A stretch of DNA of 64,000 bases from positions 3,098,001-3,162,000 of the forward strand of contig NZ_CP042239.1 of NCBI RefSeq assembly GCF_007833215.1. The letters are read 5' to 3'. The stretch is from Sphingomonas suaedae (GTDB taxonomy: Bacteria; Pseudomonadota; Alphaproteobacteria; Sphingomonadales; Sphingomonadaceae). Positions within the stretch are counted from its first letter, which is position 1; the number at the start of each line of letters is the position of its first letter. The notes under the pieces are model-generated. The model searched no databases. It was given only the letters and a program-made list of their open reading frames with translations, and was not told the DNA's origin. The position numbers and the translations under genes were made by a program. Of this stretch, positions 1-64,000 are shown piece by piece.

Positions 1-265
1 TGCCATGGCTGGAGTCGCGATGCTCGCTGACATGGTCCGCATCGACCGGACGGGTGAAGCTGGGCCAGCCGGACCCCGAATCATATTTGTCGTCGCTGTC
101 GAACAGTTCGAGATGACATCCGGCGCAGCGATAGACGCCATCGGCCTTGTTGTCGGACAATGCGCCCGAAAAGGCGCGTTCGGTCCCCGCTTCGCGGAGG
201 ACGTGATATTGCGCGGGCGTGAGGCGCTGGCGCCACTCCGACTCGGAAAGGTTGAGCTGATCCAT
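1..265 (-). CDS. msrB: Peptide-methionine (R)-S-oxide reductase MsrB, N-terminal part
   Basis: Repairs oxidised proteins by reducing methionine-R-sulfoxide, using thioredoxin. The 88 visible residues start at an ATG complementary to 263-265 and run off the left edge of the window. They carry the first zinc-binding pair of the family (CAGC, Cys48 and Cys51) followed by the family signature GSGWPSFTRP. Family members are about 130-150 residues, so the second CxxC and the catalytic cysteine lie outside the window. The next minus-strand gene upstream, a methyltransferase, ends 32 bases away, so the two may be co-transcribed. Identity is firm; only the truncation by the window edge limits it. Confidence 0.93.
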   Translation of the reverse strand, partial: MDQLNLSESEWRQRLTPAQYHVLREAGTERAFSGALSDNKADGVYRCAGCHLELFDSDDKYDSGSGWPSFTRPVDADHVSEHRDSSHG

Positions 266-297
266 GCGGGCAGATGTGTGGTGGCGGGACCCCGCCG

Positions 298-921
298 TCA
301 ATCGCCAGGCATGTCCTTGTGCGCCCACCAGAGCTGGGCCGGGGGCACGTTCCACCATTCCATTGCATGGTCGATGCGGGGGAAATGCGGGGTCAGGAAA
401 TTGCGGACATTGGGATTGAACTGATAGACCAGAAACTGGCCGCCCGGGCGCAGCACCCGATGCGTCGCCGCCGCGATCGTGTCACCCACACCTGCGGGCA
501 GGGTCGAGAAGGGCAGGCCGGACAGAACGTAATCGGCATGGGTCGCGCCGTGATCGGCGACGATCGCGTTCACGTCCGCAGCCGACCCGTGAATCGCCGA
601 AAAGCGCGGATCGACGATCGAGGCGCGCAGATAGGCGACGAAATCCGCATTGGTGTCGATCGCGATATATTTGGCGTCCGGCGCCAGCCGGTCGAGGACG
701 GCGCGACAAAAGGTGCCGACACCGGGGCCATATTCGACAAAGACCTTGCTATTCTCCCAGTCCACGGGCGCCAGCATCTTGCGGATGAGCTTGCCCGAGG
801 ATGGGATGATCGATCCGACCATCACCGGATGTTTGAAAAACCCCTGAAGGAACATGGCCTGCGGTGAGAGCGGGCGCGAGGGCTTGCGCTTCGCGCGGGC
901 AATCGTGGTCGAACCGGTCAT
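298..921 (-). CDS. SAM-dependent methyltransferase, phospholipid N-methyltransferase-like
   Basis: About 207 residues with a class I methyltransferase fold. The SAM-binding glycine motif VEYGPGVGTF is followed by an acidic residue at the end of the next strand (YIAIDTN). The N-terminal segment FLQGFFKHPVMVGSIIPSS is typical of small membrane-associated methyltransferases related to PmtA or to rRNA adenine dimethylases. The ATG at 921 is preferred over an in-frame start at 966 because AGGGAAG lies about 6 bases upstream of it. The substrate cannot be read from sequence: phosphatidylethanolamine methylation is possible, but a different small-molecule or lipid target cannot be excluded. Confidence 0.8.
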   Translation of the reverse strand: MTGSTTIARAKRKPSRPLSPQAMFLQGFFKHPVMVGSIIPSSGKLIRKMLAPVDWENSKVFVEYGPGVGTFCRAVLDRLAPDAKYIAIDTNADFVAYLRASIVDPRFSAIHGSAADVNAIVADHGATHADYVLSGLPFSTLPAGVGDTIAAATHRVLRPGGQFLVYQFNPNVRNFLTPHFPRIDHAMEWWNVPPAQLWWAHKDMPGD

Positions 922-988
922 CAACTTCCCTCTGTCGGTGTCACGCTGCTGTAGGACAGTTGCCATGCTCCTGTCATCAGTGACGTGC

Positions 989-1002
989 GATCGTTAACGA
1001 TC
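989..1002. promoter_or_regulatory. 14-bp perfect palindrome in a divergent promoter region
   Basis: GATCGTTAACGATC is a perfect palindrome between the minus-strand methyltransferase (start 921) and the plus-strand monooxygenase (start 1054). Its position suggests an operator, but no regulator next to it can be assigned. Confidence 0.35.
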
Positions 1003-1053
1003 TTCGCGCTGTGACGGTTGCGCGGGGAGGCGAATCGTTTCATTCAGCAACTC

Positions 1054-1374
1054 ATGACGCATCCGCGCACAGGCCAGGTCGCCGTGATCTTCATCTCCGA
1101 ATCGACCGGTTCGGACGAAGCCGGCTATGCCGCTGCCGCGGAGGCGATGGCGGAGCTGGTCGCGCGCCAGCCCGGCTTTTGCGGCGTCGACTGGGTCGGC
1201 AGCGCCGAGGGCGGTGAGATCACGATCAGCTATTGGGCCGACGATGCCAGCGCCGCGGCCTGGCGCACGCATCCCGATCATGCGCGGATCCAGCATGAGG
1301 GGCGCGGCAAATGGCTCAAACGCTATGACCTGATGGTCGTCGACATCCGTCGCGGCCATGTGTGGGAGCGGTGA
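1054..1374 (+). CDS. Antibiotic biosynthesis monooxygenase (ABM) domain protein
   Basis: A protein of 106 residues with the small ferredoxin-like alpha/beta ABM fold. It has an opening strand (VAVIFISES), a helix rich in Ala, the strand GEITISYWADD, then a helix with AWRTHPDHARIQ and the closing strand YDLMVVDIRR. Family members are small oxygenases or haem-degrading-like enzymes acting without a metal; the actual substrate is unknown. Start choice is uncertain: ATG 1054 is used, but an in-frame ATG at 1018 would add 12 residues that do not resemble the family. The stop overlaps the GTG start of the MFS gene (GTGA), so the two are probably translated together. Confidence 0.75.
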   Translation: MTHPRTGQVAVIFISESTGSDEAGYAAAAEAMAELVARQPGFCGVDWVGSAEGGEITISYWADDASAAAWRTHPDHARIQHEGRGKWLKRYDLMVVDIRRGHVWER

Positions 1375-2687
1375 ACCCGGCGCGATTCGATCGCACCTTT
1401 GCGATCCTGTTCGCGGTGATGTTCGTCATCGCCGCGGGCAATACCGCGCTGCAATCAGTGCTACCCGCGCTCGGTCGCTCGCTCGGCGTGCACGACAGCG
1501 CGGTGGCGGCCGCCTTTTCGGTCTCGGCATTGCTGTGGACGCTGGCCGCGCCGTTCTGGGCCAACCGGTCCGACCGGCATGGACGCCGCAACATGGTGTT
1601 GCTGGGGCAGATCGGGCTGACCGCGTCGCTGTTCTTCTGTGGTCTGTTCCTGGCTGCGGGAATCAACGGCTGGATCGCGCCGGCCACCGCCTTTGCCTTT
1701 TTCGTCGTCGCGCGGATGCTCTATGGCGGGTTCGGCTCGGCGGCGCCGCCCGCGATCCAGGCGATCGTCGCATCGCGGACCAGCCGGGAGGAGCGGACCC
1801 GGGCGCTGACGCTGCTGGGCTCGGCTTTCGGGCTCGGCACGATCCTGGGTCCCGCCATCGCCCCCTATCTGGTGCTGGGCGATTTGTGGCGCGGCGGGCC
1901 GACCGTGGGGCTTGCCGGCCCGGCGCTGATCTTCAGCGGGGTGGCGCTGGCGATGCTGATCGGGATCGCCCGGCTGCTGCCCCGCAATGTCGACGATCCG
2001 CTGAGCCATGGCGCCGCATCGAGCTATCCATCGATCGGCGGGCAGGCGAGCGGGGCCAGCGTCACCGCTGCGACCGCCGACAAGGTCGAGCCGATCGGTT
2101 TTCTCGACCCGCGCGTGCGCGCCTGGATGATCTGCGGACTGGTGCTCGGCCATGCCCAGGCGATGGCGGGGCAGGTGATCGGGTTTCTCATCATCGACCG
2201 GCTGGGCGTCGCGCCGCTGGAGGCGATCGAGGCGACGGGACTGGTGCTGATGATGGGGGCGGGATCGGCGCTGCTCGCGCAATGGGGGATCATCCCGCTG
2301 CTGGGGCTCAACCCGCGTCAGTTGATGCTGATCGGGCTTGGCCTCAGTGCGCTGGGCTGTTTCGCCACGGGCGTGGCGACGTCGCTTTATGGCATCGCCA
2401 CGGCCTATGCGCTGACGACGCTCGGCTTCGGATTCTCGCGCCCCGGCTTTACCGCCGGATCGTCGCTGGCGGTGGGCCAGCACGCACAGGGGTCGGTGGC
2501 GGGCAAGGTGACGTCGATCAACGGCGCGGCGTTTATCCTCGGCCCCTCGATCGGCGTCGCGCTTTACGGTGGGTGGCGGCCGCTCCCCTATATGGTCGCG
2601 GCCGCCGCCCTGGCGCTGCTGGTCGTCTATGGCTGGTTCAGTCTTCGGACGTCTGACTCCGCGCCCGAAGCATCCCCGGGCCGATAA
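1371..2687 (+). CDS. MFS transporter
   Basis: An inner-membrane carrier of about 438 residues with roughly twelve hydrophobic segments. The loop after the second helix carries the major-facilitator signature (ANRSDRHGRRN, the DRxGRR motif A), and a proline/glycine-rich helix (GSAFGLGTILGPAIAPYL) resembles the motif of proton antiporters. This suggests a drug or metabolite exporter, but the substrate is not determinable. GTG 1371 is chosen because it forms a GTGA overlap with the preceding stop; GTG 1362 is an alternative. The last 50 bases overlap the convergent CDC48 gene. Confidence 0.85.
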   Translation: MNPARFDRTFAILFAVMFVIAAGNTALQSVLPALGRSLGVHDSAVAAAFSVSALLWTLAAPFWANRSDRHGRRNMVLLGQIGLTASLFFCGLFLAAGINGWIAPATAFAFFVVARMLYGGFGSAAPPAIQAIVASRTSREERTRALTLLGSAFGLGTILGPAIAPYLVLGDLWRGGPTVGLAGPALIFSGVALAMLIGIARLLPRNVDDPLSHGAASSYPSIGGQASGASVTAATADKVEPIGFLDPRVRAWMICGLVLGHAQAMAGQVIGFLIIDRLGVAPLEAIEATGLVLMMGAGSALLAQWGIIPLLGLNPRQLMLIGLGLSALGCFATGVATSLYGIATAYALTTLGFGFSRPGFTAGSSLAVGQHAQGSVAGKVTSINGAAFILGPSIGVALYGGWRPLPYMVAAAALALLVVYGWFSLRTSDSAPEASPGR

Positions 2688-4935
2688 AGCCGATCGGGTT
2701 CAGCGCCACCGCGTCCTGCTTCATCTTCGAGACGATCTGTGCATATTCGCGCTCCATCTCGGCGGTGACGGTCGCGCGCGAATCGGCGAGCGCCGCTTCG
2801 AAATGCGCCATCGTCACCTGGCTGGCGGGCGGACGTTCGCGCAGCGCGGCAAGGCCCGCGCGCCGGGTAACGTCCTCCAGATCGGCGCCGGTGAAGCGTT
2901 CGGTCCGCGCGGCCACGGCGGCAAGATCGACATCGTCGGCGAGCGGCATCTTCTGCGTCTGGATCTTGAGGATGCGCTCGCGCCCCGGCGCATCGGGAAC
3001 GCCGACATAGATCAGTTCGTCCAGCCGCCCGGGCCGCATCAGCGCGGGGTCGATCAGGTTCGGCCGGTTGGTCGCGCCGATCACGACGACCGACTGAAGC
3101 TCCTCCAGCCCGTCCATCTCCGCCAGAATGGTATTGACCACCCGCTCGGTCACCTGTGGCTCGCCCATCCCAGCGCCGCGTGCGGGAACGAGACTGTCGA
3201 GTTCGTCGATAAAGATGACGCAGGGCGCAACCTGACGCGCGCGCGCGAACAGCCGGGCGATCTGCTGCTCGCTCTCGCCATACCATTTGGACAACAGGTC
3301 GCTCGACTTGGTGGCGATGAAATTCGCCTCCGCCTCGCGCGCGACCGCCTTGGCGAGCAACGTCTTGCCGGTGCCGGGCGGGCCGTAGAGCAGGAAGCCC
3401 TTGGCCGGGCGGATACCGAGGCGCCGGAACGCGTCGGGATCGCGCATCGGCAGCTCGACGCCTTCCTTGAGACGCATCTGCGCGTCGTCGAGGCCGCCGA
3501 CATCCTCCCATTTCACGTTCGGCTTCTGCACCATCACCTCGCGCATCGCGCTGGGCTGGACGCGCTTCAGCGCCTCGACGAAATCCTCGCGCGTGACGGC
3601 GAGCGTATCGAGCACTTCGGGCGGGATCGTCTTTTCGCCCAGGTTGAGCCGCGGCATGATCCGCCGCACCGCCTCGATCGCAGCCTCGCGCGCGAGCGCC
3701 GCGATATCCGCGCCGACAAAGCCGAAGGTCGTGCGGGCAAGCTCATCGAGATCGACCCGCTCCTCGATCGGCATACCGCGGGTGTGGATGCCCAAAATCT
3801 CGCGGCGTCCGCGCTCGTCGGGAACGCCAACGATGATCTCGCGGTCGAAGCGGCCGGGGCGGCGCAGCGCTTCGTCGATCGCTTCGGGTCGGTTGGTCGC
3901 GGCGATGATGACGATATTGGCGCGCGCCTCAAGCCCGTCCATCAGCGTCAGCAGCTGCGCGACGAGGCGCTTTTCGGCCTCGCCCGAGACCTGGCCGCGC
4001 TTGGGCGCGATCGAATCGATCTCGTCGATGAAGACGATCGAGGGGGCGTTCTTCGCCGCTTCCTCGAACACGTCGCGCAACCGCTTTTCCGATTCGCCAT
4101 AGGCCGAGCCCATGATCTCGGGGCCGTTGATCAGGAAGAATTGCGCATCCGATTCGTTGGCGACGGCGCGGGCGAGCCGCGTCTTGCCGGTGCCGGGCGG
4201 GCCATGGAGCAGAACCCCCTTGGGCGGATCGACGCCGAGCCGCTGGAACAGCTCGGGATAGCGCAGCGGCAGCTCGACCATCTCGCGCAGCTGGTCGATC
4301 GTCGCGGCCATACCGCCGATATCGTCATAGGTGACGTCGGCGCGGCGCAGTTCGCGCGCTTCCTCGAACTCGTTGCGCAGCTCGATCTCGGTATCGGGAT
4401 CGATATGGACGATCCCCCGCGGGGTCGCCGAGACGACGAGCAGGCGAATCTCCTGGAGCGCATAGGCAGGGGCGCGCAGATGCTGGAGCACATTGGGCGG
4501 CATATCGGCGACGCGCTGCTGCCCCACCGTCGAAATCGTATCGCCCTGGCAGAGCGGGCGGCCGAGAAAGGTGCGTTTCAGCGCATCGCCCGACCCCTCC
4601 AGCCGCAGATCGCGGCGGGCCGGCGCGAACACCACCCGGGTGGCGGGGCGCGATTCGGCCTTGCGGACTTCGACGAAATCGCCCGATCCGACCCCGGCAT
4701 TGGCACGCTGAAGCCCGTCGATGCGGAGCAATTCCAGCCCCTCATCTTCCTGATAGGGAAAGACGGCGCGCGCCGGCGTGGTGCGCTTGCCGATGATCTC
4801 CACGACATCGCCCTGCTGAATTCCCAGATCGGTCATCATTGCGCGGGGCAGATGCGCCAGCCCGCGGCCGCTGTCCTCGGGCCGCGCATTGGCGACCTGG
4901 AGCTTGCGTGTCGGGGCGTCTTCGGTGTCGGCCAT
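2638..4935 (-). CDS. CDC48/VAT-family AAA+ ATPase
   Basis: A 765-residue hexameric unfoldase-type ATPase with the full archaeal VAT / eukaryotic p97 layout. The N-domain (about 1-180) has the double-psi-barrel opening [18 protein letters not shown] domain D1 has Walker A GPPGTGKT at 245-252 and Walker B FIDEID near 302-307. D2 has Walker A at 518-525 and Walker B FIDELD near 575-580. Both modules keep the NRP sensor-1 motif and the GRFD/GRLD arginine region. The family extracts and unfolds proteins for degradation or recycling; the bacterial target is unknown. It stands alone, overlapping the MFS gene at its 3' end. All catalytic motifs look intact. Confidence 0.95.
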
Positions 4936-5025
4936 CGGCTCTCCTTCCTGGCATCCGTGACGCGCCAGATAGGCAGCGGGTTCCGGATCGCCTAGGTTTG
5001 GATTTGTTTCGCGCGCGATTCGGGC

Positions 5026-5055
5026 AAAAAAAAGGGCCGGTCCGTGGACCAGCCC
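5026..5055 (-). terminator. Rho-independent terminator (minus strand)
   Basis: The inverted repeat at 5034-5043 and 5046-5055 (10-bp arms, one G-T pair, GGGCTGGTCC with GGACCGGCCC on the minus strand) is followed by eight T residues. It reads from the lysR side toward the CDC48 gene, so it ends a minus-strand transcript that begins in this gap. Confidence 0.75.
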
Positions 5056-5100
5056 ATGAAAGGTTTAGGAGAGGATGCCTGAAAGGCACGCCCTATGTGC
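5026..5100 (-). ncRNA. Candidate small RNA ending in an intrinsic terminator
   Basis: The 327-base gap between the CDC48 gene and lysR has no convincing protein gene but looks structured on the minus strand. Read 5' to 3' on that strand: a small hairpin TGCCT-TTC-AGGCA, an unpaired pyrimidine stretch containing CCTCTCCT (complementary to Shine-Dalgarno sequences), then a strong terminator hairpin and T-run. Hairpin, anti-SD loop and terminator together are what many bacterial regulatory RNAs look like. The 5' end is a guess; a weak promoter (TTGCAC, 17 bases, CACATA) would place it near 5090. No known family was recognised. Confidence 0.4.
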
Positions 5101-5143
5101 AGTGCGGCGAGTTTTTGTGCAAGTGCGAAGAGAGTCGCGTGCG

Positions 5144-5160
5144 ATTGCAATTTCTGCAAT
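5144..5160. promoter_or_regulatory. Inverted repeat, probable LysR-type operator
   Basis: ATTGCA-N5-TGCAAT is a perfect dyad containing a T-N11-A box as bound by LysR-type regulators. It lies about 100 bases upstream of the lysR start and just upstream of the candidate minus-strand RNA, the usual place for a shared LysR operator. It also resembles TTTGC-N5-GCAAA sites of other regulators. Confidence 0.45.
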
Positions 5161-5262
5161 CTGTAACATTCACGCGTTATAGCCAATGACAGGGGTGTCA
5201 TGGGGACGCCCCGCCCGAGATTGGGTTGCAAAGTGCTACGCTGCACCACAGAAATATAACCG

Positions 5263-6153
5263 ATGCGCAGGCTTCCGCCCCTCACCGCCATCGAAGCGTT
5301 CGTCCAGGTCGCACGGCTCGGATCGGTCAAGGCGGCGTCGGAAGAGCTGGCGCTATCCTCCCCCGCGCTGAGCCGCCGGGTTCAGGCGCTTGAGCGGTTC
5401 ATCGGCAAGCAATTGTTCGAGCGGCGGCATCAGGCGATGAAGCTGAATGCCGAGGGCGAACGGTTGCTGCACCTGATCGCCCCCGCGCTCGACACGATGA
5501 GCGACGCGATCGAGAGCATGAACAGCGGTGCCGAACTGCTGCGGCTGAGATTGGGCACGCCGTCGCTGTTCGCGACCCAGCGGCTGTTGCCGCACCTTAC
5601 CGCATTGCGTGCGGTGCACCCGCAGCTCCATCTCGACATCGATACCGGCGGGCATGGCATGTCCCGGCTGGGCGACGGGCTGGACGCGGCGATCGTGCTG
5701 GCGCGCGATATCGAACCGACGCTGTACGGCCGCCGCCTCGACCGCAACCGCATCCGTCCGGTAGCGGCACGGCGGCTGGCGCAGGGGCCGCAGGCGATCG
5801 GGCGGCCCGAGGAACTGGCCGGCTATTCGATCCTGGCGCATCGCGACATGGCGGACAGTTTCGAGATCTGGCGCACCGCGCTTGGCCTGCCGGATCTGGA
5901 GCCGGTGTCGATCGATCTGTTCGATTCGGGATCGCTGATGCTGGAGGCGGCGGCGCAGGGCGTGGGCGTTGCGTTCATGCTCGATTCGCACCGAATCGAT
6001 CCGGACGATCCCCGCATTGCGACGTTGTTCGGCGAGCCGAGCGTCAAGAGCCCGTACAGCTACTGGTTCGTCTGCCGCCCCCGTGCGCTGGAGCAGCGGC
6101 CGGTGAAGCTGTTCCACGATTGGCTGATCGGGTTGATCGATATCGAGGGGTGA
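5263..6153 (+). CDS. LysR-family transcriptional regulator
   Basis: A 296-residue one-component regulator. Residues about 5-62 form the winged helix-turn-helix (LTAIEAFVQVARLGSVKAASEELALSSPALSRRVQALE in type), followed by the linker helix. Residues about 90-290 form the periplasmic-binding-like effector domain. The opening RRLPPLTAIEAFVQVAR resembles the GcvA-like subgroup. Its effector is unknown. There is no divergent protein gene as its usual target; instead the divergent strand holds a terminator-ended non-coding stretch with a T-N11-A dyad between them. The ribosome binding site is weak. Confidence 0.9.
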   Translation: MRRLPPLTAIEAFVQVARLGSVKAASEELALSSPALSRRVQALERFIGKQLFERRHQAMKLNAEGERLLHLIAPALDTMSDAIESMNSGAELLRLRLGTPSLFATQRLLPHLTALRAVHPQLHLDIDTGGHGMSRLGDGLDAAIVLARDIEPTLYGRRLDRNRIRPVAARRLAQGPQAIGRPEELAGYSILAHRDMADSFEIWRTALGLPDLEPVSIDLFDSGSLMLEAAAQGVGVAFMLDSHRIDPDDPRIATLFGEPSVKSPYSYWFVCRPRALEQRPVKLFHDWLIGLIDIEG

Positions 6154-6167
6154 GGGCTGCGGCGTGG

Positions 6168-6473
6168 CTATACGAGGCCGTCGCCGTGGAGCCAGGAATG
6201 GAAGCGATACCGATAGGTCCCCGCGTGCTGAAGCATCTCTTCCAGCATGAGTTCAATTGCGGCGCGGCCTATCGGTTGATAACGGCGCACATACATCACG
6301 CCGTTCTGTTCGATGCGGTCGATCTGCCAGCCCGGCGGGGCAATGAAGGTGGGGCTTGAATCGGCCTCGGCGTCGAACCTGACCTCGACAAACATTTGGC
6401 CGGGATCGTAAAAGGCCCAGTACAGCGAAGTCCCTTCTCGAACGGACTGAATGGCGTCGTCGATCCGGTTCAT
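6168..6473 (-). CDS. Hypothetical protein, 101 residues
   Basis: Not recognised. It is a small soluble protein without signal peptide or membrane segment, rich in aromatic residues (SLYWAFYDPGQMFVEVRF, YRYRFHSWLHGDG). It starts 7 bases after the stop of ftsK on the same strand, so it is very likely read from the ftsK transcript. Composition and codon use match the neighbours, which favours a real gene. It converges on lysR with a 14-base gap. Confidence 0.6.
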   Translation of the reverse strand: MNRIDDAIQSVREGTSLYWAFYDPGQMFVEVRFDAEADSSPTFIAPPGWQIDRIEQNGVMYVRRYQPIGRAAIELMLEEMLQHAGTYRYRFHSWLHGDGLV

Positions 6474-6480
6474 CGAGAGA

Positions 6481-8790
<2,310 letters not shown>

Positions 8791-8877
8791 CATTCCCACC
8801 CGCATGTTCGGTAATCGTTCCGATCATCCCCCCTGCGGAGTCTGGCGTCAAGCCGAGCGAGCGATTAGGTGCGGGAT

Positions 8878-10095
8878 ATGACCCAGGCAGACCTTCTCAT
8901 CCTTGGCGGCGGATTGGTCGGGAGCGCGCTGGCCGTGGCGCTCGACGCGCACGGCATTTCCAGCATCGTGATCGATCCCGCCGATCCTGACGCGATCCTC
9001 GCCGCGAGCCATGACGGGCGCGCATCGGCGATTGCGGCAGCGCCGTTGCGGATGCTCGAAGCCATCGGGCTGGCCGAGGATCTGGCGGGCAAGGGGTGCC
9101 CGATCGAGAGCATCCGCGTGTCGGACGGGTTGAAGCCCGGCAAGCTGGACTTCGACCCGCAGGAGGGCGAGGGCGCGCTCGGCACGATGTTCGAGAATCG
9201 CGACCTGCGCCGGGCGCTGATGGCGGCGGCACAGCGCGCACCGCTGGTCGATGTGCGGATGAAGACCCGCGCCTTGTCGGTCGATCGCGATGCGCATGGC
9301 GTCACCGCGACACTCGATTCGGGCGAGACGGTGCGCGCGCAATTGCTGATCGGTGCGGAGGGGCGTGCGTCGCCGACGCGCGACGCGGCGCTGCTGCGGG
9401 TGGCGCGCTGGACCTATGACCATGCCGCGATCGTGACCTCCCTCCACCATGAGCATAGTCACGAAAATACCGCGTTCGAGATTTTCTACCCGCAGGGGCC
9501 GTTCGCGATCCTGCCGCTGAACGACGACGAGGCCGGGCATCGCTCGGCGATCGTGTGGTCGGTGAAGCGCAGCGAGGAAGCCGGAATGATGAAATTGTCC
9601 GAACGCGGCTTCCTGGCCGAGGCGGACAAGAAGATGGGCGGGTTTCTGGGGAAGCTCGGGCCGCTCGGCCCGCGTTTCAGCTATCCGCTCGGCTTCCATC
9701 ATGCCGCCAAGATAACGGCGGAGCGGCTGGCGCTGGTCGGCGACGCCGCGCATGGCATCCACCCGATCGCGGGACAGGGCGTGAATGTCGGCTTTCGCGA
9801 CGTCGCGGCATTGGTCGAGGTGCTGGTCGAGGGGAAACGGCTGGGGCTCGACATGGGCGACCCCGCGCTGCTGTCGCGCTACGAACGCTGGCGCAGCCTC
9901 GACACGATGATGGTCAGCATCGCCACCGACGCGCTGACGCATCTGTTCGGGATTCCGGGCGGAGCGGCGAACGCGGCGCGGCGGTTCGGGCTGTCGGCGG
10001 TGGACCGGATTCCGACGCTCAAGAACTGGTTCATGAGCGAAGCACGCGGCGAATCGGGCAAGGTGCCCCGATTGCTGCATGGGGAGATGGCTTGA
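8878..10095 (+). CDS. UbiH/UbiF/COQ6-family FAD-dependent hydroxylase
   Basis: A flavin monooxygenase of about 405 residues that most likely hydroxylates the aromatic ring of a ubiquinone precursor at the inner membrane. It has the dinucleotide-binding motif GGGLVGSALA at the N-terminus, a DGRAS segment, the inner DG motif (LIGAEGRASPTR) and the FAD ribityl motif GDAAHGIHPIAGQGVNVG, which is the UbiH/COQ6 signature. Which ring position it modifies cannot be told from sequence. ATG 8878 is preferred over GTG 8869. A palindromic repeat follows its stop directly. Confidence 0.88.
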   Translation: MTQADLLILGGGLVGSALAVALDAHGISSIVIDPADPDAILAASHDGRASAIAAAPLRMLEAIGLAEDLAGKGCPIESIRVSDGLKPGKLDFDPQEGEGALGTMFENRDLRRALMAAAQRAPLVDVRMKTRALSVDRDAHGVTATLDSGETVRAQLLIGAEGRASPTRDAALLRVARWTYDHAAIVTSLHHEHSHENTAFEIFYPQGPFAILPLNDDEAGHRSAIVWSVKRSEEAGMMKLSERGFLAEADKKMGGFLGKLGPLGPRFSYPLGFHHAAKITAERLALVGDAAHGIHPIAGQGVNVGFRDVAALVEVLVEGKRLGLDMGDPALLSRYERWRSLDTMMVSIATDALTHLFGIPGGAANAARRFGLSAVDRIPTLKNWFMSEARGESGKVPRLLHGEMA

Positions 10096-10096
10096 A

Positions 10097-10230
10097 AAAA
10101 TCCTCCCCGGCACGGGGAGGTGGCAGCGCGCAGCGCTGACGGAGGGGCCCCTCCTAAAACCGAATCGATTGCCGCGGGCCCCCTCCACCATGCTCCGAAT
10201 GGTCCCCCTCCCCGTTCCGGGGAGGATTTG
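10097..10230. repeat. REP-like element with inverted ends
   Basis: About 134 bp between two convergent genes. Both ends carry a short hairpin of the type CTCCCC-loop-GGGGAG, and the termini AAATCCTCCCCG and its complement face each other. The interior has further G/C palindromes such as GCGCGCAGCGC. Repetitive extragenic palindromes of this look are common in sphingomonads. It could also stop transcription from both sides. Only one copy occurs in this window. Confidence 0.7.
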
Positions 10231-10231
10231 T

Positions 10232-10840
10232 CTACTGCAACGTCCCCGCTTCCCCTTCGTGTCGACCGAAGAACTGCATCAGCTGGACGATCAGTTCGGC
10301 GCGGTCCCGAATCGTGTCGGCTTCGAGCAGCGCCTGTTTGGCGGCGGGGTCGAAGGGGGCAATCTGGGCGATGCCGTTGACGAGATTCTGGTCGTCGAGT
10401 CGCGCGACCGCGTTCCAGTCGACCGCATAGCCCTGAGATTCGGCGAAGCGGCGCGATTCGAGTTCGAGCGCGGCGCGTTCGCCCATCGAGAGCGTTTCGT
10501 CCTGCGGATCGGCGATCAGCTCGGCCTCGACCTGGCGGAACAGGGTCGTCACGTCCAGCTCGCGCAGGATGCGGAAGCGCGAGAGCCCCTCCAGCACGAT
10601 ATTGAACCGACCATCCTCCAGCGCCTCGACATCGGCGATACGACCGACACAGCCGATTTCGAACAGCGGCGGCTTCTCACCCCCGGCTTTCGGCTGGATC
10701 ATCGCGATGCGCCGGTCGCGGGCGAGCGAATCGGTCACCATCGCGCGGTAGCGCGGCTCGAAGATGTGCAACGGCAAATGCATACCGGGAAACAGCAGTG
10801 CGCCCGGCAGCGGGAAGATCGAGAGCCTGGTCGCGCTCAT
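10232..10840 (-). CDS. LON peptidase substrate-binding (N) domain protein
   Basis: A 202-residue protein made only of the Lon N-terminal domain, with the typical opening LSIFPLPGALLFPGMHLPLHIFEPRYRAM and the central GCVGRIADVEALEDGRFNIVLEG. The ATPase and protease parts of Lon are absent, so it is a stand-alone family member and not a broken Lon. The precise function is not known; a protein-recognition role in quality control is inferred. Its ATG overlaps the stop of the upstream co-chaperone gene by 4 bases (ATGA), supporting this start over a longer upstream frame. The pairing with YbbN fits proteostasis. Confidence 0.88.
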   Translation of the reverse strand: MSATRLSIFPLPGALLFPGMHLPLHIFEPRYRAMVTDSLARDRRIAMIQPKAGGEKPPLFEIGCVGRIADVEALEDGRFNIVLEGLSRFRILRELDVTTLFRQVEAELIADPQDETLSMGERAALELESRRFAESQGYAVDWNAVARLDDQNLVNGIAQIAPFDPAAKQALLEADTIRDRAELIVQLMQFFGRHEGEAGTLQ

Positions 10841-11748
10841 CCGAACAATATGGCGGAGAGCTTGCGGCGCTGCGTCGAGACCCAGGGGTCTTCCAGACCG
10901 ACCGCCTCGAACAGCTTGAGCAGGCGTGCGCGGGCGGCGCCCTCGTTCCACTCCTTGTCCTCCGCGATCATCGCCAGCAGCGTTTCGGCGGCGCCCTCGC
11001 GGTCGCTGCCCATCAGCGCGCCGGCGAGGTCGTAGCGCGCCTCCATGTCGCCGCCTGCGGCCCGGGCGCGCAGGTCGCCGAGCTCGCTGTCATCTGCCGC
11101 GGCCGGAGCCTCCTGCGCGATGCTGAGCGCGGCGCGGGCGCGCTCGACCTCGGGCGCCTTGGCCGCGTCGGCGGGCAGCGCGTCGAGCACGGCGGCAGCC
11201 TCGTCGAGGCGACCCAGCGCGGTCAGCGCGCGCGCGCGGCCGGCCGCAGCCCGCGGGTTTTCCGGCGCGATTTCGGCGATCTGTTCGAAGATCGACAGCG
11301 CGCGCTCGGTCTCGCCGCCCGCCAGCACCTCCTCGCCCATCGCCAGCAGCGGTTCGAGTTCGGCGGCCTGATCGCCGGCCTCGCTCTGCACCGGGATCTG
11401 CTTGAGAATCTGGTCGAGCATCGATTTGAGCTGCGATTCGGTCCGCGCGTTGGTCAGATCGGCGACCAGCTGGCCCTGGAACATCGCATAGACGGTGGGG
11501 ATCGAGCGCACCTGGAACTGCGCGGCGATGAACTGATTGGCGTCGACGTCGATCTTCGCCAGCATCACGCCCTTGTCGGCATAATCGGCGGCAACCTTTT
11601 CCAGCACGGGCGCCAGCGACTTGCACGGCCCGCACCATTCGGCCCAGAAATCGAGGATGACGAGCTTCGTCATCGACGGTTCGGCAACGTCCCGGCGAAA
11701 TGCCTCGACGGCGTCCTTCTCTGCGGGCGAAAGTCCAAGCGTGGCCAC
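10837..11748 (-). CDS. ybbN: Thioredoxin-domain co-chaperone YbbN (CnoX-like)
   Basis: Cytoplasmic holdase and redox chaperone that hands substrates to chaperonins. It has an N-terminal thioredoxin fold with active site FWAEWCGPCK (Cys39 and Cys42) and the cis-proline segment VRSIPTVYAM. A C-terminal tetratricopeptide-like helical region of about 170 residues follows, as in the YbbN family. The start is GTG 11748, preceded by AAGGGA; a TTG at 11781 would give an unusual N-terminal extension. Both cysteines are present, unlike E. coli YbbN, so thiol chemistry is plausible. It forms a tight operon with the LON-domain gene. Confidence 0.9.
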   Translation of the reverse strand: MATLGLSPAEKDAVEAFRRDVAEPSMTKLVILDFWAEWCGPCKSLAPVLEKVAADYADKGVMLAKIDVDANQFIAAQFQVRSIPTVYAMFQGQLVADLTNARTESQLKSMLDQILKQIPVQSEAGDQAAELEPLLAMGEEVLAGGETERALSIFEQIAEIAPENPRAAAGRARALTALGRLDEAAAVLDALPADAAKAPEVERARAALSIAQEAPAAADDSELGDLRARAAGGDMEARYDLAGALMGSDREGAAETLLAMIAEDKEWNEGAARARLLKLFEAVGLEDPWVSTQRRKLSAILFG

Positions 11749-11848
11749 GGCGAATCCCTTGTCGTTCGAGCAATGCGTCAATGCCCTATTTGGGCGTTCG
11801 CGGCGTCAGGGCCAAGGGATTTGATCAATTTGGTCGGCTTCGCCGCCC

Positions 11849-11933
11849 CGGCACCGGCCCGCTCCCCCACCCGGCCACCCATTTCAGAATATCCTGTCGA
11901 TGGGTGGCCGGGTGGGGGAGCGGGCCGGTGCCG
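11849..11933 (+). repeat. 85-bp palindromic repeat, copy 1
   Basis: Perfect 33-bp inverted arms at 11849-11881 and 11901-11933 around a 19-base loop. The arms read inward through CACCGGCCCGCTCCCCC and ACCCGGCCACCCA. It lies between the ybbN start and tRNA-Gly. The asymmetric loop (AGAATA...CTGTCG) gives it plus orientation. Same family as the copies at 17600, 23485, 26280 and 34261. Confidence 0.92.
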
Positions 11934-12038
11934 CACTTTCATAAAATCATGGCTTGCAGACCCACAAACCCGCTGCTAGAGGCCGCCACCTTGCCCCGCC
12001 CCCTCGGCCTTTTCGAGCGGGCACATCGGCGCCAGCGA

Positions 12039-12113
12039 GCGGGCGTAGCTCAGGGGTAGAGCACAACCTTGCCAAGGTTGGGGTCGAGGGTTCGAATCCC
12101 TTCGCCCGCTCCA
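12039..12113 (+). tRNA. tRNA-Gly (anticodon GCC)
   Basis: Folds as a complete cloverleaf. The acceptor stem is GCGGGCG with CGCCCGC, the D-arm is GTAGCTCAGGGGTAGAGC, the anticodon stem CAACC/GGTTG encloses the loop TTGCCAA (anticodon GCC), and the T-arm is GAGGG-TTCGAAT-CCCTT. The discriminator is T and CCA is encoded at 12111-12113. It reads GGC and GGU glycine codons. Confidence 0.97.
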
Positions 12114-12159
12114 GTTTTCCTGCGGCGATAGCGTGGGTTTGCTCACGCCCAGTTCGTTT

Positions 12160-12176
12160 GAACCCTTGGGTTTTTT
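12160..12176 (+). terminator. Probable intrinsic terminator after tRNA-Gly
   Basis: A short hairpin AACC-CTTG-GGTT followed by a run of T, about 50 bases past the tRNA CCA end. The stem is weak (4-5 bp) but the T-run and position fit the end of the tRNA transcript. Confidence 0.5.
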
Positions 12177-12380
12177 GTTGGCCCTTCGCGCTGAAGCGCT
12201 AGGCAAGTGGTTCTAAGCCCATCGCGCGCGGGCCGCTGTAATGGCTTCATTCCCAAACGCGCCGTTTCGAAAATTGCCTCCTTCTCGCCCTTTTCCGGCC
12301 TGCGGGCGTGCCTACTTGTCTGTTCAAAATGGTTTGGCGCGCGCAGGCGTGATTCCAAAGAACATGACGGAGATTCAACC

Positions 12381-12833
12381 ATGACGATTGAGGGACCGAT
12401 GCGGCGCACGGTGCGTCCGCGCGCATGGATGATGGCGGTGGCAGGGCTGGCGATCCTGGCCGCGCCGCTGGGCGGTGCGGACGCTGCCGGAAACGGCGCT
12501 GCGCAGCTTGTCGCGAGCGAGTGGCGTAACCCCAGCAACAGCGTGCACATTCGCATCACGCCCTGTGGCGAGGGGGTGTGCGGCACCGTGATCTGGGCGA
12601 GCGAGAAGGCCAAGGCCGATGCGCGCAAGGGCGGCACGGATCGGCTGGTCGGCGCGAACCTGTTTCGCGAATTTCGCGAGGTCGCGCCGGGCAAATATAA
12701 GGGCAAGGTATTCGTGCCCGACATGAACCGCACCTTTTCCGGCCAGATGCGGATCGAGGGCGATTCGATGATCGGGCGCGGCTGTGTGCTGGGTTTCATC
12801 TGCAAATCGCAGACCTGGACGCGTATTTCGTGA
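12381..12833 (+). CDS. DUF2147 family exported protein
   Basis: 150 residues with an N-terminal export signal (basic MRRTVRPRAWMM, hydrophobic AVAGLAILAAPLGG, likely cleavage after ADA). A DUF2147 domain follows: a short beta-rich lipocalin-like module beginning GEW/SEWRNP and ending GRGCVLGFICKSQTWTR. Four cysteines in the mature part (PCGEGVCG and GCVLGFIC) could form disulfides in the periplasm. Function is unknown; relatives are small periplasmic proteins. ATG 12381 has GGAG 9 bases upstream. A longer reading frame from 12207 lacks a ribosome binding site and is ignored. Confidence 0.85.
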   Translation: MTIEGPMRRTVRPRAWMMAVAGLAILAAPLGGADAAGNGAAQLVASEWRNPSNSVHIRITPCGEGVCGTVIWASEKAKADARKGGTDRLVGANLFREFREVAPGKYKGKVFVPDMNRTFSGQMRIEGDSMIGRGCVLGFICKSQTWTRIS

Positions 12834-12868
12834 TGTGCGGCGGTGTGGCAGCGCGCTAGATACGCGGC

Positions 12869-13681
12869 ATGACGCGATCTGAACATCCGGCACCCATTCG
12901 CACCGGCATTGGCGGCTGGACCTTCGAGCCGTGGCGCGGGACCTTTTACCCCGAGGGGCTGGCGCAGAAGAAGGAGCTGGAATTCGCCAGCCGCCAGCTT
13001 TCCGCGATCGAGATCAACGGCACCTATTATTCGGGGTTCAAGCCCGCGACTTTCGCCGGATGGGCGGCAAGCGTGCCCGACGACTTCGTCTTCGCGGTCA
13101 AGGCGTCGCGCTATTGCACCAATAGAAAGGTCCTGGCGGACGCCGGCGAATCGGTCGCGAAATTTGTCGGCCAAGGCATTGTCGAACTGGGCGACAGGCT
13201 CGGTCCGATCCTGTGGCAGTTCATGGCGACCAAGAAGTTTGACGCCGACGACTTCAGCGCGTTCCTGAAGCTGCTGCCCGCCAGCCATGATGGGGTAAGG
13301 CTGCGCCACGCGGTGCAGGTGCGGCATGAGAGCTTTGCGGTGCCCGAATTCTTGACGCTGTGCCGCAATGCCGGGGTGGCGATCGTCTATGCCCATTCGC
13401 CCGATTATCCCGCGATCGCCGATATCACCGGCGATTTCGTCTATGCGCGGCTCGAATCGGGCGCGGACGACAATCCGCTCTGCTATCCAGAGGCTGAGCT
13501 GGATCGCTGGGCCGAGGCTGCGCGCTGCTGGGCGTCGGGCGGGCGCCCCGCCGGGCTGCCCTATGTCGAGGAACGCGATCCGCCCGGAACGCCGCGCGAG
13601 ACCTTCGTTTTCTTCATTCATGGCGGCAAGGTGCGGGCGCCCGCCGGTGCGCAGGCGCTCGCGACACGGGTGCGCGGCTGA
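12869..13681 (+). CDS. DUF72 domain protein
   Basis: A protein of 270 residues of the YecE/DUF72 family, a TIM-barrel fold of unknown biochemical role. Family marks visible are the opening GIGGWTFEPWRGTFYP, the EINGTYYSGFKPATFAGW segment, FVFAVKASRYCTN, the ILWQFM strand and the HESF motif (VRHESFAVPEF). It overlaps by a few bases the frame that continues into the acyltransferase, so both are probably co-transcribed. No signal peptide. Identity as DUF72 is firm; no function can be assigned. Confidence 0.9.
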   Translation: MTRSEHPAPIRTGIGGWTFEPWRGTFYPEGLAQKKELEFASRQLSAIEINGTYYSGFKPATFAGWAASVPDDFVFAVKASRYCTNRKVLADAGESVAKFVGQGIVELGDRLGPILWQFMATKKFDADDFSAFLKLLPASHDGVRLRHAVQVRHESFAVPEFLTLCRNAGVAIVYAHSPDYPAIADITGDFVYARLESGADDNPLCYPEAELDRWAEAARCWASGGRPAGLPYVEERDPPGTPRETFVFFIHGGKVRAPAGAQALATRVRG

Positions 13682-13731
13682 ACCCGCGTGACGCGGCGGG
13701 GGCGGAGACGTCCCGACCGGCATGGTTCTAC

Positions 13732-14817
13732 ATGGATGCGATGCGGGCGGTGCTCGCGCTCACCGTCGCCTTTGGCCATCTATGGGGTCTGTTGATCGAG
13801 GATTATCGGCCGACCGCCTCGCTGCTGATTCGCGCAGGCTATTTCCTGGCCGGATTTGCGCATTCGGCGGTGATCCTGTTCTTCGTGCTCAGTGGCTATT
13901 GGATCGCGCGCAGCGTGACCGGGCGGGCGGCGCGAGGCTGGCGCTGGGACGATTATCTGATCGACCGGGTCGCGCGGCTGGGGATCGTGCTGGTCCCCGC
14001 GCTCGCCATCGGTGGAGCGCTCGACTGGATCGGTTACAGCGTCCTCGCGCTGCCCACCCATCACGGCCTGACCGGGGCGTGGGTGTTCACCCAGGATCTG
14101 TCGCAGTCGCTGACGGTGCGGGCGCTGATCGGCAACCTGCTGTTCCTGCAGCATCTGATCGTCCCGCCGTTCGGCAGCAACGGTCCTTTGTGGAGCCTTG
14201 CGTTCGAATTCTGGTATTATCTCTGGTTTCCGGCGCTGTATCTGGCGCTGCGATATCAGCGGCCCGGAATCGCGCTGGCGAGCCTGGCGATCGCCTTTGC
14301 AAATCCGGAGATCGCGTTCGGATTTCTGAGCTGGCTCTGCGGCGCGGCGCTCCATGGTCTGGAGCGGCGATGGCCCGAGCGGCGCCTGCCACGCTGGGCG
14401 CCGGTTCCGGTCGGCCTGTTGTGCCTGGCGGTGTTGCTCTGGGGACGAACGGGCGATTTCGGGGTCGAGGACCCGATCGAGGCCGCCAGTTTCGCGCTGT
14501 TCCTTTTCGCCTTGTTGCGCAGCGACCCGCCCCGGTTTGGCGCGCTCGGTCCGCTTGCCGCTTATGGCGCGCGGGCGAGCTTTTCGCTCTACGCCATCCA
14601 TTTTCCGCTGATGGCGCTGGCGGCGGGGTGGGTCGTCGGAGACGCACGGCTGGCTCCGGATGCAGGGGCTGCGCTGGCGGCGGTGGCGATCATGGTGCTG
14701 GCACTCGCCGCGGCGTGGCTGTTTGCGGCACAGACCGAGGCGCGGACCGGAGCGTTGCGTGCCTGGCTCAGGCGTCGAGTCCCAGCCGCGCGAGCGGGTG
14801 GCCGACCGCGCCGCTGA
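13732..14817 (+). CDS. Acyltransferase family 3 membrane protein
   Basis: An integral membrane O-acyltransferase of at least 361 residues with about ten hydrophobic segments. It starts with the family opening MDAMRAVLALTVAFGHLWG, where the conserved His of helix 1 is the presumed catalytic base. Family members acylate surface sugars or lipids. The start is uncertain: the frame is open upstream of ATG 13732 and encodes SRPAWFY just before it, which matches homologous N-termini. The only upstream candidate near the previous stop is a CTG at 13678 that forms a CTGA overlap with it. The C-terminus overlaps a convergent pseudogene by 50 bases. Confidence 0.8.
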   Translation: MDAMRAVLALTVAFGHLWGLLIEDYRPTASLLIRAGYFLAGFAHSAVILFFVLSGYWIARSVTGRAARGWRWDDYLIDRVARLGIVLVPALAIGGALDWIGYSVLALPTHHGLTGAWVFTQDLSQSLTVRALIGNLLFLQHLIVPPFGSNGPLWSLAFEFWYYLWFPALYLALRYQRPGIALASLAIAFANPEIAFGFLSWLCGAALHGLERRWPERRLPRWAPVPVGLLCLAVLLWGRTGDFGVEDPIEAASFALFLFALLRSDPPRFGALGPLAAYGARASFSLYAIHFPLMALAAGWVVGDARLAPDAGAALAAVAIMVLALAAAWLFAAQTEARTGALRAWLRRRVPAARAGGRPRR

Positions 14818-15917
14818 CCAGTGCCGCCTGCGCCGCAGTGAACGGCCATCGCTTCGATACCGGCCCCATCACCCGATCGCGCAGCCAGGGAATCGCCATG
14901 CCGTCGGACTGATAGACCGGGGTCAGCAAATGGCTGAGCAGTTGGTAAAGCTGAATCTGGTCCCGCCGCAGGGATCATTTCGGCAAGCGCGTCGGGGAGC
15001 GTGCGCGCGCGGCGCAGGCCGAGCGCGAGGGCATAGGCGTCGAGCAACGCCATGTTGGCCTCCTGCCCCAGCTGCGGACTCGTCGAATGCCAGGCATCGC
15101 CGAGATGGATCAGGCCCGGCTCGACCGGATGGCGTAACGTGCGATGGCAATAGCTGGCGAAGCTGAGCTGACCGGGATCGGCGATCTGATCGAGGAGCGG
15201 CGCAGTTGCAGGCCATAGCGCCAGCACCTCCGCTTTCCACGACGCCAGCCCCGCCGCGCGCCAGTCCGTCAGCCGGTCGCCGCGCAGCGACCAGAACAGG
15301 GCCGCACGAGGGCCAGCGGCGTGGGCCGGCGTCCCGATGGGCAGCACCCCCGCCATCACGCTCGCCCGGCGATAGCGTTGCTGGAGCGCATTGGGGAGGA
15401 AGCCGCCCGCCCAGTCGAGATCGGCCCAGAGCGCGCCGAATGCCAGAGGGCGGGTCGCGGGGACGAGCGGCGAGCGACTGCCCATTGCATCGACGATCAG
15501 GTCGAAGCGCCCTGTTCGTACGCCGTCCGCGAAGTGCAGGCGGCCGTCCGCACAGCCAGTGATCGCGCGACCCGCCTCGATCAGTATCCCTTCGGCACAC
15601 ACCGCGTCGTACAGGATCGCGAACAAAGTCGCGCGATGGACGCCGATCCCTACGCCGTCGCGCTTCAGGGCGGCATAGTGAACATCGAGGACGCAGCGAC
15701 CGCCCGCATGGCCGATCAGCCGCTCGACCCGCGCGCCGCGCGCGACCAGTTCGGCTTCCAGCCCCAATGCGCGCAGGACTGCCTGCCCGGTTGGCTGGAT
15801 CAGCAGGCCCGAGCCGAGCGGGCGCGGCGTGTCGAACCGCTCGAACAATGTGACGCGATGGCCGTCGCGGTGGAGAAGCAAGGCTGCGGCAAGCCCCGCG
15901 GTGCCGCATCCCGCCAC
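14768..15917 (-). pseudogene. FAD-dependent monooxygenase, frameshifted
   Basis: An aromatic-hydroxylase-type flavoprotein: GCGTAGLAAALLLHRDGHRVTLFER for FAD, and the second FAD motif HLGDAWHSTSPQLGQEANM. The frame stays family-like until about 14970. There one extra base in GCGGCGGG shifts it, and the continuation (RDQIQLYQLLSHLLTPVYQS and onward to LGLDA, stop at 14768) is found in the next frame. The N-terminus is also odd: GTG 15917 cuts off the first beta strand (KLPPRDIAV is encoded just upstream), and the only start before that is an ATT. Either the gene is decaying or the base is a sequencing error. It follows the CoA-transferase gene on the same strand. Confidence 0.75.
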
Positions 15918-15939
15918 GGCGATGTCGCGCGGCGGCAGC

Positions 15940-17058
15940 TTAATCTTCCCCGGGACGTGCTGGGCTGGCGCGGTCGGAAACCATGCGCTGGCCGTCGATC
16001 ACGATCGGGCTGGCAACGCCGGGAAGCCCGTCGGCCGCGATCCGCATCCCACGCGCGATCACCTGCGGGTCGGCGAATACCTCATCGACCGTGTTGATCG
16101 GACCGGCGGGAACGCCCTCGCGCTCCAGCGCATCGGACAATGCCTGTTTGGTCCAGTCCGCAACCGCAGCCTGGATCGGCGCGATCAGCCGGGCGCGGTT
16201 GCGCACCCGCGCGGGATTGGTCGCGAAATCGGGGTCGTCGGCGAGGGGCAGGCCGAGCACGGCGCACAGCCTGCGGAACTGCCCGTCATTGCCGACCGCG
16301 ATGATCAGGTCGCCGTCGCTGGCGGTGAACGCCTGATAGGGGGCGAGGTTGGCATGGCCATTGCCCATGCGATGCGGGATCTTGGCCGGGTTGGCCATCC
16401 AGTTGAGCGCCTGATTGGCGAGCACCGCGACCTGCGTGTCGAGTAGCGCCATATCGATATGTGCGCCTTTCCCCGTCGCATCGCGCTGGCGCAGCGCGGC
16501 GAGGATCGCGACGGCGGAATAGACCCCGGTGAAGATGTCGGCATAGGCGATCCCCGCCTTTTGCGGCGCGCCGTCGGGCTCGCCGGTCAGCGACATGATC
16601 CCGCCCATCCCCTGAATGATGAAATCGTATCCGGCGCGATGGGCATAGGGGCCGGTCTGGCCGAAACCGGTGATCGAGCAGGTGACGAGGCGTGGGTTGA
16701 TCGCGCTTAGGCTGGCATGGCCGAGGCCGTATTTGACGAGCCCGCCAACCTTGTAATTCTCGATCACGACATCGGCGTCGGCGACCAGCGCGCGCACTTC
16801 TTCCTGTCCCGCGGGTGTGGCGATGTCGATGAATCGCGCGGTCTTGCCGCGATTGGCGGAGTGATAATAGGCGGCGTCGCGGTTCGCGCCATCGGCGTCG
16901 TGCAGGAAGGGCGGTCCCCAGTGGCGGGTGTCGTCGCCGGCGCCCGGGCGCTCGACCTTGATGACCTCAGCACCCAGATCGGCGAGCAGTTGTCCGCACC
17001 ATGGCCCGGCAAGGATGCGGGCGAGCTCGACCACCTTGATCCCGGCGAGCGGTTTCAT
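15940..17058 (-). CDS. CaiB/BaiF family CoA-transferase
   Basis: A family III CoA-transferase of 372 residues that swaps CoA between an acyl-CoA and a free acid. Visible marks are the opening MKPLAGIKVVELARILAGPWCGQLLADLGAEVIKVE, the central GYDFIIQGMGG and the catalytic aspartate region HIDMALLDTQVA. The substrate is unknown. The nearby glutaryl-CoA dehydrogenase makes glutaryl-CoA activation an attractive guess, since such pairs occur in lysine and tryptophan catabolism. The start ATG overlaps the stop of the GNAT gene by 4 bases (ATGA). The stop TAA abuts the broken monooxygenase gene. Confidence 0.9.
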   Translation of the reverse strand: MKPLAGIKVVELARILAGPWCGQLLADLGAEVIKVERPGAGDDTRHWGPPFLHDADGANRDAAYYHSANRGKTARFIDIATPAGQEEVRALVADADVVIENYKVGGLVKYGLGHASLSAINPRLVTCSITGFGQTGPYAHRAGYDFIIQGMGGIMSLTGEPDGAPQKAGIAYADIFTGVYSAVAILAALRQRDATGKGAHIDMALLDTQVAVLANQALNWMANPAKIPHRMGNGHANLAPYQAFTASDGDLIIAVGNDGQFRRLCAVLGLPLADDPDFATNPARVRNRARLIAPIQAAVADWTKQALSDALEREGVPAGPINTVDEVFADPQVIARGMRIAADGLPGVASPIVIDGQRMVSDRASPARPGED

Positions 17059-17573
17059 GGGCGGCAGATCTCGTAGACGACATGGTCGGGGAAGACCTGC
17101 CCGCCGCCGCGGTGCGTGCGCCCTTCGATCAGCGTCCCGCCGATCTTCGCCATGGCGCCGCGTGAGCGGAGATTGTCCCGCCCGACAAGGAAGACGACGC
17201 GGCGCACGAAGCGATGGATATGGTCGAGCATCAGTTGCTTGACCTCGCGATTGTACGTCCCGCCCCAATAGACACGGGCGATGAAGGTCCAGCCGATCTC
17301 GATCTCGTCTTCCTGGGGCACCCAGAAATCGTAACGGCTCGAGCCGATGACCGCGCCGCTCGCCCGGTCGAGGATCGCCAGGCCGCCGCCGCAGGCCAGC
17401 GCCTCGGCGAAGAAGTTGCGGAACACCGGCTCTCGCCAGCGGTCCTGCGCCGGATGGAGTTCCCAGATCAGCGGGTCCGACGCCACCGCGAACAGCGCGT
17501 CCCAATCTTCCGCACGCAGCGGGCGAATGGTGACCAGCTCGCCCTCCAGCACCGGCTGCCGGTCCGGTGTCAT
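17055..17573 (-). CDS. GNAT-family N-acetyltransferase
   Basis: A 172-residue acetyltransferase of the RimJ/RimL-like type. The opening LVTIRPLRAEDWDALFAVASDP, the IGWTFIARVYWGGTYNREVKQLMLDHIHRF stretch (acetyl-CoA side) and RDNLRSRGAMAKIGGTLIEG are typical. The acceptor is unknown: a protein N-terminus, a small amine or an antibiotic are all possible. It heads a tight operon with the CaiB-type gene (4-base overlap) and is separated from the glutaryl-CoA dehydrogenase gene upstream by palindromic repeat copy 2. Confidence 0.87.
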   Translation of the reverse strand: MTPDRQPVLEGELVTIRPLRAEDWDALFAVASDPLIWELHPAQDRWREPVFRNFFAEALACGGGLAILDRASGAVIGSSRYDFWVPQEDEIEIGWTFIARVYWGGTYNREVKQLMLDHIHRFVRRVVFLVGRDNLRSRGAMAKIGGTLIEGRTHRGGGQVFPDHVVYEICRP

Positions 17574-17599
17574 GGATATTGTGTCCGGCTACGCCGGAC

Positions 17600-17679
17600 C
17601 GGCACCAGCCCGCTCCCCCACCCGGCCACCCATTCAGGATACGCTGTGGGTGGCCGGGTGGGGGAGCGGGCTGGTGCCG
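17600..17679 (+). repeat. 80-bp palindromic repeat, copy 2
   Basis: Perfect 33-bp arms at 17600-17632 and 17647-17679 with a 14-base loop, lying between two minus-strand genes. Separate small hairpins flank it: GTCCGGC-TAC-GCCGGAC on the left (17582-17598) and GGTTCAG-CTTTG-CTGAACC on the right. Confidence 0.92.
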
Positions 17680-17706
17680 CCCGGTTCAGCTTTGCTGAAC
17701 CGCAGA

Positions 17707-18891
17707 TCAAAACGCGGCGATCCCGGTGATTGCGCGACCCAGGATCAGGCCGTGGACGTCGTGCGTGCCCTCATAGGTGTTGACCGTTTCGAGGTTGATC
17801 GCGTGGCGCATGACGTGGAATTCGGCGGAAATGCCGTTGCCGCCATGCATGTCGCGCGCGACGCGGGCGATATCGAGCGCCTTGCCGCAATTGTTGCGCT
17901 TGATGATGCTGATCGCCTCGGGCGCCAGCGTCCCCTCATCGAACATGCGGCCGCAGCGCAGCGCCGCTTGAAGCCCGAGCGCGATCTCGGTTTCCATGTT
18001 GGCCAGCTTGAGCTGGACGAGCTGCGTCGCCGCGAGCGGGCGGCCGAACTGGGCGCGGTCGAGCGTGTACTGGCGTGCGGCCTGCATACATGCCTCGGCT
18101 GCCCCCATCGTGCCCCAGGCGATGCCGTAGCGTGCGCGGTTGAGGCAGCCGAACGGGCCCTTGAGCCCCTGAACCTCGGGAAGCAGCGCGTCCTCGCCGA
18201 CCTCGACCCCGTCCATCACGATTTCGCCGGTGATCGATGCGCGCAGGGACAGCTTGCCCTCGATCTTGGGGGCGGACAGGCCCTTCATTCCCTTTTCGAG
18301 GACGAAGCCCTTGATCCCGCCGCCATGCGCCTCGCTCTTCGCCCAGACGACGAAGACATCGGCGATCGGCGAGTTGGTGATCCACATCTTCGATCCGGTG
18401 AGCTTGTAGCCGCCGTCGATCTTGACCGCCCGGGTGCGCATTCCGCCCGGGTCGCTGCCCGCATCGGGTTCGGTGAGACCGAAACAGCCGACCCATTCGC
18501 CGCTCGCCAGCTTGGGCAGATACTTCCGCTTCTGTTCCTCCGTCCCATAGGCATGGATCGGGTGCATCACGAGGCTCGACTGCACGCTCATCGCGCTGCG
18601 ATATCCTGAATCGACTGCCTCGACCTCACGCGCGACCAGGCCATAGGCGACATAGCCAAGGCCCGCGCCGCCATAGGTTTCGGGAATGGTCGGCCCGAGC
18701 AGGCCGAGCTGGCCCATTTCCGACATGATCTCGCGGTCGAAAGTCTCGTCGAGGAACGCGCGGGTGACGCGCGGCAGCAGCTGTTCCTGCGCATAGGCGC
18801 GCGCGGCGTCGCGGACCATCCGCTCCTCATCGGTCAACTGCGCGTCGAGTGCGAACGGATCCTGCCAGTCGAACCGGCCCATCTCGGCCAT
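17707..18891 (-). CDS. gcdH: Acyl-CoA dehydrogenase, glutaryl-CoA dehydrogenase type
   Basis: 394 residues, flavin-dependent. It oxidises and decarboxylates glutaryl-CoA to crotonyl-CoA in lysine/tryptophan breakdown, passing electrons to ETF. The order is standard: alpha-helical N-domain, then [18 protein letters not shown] and [20 protein letters not shown] in the beta-domain, then a C-terminal helical domain ending [20 protein letters not shown]. The catalytic base is Glu374 in YEGTHDVH. GcdH is inferred from these features rather than from a diagnostic residue; another short-chain acyl-CoA dehydrogenase is the alternative. Thiolase and enoyl-CoA hydratase genes nearby could complete the route to acetyl-CoA. 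Confidence 0.87.
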
Positions 18892-18912
18892 GTCTCTCTC
18901 CTAAAGCGTCTG

Positions 18913-19764
18913 TTACCGGGGTGCCGGGGTCTGAGCGGTTGCGGGCTGGGTGGCGAGCGTCATCGCCGCCTCCTCCAGCCGATCGAGCGCCCGGCGGGTT
19001 TCGATATAGCGACCGGCGGCCGCCATCCAGCTTTCCGCGCCCTGCGCGCCGGGCAGACGCGCCACTTCGGCGAGCGCTGCTTCGACATGGGCCTGGGCGA
19101 GCAGGCGGCGCGCGCGAGCCAGCCGTTCGCGCGGATGCGGGCTGGGCGAATCCTGTTTGCGCACGATCACCAGATTGCTGAGCTCGCGCTGGAGCGCGTG
19201 CAGCCAGCTGTCATCGGGTTCGGACGTCGACAGGCGCGGCGCGATCTGATCGAAGGCGAGGCGCAGATCCTCCAGCGTCACCGGCTCGGCGGCGGCGCGG
19301 ACGACGGTGGCCACCGCCTGGGGCTCGACGGGGCCGAGGCGCCGGCGCAGCTCGCGGTCGATAAAGCCCAGCTCCTGCCCGCGCTCCAGCGAACGGCGCG
19401 CGCCGAACACCAGCATCATCGCCTCTGCGCGCGCCGCCTGATTGGCGGCCTGACGCGAATCGGCGTCGGTCGCGCGCAGCCGGTTGTCGAGCGCATCGAG
19501 CCGTGCCGCGAGCGCCTGTTCGCGCGCCGACAGGGTGGCGAGATCGGTTCCGGCCGGGGCCACCGGCGGGGTCGAGAGTGCGGGCTGGACCGCGACGGGC
19601 GCGACGGGGGCGGGAACGGCCTCAGGCTCGCCCCAGCCGCCGAACCGGAACAGTGCGGCCATCAGCGCCAGTCCGGCGATAAAGGCGATCAGAACCGGGG
19701 CCAGCAGGAAGAGGAACGAGTTGCCGCGAGCGGGCGGCGCGGAAACCGGGGCGTCGGGGGTCAT
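18913..19764 (-). CDS. Mitofilin/HemX-like inner-membrane protein
   Basis: 283 residues. A single membrane helix near residues 18-40 (FLFLLAPVLIAFIAGLALMAALF) is followed by a Pro/Ala-rich stretch and then a long helical periplasmic region with coiled-coil character (ATLSAREQALAARLDALDNRLRATDADSR). The architecture and the position right after hemC-hemD match the alphaproteobacterial mitofilin-like proteins (COG4223) that sit behind uroporphyrinogen-III synthase. A scaffolding role for the membrane or for haem synthesis is inferred only. The gap to hemD is 24 bases, so it is in the same operon. Confidence 0.7.
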   Translation of the reverse strand: MTPDAPVSAPPARGNSFLFLLAPVLIAFIAGLALMAALFRFGGWGEPEAVPAPVAPVAVQPALSTPPVAPAGTDLATLSAREQALAARLDALDNRLRATDADSRQAANQAARAEAMMLVFGARRSLERGQELGFIDRELRRRLGPVEPQAVATVVRAAAEPVTLEDLRLAFDQIAPRLSTSEPDDSWLHALQRELSNLVIVRKQDSPSPHPRERLARARRLLAQAHVEAALAEVARLPGAQGAESWMAAAGRYIETRRALDRLEEAAMTLATQPATAQTPAPR

Positions 19765-19788
19765 GAGCTGCTTATTCTCCTGATGCGG

Positions 19789-20463
19789 TCAGGGGTCAAT
19801 CGCCAGGCGGTGCGCGGCGGCGATCAGGGCGGCGTCATTCGGCTCGGCAGCAATCGCGATACGCGCCCATCCCCGCCCTGCGGCGTCCGCAGCCCGCGCG
19901 CTGATCGCCGCGATCCGTACCGATGCGCGGGGGATCCCGTGCCGGTCGAGTTCTGCGCCGAGCTGTCGCCCGGCGCGTGCGGAATGGACCAGCGCCACGC
20001 TGCCGGCGATCCGGCTGGCTTCCTCGTGGGTGCGTGGCGCAGGCTCGCTTGCATAAACGGGGATTACCGTACGAATTGCCGGGTGGCTGGGGGCGGCGCG
20101 GTCGCGTCCGGCAAGCCACAGCAGTTTCTGGCTGCCGGGCTGGCGGGCGAGCAGCGCGGCAAGATCGCGGGTGCCGGTCTCGATCACCGTCAATCCGGCG
20201 AGCTGTGCGGCGTGCGCGGTTTCCGGGCCGACCGCGATAACCGGCAGCGTCGCCAGCGCTGCCAGGCCTGGCCCGGCATGGCGCGGGGCGTTGGCGCTGC
20301 TCAACAGCAACGCATCGAACCCGCGCGGATCGGGTGGCGCCCAATCGAGCGGCGCGACGACGAACAGCGGGACGGCGATCGGATCGAGGCCCGCCGCACG
20401 CACCCGCTCCGCCGTTGCCGCATTGCCCGGCTGCGGGCGCAGGATGGCGATCGGCCGGGTCAA
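19789..20463 (-). CDS. hemD: Uroporphyrinogen-III synthase
   Basis: 224 residues. It closes and inverts ring D of hydroxymethylbilane to give uroporphyrinogen III, the branch point to haem, sirohaem and B12. The family is poorly conserved. Visible here are the opening PIAILRPQPGNAATAERVRAAG, the DALLLSSANAPRHA strand-loop and VIAVGPETAHAAQLAGL. The assignment rests mainly on the 4-base overlap with hemC (ATGA at 20460-20463), which places it as the classic hemCD pair. Length is slightly below the usual 240-260. Confidence 0.88.
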   Translation of the reverse strand: MTRPIAILRPQPGNAATAERVRAAGLDPIAVPLFVVAPLDWAPPDPRGFDALLLSSANAPRHAGPGLAALATLPVIAVGPETAHAAQLAGLTVIETGTRDLAALLARQPGSQKLLWLAGRDRAAPSHPAIRTVIPVYASEPAPRTHEEASRIAGSVALVHSARAGRQLGAELDRHGIPRASVRIAAISARAADAAGRGWARIAIAAEPNDAALIAAAHRLAIDP

Positions 20464-21371
20464 TGGCCGAACAGGCCGCGTAACCGGGGCGATGCACGTG
20501 CGAGCAGGTCCTGCGCGATCTCTGCGGCTTCCTCCGGGCTGCCGGTCAGCCCGGTGCGATCGGCCCGGACATGCTCGGCGCCGTCCTCGCTCAGGATTTC
20601 GGCGCGCAGCCGCATCCCTTCAGGCTCCAGCGTCGCGAGCGCGCCGACCGGCGAATGACAATCGGCCGCGAGCGCGGCCAGGACGCCGCGTTCGGCCCAG
20701 ACGCACGCCTCGGTCGCGGGGTGACCGATCGCGGCGAGGTGCATCCGGGTGGCGACATCGTCCGCGCGCACCTCGACCCCGATGGCGCCTTGCGAGGGCG
20801 CGGGCAGCATCAGGTCGACCGGGATGGCGATGCCGACATCCGGTTCGCCCAGCCGGTCGAGTCCGGCGGCGGCGAGCAGGGTCGCATCCGCCTCTCCCGC
20901 AGCGACCTTGGCCCGGCGCGTCGCGACATTGCCGCGCAGCAGGACGATGGACAGGTCGGGACGGATGCGGCGCAGTTGCGCGGCGCGGCGCGGCGAACTG
21001 GTGCCGATCCGCGCGCCATGCGGGAGCGCGTCGATCGAGTCTGCGCCGATTAACCGGTCGCGCACATCGGCGCGGGGCAGCATCGCGGCGACGGCGATTG
21101 TCTCCGGCCGGACGGTCTCGACATCCTTCATCGAATGGACCGCCATATCGATCTCGCCGCCGAGCAGGGCGCGATCGAGTTCCTTGGTCCACAGCGCCTT
21201 GCCGCCGATTTCGGCCAGCGCGCGGTCCTGAACCCGGTCGCCGGTGGTGCGGATCTCGACGATCTCGACGGCATCCGGCCCCCAGCCATGCGCGGCAAGC
21301 AGCGCATGACGGACGGACTGGGCCTGAACGCGCGCGAGCGGCGAACCGCGGGTACCGAGACGAAGCTTCAT
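20460..21371 (-). CDS. hemC: Hydroxymethylbilane synthase (porphobilinogen deaminase)
   Basis: 303 residues, normal length. It joins four porphobilinogen units into hydroxymethylbilane. It has the start RLGTRGSPLARVQAQ, the substrate-binding VHSMKDVET, the arginine-rich IGTSSPRRAAQLRRIRPD, the GNVATRR motif, and the cysteine that carries the dipyrromethane cofactor in ADCHSPVG. Most relatives have GGC at that place, so the AD pair is a mild variant. It begins the hemC-hemD-mitofilin-like operon. The thiolase gene lies upstream on the same strand across a 40-base gap. Confidence 0.96.
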   Translation of the reverse strand: MKLRLGTRGSPLARVQAQSVRHALLAAHGWGPDAVEIVEIRTTGDRVQDRALAEIGGKALWTKELDRALLGGEIDMAVHSMKDVETVRPETIAVAAMLPRADVRDRLIGADSIDALPHGARIGTSSPRRAAQLRRIRPDLSIVLLRGNVATRRAKVAAGEADATLLAAAGLDRLGEPDVGIAIPVDLMLPAPSQGAIGVEVRADDVATRMHLAAIGHPATEACVWAERGVLAALAADCHSPVGALATLEPEGMRLRAEILSEDGAEHVRADRTGLTGSPEEAAEIAQDLLARASPRLRGLFGH

Positions 21372-21411
21372 GCGCCGCGTCTAGCGAAGCGGCTCCGCGA
21401 TGTCGAAGGGG

Positions 21412-22614
21412 TCAGACGATCTCGAACAGTCCCGCCGCGCCCATGCCGCCTGCGGTGCACATCGATACCACCACCCAGCGGGCGCCACGCTTGCGTCCTT
21501 CGATCAGCGCATGACCGACCAGCCGCGCGCCGGTCATGCCGAAGGGGTGGCCGATCGCGATCGCGCCGCCATTGACGTTGTACCGTTCGGGATCGATGCC
21601 GAGATGGTCGCGGCAATAAAGACACTGGCTGGCGAACGCTTCGTTGAGCTCCCACAGGCCGATATCGGCGACCGACAGCCCGGCGCGGTCGAGCAATTTG
21701 GGGATCGCGAAGATGGGACCGATTCCCATCTCTTCTGGCGCGCAGCCCGCCGCCTGAAAGCCGCGATAGATGCCGAGGATTTCCTTGCCCTCGGCGTCGG
21801 CGGTGGCGCGGTCCATCACGACTTGCGCGGCGGCACCGTCGGACAGCTGACTGGCATTGCCGGCGGTGATGTGTCGCCCTTCTGTGACGACCTGGCCGTC
21901 CTTCCACACCGTCTTTAGACCGCGCAGCGCCTCAATGGTGGTGCCGAGGCGGATCCCTTCATCCTGGGTGACGGTGACGGTCTCGCTGCCGGTGCGGTTG
22001 CCTTCCTTGTCGAACAGCGCCTTTTCGACGGTGATCGGCACGATCTCCTCGGCAAAGGCGCCATTTGCCAGTCCCGCTTCGGCGCGCTGCTGGCTCTGTG
22101 CGGCATAGGCGTCCTGCGCTTCGCGGCTGATGCCATAGCGGTCGGCGACGATCTCGGCGGTCTCGATCATCGGCATGTACGCGTGCGGTTCGTTTGCCAA
22201 AACCGATTTGTTGGCGAAGCGCGGCGCGTCCTTGGTCACCGTCAGGCTGATCGATTCCATGCCGCCCGAGAGTGCGACATCGATGTCGCCCGCGATGATC
22301 GAGCGGGCGGCGAGCGCCAGCGCGGTCAGGCCCGATCCGCATTTCCGGTCGAGCGTGAAGGCGGGAACGCTTTGCGGCAAGCCGGCGGCGAACAGCGCCA
22401 TGCGCCCGGCATTTCCGCCCTGCGTTCCCCATTGATTGCCGACGCCCCAGAAGATGTCGTCGATGCGCGCGGGATCGATCCCGGCCCGTTCGACCGCAGC
22501 GTTCATCACATGGCCCGCCAAAACCGGCGCCTCCGTCGCGTTGAATGCCCCGCGATACGCCTTGCCGATGCCCGTCCGGGCGGTGGAGACAATCGCGGCT
22601 TCGCGCATGGGCAT
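21412..22614 (-). CDS. Acetyl-CoA C-acyltransferase (thiolase)
   Basis: 400 residues of the thiolase family, cleaving or forming beta-ketoacyl-CoA. The nucleophilic Cys92 sits in [14 protein letters not shown], the catalytic His is in [16 protein letters not shown], the second Cys is in [12 protein letters not shown], and NEAFASQ is intact, so the enzyme should be active. Whether it is degradative (FadA-type) or biosynthetic cannot be decided from sequence. The adjacent enoyl-CoA hydratase gene on the same strand, 61 bases upstream, points to acyl-CoA breakdown. Confidence 0.92.
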
Positions 22615-22675
22615 CCTCTCATTCGTATATCGGGTATGGCCGTTGCTTAACGTGCGCTATTGAAGATTGGAAGAT

Positions 22676-23461
22676 TCAGTCGGTAAAATTCGGCGCGCGT
22701 TTTTGCATGTTCGCCATCACCGCCTCCATCTGGTTGGGTGAGCGCAGCAGTTTCGCCTGTTCGGCGCTCTCGGCCGCCAGAATCGCGCCCGCATTGGCAT
22801 CGGCGGCGAGATTGGCCAGCCGTTTGGCGGCGCGGATCGCGTGCGGATTGCGGCCCGCAATCGCGCGCGCCAGAGCCATCGCTTCGGCGTGGGGATCCTC
22901 GGCGACCCGGGTGACGAAGCCGAGCGCCAGCGCTTCCTCCGCTGCAAATTCGCGCGCGGTATAGCTCAGTTCGCGCAGTACATCGTCGCGTACCGTCGTG
23001 CGCCATAGTGCATAGCCCGCCATGTCGGGGACGATCCCCCATTTCATCTCCATGATCGAACAGCGCGTGCCGGGCGCCATGATGCGGATGTCGGTGCCCG
23101 AAAGGATCTGAAACCCGCCGCCAAAGGCGATGCCGTGCACTGCGGCGATGACGGGGACGGGCAGCGTGCGCCAGCCCCAGGCGACCTGCTGGAACAGGTT
23201 CGCCTCGCCATGGCTGCGGGCATGGATATCGAGGCCGGTGCCGCCGCCTGCCATGCTCGCCATGTCGAGACCGGCGCAAAAGGCCCGACCCTCGCCCGAC
23301 AGCACGACCGCGCGCACCCCCGCCATCCCGGCAAGCCGGTCGATCGCATCGGCGATCCCGGCGAACATCGCCGGGTCCAGCGCATTCATCTTGTCGGGTC
23401 GGGCCAGCCGGACATCGGCGATGCCGTCGGCGAAATCGATGGTTACGCGCTGTTCGCTCAT
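22676..23461 (-). CDS. Crotonase / enoyl-CoA hydratase family protein
   Basis: 261 residues of the crotonase fold. The oxyanion-hole strand AFCAGLDMASM and the second site GIAFGGGFQILSGTDIRIMAPG are clear. At the acidic positions that would serve hydration, the segment reads MKWGIVPDMAG, so hydratase activity is plausible but an isomerase or other crotonase reaction is possible. ATG 23461 is well supported by AGGAGA 8 bases upstream. It is followed by the thiolase gene on the same strand. Repeat copy 3 lies just upstream of its start. Confidence 0.88.
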   Translation of the reverse strand: MSEQRVTIDFADGIADVRLARPDKMNALDPAMFAGIADAIDRLAGMAGVRAVVLSGEGRAFCAGLDMASMAGGGTGLDIHARSHGEANLFQQVAWGWRTLPVPVIAAVHGIAFGGGFQILSGTDIRIMAPGTRCSIMEMKWGIVPDMAGYALWRTTVRDDVLRELSYTAREFAAEEALALGFVTRVAEDPHAEAMALARAIAGRNPHAIRAAKRLANLAADANAGAILAAESAEQAKLLRSPNQMEAVMANMQKRAPNFTD

Positions 23462-23484
23462 GATCGTCCTCTCCTTTTGTCTAG

Positions 23485-23568
23485 GCGGTGCCAGCCCGCT
23501 CCCCCACCCGGCCACCCATAGAATACACTGTCGTTGGGTGGCCGGGTGGGGGAGCGGGCTGGCACCGC
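23485..23568 (+). repeat. 84-bp palindromic repeat, copy 3
   Basis: Perfect 34-bp arms at 23485-23518 and 23535-23568 around TAGAATACACTGTCGT, between two minus-strand genes (enoyl-CoA hydratase start and regulator end). Plus orientation by its loop. The outer pair is inverted to GGTGCC/GGCACC relative to copies 1, 2 and 5. Confidence 0.92.
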
Positions 23569-23589
23569 GCCGACGAATTTATACTCACG

Positions 23590-24189
23590 CTAACCGGCAT
23601 CGAGGCAGTAGCCGAGTCCCTTGTGGCTGCGGATCATCGCCGTGCCAAAGGGGCGGTCGAGCTTGGCGCGCAGCGTAGAGACATGGACCGCGACGACATT
23701 GGTTCCCGGGTCGAAGCGCAAGCGCCACACGCCCTTCAGCAGTTCGTCCCGCGTGACGAAACGACCGCGCCGCTCGGCAAGGTAGCGCAACAGCGCATAT
23801 TCGCGTGGCACCAGCGGGATCGGCGTGTCGCCCCGCGTGGCGCTGCGGCCGATCGGATCGATCGTCAGATCGCCGATCCGCAGCGTCTGCGGCACATGGG
23901 TCCGCACACGCGCATCGACCCGCGCGGCAAGCTCGTCGGGATCGACCGGATCGGCGACGGCATCGGCGGCGCCTGCGTCGAGCGCTGCAGACAGTTCGTG
24001 CCGGGAATGGGCGACGGCGATCTGCGGCACCGGACCAGGATCGATCGCGAGTCCGCTGCGCCAGCGGCGGAGGATCGCGGCGACATGGGGCGGAAAGGTC
24101 GGCGGGCCGATCTCCAGTAGGTAGCCACGCGCCCGAACCGCACAGTCAAGCTGCGGTATATCGATTTCGGAGAGAATCACCGGCGCCAC
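23590..24189 (-). CDS. Winged-helix (OmpR-type) regulator with degenerate receiver
   Basis: 199 residues. The C-terminal half is an OmpR/PhoB-type DNA-binding domain (LRIGDLTIDPIGRSATRGDTPIPLVPREYALLRYLAERRGRFVTRDELL in type, recognition helix around NVVAVHVSTLRAKLD, hairpin IRSHKGLGYCL). The N-terminal part looks like a receiver fold that has lost the acidic pocket and the phospho-aspartate, so it is unlikely to be controlled by a histidine kinase. It closes the minus-strand cluster headed by the small peptide gene at 26155, which makes it the probable regulator of that cluster. The start may be GTG 24189 or GTG 24180. Confidence 0.8.
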   Translation of the reverse strand: MAPVILSEIDIPQLDCAVRARGYLLEIGPPTFPPHVAAILRRWRSGLAIDPGPVPQIAVAHSRHELSAALDAGAADAVADPVDPDELAARVDARVRTHVPQTLRIGDLTIDPIGRSATRGDTPIPLVPREYALLRYLAERRGRFVTRDELLKGVWRLRFDPGTNVVAVHVSTLRAKLDRPFGTAMIRSHKGLGYCLDAG

Positions 24190-24258
24190 CGCCCGGTTGT
24201 CGGAGATAGCCCGCGTCTCTGTCTGCCGGAGATGACTCCGAAGTGGCGTAATCGATCG

Positions 24259-25080
24259 CTAACCGATCGCGGAGCGGGCCGGTGCCGCCTGACTGAAACC
24301 GAGTCTCGCTGAGGCGAGCGCCGCCATTGCCGTGGCACGCATCCGCGGATGCGGATGGCGACAGGCGAGATGGTCGATCAGGTCCAGCCCATTGCCCCCG
24401 CCCAGATGCGCGGCAAGCGCGACCAGTCCCTCGGAGGGGGCGGTGGTGAGTCCGGCCGCGATCGTCCCGCGCGCAATATCGAAGCGATATTGATCGATCC
24501 AGGGGCTCGCCGGGTGTTGGCCCAATATGTTGAGCGACACCGAGAAGGCGTCGGGCGGCAGCTGCGCATGGACGTCGCGGCACATGCGGTAGAGCATCAA
24601 CTGTCCCGGCTCCAGCCGCGCCCGACCGACAAAGCGCGGCGCGCGTGCCGGATCGTCGGGCGCGCGCTCATAATAGTCGCTCCAATAGCCGGGCCCCAAA
24701 TAGCCATAGGTGAGGAAGGGGAAATTATGGTCGTGCGGGAAACCGTAAAAGAACGGCGCCTCGCCGCTCGCGCGCACCACGGCATCCTGCTGCGCGGGCC
24801 AGAAATTGGCGCGCAGGACGAAGCGGCCAGCGGGCGGCCGGAGCAGAAAGACCTGCGGGCCATAGCTGTTCGCCCGGGCCTGGTTTGCGCAGCGTGCCTT
24901 GAGCTCCGCGATCGCAAGGTCGGCGAGGAATGTCGGGTTTCGCCCGAGCTGCGCGAGCAACGGGCCGAGCGCGGCAAACGCATCCTCGTCCCGCGGATCG
25001 ACCGTGCTCGAGTCGAGCGCATCGACCAGTTCGTCGAGCGTGATGGCGGGTGCAACGCCTGGATCGATCAGGCGGGGCAT
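24259..25080 (-). CDS. Unrecognised cupin-like / HEAT-like protein (273 aa)
   Basis: No named family recognised. The middle of the protein looks like a metal-binding cupin barrel: FYGFPHDHNFPFLTYGYLGPGYW has His116 and His118 in an HxH pair, with Glu138 shortly after. The second half-motif is LEPGQLMLYRMCRDVHAQL, with His171 as the likely third ligand, then VSLNIL. A short C-terminal helical segment resembles a HEAT repeat (HPHPRMRATAMAALASARLG). It overlaps the previous gene by 13 bases, so translation is coupled. Its last residues (QAAPARSAIG) are encoded by a half-copy of the palindromic repeat. An oxygenase or peptide-modifying role is only inferred. Confidence 0.6.
   Translation of the reverse strand: MPRLIDPGVAPAITLDELVDALDSSTVDPRDEDAFAALGPLLAQLGRNPTFLADLAIAELKARCANQARANSYGPQVFLLRPPAGRFVLRANFWPAQQDAVVRASGEAPFFYGFPHDHNFPFLTYGYLGPGYWSDYYERAPDDPARAPRFVGRARLEPGQLMLYRMCRDVHAQLPPDAFSVSLNILGQHPASPWIDQYRFDIARGTIAAGLTTAPSEGLVALAAHLGGGNGLDLIDHLACRHPHPRMRATAMAALASARLGFSQAAPARSAIG
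24271..24289 (-). repeat. Half-copy of the palindromic repeat inside a gene end
   Basis: GGAGCGGGCCGGTGCCGCC equals one outer arm of the palindrome family. It lies within the last codons of the cupin-like gene that stops at 24259, so the element (or what remains of it) has supplied the C-terminus. Confidence 0.6.
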
Positions 25081-26015
25081 GGCGCTGTCAGCCTCTGGTC
25101 GAGCGTGGCGAGCGTTGCGGCGGCAGCAGCGCGGACCTCGTCATTCGGGTCGGCTGCGGCCATTTCCGCCAGCCTTGGGCGCGCGGCGCGCGCATCGAGC
25201 ATCAGCCATTCGCGCATCGCCGCCCAGCGCTGGTGAAAGGCCGGGTGGCGGCTTTCGCGCTCGAACTGTGTTCCCGCATCGCTTCTGCCGCTTGCGCGCA
25301 GGAAGCTGAGCAGCATTTCCGCACGCGCCGTCCGATCCTCACCACATGACGCGCGGACAAAGGCGCCGTCGCGGGTCGCATATTCGCGCATCAACGGCGC
25401 GGCGCCCCGCTTTGCCGTAAAGGTCAGCGTGACGATATCGCTATGTGCGGCGACGATCAGATGCCCTTCGCAGGGGGATTGCACCAGAATGTCGCCATCC
25501 TCCAGCGACCGGGACGCGAGGGTGCGCGCGGGCTCCGCGGTGCGGGCGCTGAAATCGAACCCGGCGGGGGGCGCGCGCCATCGCCGTATCTCGGCCTGTC
25601 CGCCGCGCACATAGCGGGTGACCGACCACCGGCCCGCGATCACCATTGTGCCGGGCGGCTCCAGTTGCGCGAGCGCCGCAGCGCTGGTCACCGTCGCGGA
25701 AAGAGTCGCCTGCGCACAGTCGGCGATGATGATGCCGGTGCGCAACGCGTCGCGATTGACCCGCAGGCCCGGCGCGAACCAGGGGTCTTTGCGCAGCGCG
25801 TCGATCATCGGAGCGAACAATCGCTCGACCCAGGTCGAATCAGCGAGCAATGCGCGTCCGGCATCGACGATCGCTTCGGGTGTTTCGAGTCCGTCGAACC
25901 GCGCGTCGATCGCGGCACGCGTCGTGCGCGACCAGTCGGTATTGACTGCGGCCGATCGCGCGCGGGCATCAAGGATCGCGGGATAGGCGCCGGGATCGAA
26001 CGGCGCGGGGTTCAC
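25068..26015 (-). CDS. Unrecognised beta-barrel / HEAT-like protein (315 aa)
   Basis: No family recognised. An N-terminal helical part contains ARSAAVNTDWSRTTRAAIDARFDGLE. A beta-rich core of cupin type (LEPPGTMVIAGRWSVTRYVRGG and LEDGDILVQSPCEGHLIVAAHSDIV) follows, then a C-terminal helical tail with a HEAT-like unit (DPNDEVRAAAAATLATLD). The plan resembles the next gene, 24259-25080, so the two may be distant paralogues. The GTG start at 26015 overlaps the stop of the 47-residue peptide gene by 4 bases (GTGA). Frames reaching further upstream run through a repeat and are not real. Function unknown; modification or handling of the peptide is inferred from coupling. Confidence 0.6.
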   Translation of the reverse strand: MNPAPFDPGAYPAILDARARSAAVNTDWSRTTRAAIDARFDGLETPEAIVDAGRALLADSTWVERLFAPMIDALRKDPWFAPGLRVNRDALRTGIIIADCAQATLSATVTSAAALAQLEPPGTMVIAGRWSVTRYVRGGQAEIRRWRAPPAGFDFSARTAEPARTLASRSLEDGDILVQSPCEGHLIVAAHSDIVTLTFTAKRGAAPLMREYATRDGAFVRASCGEDRTARAEMLLSFLRASGRSDAGTQFERESRHPAFHQRWAAMREWLMLDARAARPRLAEMAAADPNDEVRAAAAATLATLDQRLTAPCPA

Positions 26016-26155
26016 GGCGTGTCGTACACCAGCACGACGATCGCCACCATCATCTCGAAAATCTCGTCCCCGGCGACTTCGTTCGAGCGTAACGCGCCAT
26101 GGGTGGCGACTTGCGTCCCAAGGGTGGCGATGTCGGCATGGGCGAGCGTCAGCAT
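26012..26155 (-). CDS. Small peptide gene (47 aa) heading a coupled operon
   Basis: A 47-residue peptide starting MLTLAHADIATLGTQVATHG and ending MMVAIVVLVYDTP. GGGGA lies 7 bases before the ATG, and the stop overlaps the next gene start by 4 bases (GTGA). The leader-like first half is polar and contains NEVAGDEIFE; the last 13 residues are hydrophobic, with one Tyr and a terminal DTP. Small size, first place in the operon and tight coupling to two unrecognised cupin-like genes are what a modified-peptide (RiPP) precursor would show. No known precursor family was recognised. It could instead be a small membrane-active or regulatory peptide. Confidence 0.5.
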   Translation of the reverse strand: MLTLAHADIATLGTQVATHGALRSNEVAGDEIFEMMVAIVVLVYDTP

Positions 26156-26221
26156 GGCAGGTCCCCTTTTGGTCCGGAGAGAGGCTAGGACAGCTCGGAA
26201 TGGGCGCGGAGTTAATTCGCC

Positions 26222-26236
26222 CTAACGATCGCGCCC
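26222..26236 (+). repeat. 15-bp direct repeat, left copy
   Basis: CTAACGATCGCGCCC, identical to 26392-26406. The pair encloses a hairpin at 26251-26274 and palindromic repeat copy 4, like a duplication around an insertion. Confidence 0.5.
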
Positions 26237-26250
26237 CAAGAGACCGTTTG

Positions 26251-26274
26251 GAAATTCGCGGAAACGCGAATTTC
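26251..26274. repeat. 24-base perfect hairpin with GAAA loop
   Basis: A perfect 10-bp stem (GAAATTCGCG with CGCGAATTTC) closed by a GAAA tetraloop. It sits between the start of the small peptide gene and palindromic repeat copy 4, so it may lie in the promoter or 5' leader region of the peptide operon. Confidence 0.6.
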
Positions 26275-26279
26275 GAGGC

Positions 26280-26357
26280 TGCGCCGGCCCACTCCCCCAC
26301 CCGGCCACCCAACGGCAGTATTCTATGGGTGGCCGGGTGGGGGAGTGGGCCGGCGCA
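26280..26357 (-). repeat. 78-bp palindromic repeat, copy 4 (inverted)
   Basis: Perfect 32-bp arms at 26280-26311 and 26326-26357. Its loop is the reverse complement of the others (read on the minus strand: TAGAATACTGCCGT), so it has the opposite orientation. An A/T change in the arm (CACTCCCCC) is compensated on the other side, which keeps perfect pairing. Confidence 0.92.
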
Positions 26358-26391
26358 GCGAAATGCGCCGCGGCGCACTTCCAAACAAACT

Positions 26392-26406
26392 CTAACGATC
26401 GCGCCC
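26392..26406 (+). repeat. 15-bp direct repeat, right copy
   Basis: Identical to 26222-26236. See that entry for context. Confidence 0.5.
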
Positions 26407-26464
26407 TGTCGATCGCACTGTACCCGGGTTGCGGCGCCGGCGGCGTGCGGCTACCGCGACGACG

Positions 26465-26902
26465 ATGCCAGCGCCCCCGATGCCCTTCGATCCCGAAACA
26501 TTCTTCGCCCGGCGAATGGGCGGACATGGCGGCGCGCTGGGGATCGGCTATCGCGCCCATGGACCCGACTGGTGCGAACTGAACCTGCCGTTCGATCCGA
26601 AGCTCATCGGCGATGTCGAGCGCGGCGTGCTGGCATCCGGCCCGATCATCACCCTGCTCGACATGGCGACCAGTGTCGCGGTGTGGATGAAGCGCGGCGG
26701 GTTCCTGCCGCACGCGACGCTTGATCTCAGGGTCGATTATCTGCGCCCGGCGGCGGCGGGGCGCGAGGTGATCGGGCGCGGCGAATGCTATCGCATCACC
26801 CGCTCGGTCGGCTTTGTGCGCGGCACCGCGCATGATGGCGACGCGGACGATCCGGTCGCGCATGTCGCGGGAACCTTCATGTTCATGGATGCCGCGGCAT
26901 GA
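26465..26902 (+). CDS. PaaI-family thioesterase (hotdog fold)
   Basis: 145 residues of the hotdog fold, probably hydrolysing an acyl- or aryl-CoA thioester. The segment ASGPIITLLDMATSVAVWM is the central helix with its catalytic-region Asp, followed by the strand HATLDLRVDYLRPAAAGREVIG, as usual in PaaI/YdiI-type enzymes. Start at ATG 26465; ATG 26480 is an alternative. Its stop overlaps the next hotdog gene by 4 bases (ATGA), so the pair may act together, possibly as a heteromer. Substrate unknown. Confidence 0.85.
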   Translation: MPAPPMPFDPETFFARRMGGHGGALGIGYRAHGPDWCELNLPFDPKLIGDVERGVLASGPIITLLDMATSVAVWMKRGGFLPHATLDLRVDYLRPAAAGREVIGRGECYRITRSVGFVRGTAHDGDADDPVAHVAGTFMFMDAAA

Positions 26903-27297
26903 GCGTGGCGCTCCCGCCTTATGCGCAGATCCTGGGTCTCGTCTTGGAACCGGAGGCACCGGAAGGCGGTGACGCTCCGGTGCTTGCGATGCCCTTTGGC
27001 GGCGATGTGCTCGGGCGTCCGGGGTTCGTCCATGGCGGTGCGCTGTCGGGTCTGCTCGAGATGGCTGCGATCACCGCACTCAAACACGCGCTTGAACAGG
27101 AAGCGCGGGGGGATGCACGGATCAAGCCGGTCAACGTCACGGTCGATTTCATGCGCGGCGGGCGCGAAAAAACGACGCGCGCGCAGGGCAAGGTCAGCCG
27201 GCTGGGCAACCGCGTCGCCAATGTGGAGGCGTTTGCCTGGCAGGACGATCCGGACCGCCCGGTGGCGGCGGCCCGGATGAATTTCCTGATCGGGTAG
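26899..27297 (+). CDS. PaaI-family thioesterase (hotdog fold), second gene
   Basis: 132 residues with the hotdog signature GFVHGGALSGLLEMAAITAL (HGG motif plus a Glu at the active-site helix) and the strand VNVTVDFMRGGREKTTRAQGKVSRLGNRVANVEA. It retains the HGG loop better than its upstream neighbour, which has ASGPIIT at that place, so this one may carry the more typical active site. The two are translationally coupled. The gene converges on the dehydrogenase gene with a gap of only two bases. Confidence 0.87.
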   Translation: MSVALPPYAQILGLVLEPEAPEGGDAPVLAMPFGGDVLGRPGFVHGGALSGLLEMAAITALKHALEQEARGDARIKPVNVTVDFMRGGREKTTRAQGKVSRLGNRVANVEAFAWQDDPDRPVAAARMNFLIG

Positions 27298-27299
27298 GA

Positions 27300-28433
27300 T
27301 TATCCCCGCGTCAGTTTGAGCAGCCGCCCTTCCGATCCGCGGCCGCCGTCTTCCAGCACCCAGATCGCGCCGTCCGGGCCTTCTTCCACTTCGCGGATAC
27401 GGGCGCCCATCGGCCATTGATCGCCCTTGGCTGCGCTGGTGCCGTTCACATCGACGCGGACCAATGCCTGACTGGAAAGCCCGCCGATGAACAGGTCGCC
27501 CGCCCATTGCGGGAACATCTTGCCCGAATAGACGATCAGCCCGCCCGGCGAGATTGCCGGGTTCCACGAGACCTTGGGCGCCTCGAACTCGGGTCGCGTG
27601 CTGTGATCGGGGATGTCGCGACCGTCATAATGATCGCCGTCGGACACGATCGGATAGCCGTAATTGCGGCCGGGGAGGACGAGGTTCACCTCGTCACCGC
27701 CCTTGGGCCCCATTTCCTGCTCCCACAGATTGCCCGCCTTGTCGAAGGCGATGCCGAGCAGGTTGCGGTGGCCATAGGACCAGACGGCGGGATGGAAGCC
27801 CTTTGCCGTCAGCCCCGGATCGCCCGCCGGCTTGCCGTCGAGGGTCAGGCGCAGCATCTTGCCCAGCGTCGCCTTGGGATCCTGCGCCGGATCGAACTTC
27901 TGGCGCTCGCCATTGGTGAAGAAGAGATGCTTGCCGTCGGGCGCGAAGGCGATGCGGCCGGAATAATGGCCGTTGCCCGTGACATAGGGCGTCGCCTGGA
28001 ACAACCGCTCCATCCCGGTCAGCGCCGGGGCGTCGCCATCGGACAGGGTCGCGCGGGCGAGGACCACGCCCTTGCCGCCTGCCCCCGATTCGGAGAAGCT
28101 GAAATAGACCCGCTTGCTGGTGGCGAAATCGGGCGCGAGGACGACGTCCATGAAGCCGCCCTGCCCGGCGCTGTCGACCGTCGGTACGCCCGACACCATG
28201 GTCTTGATCTTGCCGTCGGCGCTCAGCAGGACGAGCTGGCCGGACTTTTCGGTCACCAGCATCCGGCCGTCGGGCAGAAAGGTCATCGCCCAAGGCGCAT
28301 CGAAATCGGCGACCGGGGTGACCTTGAATGGCAGGCCCGAAGCCTCGGCAGCCTGCTCGGACCCGTTGCCCGGGCTGGCGCCGGTACAGGCGATAAGGGT
28401 GAGCGAAAGGGCGGCGATCGACAGCGGGCGCAT
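27300..28433 (-). CDS. PQQ-dependent aldose sugar dehydrogenase (YliI-like) lipoprotein
   Basis: 377 residues. A lipoprotein signal (SLTLIACTGAS, lipobox cysteine at about residue 16) is followed by a glucose/sorbosone dehydrogenase beta-propeller. Family marks are DFDAPWAMTFLPDGRMLVTEKSG, NGHYSGRIAFAPDGKHLFFTNGER, GHRNLLGIAFD, the calcium/PQQ-site EMGPKGGDEVNLV, and WNPAISPGGLIVYSG. The family oxidises aldose sugars in the periplasm using PQQ. The lipobox suggests anchoring to a membrane. ATG 28433 has GGAG upstream. It is divergent from the rimP operon across a 216-base gap. Confidence 0.9.
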   Translation of the reverse strand: MRPLSIAALSLTLIACTGASPGNGSEQAAEASGLPFKVTPVADFDAPWAMTFLPDGRMLVTEKSGQLVLLSADGKIKTMVSGVPTVDSAGQGGFMDVVLAPDFATSKRVYFSFSESGAGGKGVVLARATLSDGDAPALTGMERLFQATPYVTGNGHYSGRIAFAPDGKHLFFTNGERQKFDPAQDPKATLGKMLRLTLDGKPAGDPGLTAKGFHPAVWSYGHRNLLGIAFDKAGNLWEQEMGPKGGDEVNLVLPGRNYGYPIVSDGDHYDGRDIPDHSTRPEFEAPKVSWNPAISPGGLIVYSGKMFPQWAGDLFIGGLSSQALVRVDVNGTSAAKGDQWPMGARIREVEEGPDGAIWVLEDGGRGSEGRLLKLTRG

Positions 28434-28575
28434 GGGCTTCTCCGGTAATGACGAGGGCGCAACGCGCCGGCTGTGACGATGTTGCATCACCCGGCGCCTC
28501 GTGAAAAGGCGGGCGTGACTCGAAATCCTTGCCCACCGCCCGGCTTGGGCGTATAGAGGCGTTGTTCTCGACATT

Positions 28576-28628
28576 GGAAACCTTGGCGAGGTCGGCCCCA
28601 CCGGGTCCGGCGGCGACGGGGTGTTTCC
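28576..28628 (+). promoter_or_regulatory. Structured leader upstream of rimP
   Basis: An inverted repeat GGAAAC (28576-28581) / GTTTCC (28623-28628) encloses a second pairing of CCCC with GGGG. It lies just before the rimP start. The 28434-28649 gap also contains a GCGCCGG / CCGGCGC dyad. Leader structures regulate rimP-nusA operons in other bacteria; a role here is inferred. Confidence 0.4.
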
Positions 28629-28649
28629 GGTGCATTTGGAGTTTGTTCG

Positions 28650-29195
28650 TTGGCGGATATCGCTGCCCTCACCACGATCATCGAGCCGGAGGCGCGGGCG
28701 CTCGGCTTCGATCTGGTGCGCGTGAAGATGTTCGGCGGCGAGGGCGTCCGCACGCTGCAGGTGATGGCCGAACGCCCCGACACCCGCCAGCTCAATATCG
28801 ACGATTGCGCCGACCTGTCGCGCCGCATCTCGGACCGGCTGGACGAACTCGAGGAAGCGGGCAAGGACCCGATCCCCGAGGCCTATCGGCTCGAGGTCAG
28901 TTCGCCGGGAATCGACCGGCCACTGACCCGGATCAAGGATTTCGAGGACTGGAAGGGGCATGAGGCCCGCATCACGCTCACCGAGAAGATCGACGGGCGC
29001 AGACAGTTCAAGGGCCACCTTGCCGGGGTGGAGGGCGACGTGATCGCGATCACCGACGGGCACGGGCTGACCCACAACATCGCCCTTGCGACCATCGAGG
29101 ACGCGAAGCTCGTGATTACCGACCGGCTGATCGCCGCAACCAAACCGCTCTCCACCGAGGGCGCAGACGAATTCGAAGCAGAGGAACAGGACTGA
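28650..29195 (+). CDS. rimP: Ribosome maturation factor RimP
   Basis: 181 residues. Assists 30S subunit assembly. The N-terminal domain reads LGFDLVRVKMFGGEGVRTLQVMAERPD, followed by the family signature DDCADLSRRISDRLDE and YRLEVSSPGIDRPLTRIKDFE. The C-terminal SH3-like domain begins at about residue 100. It starts with TTG at 28650, with GGAG 9 bases upstream. It is the first gene of the rimP-nusA-ylxR-infB operon; its stop overlaps the nusA ATG by one base. Confidence 0.95.
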   Translation: MADIAALTTIIEPEARALGFDLVRVKMFGGEGVRTLQVMAERPDTRQLNIDDCADLSRRISDRLDELEEAGKDPIPEAYRLEVSSPGIDRPLTRIKDFEDWKGHEARITLTEKIDGRRQFKGHLAGVEGDVIAITDGHGLTHNIALATIEDAKLVITDRLIAATKPLSTEGADEFEAEEQD

Positions 29196-30844
29196 TGGCC
29201 ACCGCGATTTCCGCCAACAAGGCCGAGCTGATCGCCATCGCCAATTCGGTGGCGAGCGAGAAGATGATCGACAAGGCGATCGTCATCGAGGCGATGGAGG
29301 ACGCGATCGAGCGTGCCGCCAAGAACCGCTATGGCGTTGAGAACGACATTCGCGCGAAGCTCGACCCGCAGACCGGCGACCTGCGCCTGTGGCGCGTGGT
29401 CGAGGTGGTCGAGGCCGTCGATGATTATTTCAAGCAGATCGATCTGAAGGGCGCGCAGAAGATCCAGAAGGACGCAAAGGTCGGCGACTTCATCGTCGAT
29501 CCGCTGCCCCCGATCGAATTCGGGCGCATCCAGGCGCAGGCATCGAAGCAGATCATCTTCCAGAAGGTCCGCGATGCCGAGCGCGAGCGCCAATATGAAG
29601 AGTTCAAGGACCGCCAGGGCGAGATCATCACCGGCGTCGTCAAGCGCGTCGAATTCGGCCATGTCGTGGTCGATCTCGGCCGCGCCGAGGGCGTGATCCG
29701 CCGCGATGCGCAAATCCCGCGCGAAGTCGTGCGCGTCGGCGACCGTGTGCGCAGCCTGATCCTCAAGGTCGTGCGCGAGACGCGCGGGCCGCAGATCTTC
29801 CTCAGCCGCGCGCATCCCGACTTCATGAAGAAGCTGTTCGCGCAGGAAGTCCCTGAAATCTACGACGGGATCATCGAGATCAAGGCGGCGGCCCGCGACC
29901 CGGGCAGCCGCGCCAAGATCGGCGTGATCAGCCACGATTCGAGCATCGATCCGGTCGGCGCCTGCGTCGGCATGAAGGGCAGCCGCGTCCAGGCGGTCGT
30001 GCAGGAGATGCAGGGCGAGAAGATCGATATCATCCCCTGGAGCGAGGACACCGCGACCTTCGTCGTCAACGCGCTCCAGCCGGCCAATGTGGCACGCGTC
30101 GTCATCGACGAAGAGGATGACCGCATCGAGGTGGTCGTCCCCGACGACATGCTGAGCCTCGCCATCGGCCGCCGCGGCCAGAATGTCCGCCTCGCCAGCC
30201 AGCTGACCGGCAAGGCGATCGACATCCTGACCGAGACCGATTCGAGCGAGAAGCGCCAGCAGGAATTCGTCGCCAACAGCGAAATGTTCCAGAACGAGCT
30301 CGACGTCGACGAGACGTTGGCCCAGCTGCTGGTGGCCGAAGGCTTCAGCGCGCTCGAGGAAGTCGCCTATGTCGAGATCGACGAGCTGGCGAGCATCGAA
30401 GGGTTCGACGACGACCTGGCGAGCGAGCTGCAGAGCCGCGCTGCCGAAGCGCTCGAGCGCCGCGAGGAAGCCAATCGCGAGGCGCGTCGCGCGCTGGGCG
30501 TCGAGGACGATCTGGCGACCATGCCCTATCTGACCGAAGCGATGCTGGTCACGCTGGGCAAGGCAGGGATCAAGACGCTCGACGATCTCGCCGATCTCGC
30601 CACCGACGAGCTGGTCGCGAAGAAGCGCGCCGAGCCGCGCCGTCGCGGCGACGGCCCCGCCGCGCCGCAGCGCGAGCAGGACAAGGGCGGCGTGCTGGGC
30701 GAATATGGCCTGACCGAAGAGCAGGGCAACGAGATCATCATGGCGGCGCGCGCGCACTGGTTCGACGACGAACCGGTTGCGACCGACGCCGACGCATCCG
30801 GCTCCGCCGGCGAGGAGGACGCTGTTGCGGAATCCAAGCAATGA
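29195..30844 (+). CDS. nusA: Transcription termination/antitermination protein NusA
   Basis: 549 residues. Binds RNA polymerase and nascent RNA to control pausing, termination and antitermination. Domains in order: N-terminal RNAP-binding domain (1-125), S1 (about 135-200, GEIITGVVKRVEFGHVVVDLG), KH1 and KH2 (about 230-350, VGACVGMKGSRVQAVVQEM and LAIGRRGQNVRLASQLTG), then acidic repeats with helix-hairpin-helix character and a C-terminal extension typical of alphaproteobacteria. The start overlaps the rimP stop by one base. The ylxR gene begins inside its last 20 bases. Confidence 0.97.
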   Translation: MATAISANKAELIAIANSVASEKMIDKAIVIEAMEDAIERAAKNRYGVENDIRAKLDPQTGDLRLWRVVEVVEAVDDYFKQIDLKGAQKIQKDAKVGDFIVDPLPPIEFGRIQAQASKQIIFQKVRDAERERQYEEFKDRQGEIITGVVKRVEFGHVVVDLGRAEGVIRRDAQIPREVVRVGDRVRSLILKVVRETRGPQIFLSRAHPDFMKKLFAQEVPEIYDGIIEIKAAARDPGSRAKIGVISHDSSIDPVGACVGMKGSRVQAVVQEMQGEKIDIIPWSEDTATFVVNALQPANVARVVIDEEDDRIEVVVPDDMLSLAIGRRGQNVRLASQLTGKAIDILTETDSSEKRQQEFVANSEMFQNELDVDETLAQLLVAEGFSALEEVAYVEIDELASIEGFDDDLASELQSRAAEALERREEANREARRALGVEDDLATMPYLTEAMLVTLGKAGIKTLDDLADLATDELVAKKRAEPRRRGDGPAAPQREQDKGGVLGEYGLTEEQGNEIIMAARAHWFDDEPVATDADASGSAGEEDAVAESKQ

Positions 30845-31493
30845 GCACCCGGCTGAACTGACGGACGGCGGACGTGCGGATGGTGGTCCCATCCGCACCT
30901 GCATCCTCTCGCGCGAGGGCCAGCCTCGCGACGGGCTGATCCGGCTTGCCCTCTCGCCCGATGGCGATGTGCTTCCCGATGTGCGCGCCAAGGCGCCCGG
31001 CCGCGGTGCGTGGATCGGCGTGACCCGTGCGCAGCTGGAGGCGAACGGCAAGGCGCTGCGCGGCGCGTTGGCGCGCGCGTTCAAGACCGGCGACCTCAAC
31101 ATTCCCGACGATCTGGGCCGGCGCATCGCCGACCAGCTGGAACGCGCGTTTCTCGACCGGCTGGGGCTTGAGGCCAAGTCGGGCCATGTGGTGATCGGTG
31201 GCGAGCGCATCGAAAAGGCCGGGCGCAGCGGCAAGCTGCACTTGTTGCTCCACGCCGCCGATGCCGGAGCGGACGGATCGCGCAAGCTCGACCAGGCGCT
31301 GCGCGTCGGCACCGATCGTGAGGGCTCTGGCGACACGGGGTTCACATTGCCGCTGCCCCGCACCATATTGTCCTTGGCCCTTGGCCGCGAAAATGTGGTA
31401 CATGTTGGCCTGACCGACGCCAGAGCAGCAGGGCGGGTGCGCGAAGCACTGGCCCGTTTGCTGCATTTTATCGGACCCGACCCGGCCCCCTAG
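30825..31493 (+). CDS. ylxR: YlxR (DUF448) RNA-binding protein with L7Ae-like domain
   Basis: 222 residues. The N-terminal DUF448/YlxR domain (PIRTCILSREGQPRDGLIRLALSPDG, then GRGAWIGVTRAQLE) is fused to a C-terminal ribosomal L7Ae/L30e-like domain (about 95-215), the usual alphaproteobacterial form. The role is an RNA-binding factor linked to transcription or ribosome function; details are unknown. The start is TTG 30825: GAGGAGG lies exactly 6 bases upstream, and the first residues read LRNPSNEHPAELTDGG. It overlaps nusA by 20 bases, so it is translationally coupled. Confidence 0.9.
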   Translation: MRNPSNEHPAELTDGGRADGGPIRTCILSREGQPRDGLIRLALSPDGDVLPDVRAKAPGRGAWIGVTRAQLEANGKALRGALARAFKTGDLNIPDDLGRRIADQLERAFLDRLGLEAKSGHVVIGGERIEKAGRSGKLHLLLHAADAGADGSRKLDQALRVGTDREGSGDTGFTLPLPRTILSLALGRENVVHVGLTDARAAGRVREALARLLHFIGPDPAP

Positions 31494-31532
31494 CCTTGCG
31501 AAACCCGCTCGCAAGGCGCATCGGGCCTTGCG
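31493..31532 (+). promoter_or_regulatory. Three-part inverted repeat in the infB leader
   Basis: GCCTTGCG at 31493-31500, its complement CGCAAGGC at 31510-31517, then GCCTTGCG again at 31525-31532. The middle segment can pair with either flank but not both, giving two mutually exclusive 8-bp hairpins. No T-run follows, so it is not a terminator. It overlaps the ylxR stop and ends 39 bases before the infB start. Confidence 0.6.
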
Positions 31533-31571
31533 GCGATCCGACGAACGACGAAGAACGACAGGATTAGAGAC

Positions 31572-34235
31572 TTGAGCGATACCGAAAACGAAAAGCCGAA
31601 ACTCGGAATGCGCCAGCCGCTGGGGCTGAAGCGCACAGTCGAGACCGGCAAGGTGAAGCAGAGCTTCAGCCACGGACGCTCGAATACCGTCGTGGTCGAA
31701 GTGAAGCGCCGTCGTGTGCTGGGGCCCCAGTCGGGCGCCCCACAGGAAGAGGCTGCCCCGCCGCCGCCGCCCGCGCCCGTCGCTGCCCCACCCCCGCCGC
31801 CCGCGCCGGCACCGCGCCCTTCCGCCCCGGCGGGCGAGACCCCGCAGGAGCGCCAGACCCGTCTGCTGCGCGAAGCCGAGGAACAGCGGATGCAGGCGCT
31901 GGAGGAAGCGCGTCGCCGCGAGGAGCGTGAGCGCGCCGAGGCCGCCGAGGAAGAAAAGCGCCGCGCCGAGGAGCGCGCCCGCGCCGAAGCCGAAGCCGCA
32001 AAGGCTGCCGAAGCGCCCAAGGTCGAGGCTGCGCCCGAACCCGCGCCAACCGCCAAAGCGGTCGAGCCGACCCCGACCCCCGCACCCGCGCCCGCGCCGG
32101 AGCCGGTTGGGTTGCAGCTTGACCCGACTCGTCCCGCCCCGCGTCGCTTCACTCCGGTGCAGCGGCCTGAAATTCCGCGTCCGGCCCCGACCCCGGCGCC
32201 AACCCCGGCCGCGCGTCCCGAGCCCAATCTTGCTGCACCGCGCCCTGCCGGCGGTGGCAATGCGGGTGCGCCCGGCGGCGGCGCGTCAAAGCGGGCCGAA
32301 CCGGCCAAGCCGCAACAGCGCGACCGCAAGGGCGACGAACGTCGCGGCGGCAAGCTGACGGTCAACCGCGCGCTGGGCGGCGAGGACGGCGCACGTGCGC
32401 GCAGCCTTGCAGCTCTGAAGCGTGCGCGTGAAAAGGAACATCGTCGGCATTCCGGGCCGCGCGAGCCGCAGGTCAAGCAGATCCGCGACGTCAAGGTGCC
32501 GGAAACCATCACCGTGTCCGAACTCGCCAACCGCATGGCGGAAAAGGGCGCCGACCTGGTGAAGGCGCTGTTCAAGATGGGGATGCCCGTCACCCTGACC
32601 CAGTCGATCGACCAGGACACGGCCGAACTGCTGGTGACCGAATTCGGGCACAACATCGTCCGCGTCAGCGACAGCGACATCGATCTGGTGCTGGATACCG
32701 ATGCGGATGCCGAGGACGCGATGAAGCCGCGCCCGCCGGTGGTTACGATCATGGGTCATGTCGATCACGGCAAGACCTCGCTGCTTGACGCGCTGCGCGG
32801 TACCGACGTGGTGCGCGGCGAAGCGGGGGGCATCACCCAGCATATCGGCGCCTATCAGGTGACGCTGAAGGACAAGTCGAAGATCACCTTCCTCGACACG
32901 CCGGGCCACGAGGCGTTTTCGGAGATGCGCGCGCGTGGTGCGAACGTCACCGACATCGTCGTGCTGGTGGTCGCTGCCGATGACGGCCTGATGCCGCAGA
33001 CGATCGAGGCGATCAACCACACCAAGGCGGCGGGCGTGCCGATGATCGTCGCGATCAACAAGATCGACAAGCCCGAGGCGAATGCCCAGAAGGTGCGCGA
33101 GCGCCTGCTCGAGCATGACGTGCAGGTCGAGGCGATGGGCGGCGAGACGCAGGATGTCGAGGTGTCCGCGCTCAAGAAGACCGGGCTCGACGACCTGATC
33201 GAAAAGATCCAGCTCCAGGCCGAACTGAGCGAGCTCAAGGCCAATCCCGATCGCGCTGCCGAGGGCAATGTGGTCGAGGCGAAGCTCGACAAGGGCCGCG
33301 GCCCGGTCGCAACGGTGCTGGTCACGCGCGGCACGCTGCGCGTCGGCGACGTGTTCGTCGTCGGTGCAGAGAGCGGCAAGGTGCGCGCACTGGTCGACGA
33401 CAAGGGGCGCCAGATCAAGGAAGCCGGTCCTTCGACCCCGGTCGAGGTGCTGGGCCTGTCGGGCGTGCCGATGGCGGGCGACCTGTTGCAGGTCGTGGAG
33501 AACGAGGCACGCGCCCGCGAAGTCGCGGAATATCGCGCCGGCGTGATCCAGCAGAAGCGGACTACGTCCAGCCCGGCGAGCCTTGAGAGCATGTTCAGTG
33601 CGCTCAAGGAAAAGCAGGCGATGGAATATCCGCTGGTCGTCAAGGCGGATACGCAGGGCACGGTCGAGGCGATCGTGGCTGCGATCAACAAGATCAGCAC
33701 CGACGACATCAAGGCGCGCGTGCTGCACGCGGGCGTGGGCGGCATCACCGAGAGCGACGTCAACGCGGCTGCGGCCTCGGGCGCGCCGATCATCGGCTTC
33801 AACGTCCGGCCGAACGCCAAGGCACGCGAGATCGCCGATCGCCACAAGGTCGCGTTCAAATATTATGACGTGATCTACGAACTCACCGACGAGATCCGCG
33901 CCGGCATGGCCGGGCAACTCGGTCCCGAGGCGTTCGAAACGGTGGTCGGCCGCGCCGAGATCAAGGACGTGTTCAGCGCCGGCAAGCATGGCAAGGCCGC
34001 CGGTCTGCTGGTCACTGACGGCGCGATCCGCAAGGCGCTCAAGGCCCGTATCACGCGCGACGACGTCATCATCTACCAGGGCGAGATCGCATCGCTGCGC
34101 CGCTTCAAGGACGATGTCCCCGAAGTGCGTGCCGGTCTGGAGTGCGGCGTGACGTTCACGCAGAACTTCACCGACATCAAGCCGGGCGACTATCTCGAAA
34201 CCTTCGAGGTCGAGATGCGCGAACGGACGCTTTGA
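31572..34235 (+). CDS. infB: Translation initiation factor IF-2
   Basis: 887 residues. GTPase that brings initiator tRNA to the 30S subunit. The N-terminal 270 residues are a long low-complexity part, Pro/Ala-rich and then Glu/Arg-rich. After the IF2-N domain comes the GTPase: G1 GHVDHGKTS near residue 395, G3 DTPGHE, G4 NKID. Domains II-IV and the fMet-tRNA-binding C-terminus follow, ending [14 protein letters not shown]. It starts with TTG at 31572. The last gene of the rimP-nusA-ylxR series, it is separated from rbfA by repeat copy 5. Confidence 0.97.
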
Positions 34236-34260
34236 TTTAGGTCGTCGCTTGCGCGACGAA

Positions 34261-34346
34261 GGCGGCACCGGCCCGCTCCCCCACCCGGCCACCCATAGAA
34301 TACACTTCCGTTGGGTGGCCGGGTGGGGGAGCGAGCCGGTGCCGCC
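34261..34346 (+). repeat. 86-bp palindromic repeat, copy 5, between infB and rbfA
   Basis: 35-bp arms at 34261-34295 and 34312-34346 with one mismatch (CGAGCC against CGGGCC on the right). It lies inside a conserved translation operon, 26 bases after the infB stop and 28 before the rbfA start. In the transcript it would form a very stable hairpin. Confidence 0.92.
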
Positions 34347-34373
34347 ACAAGCGACCGAAGGGAGCGCCATTTA

Positions 34374-34778
34374 ATGCGCCACAACGACACCCCCGAAACC
34401 CGTTCCGTCCGGCTGCTGCGCGTGGGCGAGCAGGTGCGCCATATCCTGTCCGACATCCTCGCGCGCGGGGAGGTGCATGACGATGTGCTCGCCAGCCATG
34501 TGGTGAGCGTGACCGAAGTGCGCATGTCGCCCGACCTGCGTCACGCGACGGTGTTCGTGAAGCCGCTGCTCGGCAAGGACGAGGACGCGGTGATCAAGGC
34601 ACTGCGCACCAACACCGCCTATCTCCAGCGCGAGGTCGCGAGCCGGGTGAAGCTGAAATATGCCGCCAAGCTCAAATTCCTCGCCGACGAGAGCTTCGAC
34701 GAAGGCAGCCATATCGAGCAGCTGCTGCGCGATCCCAAGGTGGCGCAGGATTTGGGCGAGGCGGACTCGGCCGATTGA
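34374..34778 (+). CDS. rbfA: Ribosome-binding factor RbfA
   Basis: 134 residues with one KH-type domain. Needed for late 16S rRNA 5'-end maturation and 30S assembly. The opening [28 protein letters not shown], then [22 protein letters not shown] and [28 protein letters not shown], is the family signature. ATG 34374 has AAGGGAG about 10 bases upstream. Normal length. It follows infB across the palindromic repeat. A toxin-antitoxin pair comes next. Confidence 0.95.
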
Positions 34779-34809
34779 CAGATGGCGCGGTAAGACGCAT
34801 CTTACCGTG

Positions 34810-35073
34810 ATGAACGCGTTCACCAAGCTGTCGGACAAAGGTCAGGTCGTCGTGCCGAAAGCGTCGCGCGATCGGCTGGGCTGGCAGCCGGGCGTCGAAC
34901 TCGAGGTCATCGAAAGCGCCGATTCCGTCACGTTGCGGCCGCGCCGGGGTGCGGGCACCCTGAACGTCAACGATGCGGTCAGCCGGTTGCGAGGGATGTA
35001 CCGGCACGAAGGGCAGCCAGTACCGATCGAGCAGCTGAGCTGGAGTCCCGAGCTGGATGATCCCGGCGCATGA
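34810..35073 (+). CDS. vapB: AbrB/MazE-type antitoxin (VapB-like)
   Basis: 87 residues. The swapped-hairpin AbrB DNA-binding domain is at residues 5-50 (KLSDKGQVVVPKASRDRLGWQPGVELEVIE), followed by an acidic-ended C-terminal tail that would wrap the toxin. It should neutralise the PIN toxin encoded next and repress its own promoter. The start is ATG 34810 (or GTG 34807). Its stop overlaps the toxin ATG by 4 bases (ATGA), the usual antitoxin-first arrangement. Confidence 0.85.
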   Translation: MNAFTKLSDKGQVVVPKASRDRLGWQPGVELEVIESADSVTLRPRRGAGTLNVNDAVSRLRGMYRHEGQPVPIEQLSWSPELDDPGA

Positions 35074-35462
35074 AGTCGGTCGATACGAGCGTCCTTGCCC
35101 GCTTCATTCTTGGCGATCACCCGCAACAGGCGCAGCGCGCCGTCGAGGTTCTGCGCGACCCGGTCTGGATTTCGTTCAGCGTCTGGCTCGAACTGGGCTG
35201 GGTGCTGAGCAAGCGGCTGGGGCTGGACCGTACAATGGTCGCCGACATGCTTGGCACGATCTTGACGATCGATACCGTGCACGCACCGGATTCGGCGGGC
35301 TTGTCATGGGCGATCGAACGCTATCGGGCCGGGGCGGATTGGAGCGATATGATACACCTGATTTCCGGCGATGGGGTCGCCGATCATTTCGCAACATTCG
35401 ACCACGCGCTTGCCGCGCAGGCGGGCGCCAACCCGCCCCTGCGCATCGAGACATTGAACTGA
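35070..35462 (+). CDS. vapC: PIN-domain ribonuclease toxin (VapC-like)
   Basis: 130 residues. A PIN nuclease that likely cleaves tRNA or rRNA when the antitoxin is lost. The acidic metal-binding residues are all in place: Asp5 (SVDTSVL), Glu41 (WLELGWVL), Asp93 (ADWSDM) and Asp111 (FATFDHAL), so it should be active. It is translationally coupled to the antitoxin. The tdk ATG follows one base after its stop region, so the pair sits tightly in the rbfA-tdk interval. Which RNA is cut is unknown. Confidence 0.87.
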   Translation: MKSVDTSVLARFILGDHPQQAQRAVEVLRDPVWISFSVWLELGWVLSKRLGLDRTMVADMLGTILTIDTVHAPDSAGLSWAIERYRAGADWSDMIHLISGDGVADHFATFDHALAAQAGANPPLRIETLN

Positions 35463-36047
35463 ATGGCCAAGCTCTATTTCTATTATGCCAGCATGAATGC
35501 AGGCAAATCGACCACGCTGTTGCAGGCCGATTTCAACTATCGCGAGCGGGGGATGCGGACCCTGTTGTTCACCGCAGCGCTCGACGATCGCGCGGGGACG
35601 GGGCGCATCGCATCGCGGATCGGGCTCGATACCGGCGCGGTGGCGTTCGGGGCGGAGATGGACCTGCGCCTGCATGTCGAGCGCGAGACCGATCATGGCC
35701 CGGTCCATTGCGTGCTGGTGGACGAGGCGCAATTCCTGACTGCAGCGCAGGTGGATCAGCTTGCGGCGGTCGCCGATGTGTTGGGTATTCCGGTGCTGGC
35801 CTATGGCTTGCGCACCGATTTTCGCGGGAGTCTGTTTCCCGGATCGGCACGGCTGCTGGCGCTTGCCGATTCGCTGGTCGAGATCAAGTCGGTGTGCCGC
35901 TGCGGCCGCAAGGCGACGATGAACCTGCGCGTCGATGGCGAAGGGCGCGCGGTGGCCGAGGGCGCACAAACCGAGATCGGCGGCAATGATCGCTATATCG
36001 CACTGTGCCGGCGCCACTTCACCGAGGCGCTGGCGGCTGCCGACTGA
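35463..36047 (+). CDS. tdk: Thymidine kinase (type II)
   Basis: 194 residues. Phosphorylates thymidine in the pyrimidine salvage pathway. It has the P-loop ASMNAGKST (residues 9-17), the catalytic Glu88 in LVDEAQF, the lasso region with GLRTDFRG, and the zinc site Cys145/Cys147 with Cys182/His185, all intact. Size and motifs are normal. It begins right at the end of vapC and is followed after 66 bases by the first site-2-protease-like gene. Confidence 0.95.
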
Positions 36048-36113
36048 TCCGTCCCGAAACGCGACCGGCGCGCCGCCCGAATCGGGTGGAGTCGCGCGCA
36101 ACGCTGCGCCACG

Positions 36114-36824
36114 ATGTCGCCGGGGGAGTGGATGCAGCCGATCGTTGAATCGATTGCCGTATGGACCGTGCCCGCGATCGCCGCGGTGCTGCTGCACGAT
36201 TCGGCGCAGCGCATGGTGGCAGGATGGCTGCCGCAGGAACCGGAGGTCGAGCCGGATGCTTCCGGTCGCCAACGGCATGGGCTGACTGCGCTCGATCCTG
36301 TGGGGACGCTTGCGGTCCCGCTCGCGCTCGCCCTGTCCGGCGCCCCGGTCTTCGGGTGGATGCGTTATCGCCCCTTTGCGTCTGGGGAAGGGTCGCTTGC
36401 ACGCCGTCGACGCATCGTGAGTGCGCTGTCCGGGCCGGTCGCCAGCTTTGCCGCCGCGCTGGCGGGAGGGGTGGCACTGGGCGCGACGGTCGCCGCGTCG
36501 GGCGGTGCGATGCCGCAACGGGGAGTGGCCTGGCTGATCACGAGCAATCTGCTCAACTTCATTCTCGCCAACGCCTGCATGACCAGCTTTCACCTGCTTC
36601 CGGTCCCACCGTTCGACATGGGGCGGGCGTTGAGCGCATTGCTGCCCGTGCCGTTGCGGACGCGCCTGCGCAGCGCGGGACGGGTGATGGTGCTCGCGGT
36701 CATCGCGACGGTGGTCGCGATCCCCCTGCTCGATCCGCACGCGCGACTCGGCGAATGGGTCGCCGCGCCGCTGATCAATGCGATCACGCGCTTCGTGCTG
36801 GGACTGGTCAACCTGACGGTCTAG
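36114..36824 (+). CDS. Site-2-protease-like membrane protein lacking the active site
   Basis: 236 residues, about six membrane segments. It matches the next gene along its length (DPVGTLAVPLALALSGAPVFGWMRYRP against DPIGTVVLPLILALTKMPVFGWAKPVP; HLLPVPPFDMGR against NLLPVPPFDGGH). The zinc motif HExxH is replaced by HDSAQ at 28-32, and the second motif N...DGGH has become H160...DMGR. Asp168 remains, but the two active-site histidines and the glutamate are not all present. It is probably a pseudoprotease that arose by tandem duplication. A substrate-binding or regulatory role is inferred. Confidence 0.75.
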   Translation: MSPGEWMQPIVESIAVWTVPAIAAVLLHDSAQRMVAGWLPQEPEVEPDASGRQRHGLTALDPVGTLAVPLALALSGAPVFGWMRYRPFASGEGSLARRRRIVSALSGPVASFAAALAGGVALGATVAASGGAMPQRGVAWLITSNLLNFILANACMTSFHLLPVPPFDMGRALSALLPVPLRTRLRSAGRVMVLAVIATVVAIPLLDPHARLGEWVAAPLINAITRFVLGLVNLTV

Positions 36825-36890
36825 CCGCGTAGCCTGCCGCAAACCGACGCATCGCTGGCGGAGCGCGTCGGCAGCGCCTAGATCGCCCCC

Positions 36891-37583
36891 ATGAATCCCG
36901 ATTCCATCGTCTATCGTGCCGCCGTCTGGATCATCCCGCTGGTGATCGCGATCGTCTTCCACGAAGTCGCACATGGCCTGGTCGCGCGCGGGCTGGGCGA
37001 TCCGACTGCAGCCGAGCGCAAGCGGCTGTCGCTCAACCCGCTGCGCCATGTCGATCCGATCGGCACGGTCGTGCTGCCGTTGATCCTGGCGCTGACCAAG
37101 ATGCCCGTGTTCGGCTGGGCAAAGCCGGTGCCGGTCAATCATGCGCGGCTGCGCAATCCGCGCGGCGGGATGGTCTTGGTGGCGCTGGCCGGGCCGGGCA
37201 TGAACCTGCTGCTCGCGCTGGTCGGGGCGGTGCTGATCGGCCTGTTGTTCGCGATCACGGGCGAGGCGGAGCTTGGCCCTACCGGGGCGTTCGCGGCGGA
37301 GAATCTGTTCAACTTCGTCGCGGTGAACGTCTTCCTCGCGCTGTTCAATCTGCTTCCCGTTCCGCCGTTCGATGGCGGACATGTGGTCGAGGGGCTGTTG
37401 CCGCCAACGCTTGCCGCGCGCTGGGCGTCGCTCGCCAAATTCGGTTTCCCGCTGCTGTTCATCCTGCTGCTGGTGGTGCCGACGGTCTGGCCGGATGCCG
37501 ATATCGTCGAGCGTGTCGTGCTGCCCCCGGCGCAGGCGGTGAGCGGCTGGTTTTTCGCAATCGCCGCGATGATCGCCGGCTGA
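36891..37583 (+). CDS. Site-2 protease family membrane metalloprotease (M50)
   Basis: 230 residues, about six membrane segments. The zinc site is HEVAH (His24, Glu25, His28), and the second motif NLLPVPPFDGG (Asn153, Asp161) supplies the third ligand. It is of the short M50 type without a PDZ domain. Such proteases cut within membranes to release regulators; the target is not known. The stop overlaps the truB ATG by one base, so it shares the truB-rpsO transcript. Its degenerate relative lies directly upstream. Confidence 0.88.
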   Translation: MNPDSIVYRAAVWIIPLVIAIVFHEVAHGLVARGLGDPTAAERKRLSLNPLRHVDPIGTVVLPLILALTKMPVFGWAKPVPVNHARLRNPRGGMVLVALAGPGMNLLLALVGAVLIGLLFAITGEAELGPTGAFAAENLFNFVAVNVFLALFNLLPVPPFDGGHVVEGLLPPTLAARWASLAKFGFPLLFILLLVVPTVWPDADIVERVVLPPAQAVSGWFFAIAAMIAG

Positions 37584-38479
37584 TGCACGGCTGGATCATC
37601 CTCGACAAGCCGCTCGGCCTGGGCTCGACCCAGGGGGTGAGCGCGGTCAAGCGCGCGCTGCGTGACAGCGGCTATGGGCCGAAGCTGCGCGACCTGCCCA
37701 AGGTGGGGCATGGCGGCACGCTCGACCCGCTGGCGACCGGGGTGCTGCCGATCGCGGTGGGCGAGGCGACCAAGCTGGCGGGCAGGATGCTCGACAGCGA
37801 CAAGGTCTATGATTTCACGATCCGCTTCGGGATCGAGACCGATACGCTCGATCTGGAGGGCGCGCCCGTCGCCGAATCGGATGTGCGACCGACGCGCGCG
37901 CAGGTCGAAGCGGTGCTGCCGCGCTTTACCGGCCCGATCGACCAGGTTCCGCCCGCCTATTCGGCGCTCAAGGTCGATGGCGCGCGTGCCTATGATCTGG
38001 CGCGCAAGGGCGAAGCGGTCACACTGGCGACTCGCGCGGTGACAATCCATACGCTGACGATCGCCGACACCGATGGCGACTCGGTGACGCTGACCGCTTG
38101 TGTCTCGAAGGGCACCTATATCCGCAGCCTTGCGCGCGATATCGCGCTGGCGCTCGGCAGTGTCGGCCATGTCACCATGCTCCGCCGCGTGAAAGCGGGC
38201 CCGTTCACGCTCGATTCCGCGATATCACTGGACAAATTGGCTGAGGCCGCTATGGGCCGCACCCTTGAACAATGCCTCCTGCCGCTGAGGGCGGGGCTGG
38301 ACGACATCCCGGCTCTACTCCTCGAACCCGGTCAGGCAGGGGCTCTCCGCCAGGGGAAAGTGCTGACCGGGATAGCCGCTGACGATGGCCAACACTTCGC
38401 GCTGGACGGCGACACGCCGGTCGCGCTGGTTGCGGTTTCGGACGGAACCGTCCGGGTCGTGCGCGGCTTCAACCTGTAG
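37583..38479 (+). CDS. truB: tRNA pseudouridine(55) synthase TruB
   Basis: 298 residues. Makes pseudouridine 55 in the T-loop of tRNAs. The catalytic Asp48 is in KVGHGGTLDPLATGVLPIAVG, and PPAYSALKVDGARAYDLARKGE and GTYIRSLARDIALALG are the other family motifs. A short C-terminal PUA-like segment follows. It overlaps the preceding protease gene by one base and is followed 21 bases later by rpsO, the conserved truB-rpsO-pnp order. Confidence 0.96.
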   Translation: MHGWIILDKPLGLGSTQGVSAVKRALRDSGYGPKLRDLPKVGHGGTLDPLATGVLPIAVGEATKLAGRMLDSDKVYDFTIRFGIETDTLDLEGAPVAESDVRPTRAQVEAVLPRFTGPIDQVPPAYSALKVDGARAYDLARKGEAVTLATRAVTIHTLTIADTDGDSVTLTACVSKGTYIRSLARDIALALGSVGHVTMLRRVKAGPFTLDSAISLDKLAEAAMGRTLEQCLLPLRAGLDDIPALLLEPGQAGALRQGKVLTGIAADDGQHFALDGDTPVALVAVSDGTVRVVRGFNL

Positions 38480-38500
38480 AATGATGTCGAAGGAAAAGAC

Positions 38501-38770
38501 ATGACGATCACGACCGAGCGCAAGGCTGAACTGACCAAGGAACACGGACGCGCCGAAGGCGATACCGGAAGCCCCGAGGTACAGATCGCGATCCTGACCG
38601 AGCGCATCGTCAACCTGACCGAGCACTTCAAGGGCCATGCGAAGGACAACCATTCGCGTCGCGGCCTGCTGATGATGGTCAACAAGCGTCGCAGCCTCCT
38701 CGACTACCTCCGCAAGAAGGACGGGGACCGCTACACCGCACTCATCGCGAAGCTCGGGCTTCGCAAGTAA
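38501..38770 (+). CDS. rpsO: 30S ribosomal protein S15
   Basis: 89 residues, the normal length. Binds the central domain of 16S rRNA as an early assembly protein. The family pattern [30 protein letters not shown], then [22 protein letters not shown], is complete. AAGGAAAAG precedes the ATG. It ends at a clear terminator (38775-38800), which separates it from pnp although the gene order is the usual one. Confidence 0.97.
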
Positions 38771-38774
38771 CCGG

Positions 38775-38800
38775 AAAGGCGGCCTTCGGGTCGCCTTTTT
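38775..38800 (+). terminator. Rho-independent terminator after rpsO
   Basis: Stem GGCGGCC / GGTCGCC closed by a UUCG tetraloop (CTTCGG) and followed by TTTTT. It lies 8 bases after the rpsO stop and should reduce read-through into pnp. Confidence 0.85.
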
Positions 38801-38806
38801 GCCATT

Positions 38807-38902
38807 CCGGGCATGGGCCCGGACCCTGGGTCACCGGCAATTCGGCCACCGACCCGCACCAGGGGTGACGTCACCCCGCACCGCGCAGGCCGGACAGCCT
38901 GC
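38807..38902 (+). promoter_or_regulatory. Hairpin-rich pnp leader
   Basis: Four consecutive dyads lie between the rpsO terminator and pnp: CCGGGC/GCCCGG (38807-38822), GGGTC/GACCC (38828-38855), GGGGTGACGTCACCCC (38862-38877) and GCAGGC/GCCTGC (38885-38902). In enterobacteria a long leader hairpin mediates RNase III and PNPase autocontrol of pnp. A similar role here is inferred. Some may also be promoter operators. Confidence 0.5.
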
Positions 38903-38947
38903 ACACAGGCCCCGGGCGCATTGGGCGTCCGGTCCAAAGGAAATCAG

Positions 38948-41281
38948 ATGTTCGACAAGAAGACCGTATCGATCGAGTGGGGCGGACAAACCCTGACACT
39001 CGAAACCGGGCAGGTTGCCCGTCAGGCCGATGGCGCCGTGATGGCGACGCTCGGCGAAACCGTGGTGCTGTGCGCCGTCACCGCCGCCAAGTCGGTGAAG
39101 GAAGGGCAGGATTTCTTCCCGCTCACCGTGCACTATCAGGAAAAATTCTCGGCCGCCGGGCGCATCCCGGGCGGCTTCTTCAAGCGTGAGCGCGGCGCGA
39201 CCGAAAAGGAAACGCTGACCAGCCGCCTGATCGACCGTCCGATCCGCCCGTTGTTCCCGGAAGGGTTCTACAACGAGATCAACGTGATCTGCCAGGTGCT
39301 GTCCTATGACGGCGAGAATGAGCCGGACATCCTCGCGATGGTCGCGGCGTCCGCAGCCCTCACCATTTCGGGCGTGCCGTTCATGGGCCCGATCGGCGCC
39401 GCGCGCGTCGGCTATGTCGATGGCGAGTACGTTCTCAACCCGACCAACGAGCAGGTCGCCGAGGGTGATCTGGACCTGGTCGTCGCCGCCACCGGCAATG
39501 CGGTGATGATGGTCGAATCCGAAGCCAAGGAGCTGTCGGAAGAGGTCATGCTGGGCGCGGTCCAGTTCGCGCACAAGGCGTGCAAGCAGGCCGCGGGCGC
39601 GATCATCGACCTGGCCGAGCAGGCTGCGAAGGATCCGTGGGAAATGGCCGAGCAGGCCGACCTGTCGGCCGCCAAGGACAAGCTCAAGAAGCTGATCGGC
39701 AAGGATATCGCCGCCGCCTACAAGGTGACCGACAAGTCCAAGCGTTCGGGCCTGCTCAACGATGCGCGGGCCAAGGCGAAGGAAGCGTTCGCCGACGCCA
39801 CGCCGCAGGATCAGATGGCCGCGATGAAGCTGGTCAAGAAGCTGGAAGCGGAGATCGTCCGCGGCGCCATCCTGAAGGACGGCACCCGCATCGACGGCCG
39901 CTCGACCACCCAGATCCGTCCGATCGAGGCGATGGTCCACTTCCTGCCGCGCGCGCATGGTTCGGCACTGTTCACGCGTGGCGAGACGCAGGCGATCTGC
40001 ACCACCACGCTGGGTACCAAGGACGCCGAGCAGATGATCGACGGGCTGGACGGCCTGTCCTATTCGAACTTCATGCTCCACTATAACTTCCCGCCCTATT
40101 CGGTCGGTGAAGTCGGCCGCTTCGGCGCGCCGGGCCGTCGCGAAGTCGGCCATGGCAAGCTGGCCTGGCGCGCGCTGCACCCGGTGCTGCCGAGCAAGGA
40201 CGAGTTCCCCTATACGATCCGCGTCCTGTCGGACATCACCGAGTCGAACGGCTCGTCGTCGATGGCCACCGTGTGCGGCGGTTCGCTGTCGATGATGGAC
40301 GCGGGCGTTCCCCTCAAGCGTCCGGTGTCGGGCATCGCCATGGGCCTGATCCTGGAAGGCAAGGATTTCGCGATCCTGTCCGACATCCTGGGTGACGAGG
40401 ATCATCTCGGCGACATGGACTTCAAGGTTGCGGGCACGTCCGAAGGCATCACCACGATGCAGATGGACATCAAGGTCGCCGGCATCACCGACGAGATCAT
40501 GCGCGTCGCGTTGGAACAGGCCAAGGAAGGCCGCGCGCACATCCTGGGCGAAATGTCCAAGGCACTGGGCGAAACCCGCACCGAACTGTCGGCCCATGCC
40601 CCGCGCATCGAGACGATGCAGATCGACAAGTCGAAGATCCGCGACGTCATCGGCACCGGCGGCAAGGTGATCCGCGAGATCGTCGCCACCACCGGCGCCA
40701 AGGTCGATATCGACGACGAAGGCATCATCAAGGTGTCGTCGTCCGACGTCAGCCAGATCGAAGCCGCGATGAACTGGATCAAGGGCATCGTCGAAGAGGC
40801 GGAAGTCGGCAAGATCTACAACGGCAAGGTCGTCAACCTGGTCGACTTCGGTGCGTTCGTGAACTTCATGGGCGGCAAGGACGGTCTCGTCCACGTCTCC
40901 GAGATCAAGAACGAGCGGGTCGAGAAGGTCAGCGACGTCCTGAGCGAAGGCCAGGAAGTCAAGGTCAAGGTCCTCGAGATCGACCAGCGCGGCAAGGTTC
41001 GCCTGTCGATGCGCGTCGTCGATCAGGAGACCGGCGAAGAGCTGGAGGACACCCGTCCGGCGCGTGAACCGCGCGAGCGCGGCGAGCGTGGCGACCGCGA
41101 AGGCGGCCGTGGCGGCGACCGCCGTCGCGAGGGTGGCCGTGGCGGCGACCGCGATCGCGGCCCGCGCCGCGACCGGGGAGACCGCAACGATCGCCCGCGC
41201 GGCGAGCGTTCGGAAGCGAAGGACGAGGGCGGCGAGACGATCGGCCTCCCCGCCTTCCTGACCGGCGGCAATGACGACTGA
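38948..41281 (+). CDS. pnp: Polyribonucleotide nucleotidyltransferase (PNPase)
   Basis: 777 residues. Phosphorolytic 3'-5' exoribonuclease and degradosome component. Two RNase PH domains (about 5-215 and 315-550) flank an all-helical linker. KH (about 555-615, [25 protein letters not shown]) and S1 (about 620-690, [33 protein letters not shown]) follow. The C-terminal tail of about 80 residues is Arg/Gly/Asp-rich, longer than in E. coli, and ends [16 protein letters not shown]; it may bind RNA or RNase E. ATG 38948 has AAGGAAA upstream. The upstream frame to 38813 belongs to the leader. Confidence 0.97.
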
Positions 41282-41306
41282 TCGCTCTGACGATCGTTAA
41301 ACGAAA

Positions 41307-41340
41307 GGGGGCTCCGGAAGAAATCCGGAGCCCCCTTTTT
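41307..41340 (+). terminator. Rho-independent terminator after pnp
   Basis: A perfect 11-bp stem (GGGGGCTCCGG / CCGGAGCCCCC) with a 7-base loop, followed by TTTTT. It lies 25 bases past the pnp stop, between pnp and the convergent lipoprotein gene. A-residues precede the stem, so it may also work weakly on the other strand. Confidence 0.9.
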
Positions 41341-41348
41341 CGATGTGC

Positions 41349-42911
41349 TCAGCGCAGCGCGTAGGCGGTGATGACCGGTGCGCTTCCTGACACCGCAATA
41401 GGGGTTACGATCAACTTTGCGTCCTGGCTGATTGCGAGGTTGCCGGGTGTGGGGGCGCTCCAGACCGTGGCGTAGGGTGCGGCGAGCGAGACCGCGTATA
41501 CCTTGGTATCGGTCGAGAAGAACACCAGCGTGTCGGTGACAATGACATTGCCGACAAACCGCTCGGCGGTCGAGAGCGGCCACGACCAGCGCACCGTGCC
41601 GTCCGCTTCGTCGATTGCATCGAATTGGCCGCGCGAATTGCTGGCGGCATAGAGGACGCCGCTCCCCAGTGCCGGCGCCGTGCTATATGTGCCGGCCGTC
41701 CGCCAGGCGATCTTTGATTCGGCAATGTCAAAGCTGACCAGCGGGAAGGACAGATCATAAGTTCCCATCCCCGATCCGGAATAGGCTATCGCGTTCTTTC
41801 GTGAGCCAAGGATGGGTCCACCGGAATAGCTATACCCGTTCCAGACCCAATAGGGGTCCTCGATCGATTTGACCCTTACGCCGTCCGAGCGACGGAAGAC
41901 GTCAAGCGCACCCGAATAATAATAAACATATTCGGAGTCGGCACCAACGGTAGCGCCGTCCCACACCTTGCCCGCGCTGCCACTCGCTTCCCAGCGCTTG
42001 GTGCCGTCGTCCAGATCGTAGCTATAGACGACATTTCCATAATAGCCGGACGCAAGGAACAATTCGCGGTCCATCGCAGTCGGTTGCGCGAAGTTCGACC
42101 ATTGCGCCGGGAACAGCATATTGCGCACGAAGCGACCATTATTGGCATCGATCGTGATGATCCGATTCTCGCCGGATGAATGGATCATCGAGACGATCTG
42201 GATCTGGTCGCCAGTGACGCTCGGTCCACTCGCGCTGTAAATCGGTCCAATATCATAAGACCAGCGTTCGGCGCCGGTCGCCGTGTCGAGCGTCGTCACA
42301 CCCCATCCGCTCGCTCCTGCGCGTGTGAGGAACAACTGCGTCCCCTTGGTGGCCACAGGCTTGATCACTGTCGCGCCGGTTATCGTCTTGTCCCAGGCTT
42401 TCCCGAATTTCGCAGGATCGAAGGTAGCATGAACATAGGCTGTGTGACTGGCAGTGCGCTGATGGGTAACCCAGTCGAGGAGCTTGACATCGAGCGTGTA
42501 GCGGAAGGTTTGAGTTGACCCCGGATATACTTCACTGCAGCCATCGTCGCGGCAAAGTCGAAAGGTAACATCGCCAGAGCGGCTCGCGGCGTCCAGCTTG
42601 TCCAGGCTCTTCAGCTTGACCTGAAAACTGTTGCCAGACTGCACAATGTCGCCGTCCATCGCCAGAATCGTCGTGTCGAAGCTGAGCTTGGGGAGCACCG
42701 GCTTGTCGCTGGTGCCGCTATAGCTAGCGTTGAAGGTGAAGGACGCGCGGGAATCGGACTCGGACGCCGAACGCGTCTGGCTCGCTTCACTCAGCGTGAC
42801 GGTCAATGTCGGAATCGCTGGCGGGCCCGATATGTTTCCACCGTTGCTGCTTCCTCCCCCCGAACAGGCGGCAAGCAGCCCCATGCCAAAAATCGGCAAG
42901 ATACCCCGCAT
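41349..42911 (-). CDS. PQQ-like beta-propeller lipoprotein
   Basis: 520 residues. A lipoprotein signal (FGMGLLAACSGGG, lipobox cysteine at residue 16) is followed by an Ig-like beta domain (about 35-150) and then a PQQ-type beta-propeller with repeated blades (TTLDTATGAERWSYD, YDLDDGTKRWEASG, DAIDEADGTVRWSWP). Such propellers often mediate protein contacts at the outer membrane, as BamB does; no enzyme site for PQQ was identified. ATG 42911 follows AGGGGGGAAA. Codon use is visibly richer in A/T third positions than in neighbouring genes, which suggests a different origin. Function unknown. Confidence 0.82.
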   Translation of the reverse strand: MRGILPIFGMGLLAACSGGGSSNGGNISGPPAIPTLTVTLSEASQTRSASESDSRASFTFNASYSGTSDKPVLPKLSFDTTILAMDGDIVQSGNSFQVKLKSLDKLDAASRSGDVTFRLCRDDGCSEVYPGSTQTFRYTLDVKLLDWVTHQRTASHTAYVHATFDPAKFGKAWDKTITGATVIKPVATKGTQLFLTRAGASGWGVTTLDTATGAERWSYDIGPIYSASGPSVTGDQIQIVSMIHSSGENRIITIDANNGRFVRNMLFPAQWSNFAQPTAMDRELFLASGYYGNVVYSYDLDDGTKRWEASGSAGKVWDGATVGADSEYVYYYSGALDVFRRSDGVRVKSIEDPYWVWNGYSYSGGPILGSRKNAIAYSGSGMGTYDLSFPLVSFDIAESKIAWRTAGTYSTAPALGSGVLYAASNSRGQFDAIDEADGTVRWSWPLSTAERFVGNVIVTDTLVFFSTDTKVYAVSLAAPYATVWSAPTPGNLAISQDAKLIVTPIAVSGSAPVITAYALR

Positions 42912-43138
42912 CAACTTTCCCCCCTAAGTGCGCCTAAATTATCGGCAATACAGTTGCTTGGTCGAGATTAGTGACAGTTTTATGGTTGTCCAGATCGCCG
43001 CGCCCATGCTGGGGGCGGTGTGGCGGCTTTGCCATGTAAGGCCTGGGTCCGACTGGCGAGGCTCGAAAATTCGCGGCGGGTTGCCCGGCGCGAAATAGGC
43101 GATAGCGTGGGTCTGCACTGTTCAGACAGGATTTACCC

Positions 43139-44959
43139 GTGACCCTACGCCCTTCCCTCCTGCTGCTGTTCGCCTGTGTCGCGGCGCCCGCGCTCGTCTC
43201 CAGCACGGCGCCCGTCGTGCAGACGGTCGACACCAAGGCCGAGGACGCTCGCCTCAACGCCTTCCTCGATGCCGCGTTCGACGCCAATGTGGCGTTGAGC
43301 CCGGAGACGCAGACCGCCCTCGGCCTCAAGACAAACTACGACAAGCTCGGCGACTATACCGATGCGGCGGACGAACGCCGGATGGCGCTGGCGGAGAAGC
43401 AGCTCGCAGCGATGCGCGCGCAATTCGACCCGGCGAAGCTCGGGCCGCAGGCGCGGTTGAGCTATCGATTGTTCGAGACCCAGGTCGAGCGCTCGCGCGC
43501 CAACTACGCCTTTCGCGACTATGGTTTTCCGGTCTCGACCAATGGCAGCCCTGCCGGGCAGATCCCGGTCTTTCTGATCAACAATCACCGCATCGACAGC
43601 GTGGCGGACGCGCGCGCCTATATTTCGCGGATCGGCGAGACCGAGCGGGTGATGCGCGAGGTCGCGGCGACGATGCGGGCGCAAGCGGCCAAGGGCATCG
43701 TTCCGCCCAAAATGGTTTTCAAACCGGCGCGCGAGGATGCGGCAAAGGTGATCGTCGGCGCGCCCTTTGGCCCTGGAGGCGACAGCACGCTGCTCGCCGA
43801 TTTCCGCAAGAAGGTGGCTGCGCTCAAAATCCCGGATGCCGAGAGGGCGGCGCTGATCGGGGAGGCGGAAACGGCGCTCAAGGGTCCGTTCAAGCGCGGT
43901 TTCGACACGCTGTTCGCGGTGCTCGACGAGATCGAGCCCCAGGCAAAGGGCAATGACGGTGCGTGGAGCCTGCCCAATGGCGCGGCCTATTATGCCGCGC
44001 GGCTGGCGCAGAACACCACGACCGACCTGACCGCCGACCACATCCACCAGATCGGCCTCGATCAGGTCGCCGCGATCCGCAAGGAGATGGAGGCGGTCAA
44101 GGCGCGCATCGGCTATGAGGGCACGCTCGAATCCTTCTTCGATGCGATCCGCACCGATCCCAAGTTCAAATATCCCAACACCGATGCCGGTCGCGAAGCC
44201 TATCTGACCGAGGCGCGGGCGGTGGTCGCGAAGATGATGGCGGCTGCACCGCGCTGGTTCCATCGCCTGCCCAAGGCGGCGCTGGAGGTGCGCGCGGTCG
44301 AGAAATGGCGTGAGGGGACGGCGCCCGTCGCCTTCTACAACCGCCCCGCGCCCGATGGTTCGCGGCCCGGCATCTATTACACCAACCTTGCGGACATGAA
44401 TCAGGTGCAGAAGATTCAGCTGGAGGGGATCGCGGTGCATGAGGGCGCCCCGGGTCATCATTTCCAGATCGCCCGCGCGCAGGAGCTTCAGGGCTTGCCC
44501 AAGTTCCGCCGCTTCGGCGGCTACAGCGCCTATAGTGAAGGTTGGGGCCTCTATACCGAGCGGCTGGCCAAGGAGATGGGCGCCTATGCCGATCCCTATG
44601 CGGAGTTCGGGATGCTCTCGCTCCAGATGTGGCGCGCGATTCGGCTGGTGACAGACACCGGGCTGCACGCGAAGAAATGGAGCCGCGAGCAGGCGATCGA
44701 TTATTTCAAGGCCAACTCGTCACTCTCGCCGCTCGATATCGAGCGGGAGGTCAATCGCTACATCAACAATCCGGGGCAGGCGACGAGCTACATGATCGGC
44801 CAGCTCAAGATCACCGAGCTGCGCAAGCGGGCCGAAGCCGCGCTGGGTGACCGGTTCGACATCCGCGACTTCCACGAGGTGGTGCTGGGCAACGGCGCGG
44901 TGCCACTCAATGTGCTGGAGGAAGAGGTCGATCGTTACATCGCCGCGAACAAGGCGTGA
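43139..44959 (+). CDS. DUF885 family exported metallopeptidase-like protein
   Basis: 606 residues with a Sec signal (LRPSLLLLFACVAAPALVSS). The mostly helical DUF885 fold carries a zinc-type motif HEGAPGHHFQIA near residue 434 and the downstream EGWGLYTERLAKEMG that supplies another ligand. Members are thought to be periplasmic carboxypeptidase/dipeptidase-like enzymes; the substrate is not established. The GTG start at 43139 is chosen from the signal peptide. The stop overlaps the following serine hydrolase start by 4 bases (GTGA), so the two form an operon. Confidence 0.88.
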   Translation: MTLRPSLLLLFACVAAPALVSSTAPVVQTVDTKAEDARLNAFLDAAFDANVALSPETQTALGLKTNYDKLGDYTDAADERRMALAEKQLAAMRAQFDPAKLGPQARLSYRLFETQVERSRANYAFRDYGFPVSTNGSPAGQIPVFLINNHRIDSVADARAYISRIGETERVMREVAATMRAQAAKGIVPPKMVFKPAREDAAKVIVGAPFGPGGDSTLLADFRKKVAALKIPDAERAALIGEAETALKGPFKRGFDTLFAVLDEIEPQAKGNDGAWSLPNGAAYYAARLAQNTTTDLTADHIHQIGLDQVAAIRKEMEAVKARIGYEGTLESFFDAIRTDPKFKYPNTDAGREAYLTEARAVVAKMMAAAPRWFHRLPKAALEVRAVEKWREGTAPVAFYNRPAPDGSRPGIYYTNLADMNQVQKIQLEGIAVHEGAPGHHFQIARAQELQGLPKFRRFGGYSAYSEGWGLYTERLAKEMGAYADPYAEFGMLSLQMWRAIRLVTDTGLHAKKWSREQAIDYFKANSSLSPLDIEREVNRYINNPGQATSYMIGQLKITELRKRAEAALGDRFDIRDFHEVVLGNGAVPLNVLEEEVDRYIAANKA

Positions 44960-46107
44960 GCGCGATGCGGTCACTGCTATTGATTGGGGCCGCCCTGCTT
45001 GCTGGATGCGCGACGACGCGACCGGCGGAAGTGCGGGTGGCGTTCGACTCGAGCGGTATCACGGCGGCGCGCGCAACCGGCACCGCCGACCGCACCACCG
45101 GCCGTCGCGTCACGCCCGACGATCCGGTGCGGATCGCCAGCATCTCCAAGCTGGTCGTCGCGCTGGGGGTGATGCGAATGGTCGAGGCCGGACAGCTCGA
45201 CCTTGATCGCGACGTTTCCGAGATAGTGGGCTGGCCCGTGCGCAACCCGGCCTTCCCCGAAGCGCCGGTGACGTTGCGGCACCTGCTCTCGCACCGCTCG
45301 GGCCTGATCGACCCGAAGGACTATCGCGTGCCGCTGGGCGAGCAGCTGGCCGATGTCGTTGCGGGACCCGCCTTGTGGGACGCGCAGCACGGGCCCGGCA
45401 CCTATTTCCGCTATTCGAACGTCGCCTTTCCGGTGATCGCCAGCGTGATGGAACGCGCGGGCAACGAGCGGTTCGATCGATTGATGCACCGGCTGGTGCT
45501 CGCGCCGTTGAAGCTCGACGCCTGCTACAACTGGTCGACCTGTTCCGACGCAAAGATCGCGCGCCATGTCGTGCTGTACCGCGCGAGCGGGGAGGTGGCG
45601 CTCGACGATCTGGGCGGCAAGCGCCCCGATTGCCCGGTGATCACGAAGGACGGGTGCGATCTTGCCGGATACCGGCTGGGCGAGAATGGCGCGCTGTTCT
45701 CGCCGCAGGGCGGGCTGCGCGCCTCGATGCGCGATCTGGCGGTCATCGGCGGGATGCTGCTGCGCAACGACGGCAGCTTCCTCAAGCCGGACTCGATCGC
45801 GGAGATTGAGAGCGCGGCGTGGCGCTTCGACGGGACAAACGGCGATACGACGGGTGGGTTCTACTGCCAGTATGGGCTGGCCGTGACGACCCTCCCCACC
45901 GCGCAATCGGGATGCGACGACGATCTGTTCGGCGATGGACGTACGCGCATCGGCCATGCGGGCGAGGCTTATGGCCTTCGCTCGGGCTTCTGGATCGATC
46001 GTGCTGCGGGCACAGGGGTGGCCTTCTTTGCCACCGCGACGCCGCCGATCAGCAAAGGGCGCTCGGCGTTCAGCATCGAGGAAGAGCGTCTCGCTCGTAG
46101 GAAATGA
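44956..46107 (+). CDS. Beta-lactamase-fold serine hydrolase lipoprotein
   Basis: 383 residues. A lipoprotein signal (LLLIGAALLAGCATT) is followed by a class C beta-lactamase / D,D-peptidase fold. The nucleophile is in SISKLV (SxxK), the second motif YSN is in YFRYSNVAFPVI, and a C-terminal GHAGEAYGLRSGF stands in for the KTG box. These serve as esterases, D-aminopeptidases or peptidases of the EstB type, so antibiotic resistance should not be assumed. It starts at GTG 44956 (GTGA overlap with the DUF885 gene); ATG 44965 is an alternative. Confidence 0.88.
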   Translation: MSAMRSLLLIGAALLAGCATTRPAEVRVAFDSSGITAARATGTADRTTGRRVTPDDPVRIASISKLVVALGVMRMVEAGQLDLDRDVSEIVGWPVRNPAFPEAPVTLRHLLSHRSGLIDPKDYRVPLGEQLADVVAGPALWDAQHGPGTYFRYSNVAFPVIASVMERAGNERFDRLMHRLVLAPLKLDACYNWSTCSDAKIARHVVLYRASGEVALDDLGGKRPDCPVITKDGCDLAGYRLGENGALFSPQGGLRASMRDLAVIGGMLLRNDGSFLKPDSIAEIESAAWRFDGTNGDTTGGFYCQYGLAVTTLPTAQSGCDDDLFGDGRTRIGHAGEAYGLRSGFWIDRAAGTGVAFFATATPPISKGRSAFSIEEERLARRK

Positions 46108-46122
46108 AGGAGAAAGTGGGGA

Positions 46123-46178
46123 GCTTCTGTTGCCCGGTGCCCCCCGTACCGCTGGAATCCGCTTCTGTTGCCCGGTGC
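46123..46178. repeat. 18-bp tandem direct repeat at the tmRNA 3' end
   Basis: GCTTCTGTTGCCCGGTGC occurs at 46123-46140 and again at 46161-46178, 38 bases apart. On the minus strand this is the end of the tmRNA coding piece, so one copy may be a duplicate of the functional terminus. Confidence 0.8.
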
Positions 46179-46474
46179 GGTCCAACCGCGCATTTTAGAG
46201 TAATCTTAGACCGTTAGGTCTTGGGATTACGCCGCAATAGCGAGTGCTTCGTTATCGTTGGCACTTGTGTGTATGGGCCGTCGCGGTGGTCCCATTCCGA
46301 ACGAAAGAAGCGCTTTTCAACACACGTCGATCCTGGTTCGGCCCCGTCAGAAACGGTGTCCAGAAATCCTTTCGGTTCTGGCCACCAATTATGGTGGAGC
46401 CGCCGGGTACTGCCCCCGGGTCCGCTGCGTCTATTGCACGCCACAATTTATCGTCATAGCCGGGCGAACCCGGC
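46123..46474 (-). ncRNA. ssrA: tmRNA, circularly permuted two-piece type
   Basis: Rescues stalled ribosomes. On the minus strand the acceptor piece comes first: it ends CGGCTCCACCA at 46392, with its 5' end near 46474. A 46-base spacer follows (46346-46391), then the coding piece starting GGGGCCGAACCAGGATCGAC at 46345. The starts pair as an acceptor stem (GGGGCCG with CGGCTCC). The tag, GCC AAC GAT ... GCG TAA at 46262-46227, encodes ANDNEALAIAA. The 3' boundary is uncertain: an 18-base motif near the end is duplicated (46161-46178 and 46123-46140). Permuted tmRNA is the rule in alphaproteobacteria. Confidence 0.95.
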
Positions 46475-46535
46475 AGGACCGATATAGGGACGCCAAATCC
46501 GATTGCAAAGAGCGGGATTTGGTGTCGGTTGACCT

Positions 46536-46551
46536 GCGGCACCGGCCCGCT
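46536..46551 (+). repeat. Half-copy of the palindromic repeat
   Basis: GCGGCACCGGCCCGCT equals the outer part of the left arm of the palindrome family. The right arm and loop are missing. It lies between the tmRNA gene and the Rrf2 regulator. Confidence 0.6.
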
Positions 46552-46580
46552 GCCGAACCCAAACAAAACAATGGGGATTT

Positions 46581-46595
46581 GGCCTTGTGAAGGCC
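46581..46595. promoter_or_regulatory. Perfect dyad upstream of the Rrf2 gene
   Basis: GGCCTT-GTG-AAGGCC, 26 bases before the Rrf2 start. The location fits an operator bound by the Rrf2 protein itself; this is an inference from position only. Confidence 0.4.
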
Positions 46596-46620
46596 ATAAA
46601 GCGGGAGCAAATAGCGTGCC

Positions 46621-47052
46621 ATGCTGACTCAGCGCTCCCGTTATGCCCTGCGCGCCATGTTGTTTCTCGCGAAGCAGCCACGCGAAGGCGCGCCGACGCC
46701 GATGACGCGGATCGCCGCCGAAGCGAATGTGCCGCGCAAGTTTCTCGAACTGATCCTGGCCGATCTTCGCGAAGCGGGGTTCCTGCATTCGACGCGCGGC
46801 AAGATGGGCGGATATCGCCTGTCGCGCCCCAATCACCTCATTTCGCTGGGTGAAATCGTCCGCGTGATCGAGGGGCCGCTGGCGCTGGTGCCCTGTGTCA
46901 GCCGCACCGCGTACCGCCCCTGCCTGGATTGCAAGGACGAGGCGTCGTGCGCGATCCGCCACGCGATGGCCCGCGTCCGCGACGAGACGGCGCGCATCCT
47001 CGACGGCACCAGCCTGGCGGATGCCACCGCCGAGGATCTCGCCGCAGCTTAG
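46621..47052 (+). CDS. Rrf2-family regulator, probable Fe-S sensor
   Basis: 143 residues. An N-terminal winged helix (LTQRSRYALRAMLFLAKQ, then MTRIAAEANVPRKFLELILADLREAGFLHSTRGKMGGYRL) is followed by a C-terminal cluster of cysteines: Cys92, Cys101, Cys104, Cys110 and His114. The spacing differs from IscR (three Cys and a His within about 15 residues) but such a set could hold a 2Fe-2S or 4Fe-4S cluster. It therefore probably senses iron, oxygen or nitric oxide. No cluster-assembly genes are nearby. A perfect dyad lies just upstream. Confidence 0.88.
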   Translation: MLTQRSRYALRAMLFLAKQPREGAPTPMTRIAAEANVPRKFLELILADLREAGFLHSTRGKMGGYRLSRPNHLISLGEIVRVIEGPLALVPCVSRTAYRPCLDCKDEASCAIRHAMARVRDETARILDGTSLADATAEDLAAA

Positions 47053-47077
47053 TTTGCTGGCGCCTGCCGCAATTGGA

Positions 47078-47536
47078 TCAGGCCGCGCCGTTCCGCTTCT
47101 TCAGCTCGTCGCGAATCTCGCGCAGCAGCACCACGTCCGCCGGATCGGCGGCGGGCGGGGCGGTCCCTTCGGCCTTTTCCTTCTCCATCGTCGCCAGCAG
47201 CCGGTTCACAGATCGCACGATCAGGAACACGATGAAGGCGAGGATCACGAAGTTGATCGCCACCGTGACGAACTGGCCGAAACCGATCAGCGGTACGCCG
47301 GCTTCCTTTAGCGCGGCATAGTTCGTCGGCGCGCCGGTATAGGTTTCCGGAATCGGACCCAGCCGGATGAAGTAGCTCGAAAAATCGAACCCGCCGAAAA
47401 TCCATCCGACCAAGGGCATGATGAGATCGTCGGTGAGCGATTTGGTGATCGTGCCGAACGCCGCGCCGATGATCACGCCGACGGCAAGGTCGAGCACGTT
47501 CCCGCGCGCGATGAAGGTCCGGAATTCCTTGAGCAT
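47078..47536 (-). CDS. mscL: Large-conductance mechanosensitive channel MscL
   Basis: 152 residues. Pentameric safety valve opened by membrane tension in osmotic downshock. The first membrane helix ([34 protein letters not shown]) and the second ([25 protein letters not shown]) are typical, as is the charged C-terminal helix ([12 protein letters not shown]). It converges on the Rrf2 gene and is divergent from the lemA operon. Normal length. Confidence 0.96.
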
Positions 47537-47680
47537 TGGCGTCTCCCTGATGGCTGCGGGGTGACGCTATCCAACGCGTTCGTGCCGCGCAAATATCCGC
47601 TTTCCATTGCGCAGCGGCATGGGGACCCCTAGATTTGCAAGTGTCGTATCGATGCGACACACATTGAGGGGTTTTTCGCG

Positions 47681-48265
47681 ATGAAGTTTCGTCTGGTTGC
47701 CGTGATGGTTTCGGCCGCGCTGCTTTCGGCGTGCGGACTGAACAGCGTTCCGACCGCCGAGGAAAATGCGAAGGCGAAATGGGCGGAGGTCCAGAACCAG
47801 TATCAGCGTCGCGCCGACCTGATCCCCAATCTCGTTTCCACCGTTCGTGCGGCGGGCGGGCAGGAAAAGGCGATCCTGGTCGAGGTGACTCAGGCGCGCG
47901 CCGCGGCGACGCAGGTGCGCGTCAGCGATGCCGACCTGACCGACCCCGCCAAGCTGGCCGCCTATGACCGCGTCCAGGCGGGGGTGACGCTGACGCTTCA
48001 GCGGTTGCAGGAGGCGTATCCGGAGCTGAAGAGCCAGGCGAATTACGCCACGCTGATGAGCCAGCTGGAAGGGACCGAGAACCGAATCGGCATCGCCCGC
48101 CGCGATTACAACGAGGCGGTGCAGAGCTATAACACCACGATCCGCACCTTCCCCGACGCGATCGGCGCCAAGGTCTTTTACGGTGCCAAGCCGATGGTAC
48201 CGTTCCAGGCGACGACACCGGGCGCCGACACCGCGCCCAAGGTGGATTTCGGGAACGCGAGCTGA
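47681..48265 (+). CDS. lemA: LemA family lipoprotein
   Basis: 194 residues. A lipoprotein-type signal (MVSAALLSACGLNS, lipobox Cys18) is followed by the helical LemA fold (WAEVQNQYQRRADLIPNLVSTVRAAGGQEKAILVEVTQARAAA) and the end NRIGIARRDYNEAVQSYNTTIRTFP. LemA proteins are envelope-associated and often precede TPM-domain proteins, as here. Their biochemical role is unclear. Three TPM-type genes follow on the same strand. Confidence 0.92.
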   Translation: MKFRLVAVMVSAALLSACGLNSVPTAEENAKAKWAEVQNQYQRRADLIPNLVSTVRAAGGQEKAILVEVTQARAAATQVRVSDADLTDPAKLAAYDRVQAGVTLTLQRLQEAYPELKSQANYATLMSQLEGTENRIGIARRDYNEAVQSYNTTIRTFPDAIGAKVFYGAKPMVPFQATTPGADTAPKVDFGNAS

Positions 48266-48287
48266 TCGCGCGGTCGGATCGGCGGCG

Positions 48288-48830
48288 ATGACGCTCTTCC
48301 TGCTGCTCGCCGGCGCGGCGCTCGCCGGGTGCGGCGGACCGGCGGAGCGGGTCGCGGAGGCGCCTTGGGGGGCGTCCATGAAGCGCTCCGTCGCGCCGCC
48401 GTTTCCGCTTCCCGCGCTGACCGGGCGCGTAGTGGATAATGCCGATCTTCTGATCGCCGATCAGGAGGCGCAGTTGAGCGCGGCGCTCGCGACGACCGAG
48501 CGTCTGACCCGGCACCAGTTCGTCGTCGTCACACTGCCGTCGCTCGGCGGGCGCTCGATCGAAGAGGTGGGGCTGGCGCTGGGCAATGGCTGGGGAATTG
48601 GCCGCAAGGACTATAATGACGGCGTGCTGCTGATCGTGGCGCCGAACGAACGCAAGGTGCGGATTGAGGTCGGATGCGGTCTTGAGGCCGCTCTGACGAA
48701 TAGCGAGGCGCAGGCGATTATCGACCAGCGCATACTACCCCTTTTCCGCAAGGGCAGGATGGCGGCGGGCATTTTCCGCGGAAGCGCCGCGATCATCCGC
48801 GAGATCGACGAACCAGGAGTAACGCCGTGA
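48288..48830 (+). CDS. TPM-domain lipoprotein (first of three)
   Basis: 180 residues. A lipoprotein signal (FLLLAGAALAGCGGP) leads into a TPM (YgcG/DUF477) domain with the family strand LTGRVVDNADLLIADQEAQLSAAL and NGWGIGRKDYNDGVLLIVAPNERKVRIEVGCGLE. It lacks the membrane helix and Gly-rich tail of its neighbour, so it is the short form. The start ATG 48288 follows the lemA stop by 22 bases. The stop overlaps the next gene start by 4 bases (GTGA). Confidence 0.85.
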   Translation: MTLFLLLAGAALAGCGGPAERVAEAPWGASMKRSVAPPFPLPALTGRVVDNADLLIADQEAQLSAALATTERLTRHQFVVVTLPSLGGRSIEEVGLALGNGWGIGRKDYNDGVLLIVAPNERKVRIEVGCGLEAALTNSEAQAIIDQRILPLFRKGRMAAGIFRGSAAIIREIDEPGVTP

Positions 48831-49639
48831 GGCTGGTCCATCTTTTGCTTGCCCTGATGCTCGCCGCGCTCGCGGGGCAGGCGGCGCAGGCGCAAAGCTT
48901 TCCCAAGCTGACCGGGCGGGTGGTCGATGCGGCCGATCTGCTCAGCCCTGCGCAGGAGGCGGAATTGACTGCCATGTCCGAGGCGACCGAGAAGGCGACC
49001 GGCCGACAGCTCGTCGTCGCCACGGTTCCCGACCTGCAGGACTATCCGATCGAGGATTATGGCTACCGCCTCGCCCGCAAATGGGAAATTGGCCAGAAGG
49101 ACGCCAATAACGGCATCATCCTGCTGGTCGCCCCCAAGGAACGCAAGGTGCGGATCGAGGTCGGCTACGGCCTCGAGCCGATCATGACCGACGCGCTGTC
49201 GGGGATGATCATCCGCGACACGATCATTCCCCGCTTCAAGGACGGCGACATGCCGGGCGGGATCATGGCGGGCGCGGCGGCGGTCAACGAACAGCTCAAG
49301 CTGCCGCTGGAAGCTGCCGAGGCGCGCGCCAAGCAACTGCTCGACAGCGGCAAGACGCGCAAGAAAGATGGCGCAGGCTGGATCGTGCTGGTCTTGTGGA
49401 TCGCCGTGCTGCTGTTCGTTGTCCTGCCGATCATCATCGGCGCGGCGAGTGGCAAAAAGCATCGGCGCGGCCGCGCGCCGGTGGTGATCTGGGGTCCCGG
49501 CTGGGGTAGCGGCGGCGGGTCGTCCTGGGGCGGCGGTGGCAGTTCCTGGGGTGGAGGCGGTGGCGGCTTTGGTGGCGGTGGCGGCTTCTCCGGCGGCGGC
49601 GGGTCGTTCGGCGGCGGCGGCGCATCGGGGGGATGGTGA
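48827..49639 (+). CDS. TPM-domain membrane protein with Gly-rich tail (second of three)
   Basis: 270 residues. A cleavable signal (LLLALMLAALAGQAAQAQ) is followed by a periplasmic TPM domain (about 25-170, LTGRVVDAADLLSPAQEAELTAMSEATEKATGRQL) closely resembling the first copy. Then come one membrane helix (GWIVLVLWIAVLLFVVLPIIIGAA) and a C-terminal Gly/Ser/Trp-rich cytosolic tail (SSWGGGGSSWGGGGGGF). This is the standard YgcG plan. GTG 48827 overlaps the previous gene; the stop overlaps the third TPM gene. Confidence 0.9.
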   Translation: MRLVHLLLALMLAALAGQAAQAQSFPKLTGRVVDAADLLSPAQEAELTAMSEATEKATGRQLVVATVPDLQDYPIEDYGYRLARKWEIGQKDANNGIILLVAPKERKVRIEVGYGLEPIMTDALSGMIIRDTIIPRFKDGDMPGGIMAGAAAVNEQLKLPLEAAEARAKQLLDSGKTRKKDGAGWIVLVLWIAVLLFVVLPIIIGAASGKKHRRGRAPVVIWGPGWGSGGGSSWGGGGSSWGGGGGGFGGGGGFSGGGGSFGGGGASGGW

Positions 49640-50313
49640 TGGCACGGAAATTCACGGCGCAGGAACATGCCACGGTAACCGCCGCGGTCGCGGCGGCCGA
49701 GCGGGGGACCGACGGGGAGATCGTCACGATCGTCACCGACTGGTCCGATCACTATCACGACGTCTCGCTCTATTATGCCGGGGCAGCGATGCTTGCGGCG
49801 CTCGGCCTTTTCGCGGCATTCCCCGGCTTGCTCGACGCCAAGCTCGCCTGGTTCACCGGGGGGTGGGGCGAGGCGGAGCGGCATATCCAGCTGGCGCTGC
49901 TGGTTGTAATTCAGGCGGTGCTGTTCCTCGCGGTCCGTTTCGGGTTCGAGGCGCTGCCGGGGCGCGGCGTGCTGATCCCCGGCGCGGTGCGCGGGCGGCG
50001 GGTGCGGCGGCGCGCGGTGCAATTCTTCAAGGCAAGCGCGGAGAAGCGCACGGCGGACCGTATCGGCGTGCTGCTCTATCTCAGCCTTGCCGAACATCGC
50101 GCGGAAATCGTCGCGGACGCGGCGATCGTGGGCCAGGTCGATGACACAATCTGGGGCGATGCGATGGTCGCGCTGGTCGACAAGATTCGCGCGGGGGACC
50201 CGGCGGGTGGCATGGCTGCCGCGGTGGAGCGCATCGGCGCGGTGCTCGCCGCGCATTTCCCCAAGACCGCGAACGATCCCAACGAACTGCCCGATCGGCT
50301 GATCGAACTGTGA
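49639..50313 (+). CDS. TPM-domain membrane protein (third of three)
   Basis: 224 residues. The TPM domain here is N-terminal without an export signal (FTAQEHATVTAAVAAAERGTDGEIVTIVTDWSDHYHD), with two hydrophobic segments inserted (YYAGAAMLAALGLFAAFPGL; LALLVVIQAVLFLAVRFGF) and the domain continuing after them (KASAEKRTADRIGVLLYLSLAEHRAEIVADAAI). This differs from the usual periplasmic topology. Start ATG 49639 (ATG 49633 is an alternative). The Nudix gene start overlaps its stop by 4 bases. Confidence 0.85.
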   Translation: MARKFTAQEHATVTAAVAAAERGTDGEIVTIVTDWSDHYHDVSLYYAGAAMLAALGLFAAFPGLLDAKLAWFTGGWGEAERHIQLALLVVIQAVLFLAVRFGFEALPGRGVLIPGAVRGRRVRRRAVQFFKASAEKRTADRIGVLLYLSLAEHRAEIVADAAIVGQVDDTIWGDAMVALVDKIRAGDPAGGMAAAVERIGAVLAAHFPKTANDPNELPDRLIEL

Positions 50314-50840
50314 CGCCCGACGCCGACGCGCCGGTCGAAACGGTCTGGCAGGGCAGGTTCATCACCGCGAAGACGCAGGGTCGCTGGGAATATGTCGCGC
50401 GCGCGCGTGGCATTCGCGCGGCGGTGATCGTCGCGATCGACGATGAGGATCATCTGCTTCTGGTCGAGCAATATCGCGTGCCGTTGGGGCGCGCCTGTCT
50501 CGAATTGCCTGCGGGGCTGATCGGCGACGAAGAGGATGGCGAAACGGTCGAAACGGCCGCTGCGCGCGAGCTGGAGGAGGAGACCGGCTATCGCGCCGGC
50601 CGGATCGAATCGCTGGGGGAATATTTCTCCTCCCCCGGCATGGTCAGCGAGAGCTTCACCTTGGTCCGCGCGCACGTCCTGACCCGAATCGGCGATGGCG
50701 GCGGCGTGGAGGGGGAGGGGATCACCGTCCATCGCGTCCCCCGTAGCGACGTGCCGCAGTTCGTCGCCGATTGCCGTGCGCGCGGCATGGCGATCGACGT
50801 CAAATTGCTGTTGGTGCTGGGTCAGTCGCTGCTGGGATAA
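50310..50840 (+). CDS. Nudix hydrolase, ADP-ribose pyrophosphatase type
   Basis: 176 residues. Hydrolyses a nucleoside diphosphate linked to another moiety, most likely ADP-ribose. The Nudix box is complete (GLIGDEEDGETVETAAARELEEETGY, fitting GX5EX7REUXEEXGU with an insertion), and ELPAGLIG just before it is typical of ADP-ribose pyrophosphatases. The start is GTG 50310, overlapping the previous gene by 4 bases, so it belongs to the lemA/TPM operon. Confidence 0.88.
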   Translation: MTPDADAPVETVWQGRFITAKTQGRWEYVARARGIRAAVIVAIDDEDHLLLVEQYRVPLGRACLELPAGLIGDEEDGETVETAAARELEEETGYRAGRIESLGEYFSSPGMVSESFTLVRAHVLTRIGDGGGVEGEGITVHRVPRSDVPQFVADCRARGMAIDVKLLLVLGQSLLG

Positions 50841-50882
50841 AGGCGTTCGAAGCCTGCCAGCGGTCGAGAAGTTCAGCCGGCA

Positions 50883-51164
50883 TCACCGGAAATTGTCGGC
50901 ATAAGCCTGCAATTTCAGCTTACGTTCGGGGGCGGGGACGACATGGACGTCGATCCCTTCGCGCGCTGCATAATCCTGTGCCGCCTCCAGCGTCGGAAAG
51001 TTGAGTCGCAGCTGCGCGCGCGTGTCACCGGATCCCGCCCAGCCGGTCAGCGGGTCGGGACGCTGCTTCTCGTTCGATTCGAATTCGAGCACCCAGCGGT
51101 CGGTGCGGGCGCGGCCCGACTGCATCGCGTTTTTGGGCCGTTGATAGATGCGTGCGCTTGCCAT
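50883..51164 (-). CDS. NADH dehydrogenase accessory subunit, NDUFS4-like
   Basis: 93 residues of the ETC complex I NDUFS4 family. The pattern ARIYQRPKNAMQSGRARTDRWVLEFE, then DPLTGWAGSGDTRAQLRLNFPTLEAAQDYAAREGI, and the ending RKLKLQAYADNFR are close to the mitochondrial 18-kDa subunit core. It stabilises the peripheral arm of complex I in alphaproteobacteria and mitochondria. The nuo operon is not in this window, so the gene stands alone. ATG 51164 is chosen because frames further upstream have no family match. The hrpB stop is 10 bases upstream on the same strand. Confidence 0.92.
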   Translation of the reverse strand: MASARIYQRPKNAMQSGRARTDRWVLEFESNEKQRPDPLTGWAGSGDTRAQLRLNFPTLEAAQDYAAREGIDVHVVPAPERKLKLQAYADNFR

Positions 51165-51174
51165 GGTCCGCCCT

Positions 51175-53622
51175 TTAACCCGATCTTCCGCGCCGCGCAT
51201 CTGCATTTTTGGTGCGCAGCGTTGCGCTCGCGGCGGCGGGATCGTCGGGCCAGGGGTGGCGGGGATAGCGACCGCGCATTTCCTTGGCGACATCGGCCCA
51301 GCTGCCCTTCCAGAAGCCGGGCAGATCGCGGGTCGTCTGGATCGGGCGGCCGGCGGGCGAGGTGAGTGACAGGATGATCGGCGTCCCATCGCCCAGCATT
51401 GGGTGCGCGGCTAGACCGAACAACGCCTGCACCCGCACCTCCACGGTCGGGCCGCCCTCGGCCGCATAGTCGATTGCATGGCTCGAACCGGCGGGCGCTT
51501 CCAGCCGCGCCGGGGCGAGCCGGTCAAGGCTCTTTTGCCCCTCCCAGCCGATCCGGTTCTGCAGCGCATGGATCAGCCCCTCCCCCGAAATCGAATCAAG
51601 GCGGCGCTTGCCCGCAACGAGCGGGGGCAGCCAGTCGTCGAGATCGGCGATCAGCGCGGCGTCGGACAGCGTATCCAGCCCGGCATAAGCGGCGCGGGTG
51701 CGCAGCGCCTGCGCGCCCTCCGGCCATGGCAGCAGTGCCAAGCCATGCGTACGCGCGCCTTCGAGCAGCGCGGCGGCGATCTCGTCCGGGTCGGCGGCGG
51801 TATCGGGTCCCGACGAGAGGCGGATTGCTCCCAATCGCCGCTCGCGCGTCGCTTCGACCCGACCGGTCGCTGGGTCGAAGCGGACATGGCGGCGCGTTTC
51901 AATGCGGTCGGCGAACAGCGTTTCGATCTGCGCCGGGTCGAGCGGCGCGGCGGAGAGGATGCGTGCGCCCGCGGCCACCCCCTGCGTCTCGGCGACCGCG
52001 AGCCATTCGTGGCGCGCGAGCGAGGAACTGGGGTCGAGCCTGAACGCGCGCCCGCCCGCCGACGCCCAGGTCTCGCCGCTGGCGTCGCGACGACGTGCGA
52101 TCCGATCCGGAAAGGCGAGAGCGATGCAGGTCGCCACGGTCTCGGCACCACCCCCCGCAGTTGCAGTCGCGGCAACGAGCTTCGTCCAGCGCTCGGCCAG
52201 CTTTCGCCCCGCCTCCGCGCGCTGCCCGCGCTCGGTCCGCCAGCGGCGCATCCGCGTCTCGAGATCGGCGTCGTTGCCGCCCAGCCCCCGCTCGCCGAGC
52301 AGCACCGCGACCTGCGCGGCGGTGGTCGCCATTCCCAACGCTGCGGCCCGCACCAGCATATGGCCGAGCCGGGGCGGGAGAGGCAGGCGGGCGATCGCCT
52401 TGCCATGCGCGGTCGGGCGCGCGTCCGCGTCGATTGCCTCCAATGCCTGCAACCGCGCGCGCGCCTCGCTCACCGCAGCAGTGGGGGGCGGGTCGAGCCA
52501 GCGCAGGTCGCGCGGATCGGCGACGCCCCACAAAGCGCAATCGAGCGTCAGCGCCGACAGGTCGGCCTCAAGGATTTCGGGCGGGTCATAGGGCGGCATT
52601 CCCGCCGTGGCCGCCGCCTCCCATAATCGGTAGGCAACCCCCGGCCCCTGGCGTGCGGCGCGCCCTGCCCGCTGCGTCGCCGATGCTTGGCTGGCGCGCT
52701 CGGTCACCAGCCGCGTCATCCCCGCTGCCCGATCGTAGCGGGGGCGCCGCGCCAGCCCCGAATCGACCACCACCCGAATGCCGTCGAGCGTCAGCGAGGT
52801 TTCGGCGATCGATGTCGCCAGCACGATCTTGCGCCGCCCCTCGCGCTCCGGCGCAATCGCGGCCCGCTGCGCTGCGGGGTCGAGGCTGCCATGCAGCTTG
52901 TGAATTGCCGCGCCAGGAATCTCGCCTAGTCGCTCCGCCGTCCGCTCGATCTCCGCGACGCCGGGCAGGAAGGCGAGGATACCGCCCTCGGCCTCGCGCA
53001 GCGCCTGGCGGATCGCGGCGGCGACCGGTTCGTCGATCCGCGCCTCCGCCGGGCGCCCGATATGCCGCAGTTCCAGCGGGTAGCTGCGCCCCTCGCTCTC
53101 GATCACCGGCGCGTCGCCCATCAACGTCGAAAACCGGCCACCGTCGAGCGTTGCCGACATCGCCACGATCCGAAGGTCGGGCCTCAGCGCGCCTTGCGCA
53201 TCCAGCGCGAGGGCAAGCCCGAAATCGCTGTCGAGGCTGCGCTCATGCACTTCGTCGAACAGGACCGCGCTGACCGCAGCCAATTCAGGATCGGACTGGA
53301 TTCGGCTGACGAAAATGCCCTCGGTAACGACCGTCACCCGGGTAGCGGCGGAGCGCTTGCTGTCCATCCGCGTCGCATAGCCATAGGTGCCGCCGACGCT
53401 CTCGCCGGCCAGGCTCGCCATGCGTTCCGCCGCCGCGCGCGCGGCGAGGCGGCGGGGGGAGAGCAGCAGGATTTCGCCCGTACACCACCCCTCGTCCAGC
53501 AATGCCGGCGCCACTGCGGTGGTCTTGCCCGCTCCCGGCGGCGCGACGAGCACCGCATTGCTCGTGCCCCGCAACGCGGCGAGCAGATCGGGCAGAACGG
53601 CATGGATGGGCAGGTCGCTCAC
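51175..53622 (-). CDS. hrpB: ATP-dependent RNA helicase HrpB
   Basis: 815 residues, the usual length. DEAH-box helicase of unclear role in RNA handling. Walker A APPGAGKTT ends near residue 35, the DEAH-type box is DEVH (123-126), and later motifs include SATLDGGR, TSIAETSLT and TQRAGRAARQ. A C-terminal HrpB-specific region ends near KNADARRGRSG. Motifs look intact. It is followed by the NDUFS4-like gene on the same strand. Confidence 0.95.
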   Translation of the reverse strand: MSDLPIHAVLPDLLAALRGTSNAVLVAPPGAGKTTAVAPALLDEGWCTGEILLLSPRRLAARAAAERMASLAGESVGGTYGYATRMDSKRSAATRVTVVTEGIFVSRIQSDPELAAVSAVLFDEVHERSLDSDFGLALALDAQGALRPDLRIVAMSATLDGGRFSTLMGDAPVIESEGRSYPLELRHIGRPAEARIDEPVAAAIRQALREAEGGILAFLPGVAEIERTAERLGEIPGAAIHKLHGSLDPAAQRAAIAPEREGRRKIVLATSIAETSLTLDGIRVVVDSGLARRPRYDRAAGMTRLVTERASQASATQRAGRAARQGPGVAYRLWEAAATAGMPPYDPPEILEADLSALTLDCALWGVADPRDLRWLDPPPTAAVSEARARLQALEAIDADARPTAHGKAIARLPLPPRLGHMLVRAAALGMATTAAQVAVLLGERGLGGNDADLETRMRRWRTERGQRAEAGRKLAERWTKLVAATATAGGGAETVATCIALAFPDRIARRRDASGETWASAGGRAFRLDPSSSLARHEWLAVAETQGVAAGARILSAAPLDPAQIETLFADRIETRRHVRFDPATGRVEATRERRLGAIRLSSGPDTAADPDEIAAALLEGARTHGLALLPWPEGAQALRTRAAYAGLDTLSDAALIADLDDWLPPLVAGKRRLDSISGEGLIHALQNRIGWEGQKSLDRLAPARLEAPAGSSHAIDYAAEGGPTVEVRVQALFGLAAHPMLGDGTPIILSLTSPAGRPIQTTRDLPGFWKGSWADVAKEMRGRYPRHPWPDDPAAASATLRTKNADARRGRSG

Positions 53623-53716
53623 GCCACCGCCCTACGCAATAACGCGCGATGCTTGAAGCGGCGATGGCACCGGACGCCGCGACGTGCGTTGCGCCGGATT
53701 GGAAGGAGACAAGCGC

Positions 53717-53929
53717 ATGGCACGGACGGTTTCGAGCTTCAGCGTCACCGCTGACGGCAAGGGCGATTATCTGCTCAACTTCGAGGATGAGGATGGCGAG
53801 ACGCTCGAACTCACCGCAAGCTACGAACAGCTCGATCTGATCTCCGAAGCGATCAGCGAAGCGCTGGACGCGGACGAGGACGACGCGCTGGGCGTCGACG
53901 ATGATGCGGACGAAGAGATAGACGAATAG
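53717..53929 (+). CDS. Small acidic protein, 70 residues
   Basis: Not recognised. The N-terminal half has two predicted strands (RTVSSFSVTADGKGDYLLNFED). The C-terminal third is strongly acidic (DADEDDALGVDDDADEEIDE), giving a very low isoelectric point. A good GAAGGAGAC site precedes the ATG. No signal or membrane segment. Acidic tails of this kind occur in DNA-mimic and chaperone-like proteins, but nothing more can be said. It faces convergent small genes on the other strand. Confidence 0.65.
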   Translation: MARTVSSFSVTADGKGDYLLNFEDEDGETLELTASYEQLDLISEAISEALDADEDDALGVDDDADEEIDE

Positions 53930-53959
53930 CCGGTCGGCGCCGCCCTGCCGAACAGGCGG

Positions 53960-54145
53960 TTACAGGGCGTCCACCAGATCGACACCGCCGGGCCAGATCG
54001 CATCCTCGATCGTGTCGCCCAATGCGGTGAGCGCGCCGAGGACGAAGACTATGATCAAAAGGTCGAGCGCCAGCACCCCTGCCCAGACGAAATAGGGGTG
54101 GAACGGACCGATGCGGTCAAAGCCGTCGCGGGTCGGACGCGCCAT
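53960..54145 (-). CDS. Small single-pass membrane protein, 61 residues
   Basis: Not recognised. It starts MARPTRDGFDRIGPFHPYF, continues with one hydrophobic helix (FVWAGVLALDLLIIVFVLGAL) and ends IEDAIWPGGVDLVDAL. Its ATG overlaps the stop of the polyprenyl synthase gene by one base (TGATG), so it is co-translated with it. A role in the membrane side of isoprenoid or quinone synthesis is possible from context only. Confidence 0.6.
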   Translation of the reverse strand: MARPTRDGFDRIGPFHPYFVWAGVLALDLLIIVFVLGALTALGDTIEDAIWPGGVDLVDAL

Positions 54146-55170
54146 CAATAGGCACGCGCGACGGCGAACTCGACCGCCTCGATCATCGCATCCTTGGCCG
54201 CGCTCGCCGGGAACATGCCGAGCGCGTCGATCGCGCGCTGGCCGTAATGGCGCGCGCGGGCGAGCGTGTCGTCCACCGCCCGGCTGGACCGGACCAGTTC
54301 GATCGCGCGCGCGAAATCGGCGTCGCTGTTGCTGCGGCCAAGCACCGCTTCCTTCCAGAAGGCGCGGTCGGCGTCGTTTCCGCGCGCATAGGCGAGGATG
54401 ACGGGCAGCGTCATTTTCCCCTCGCGGAAGTCGTCGCCCGCATCCTTGCCCATCGTGCCGGTGTCGGAAACATAATCGATCGCGTCGTCGACCAGCTGAA
54501 ATGCGATGCCAAGGTTGCGGCCATAGGCGTCGAGCGCAGCTTCCTCAGCCTCGCTGCGTTCGGCGACGACCGCGGCGATGCGACATGCGGCGGCGAACAA
54601 GGCGGCGGTCTTGGCGCCGATGATGTCGAGATAGCGTTCCTCATCGAGATCGACCCGGCGGGCGGCGGTCAGCTGGTTGACCTCGCCCTCGGCGATCACC
54701 GCGCTGGCATTGGACAGGATCTTGAGCACCTTCAGGCTGCCATCCTCGACCATCAGCTCGAAGCTGCGGCTGAACAGGAAATCGCCGACCAGCACGCTTG
54801 CCGGATTGCCCCAGATCAGATTGGCGGTGCGCTTTCCGCGGCGCATGTCGGACCCGTCGACGACATCGTCGTGCAGCAGGGTCGCGGTGTGGATGAACTC
54901 GACCGCCGCTGCCAGCCGGTGGTGGCGTGTGCCCGGATAATCCAGCAGCCGTGCGCTGGCGAGCGTCAGCATGGGGCGCATCCGCTTGCCGCCCCCAGCG
55001 ATCAAGTGACCGGCGAGTTCGGGAATCAGCGGGATCTGCGACTGCATCCGGTCGAGGATCACGCTATTCACATGGTTCATGTCGCCGGTGACCAGCGCGA
55101 TCATCGGTTCGAGTGAGGGCTCGGCGCCACTGGCGTTCTTGTGGCCGATGCGATGAATGGTCGCGCTCAT
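54145..55170 (-). CDS. ispB: Polyprenyl (octaprenyl-type) diphosphate synthase
   Basis: 341 residues. Builds the long isoprenoid side chain of ubiquinone by adding IPP units. The first aspartate-rich motif is DDVVD at 101-105 (LLHDDVVDGSDMRRGKRT) and the second is DDAID at 228-232 (FQLVDDAIDYVSD). GGGKRMRPML near residue 60 binds IPP. Chain length (octa-, nona- or decaprenyl) cannot be read directly; sphingomonads usually make Q-10. A short membrane protein follows, overlapping by one base. Confidence 0.9.
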   Translation of the reverse strand: MSATIHRIGHKNASGAEPSLEPMIALVTGDMNHVNSVILDRMQSQIPLIPELAGHLIAGGGKRMRPMLTLASARLLDYPGTRHHRLAAAVEFIHTATLLHDDVVDGSDMRRGKRTANLIWGNPASVLVGDFLFSRSFELMVEDGSLKVLKILSNASAVIAEGEVNQLTAARRVDLDEERYLDIIGAKTAALFAAACRIAAVVAERSEAEEAALDAYGRNLGIAFQLVDDAIDYVSDTGTMGKDAGDDFREGKMTLPVILAYARGNDADRAFWKEAVLGRSNSDADFARAIELVRSSRAVDDTLARARHYGQRAIDALGMFPASAAKDAMIEAVEFAVARAY

Positions 55171-55291
55171 GGCGCCGCGATGACGGCAAGCGCGTCCAAA
55201 GGCAAGGGTTCAGGGTTGCGCGGAGCCGAAAGCGCGGCGACAAGGCGCGGGAGAGTCACCCCGTTCAGCACCGCTGAACCAAGGAAAACGC

Positions 55292-55585
55292 ATGAGCGAA
55301 GAGACGCTGAAACGCTATCGTCAGAGCATCGACCGGATCGATGCCGCGCTCGTCTTTCTGCTGGCCGAACGGTTTCAGATCACCCAGGCGGTCGGCCGGT
55401 TCAAGGCCGAAACCAACCTTCCCCCCGCCGACCCTGCGCGGGAGGAGCGGCAGATCGCCCGGCTGCGCGATCTCGCTGCCCAGGCCGATCTCGATCCTGA
55501 ATTCTCGGAAAAATTCCTGCGATTCATCATCGACGAGGTGATTCGTCACCATGCCCGGATGCAGGATGCGACGGGAATCGATTGA
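55292..55585 (+). CDS. Chorismate mutase (AroQ type)
   Basis: 97 residues, monofunctional. Converts chorismate to prephenate for phenylalanine and tyrosine. It has the AroQ helical pattern: YRQSIDRIDAALVFLLAERFQITQAVGRFKAE with the substrate Arg/Lys residues, then FSEKFLRFIIDEVIRHHARMQ. No signal peptide, so it is the cytoplasmic biosynthetic form. It starts at ATG 55292 and is followed by the GH130-like gene, whose upstream frame reaches the stop of this gene. Confidence 0.9.
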   Translation: MSEETLKRYRQSIDRIDAALVFLLAERFQITQAVGRFKAETNLPPADPAREERQIARLRDLAAQADLDPEFSEKFLRFIIDEVIRHHARMQDATGID

Positions 55586-55629
55586 CGCGATCGAGGTTTG
55601 CCCACGGGGCGAGATTGGGGCTGGGTTTA

Positions 55630-56745
55630 ATGAGCGACGACAGGCTGATCTTCACGCCAGATGACGTGGATCTCTCCCGCTCGCCGCTGCGGCGTTCGCT
55701 CGATGCGGAAACCTATGTGCTCGGCGCGTTCAATCCCGGGCTGACGCGCCTTCCGGGCGGCAATCTGCTGGCGATGGTGCGGGTGGCGGAGGCCTTGTGC
55801 GAGCCGGTGGTCGACGGTCACGCCCGTGCGATCCGCTGGACTCCAGACGGTTATGTGCTCGATCGCTATCCGCTCGACGCGATCGAGATGGACGATCCGC
55901 GTACCTTCCGCCTGCGCGGCCGCGCGCCCGTGCAGGCGGGGCTGACCTCGCTCTCCTGGCTGCTGCCGGTCGAGCTAACCGGCGATGGGCGGTCGGTGGT
56001 GAAGGTTCACTACGACAAGGCGGTGGAGCCGTCCGCGTCCTTCATGGCGCTGGGGCTTGAGGATGCGCGGATCAGCCTGATCGGCGGTGCCTGGTACATG
56101 ACCGCCTGTGCCGTGTCGGACGAGCGGCACTGCAGCGCCCTCTACCGCTCGGTGAACGGGCTCGACTATCGCTGCGAGGGGATTGTCCTCGATCACCAGA
56201 ACAAGGACATGTGCCTGTTCGAGGGAAAGGTGGGCGGCAAGTTCATGGCGCTTACCCGGCCGCTCGGCGAAATTTACTTCGCCCCGCCGCCCGACAGCCC
56301 CTTTGTCGGTGGCCCCGCGATCCACCTGGCCCAGTCGCCCGATACGCTCCACTGGAAGCCGCTCGACTCGCCCGGCCTGCGCGCGCGGGCGGGAACCAGC
56401 ACCAATTTGCGCATGGGCGGCGGCACTCCGCCGCTGCTCACGCCGCAGGGGTGGTTGACGCTCTATCACGGCGTCGAACGCCGGGACGCAATCGGGGCCT
56501 ACCGGACGTTCTGGGCCTTGCTCGACCGCGACGATCCTACGCGCGTGCTGCGGCAAGAGGATGATGCGCCGCTGCTGGAGGAGAAGCCCGCGCTGACCGA
56601 ACCCCTCGCGGATCGCCGCTATCTGCCCTCGCCAGTCGTGTTCACTACCGGCATCGCCGATGCTGGAGACACCTATATCGTCGCCAGCGGCGAGAGCGAT
56701 TTGGCCTGCCGCATCAGCCACTTGCCCAAGGCGCGCTTCGCCTGA
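55630..56745 (+). CDS. GH130-like glycoside phosphorylase / glycosidase
   Basis: 371 residues of a five-bladed beta-propeller of the GH130 type, which splits beta-mannosides (often by phosphorolysis). The visible marks are NPGLTRLPGGNLLAMVRVAEA, the GLEDARISLIGGAWYMTACAVS strand, HQNKDMCLFEGKVGGKFMALTRP, and GTSTNLRMGGGTPPLLTPQGWLTLYHGVE. The substrate is not certain. ATG 55630 is chosen because the first 16 codons upstream have no family match. It follows the chorismate mutase gene with little space, but no functional link is apparent. Confidence 0.8.
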   Translation: MSDDRLIFTPDDVDLSRSPLRRSLDAETYVLGAFNPGLTRLPGGNLLAMVRVAEALCEPVVDGHARAIRWTPDGYVLDRYPLDAIEMDDPRTFRLRGRAPVQAGLTSLSWLLPVELTGDGRSVVKVHYDKAVEPSASFMALGLEDARISLIGGAWYMTACAVSDERHCSALYRSVNGLDYRCEGIVLDHQNKDMCLFEGKVGGKFMALTRPLGEIYFAPPPDSPFVGGPAIHLAQSPDTLHWKPLDSPGLRARAGTSTNLRMGGGTPPLLTPQGWLTLYHGVERRDAIGAYRTFWALLDRDDPTRVLRQEDDAPLLEEKPALTEPLADRRYLPSPVVFTTGIADAGDTYIVASGESDLACRISHLPKARFA

Positions 56746-56773
56746 CGCGCCTTCGCACCGGCACAATTATGCG

Positions 56774-56825
56774 ACAAAGGGCCGTTATTGGACAGTGGCT
56801 GGCGCGATTCGTCGGCCCTTTTTGT
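56774..56825 (+). terminator. Probable intrinsic terminator after the GH130-like gene
   Basis: ACAAAGGGCCG at 56774-56784 and CGGCCCTTTTTGT at 56813-56825 can pair over 11 bp around a 28-base loop, with a T-run in the right arm. It sits just before the TonB-type receptor start (56844). The long loop makes it less certain. Confidence 0.5.
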
Positions 56826-56843
56826 ATCCGGAGTATTTGGACG

Positions 56844-59294
56844 ATGCGGCGTTTTGGTTCGGCGGCACTCGCACTGCTGATGACGACGGCGGCCCCCGCG
56901 GCGATGGCGGCAGGCCAGAGTGATGCACCCGTCGGAACCGAGACGCCGCGGCAGGATGACGCGGGCGCGCCGGGCGTCGATCCGATGGGCGACGATATCG
57001 AGGAGGTCGTCATCACCGGCGGACCGCTGCGCGGCGCCGTCCCCGGCGATATCAAGCCCGAACTGACGCTGAACCCCGCCGATATCCGCGCCTATGGCGT
57101 CGGATCGCTCGCCGAACTGCTGACCGAACTGGAGCCCCAGACGCGCAGCGGGCGCGGGCGCGACGGCGGGGCCCCGGTGCTGTTGCTCAGCGGCCGCCGC
57201 ATCTCCAGCTTCGGCGAGATCCGCGACATCCCGCCCGAGGCGATCGAGCGCGTCGAGATATTGCCCGAGGAAGCCGCGCTCAAGCTCGGCTATCGCGCCG
57301 ACCAGCGCGTCGTGAACATCGTACTGCGCCGTCGCTTCCGTTCGATCACCGCCGAACTCGACGGCACGGTGGCCACTGCGGGCGGGCGCGACGGGCAGGA
57401 TGTCGAACTCAGCATGTTGCGGCTCAATCCGGACGGCCGCGTCAATCTAGATGTCGAATATGAACGCGATTCGAGCCTGCTCGAGAGCGAGCGCGACATC
57501 ATCCAGGATCCCGCCAACTCGCGCACCGATGGCGAATATCGGACGCTGCAGCCCGACCGGCAGAGTCTCACGGCGAATGCCGTGCTCAGCCGCACTATCG
57601 GAAAGGTTGCGGCGACCGCGAATCTGCGCATGGAGCAGAGTTGGTCGGATTCGCTGCTCGGCCTGCCGATCGCGGGCGGCACCGATCCGCTCCGGCGCAG
57701 TAGTGACAGCAACACGCTGCACGGCGGCATCTCGCTCAACGGCGATATCTCGCCGAAATGGCGCTGGTCGGCCACCGGCAATTGGGACCGGGTCGAAAGC
57801 CGCACGCTCACCGATCGGGACACTGGCCTGACCGACTGGGCGCGTTCGATCTCGAACGTCGCGTCGGTCGATGCGCTGGTGAACGGCGCGGTCGCCGATC
57901 TGCCCGCCGGTGCGATCAGCACCAGCCTGCGCGTCGCCGGGCGCACCAGCGGCCTCACCAGTGAATCGCGCCGTGACGGCCTGTTCGCCGATACCGATAT
58001 CGGCCGCGATTCGGGTAGCGTCCGCGCCAATCTGGACCTGCCGATCGCCAGCCGCAGCAAGGCGGTGCTGTCAGCGCTTGGCAATCTGTCGCTCAACGCC
58101 AATGGCGAGGTGGAGCAACTGTCGGACTTCGGTACGTTGGTCACCTATGGCTACGGTGCCAACTGGTCTCCGATCGATGGTGTGCGGCTGATTGCGTCCT
58201 TTACCGAGGAGGAAGGGGCACCCAGCGCGCAACAGCTCGGCAACCCCCGGGTGGAAACGCCCAATGTGCGCGTATTCGACTTCGTGCGGGGCGAGACGGT
58301 GGACATCAACCGGATCGATGGCGGCAATCCCGGGCTGGGCGCCGACAATCGCAGCGTGATGAAGCTGGGCGCCAACCTGCGGCCCTTTGACGCCGACCTG
58401 ACGCTCAATGTCGATTATACCAAGAGCACGATCCGCAACCCGATCGCCTCTTTTCCGACGGCAACGGCGGAGATCGAGGCGGCGTTTCCCGACCGGTTCG
58501 TGCGCGACGGCGATGGCCAGCTGATCCAGATCGACAACCGTCCGGTCAATTTCGAGCGCAGCGAGCGCGAGCAGATTCGCTGGGGCCTCAATTTCTCCGC
58601 ACCGATCAGTTCCCCGCTGGCACGCGCAGCGATGGAGGCGGCCCAGGCGCGCCGTGCCGAGCGCGCAGCAGCGCGGGAAGCGAGTGAGGGTCAGCCGGAT
58701 CGGGAAGGCGCGCGTCCCGGCGCAGGTGAGCGGCCGGGTGGCCCGCGCTTCGGTGGTGGGCGTGGCCCGGGACGCGGCGGTTTCGGCGGTCGCGGCGGCG
58801 GCGCGGCAGGCGGGCGGTTCCAGTTCGGGATCTATCACACCATCGCGCTCACCGACCGGGTCGAGATCCGCGACGGCCTGCCTGCGCTGGACCTGCTCAA
58901 TGGATCGGCGACCGGCAGCCGGGGCGGATCGCCGCGCCACCAGGTCGAGCTGCGGACCGGCGTGGTCCGTGACGGCATCGGCGTGCGGCTCAACGCCGAC
59001 TGGCAGAGCGCGACGCGCGTGAGCGGCGGCACGACCGGCGGCGAGACATTGCGATTCGACGATTTCGCGACCGTCAATCTGCGCCTGTTCGCGAATCTGG
59101 GGCCACAGTTCAAATTCGTGCGCGACAATCGGTGGCTGACAGGCACGCGCCTGGTGGTGTCGGTCGACAACCTGTTCGACAATCGGCTGAAGGTCACCGA
59201 CGCCAGCGGCGCAACCCCGCTCAGCTATCAGCCCGCGCTGCTCGACCCGGTGGGGCGAACGGTGCGGATCAGCGTGCGGAAATTGTTTTTTTGA
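56844..59294 (+). CDS. TonB-dependent receptor-like outer-membrane protein
   Basis: 816 residues. A signal peptide (RRFGSAALALLMTTAAPAAMA) is followed by a plug-type domain (about 50-160, EEVVITGGPLRGAVPGDIKPELTLNPADIRAYG, then IRDIPPEAIERVEILPEEAALKLGYRADQRVVNIVLRRRF) and a long beta-rich barrel that ends with an aromatic residue (RISVRKLFF), as outer-membrane barrels do. An insertion near residues 595-660 is rich in Arg, Gly and Ala (GGPRFGGGRGPGRGGFGGRG), unusual in a barrel. No substrate can be assigned. ATG 56844 fits the signal peptide. Confidence 0.82.
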   Translation: MRRFGSAALALLMTTAAPAAMAAGQSDAPVGTETPRQDDAGAPGVDPMGDDIEEVVITGGPLRGAVPGDIKPELTLNPADIRAYGVGSLAELLTELEPQTRSGRGRDGGAPVLLLSGRRISSFGEIRDIPPEAIERVEILPEEAALKLGYRADQRVVNIVLRRRFRSITAELDGTVATAGGRDGQDVELSMLRLNPDGRVNLDVEYERDSSLLESERDIIQDPANSRTDGEYRTLQPDRQSLTANAVLSRTIGKVAATANLRMEQSWSDSLLGLPIAGGTDPLRRSSDSNTLHGGISLNGDISPKWRWSATGNWDRVESRTLTDRDTGLTDWARSISNVASVDALVNGAVADLPAGAISTSLRVAGRTSGLTSESRRDGLFADTDIGRDSGSVRANLDLPIASRSKAVLSALGNLSLNANGEVEQLSDFGTLVTYGYGANWSPIDGVRLIASFTEEEGAPSAQQLGNPRVETPNVRVFDFVRGETVDINRIDGGNPGLGADNRSVMKLGANLRPFDADLTLNVDYTKSTIRNPIASFPTATAEIEAAFPDRFVRDGDGQLIQIDNRPVNFERSEREQIRWGLNFSAPISSPLARAAMEAAQARRAERAAAREASEGQPDREGARPGAGERPGGPRFGGGRGPGRGGFGGRGGGAAGGRFQFGIYHTIALTDRVEIRDGLPALDLLNGSATGSRGGSPRHQVELRTGVVRDGIGVRLNADWQSATRVSGGTTGGETLRFDDFATVNLRLFANLGPQFKFVRDNRWLTGTRLVVSVDNLFDNRLKVTDASGATPLSYQPALLDPVGRTVRISVRKLFF

Positions 59295-59326
59295 ATTTGT
59301 GGCGTCGCGGATACGCCGCGCGAGGT

Positions 59327-59341
59327 AGCGGGCCGGTGCCG
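59327..59341 (-). repeat. Half-copy of the palindromic repeat, with a nearby hairpin
   Basis: AGCGGGCCGGTGCCG matches one outer arm of the family. A hairpin (GGCGT-loop-ACGCC) sits just left of it. It lies between the receptor stop and the motB stop and may be what is left of an eroded copy. Confidence 0.6.
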
Positions 59342-59354
59342 AACTCCAAAAAAC

Positions 59355-60257
59355 CTACTTTCCGAACTTGCTCTTGCGGTACAGCAAGGTGATCGCGACG
59401 CGGCGGTTGCGCGGATCGGCGGGGTTGTCGGCGATCAGTGGCTCGCGGTCGGCGACCCCCTCGATCCGCTCGAACCGCGTCTCGGGCACGCCATTGGCGA
59501 CGAGGCGTCGGCGCGTCTCTTCCGACCGCGCGCTCGACAGCATCCAGTTGTTCATGTTGGTCGGATCGCCATAGCGCAGACTGTCGGTATGGCCGCGGAT
59601 CATCAGCGGGTTTTCCGAATCCGCGATCGACTGGGCGACCAGCTTCACCAGTTCGGCCGCATCGGGGACGAAGCTGGTCGTGCCCAGCGCGAACATCGAA
59701 TAATCGGCGTCGTCCATCAGGTCGATCCGCATCCCCTCGCGCGTCGGGACGAAGCGGACCTGCTTGCCGAGGCGGGTGAGGCCATTGGCCTTCATCTTCG
59801 ATTCGATCTCGCTTTTCATCCGGGCGAATGCCTTGCGGTCGGCGACGTCCATCGCCTCCTTGTTCTTGAGGCTGCCCTTTTCGCCCGTGCCCACCCGGTC
59901 GCCGCCCGCAGCGCCCGCCGGGATCGTCATCGATCGCGTACCGGTCTGCTTGCCGTTGGTCGGATAATTGTCGCGTCCCTGGATCGCGTCGCCGCCGAAC
60001 AGGCCGTTCGACCCGGCGCTGTTCTGCTTGAACTCGATCAGCGTCGGCGCGAAATAATCGGCGAGCGCCTTGCGCTGCTTCTCATTGGTCGCGCCGAGCA
60101 GCCACATCAGCAGGAAGAATGCCATCATCGCGGTGACGAAATCGGCATAGGCGACCTTCCAGGCGCCGCCGTGATGGCCACCGCCACCTTCGATATAGAT
60201 CTTCTTGACGATGATCTTGGGCGGCTGCTTGGCCGCATGGGGAGCCCGTGCGCTCAC
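59355..60257 (-). CDS. motB: Flagellar motor stator protein MotB
   Basis: 300 residues. Part of the proton-driven stator. The N-terminal helix KVAYADFVTAMMAFFLLMWLLGA carries the proton-accepting Asp39. A flexible region follows, then the C-terminal OmpA-type peptidoglycan-binding domain (PLMIRGHTDSLRYGDPTNMNNWMLSSARSEETRRRLVANG). It is read after motA with a 2-base gap, so the two are co-translated. Confidence 0.95.
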   Translation of the reverse strand: MSARAPHAAKQPPKIIVKKIYIEGGGGHHGGAWKVAYADFVTAMMAFFLLMWLLGATNEKQRKALADYFAPTLIEFKQNSAGSNGLFGGDAIQGRDNYPTNGKQTGTRSMTIPAGAAGGDRVGTGEKGSLKNKEAMDVADRKAFARMKSEIESKMKANGLTRLGKQVRFVPTREGMRIDLMDDADYSMFALGTTSFVPDAAELVKLVAQSIADSENPLMIRGHTDSLRYGDPTNMNNWMLSSARSEETRRRLVANGVPETRFERIEGVADREPLIADNPADPRNRRVAITLLYRKSKFGK

Positions 60258-60259
60258 GA

Positions 60260-61123
60260 TTATTTCCCGCGCAGACCGTCAAACACTTCGGCAAAGCCCG
60301 GCTGGTTGTGATGGGCGATGCCGCTGCGCGCGGCCTCGATCACCAGCGGTTGCGGATGGCCGTGCAGCGAGGCGATGATGATCTGCTTGACCGTGTGATA
60401 GATCGCGGCATCCGCCTCAATGATCTGCTTCAGCCGACCCGCGAGCGGCCCGACCAGACCATAAGCGAGCAGCACGCCGAGGAAGGTGCCGACCAGCGCC
60501 GATCCGATCATTCCGCCCAGGATGTTGGGCGGCTTGTCGATCGATCCCATCGTCTTGACCACGCCCAGCACCGCCGCGACGATGCCGAGCGCGGGGAGCG
60601 CATCGGCCAGGTTCTGCAAGGCGTGCTGCGGCTCCTCGACCTCGTGGTGGTGGGTCTTGATCGCATTGTCCATCACCTCCTCCACGGCGTGCACGTCGAG
60701 CGTACCGGAGGAGACGACCACCAGCCGCAGCGTGTCCGCGATCAGATTGATCAAGGTGTGATCGGCGAGCAGCCGGGGATAGTCGGCGAAGATCGCGGAG
60801 GATTTGGGATCCTCGACATGCGGCTCAAGCGCGATCGGCCCGTCGACGCGCAGCATCTTCATCAGCTTGGAGACGAGGAAGATGACGTCGAGATAATCCT
60901 GCTTCTTGTATTTCGGTCCCTTGAGCACCTTGACGAAGCCGCCCCCGAGCGCCTTCAATTCGCGTCCCGAATTGCCGATGATGAGCGCTCCCACCGCCGC
61001 ACCGCCGATGATGAGCATCTCGTGCGGCAGTGCGTGGAGCACGGGGCCGAGGGCGCCGCCGGTCAAAGCGAAGCCGCCGAACACCATGGCGATCAGGACG
61101 ACGAAGCCGATTGCTGGAAACAT
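60260..61123 (-). CDS. motA: Flagellar motor stator protein MotA
   Basis: 287 residues with four membrane helices. Partner of MotB; forms the proton channel and contacts FliG. Start MFPAIGFVVLIAMVFGGFALTGG, the cytoplasmic loop near YKKQDYLDVIFLVSKLM and HHHEVEEPQHALQNLADALPALGIVAAVLGVVKTMG, and the final helix GTFLGVLLAYGLVGPLAGRLK are typical. It lies just upstream of motB on the minus strand. The 96-base gap to flgL holds no gene. Confidence 0.95.
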   Translation of the reverse strand: MFPAIGFVVLIAMVFGGFALTGGALGPVLHALPHEMLIIGGAAVGALIIGNSGRELKALGGGFVKVLKGPKYKKQDYLDVIFLVSKLMKMLRVDGPIALEPHVEDPKSSAIFADYPRLLADHTLINLIADTLRLVVVSSGTLDVHAVEEVMDNAIKTHHHEVEEPQHALQNLADALPALGIVAAVLGVVKTMGSIDKPPNILGGMIGSALVGTFLGVLLAYGLVGPLAGRLKQIIEADAAIYHTVKQIIIASLHGHPQPLVIEAARSGIAHHNQPGFAEVFDGLRGK

Positions 61124-61219
61124 GAGCGCGCTCTTCCCCCGAAGTCACTCGCCGCGTGCGCTCACGCGCGCGGCCCGTACAAACATGTCTAACGACCGAT
61201 TCACCGCGTGTTTGAGCGG

Positions 61220-62137
61220 TCAGCGCAGATAATCGAACAGCGAAAGGCTGGTGAGCTTGGTGAAGCTCGCCTGGGTCGCCTGAAGAATGGTCAGCGTCTT
61301 TTGCAGTTCGGCGATCGACGTCGCGGTATCCGCATCCTCGATCCCCGATCGTGTGGCCTCGCGTGCGATCTCCGCATCGCCCAGCCGTTCGGCCTCCAGG
61401 TCGAGGCGGAACGCGCGCGCGCCGACCGATGCGCGGGTGGTCCCGATCTGGTCGAGCGCGGCGTCGAGATCGTCCATCGCCGTCCCGATCCCGCCCGCTT
61501 CGGCGTCGGACTGGAGCGCCGCAGCGAGCGCGGTGAGGATCGCGAACATGTCGGTGGTGCCACCCGGTGCCGCGATGCCGCCGAACGCGCGGTCGCCGCT
61601 GGTGGTCGCGACCATGGCGACGCCATCGCCGACCGGGATCGCCGCGGCGTCGCCCGTGCCGACATAGGCGATCGAGCCATCGGCTCCGCGCGCATAGGCG
61701 GTGTCGCCCGATGCGCCGCCGAACAGCGGATGGCCGCGCGAATCCTTGCTGTTGGCGATGGCCAGCAGGTCATCGATGATCGCGTCGACGTCCTCCAGCA
61801 CCGCCTGCCGGTCGGCATCGCTCAGCGTGTCGCTGCCCGCCTGCACCGCCAGCGCCTTGGCCCGCTGGAGCTGGGTCTCGACGCTCGACAGCGCCGCGTC
61901 GGTCGCGGCAAGCAGACCCTGTGCGGTGGCGATGTTCGCGCCATAGGCGGTATCGTCCGCGCCCGCCCGCTTGAGCGACGCGAGTTGCTGCCACCCCGAC
62001 GCGCTGTCGGAGGGGGCAAGGATCTTCTTGCCGGTCGCGACCTGCGTCTGAAACTGGTCGGCCTGTCTGGTCAGGCTCGCCATCATCAGCGAGGGGCGGT
62101 CGAAGCTCTGGCTGGTCGTTACGCGCATCGCGGTCAC
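61220..62137 (-). CDS. flgL: Flagellar hook-associated protein 3 FlgL
   Basis: 305 residues. Junction protein between hook and filament. The start (MTAMRVTTSQSFDRPSLMMASLTRQADQFQTQVATGKKI) and end (DADTATSIAELQKTLTILQATQASFTKLTSLSLFDYLR) are flagellin-type N- and C-terminal helices. It is shorter than the enterobacterial protein in its central part. It overlaps flgK by 4 bases and so is co-translated. Confidence 0.9.
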   Translation of the reverse strand: MTAMRVTTSQSFDRPSLMMASLTRQADQFQTQVATGKKILAPSDSASGWQQLASLKRAGADDTAYGANIATAQGLLAATDAALSSVETQLQRAKALAVQAGSDTLSDADRQAVLEDVDAIIDDLLAIANSKDSRGHPLFGGASGDTAYARGADGSIAYVGTGDAAAIPVGDGVAMVATTSGDRAFGGIAAPGGTTDMFAILTALAAALQSDAEAGGIGTAMDDLDAALDQIGTTRASVGARAFRLDLEAERLGDAEIAREATRSGIEDADTATSIAELQKTLTILQATQASFTKLTSLSLFDYLR

Positions 62138-63465
62138 CGGATGTTAAAGAGGGTATCGAGCGTTTCGCGGGCGACCTGGATCACCCGGCTCGACGCCTGA
62201 TAGGCTTGCTGGAAGCGGATCAGATCGACCGCTTCCTCATCGACATTGACGCCGCTCACCGAATCGCGCGCCGCGATCGCGTTGGTGCGGATCGTCGACT
62301 GGACCTCGGCAATGGCGCGGCGCCCGGCGAGCGCGCTGGCATTGCCGGTGGTGAGCGTGGTGAGCTGGCTCTCGAACCCTTCGGTGCTGCGCAGCGTCGT
62401 GAGCGCGGTCAGATTACCATTGTCACGCTCGCCTGCGCCGGGCGCGGCGGCGGCGATACCGCGCGGATCATTGAGGATCATGCGGAAATCGCTCGCCCCG
62501 CTCGCCTCGAACATTGCCGCGCCGGATGTGCCGGTCAAATCCTCGCCTGCCGCCTGCACCGCGTTGACGCCATCGGCAAACTCCACTGCCAGCGCGTCGA
62601 GCGCATCGCGCGCGTCGGAGAGCCGCGCCGCGCCTTCCGCCATTCCCGCGAGCGCGCCGCCGGTCGGGGTAAGACTGTGCGATCCGTCGATGCCATAAGC
62701 GGCGAAGGAGACCGCGGCGTCATTGCGTGCGTAGGTGACGACCGCGGCCTGATCGCCCTGGACCAGCACCGGTCCGCTCGCACCGACACGGACGCTGACG
62801 CGTCCGGCGGCATCGAAGCTCGTCGCGATATCGGTGAGCGCGCTCATGGATTCGAGCAGCCGGTCGCGCTCGTCGAGCAAGGCGGCCTGCGCGCTGGTGT
62901 TTTGCGGCGTGCGGCCGAGCGCCGAATTGACCTTGGCCAGTCCGGAGCTCAGCGCGTTGAGATCGGACACCGCCGCTTCCGCCGTGCCGTCGAGGTCGGC
63001 GAGCGCGCCGTCGACGGCGGAGCCGGTCGCGGCAAAGGCATTGGCGAGGCTGGCGGCCGCCTGAAGCATTGTGGCGCGCGGCGCGCTCGCCGACGGGTCG
63101 GCGGCGAGTGCGGTGGCGGCGTTGAAGAATGCGGTCATCCGCTCGTCGAGCTTGTTGGCGGTCAGCGCGCTTTCGGTGCGTTCGAGCCAGACGACCCCCG
63201 CCTCGCTGCGCGCAAGGTCGGACCCGGCGGCACGCACTTCGGCGCTGCGCAGGTCGCTGCCCGTGCGGGTGACGCCGGTGACGGTGACGCCAAGGCCGTT
63301 GAGCGTGCGGTTCGACCCGTCGCTCGGCGCGGCGACCTCGCTGGGATTGGAAACCCGGCGCGAATAGCCCGCAGTGCCCGCGTTGGCGATATTCTCGGAC
63401 GTGGTGGTCAGCGCGGTCTGATAGGCGCGAACGCCGCTCGCACCAATGGACAGCATGTCGCTCAT
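62134..63465 (-). CDS. flgK: Flagellar hook-associated protein 1 FlgK
   Basis: 443 residues, short for the family. N-terminal MLSIGASGVRAYQTALTTTSENIANAGTAGYSRR and C-terminal VSGVNVDEEAVDLIRFQQAYQASSRVIQVARETLDTLFNIR are the conserved helices that join hook to filament. The shortness comes from the variable middle domain, which is common in alphaproteobacteria. It is flanked by flgL (4-base overlap) and the flgJ-like gene (4-base overlap). Confidence 0.93.
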   Translation of the reverse strand: MSDMLSIGASGVRAYQTALTTTSENIANAGTAGYSRRVSNPSEVAAPSDGSNRTLNGLGVTVTGVTRTGSDLRSAEVRAAGSDLARSEAGVVWLERTESALTANKLDERMTAFFNAATALAADPSASAPRATMLQAAASLANAFAATGSAVDGALADLDGTAEAAVSDLNALSSGLAKVNSALGRTPQNTSAQAALLDERDRLLESMSALTDIATSFDAAGRVSVRVGASGPVLVQGDQAAVVTYARNDAAVSFAAYGIDGSHSLTPTGGALAGMAEGAARLSDARDALDALAVEFADGVNAVQAAGEDLTGTSGAAMFEASGASDFRMILNDPRGIAAAAPGAGERDNGNLTALTTLRSTEGFESQLTTLTTGNASALAGRRAIAEVQSTIRTNAIAARDSVSGVNVDEEAVDLIRFQQAYQASSRVIQVARETLDTLFNIR

Positions 63466-63803
63466 GGCGTGTCACCCTTGGTCGCGGCGGAGGCGGCGTC
63501 GGGCACCGATCCGGCTTTTGCCAGAAACTCGGTCATTGCCTTGCCGATGCCGATCGGCGTGTGCGCGGCCATATTTTCGGCCAGCTTCTGGTCCTGCATG
63601 TCGCGGAACTGGTCGAGCGCCTGGCTCTCGAACAGGCTGTCGGCGAGCTTCGCCTTGCGCATCGAGCTCAGCATCATCTTGGTGAAGATCGCCTCGAACT
63701 TCTCGCCCGCCGCGTCCAGATTGTCGCGCGTCCCCAGCCGAGCGGTGTCGGTCGAGACACTGCCGGTCAGCTTGAGCGAGGCTGGGGCGATCGGCTGGGT
63801 CAC
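63462..63803 (-). CDS. Rod-binding protein (FlgJ N-terminal type)
   Basis: 113 residues. It matches only the N-terminal rod-capping part of FlgJ ([59 protein letters not shown]). The muramidase domain of enterobacterial FlgJ is missing. Alphaproteobacteria often have such a short form, with the wall-cutting enzyme encoded elsewhere. It starts GTG 63803, overlapping the flgI stop by 4 bases, and overlaps flgK by 4 bases. Confidence 0.9.
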
Positions 63804-64000
63804 AGGACGATCAGCTCCGCCTTGAGCGCGCCGGCCTGCTTCAGGGCTTCCAGGATCGCGACCAGGTCGGCTGGCGAGGCGCCGATCGCGTTCACCGCCT
63901 TCACCACATCGGCAAGCTTGGGACCCGGATCCAGCAGGAACATCGGCCGCTTCTCCTCCTCGACGCCGACCCCGCTGCGCTGTTCGACCGCGGTTTCCCC
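63800..64000 (-). CDS. flgI: Flagellar P-ring protein FlgI, C-terminal part
   Basis: The last 66 residues of FlgI, cut off by the right edge of the window. The visible end runs from [20 protein letters not shown] through [20 protein letters not shown] to [10 protein letters not shown]. FlgI forms the periplasmic ring around the rod. It is the first visible member of the flgI-flgJ-flgK-flgL run. The stop overlaps the flgJ-like start by 4 bases (GTGA). Confidence 0.93.

Follow-up and report, generated by a model that had tools for sequence, protein, structure and literature searches.

The window (the whole 64-kb stretch of DNA analysed here) carries a run of four genes on the minus strand. It begins with a precursor-like peptide gene of 47 codons (26012..26155; ATG at 26155, TGA ending at 26012), which has a plausible ribosome binding site on its 5′ side, where the sequence reads AAAAGGGGACCTGCC. 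The stop of this gene overlaps by GTGA with the GTG start, at 26015, of the gene for a 315-aa protein (25068..26015), for which we predict a thiol-dioxygenase-like cupin core and C-terminal HEAT-like helices. The end of this second frame (25068) in turn overlaps by 13 bases with the gene for a 273-aa protein (24259..25080; ATG at 25080), a putative 3-His non-heme metal oxygenase with a helical tail, which is present as a single copy in its own genome. After a gap of 69 bases comes the gene for a 199-aa winged-helix (Trans_reg_C) regulator (23590..24189), a lineage-specific part of the module. All starts and stops and both overlaps were read directly, and the layout is that of the initial annotation.

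A plausible metal centre at His116, His118 and His171 of the 273-aa protein had been suggested earlier. We found the three histidines to be invariant in all of the aligned relatives (26/26, window included), and also in 15/15 members of a wider, overlapping set. Database searches with this protein showed no match in Pfam at E up to 10, CDO_I (PF05995) included, and no match in NCBIfam. A search of solved structures with the family profile gave nothing below E 0.086, and because it gave so little, a fold search was needed. The AlphaFold model has a core like that of thiol (cysteine) dioxygenases followed by a helical tail, and its best structural matches were thiol dioxygenases. The thiol dioxygenase (CDO) family has a second-sphere motif, Ser-x-His-x-Tyr, which we also saw in the CDO-family proteins of related genomes whose sequences were used for a profile alignment. 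In that alignment, which has a probability of just 0.2%, the motif falls on Ser182-x-Asn184-x-Leu186 of the 273-aa protein, which we take as no more than a hint. This putative 3-His non-heme metal oxygenase probably has a chemistry different from that of cysteine dioxygenase.

The 315-aa protein has no histidine at any of the three positions. Comparison of the profiles of the two families related them with a probability of 93.3% (E 2.6e-7), and the AlphaFold model of the 315-aa protein also has a thiol-dioxygenase-like core with a C-terminal helical tail, with thiol dioxygenases among its best structural matches. The two models, the fold searches and the profile comparison all agree with the previous claim that both large proteins share a beta-core and a HEAT-like tail. 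Pfam gave a sub-threshold HEAT match only, NCBIfam gave no match, and the solved structures matched by the family profile were all designed or natural helical repeats (best E 0.00094). As judged from these comparisons, the 315-aa protein is a distant homologue of the 273-aa protein, and the pair consists of a predicted enzyme and a His-less partner.

The initial annotation had noted that its peptide-system idea would fall if the large proteins belonged to a well-characterised family with another role. No such family was matched in Pfam, NCBIfam or PADLOC, and the predicted fold is that of thiol dioxygenases. Five large proteins had no match in PADLOC, which covers anti-phage defence, at E up to 1, and a defence reading was rejected on this ground. 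The matches of Alteromonas proteins to NblB (E 0.0044) and TcmP (E 0.021) were far below the cut-off, at chance level, and were also discarded.

We calculated how often the 273-aa protein occurs in sampled genomes. With a limited number of candidates scored per genome and the window's own genome included in each count, it occurred in 106 of the 298 genomes sampled from Sphingomonadaceae, the family of the window (about a third), in 38 of 147 genomes from the order, all within that family, in 2 of 240 from the class, both again in the family, and, for the phylum, in 15 of 398, including two (G512, G677) from outside the family. Another profile gave 16/398 in the phylum sample, the extra genome being G762 (E 6.5e-4). 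Among 8,000 scored candidates from the protein database there were at least 3,173 relatives, a number that rose to at least 3,728 (E 0.001) with a wider profile. Relatives occur in named strains, for example Sphingomonas tagetis MG17 and Sphingomonas sp. Leaf33, and 72,556 plasmid records gave a single match, on CP013927 of Alteromonas stellipolaris (L139). Among the 120 matches listed, the relatives, where named, are often called "transposase" or "hypothetical protein", and the former name stands in public records (P0002, P0015 and others). It is likely to be a misannotation that is being propagated; the transposase reading, which has database names as its only basis, was rejected. Three divergent modules (L076, L077, L079) have a G+C content below that of their surroundings (0.36 in the L079 region, 0.54 in the locus), and the genes near them are presumably yidC and engB.

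The linkage of the peptide gene to the pair was explored in 100 distinct frames of the 273-aa family taken from the loci, the Alteromonas peptides (L139) not being among them. A peptide profile, trained on most of the sequences scored with it, found a small frame upstream of the pair in 97 of the 100 modules, with E < 0.01 in 90 of these. The other seven (E > 0.01; L030, L076, L079, L081, L082, L084 and the second module of L085) were accepted by position and shape. As for the three modules missed by the profile, a 40-aa frame was found by the gene caller in L083, the contig end is reached in L090, and inspection of the region upstream of the module in L012 showed no peptide frame. The gene directly upstream of the L012 module (2963-3760) is one that we take to encode a Dam-like DNA methylase. 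Against the circularity of the profile, we built profiles from 45 of the 91 clearer peptides and held out 55 modules, in five splits in which close relatives may fall in both halves. Between 44 and 46 of the 55 held-out modules were matched upstream on the coding strand, compared with 0/55 on the opposite strand and 1/55 downstream. The peptide gene is thus conserved beside the two large genes in other sphingomonads, as the initial annotation proposed to check.

The window peptide is 80% identical to those of L001 and L002, and the comparison of its gene with that of L001 gave dS 0.80 and dN 0.14. In all 27 chosen pairs, which share sequences, dN/dS was below 1 (pooled pS 0.43, pN 0.13). L099 and L100 differ by 11 synonymous and 0 nonsynonymous changes, and L117 and L120 by 7 and 0. 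The constraint was weak in two pairs, L088/L095 (dS 0.083, dN 0.063, dN/dS about 0.76) and L098/L104 (dS 0.42, dN 0.28, dN/dS about 0.66). By these substitution counts, the peptide frame is under purifying selection on its amino acids, and the earlier doubt that the 47-codon frame might lack conservation or such selection is answered. The GTGA overlap in the window could also be explained if the small frame served only to couple or attenuate the translation of the two genes that follow. However, the pairs with 11 versus 0 and 7 versus 0 changes show constraint on amino acids, and in L018, L020, L024 and L139 the peptide frame stops about 45-80 bases before the next gene, which makes this explanation extremely improbable.

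The peptides have a recognisable composition. In many lineages the N-terminal part is of the type I-D-x-x-x-L-P-x-L, and [LIVM]P-x-[LIMV] occurs within the first 30 residues of 76 of the 97 peptides. It is followed by a variable middle, with Gly and then Ser/Thr/Ala/Gly within residues 13-40 (92/97). The last 22 residues include V in 96/97 and I in 94/97, and the mean share of V+I+L is 37% in the last 20 residues versus 29% in the first 20. No Cys is present in 74 of the 97, and one subset (e.g., L071, L021, L072) has GG-x-x-Cys. Because so many peptides are without Cys, the reaction for which the fold is best known, here the oxidation of a Cys thiol in the peptide, was rejected as the general one. 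The peptides tested matched no family in Pfam or NCBIfam, the window peptide having no Pfam match at E up to 10; matches of single peptides to DUF4535 (E 0.34), TUNAR (E 0.45) and YoaJ (E 0.12) were far below the cut-off and are attributed to chance.

We surveyed 73 module loci (L139 included) and the window with 12 exporter and sigma-factor queries at E 1e-5. The loci are unequal in length, and only the exporter types of these queries are detected. Exporter genes adjoin the module in 4 of the 73 loci, three of which (L085, L013, L081) belong to the window's own family, and this is what a peptide-product system predicts. On the Alteromonas plasmid (L139), the series opens with a Yip1-domain gene, an HlyD-type fusion protein, an ABC ATPase and a MacB/FtsX permease. 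Next come two peptide frames, one of 38 codons and one of 41, both preceded by a purine-rich stretch, and then the partner, which carries HEAT_2, and the 3-His protein; a second ABC ATPase and an ABC-2 permease close the series. In L085, two modules with three peptide frames between them are accompanied by an ECF sigma factor and HlyD-ABC-FtsX, and L013 has a similar set. L081 has a C39-peptidase ABC exporter and HlyD beside the module, and its C39 peptidase domain is the only leader protease noted. In L070 and L072 an ABC ATPase lies some kilobases from the module. At this threshold, none of the 12 queries matched anywhere in the 64-kb window. An ECF-type sigma gene and a small following gene precede some modules (L013 2457-2963, L071 4666-5187, L073, L085 4144-4647), the assignment being made by Pfam for L085 and by similarity for L013, L071 and L073.

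These results bear on the main rival explanation, in which the peptide is a permanent small subunit, an allosteric regulator or a membrane anchor that stays unmodified while the pair acts on a small molecule. Within the largest group, both ends of the peptide are conserved, which would suit a subunit. For 69 of the 73 module loci the survey showed no adjacent exporter, and enzymes that act on free thiols are among the closest folds. However, the C-terminal half of the peptide varies strongly between lineages, the clusters of L139 and L085 have two and three peptide frames, respectively, and exporters do adjoin four modules. On balance, we consider an unmodified small subunit of a small-molecule enzyme to be unlikely.

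The chromosomal site of the module was compared among relatives. One set of downstream neighbours is common to 28 loci, and a crotonase-like neighbour is common to 13 others. In 8 of 12 fetched relatives the site is empty: the thioesterase and crotonase-like genes, which in the window lie on either side of the module, face each other with about 95-330 bases between the matches. Among the other four, L169 does carry the module, the gap in L170 is wider and holds another frame, and no crotonase match was found in L174 or L176. Since the module is present or absent whole at one site, it was gained or lost as a unit; at one empty site (L167, 5117-5341) a 75-aa remnant of the winged-helix gene is left, gone from the others, which points to loss. 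Two divergent thioesterase genes (named 4HBT from Pfam) adjoin the module in 42 and 40 clustered loci. A functional link to them was rejected because relatives without the module keep both at the same site; thus, they are bystanders. Crotonase, thiolase, rimP, nusA and hemC are names that we assigned from the sequences.

Patchy presence and empty sites would also fit if the peptide were membrane-active (bacteriocin- or toxin-like) and the two partners did not modify it but neutralised it, chaperoned it or conferred immunity. The hydrophobic C-terminal stretch of the peptide and, in L139, the exporter genes with the extra ABC/ABC2 pair accord with this. However, the invariant 3-His site in one partner suggests catalysis, and the downstream neighbours common to 28 and to 13 loci suggest stable chromosomal residence. 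We therefore regard such a peptide as quite improbable.

The small, conserved peptide gene is linked to the genes of two homologues whose modelled fold is thiol-dioxygenase-like, and one of the two has an invariant 3-His site. The best explanation of the locus is a RiPP-like peptide-modification module, to which we give a probability of about 60%. Four lines of evidence together lead to this reading: the peptide gene is linked to the pair, its amino acids are constrained, the 3-His protein is accompanied by a His-less twin, and exporter genes are adjacent in four loci. Counted against it are the small-molecule enzymes that share the fold, the small number of loci with exporters, the leader protease noted in L081 only, the 74/97 peptides that lack Cys, the 7/97 weak peptide assignments and the two pairs with weak constraint. 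The resemblance to a RiPP operon in the initial annotation is partly supported, by the linkage, the constraint, the absence of a characterised family and the exporters of four relatives, but not by the window copy itself, beside which no exporter was found.

In a RiPP-like module, the 315-aa and 273-aa proteins may form a heterodimer, in which binding of the peptide's conserved N-terminal segment would fall to the His-less partner and the helical tails. With Fe(II) bound, the 3-His protein would activate O2 and oxidise the Val/Ile-rich C-terminal part by hydroxylation, desaturation or a cross-link. In some lineages MacB-type or C39-peptidase ABC exporters may then release the product, and in the window's lineage it may stay in the cell or envelope or leave by shared exporters. 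A more specific proposal, which we make tentatively and at somewhat less than even odds, is a new RiPP class, found in about one-third of the sampled family genomes and on an Alteromonas plasmid, in which an iron enzyme of the thiol-dioxygenase fold acts together with its His-less twin to oxidise unactivated C-H bonds in peptides rich in Val/Ile.

Thiol dioxygenases (cysteine, 3-mercaptopropionate and mercaptosuccinate dioxygenase, plant cysteine oxidases and ADO) have the same cupin fold and H-x-H ... H layout. In contrast to them, the 273-aa protein has no CDO_I match, and the present system has an additional helical tail, a His-less homologous partner and a linked peptide gene. RiPP clusters with cupin-type enzymes are known, and the cupin passages of PMC12257519 describe the PbsQ cluster, where a short precursor gene likewise accompanies a cupin-like metal enzyme, related to a JmjC-domain protein that hydroxylates ornithine. 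Compared with PbsQ as described there, the enzyme here has a thiol-dioxygenase-like fold and is accompanied by a homologue that lacks the histidines, and the tested peptides have no Pfam or NCBIfam match. Parts of PMC13252029 describe TMcin, a Staphylococcus aureus product with a transmembrane-helix precursor and a disulfide, which resembles the present peptides in being small, hydrophobic and possibly membrane-active; neither "cupin" nor "dioxygenase" occurs in that text. We did not recognise the present system in the cupin passages of PMC12257519, PMC9426513 and PMC10783134, and searches of a library of open-licence papers listed nothing that was recognised as this combination of peptide and enzyme pair. 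If the RiPP-like reading is true, it would add to peptide modification an enzyme family that mining with known families would miss, because neither the enzyme core nor the tested peptides were matched by any curated model, and the thiol-dioxygenase fold would gain a non-thiol peptide substrate. As the family is large and present in named strains, the proposal is directly testable.

The winged-helix protein, which may regulate the operon, matched Trans_reg_C (PF00486) with E 3.4e-21 and showed no receiver domain (Response_reg) match at Pfam E up to 10. Response-regulator models of NCBIfam covered it only from about residue 37 onwards, and in the 25 matches shown every score was far below the cut-off of its model. 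A relative follows the pair in 12 of 13 loci (L001-L012, not L013), and no such gene was seen beside the module in many other lineages. Hence the four-gene cluster of the initial annotation holds for the window, and the regulator does not belong to all modules. A cluster of 18 loci with a winged-helix relative downstream includes L071, where it is an ordinary response regulator beside a histidine kinase; because at least one such gene lies inside it, this count was not used.

A palindromic repeat with CTCCCCCACCCGGCCACCCA arms is found on both sides of the module (23499-23554 and 26292-26345), and also at 11862-11920, 17613-17666 and 34276-34331. It is a REP-like intergenic element, with 5 copies in the 64-kb window and 29 in the genome.
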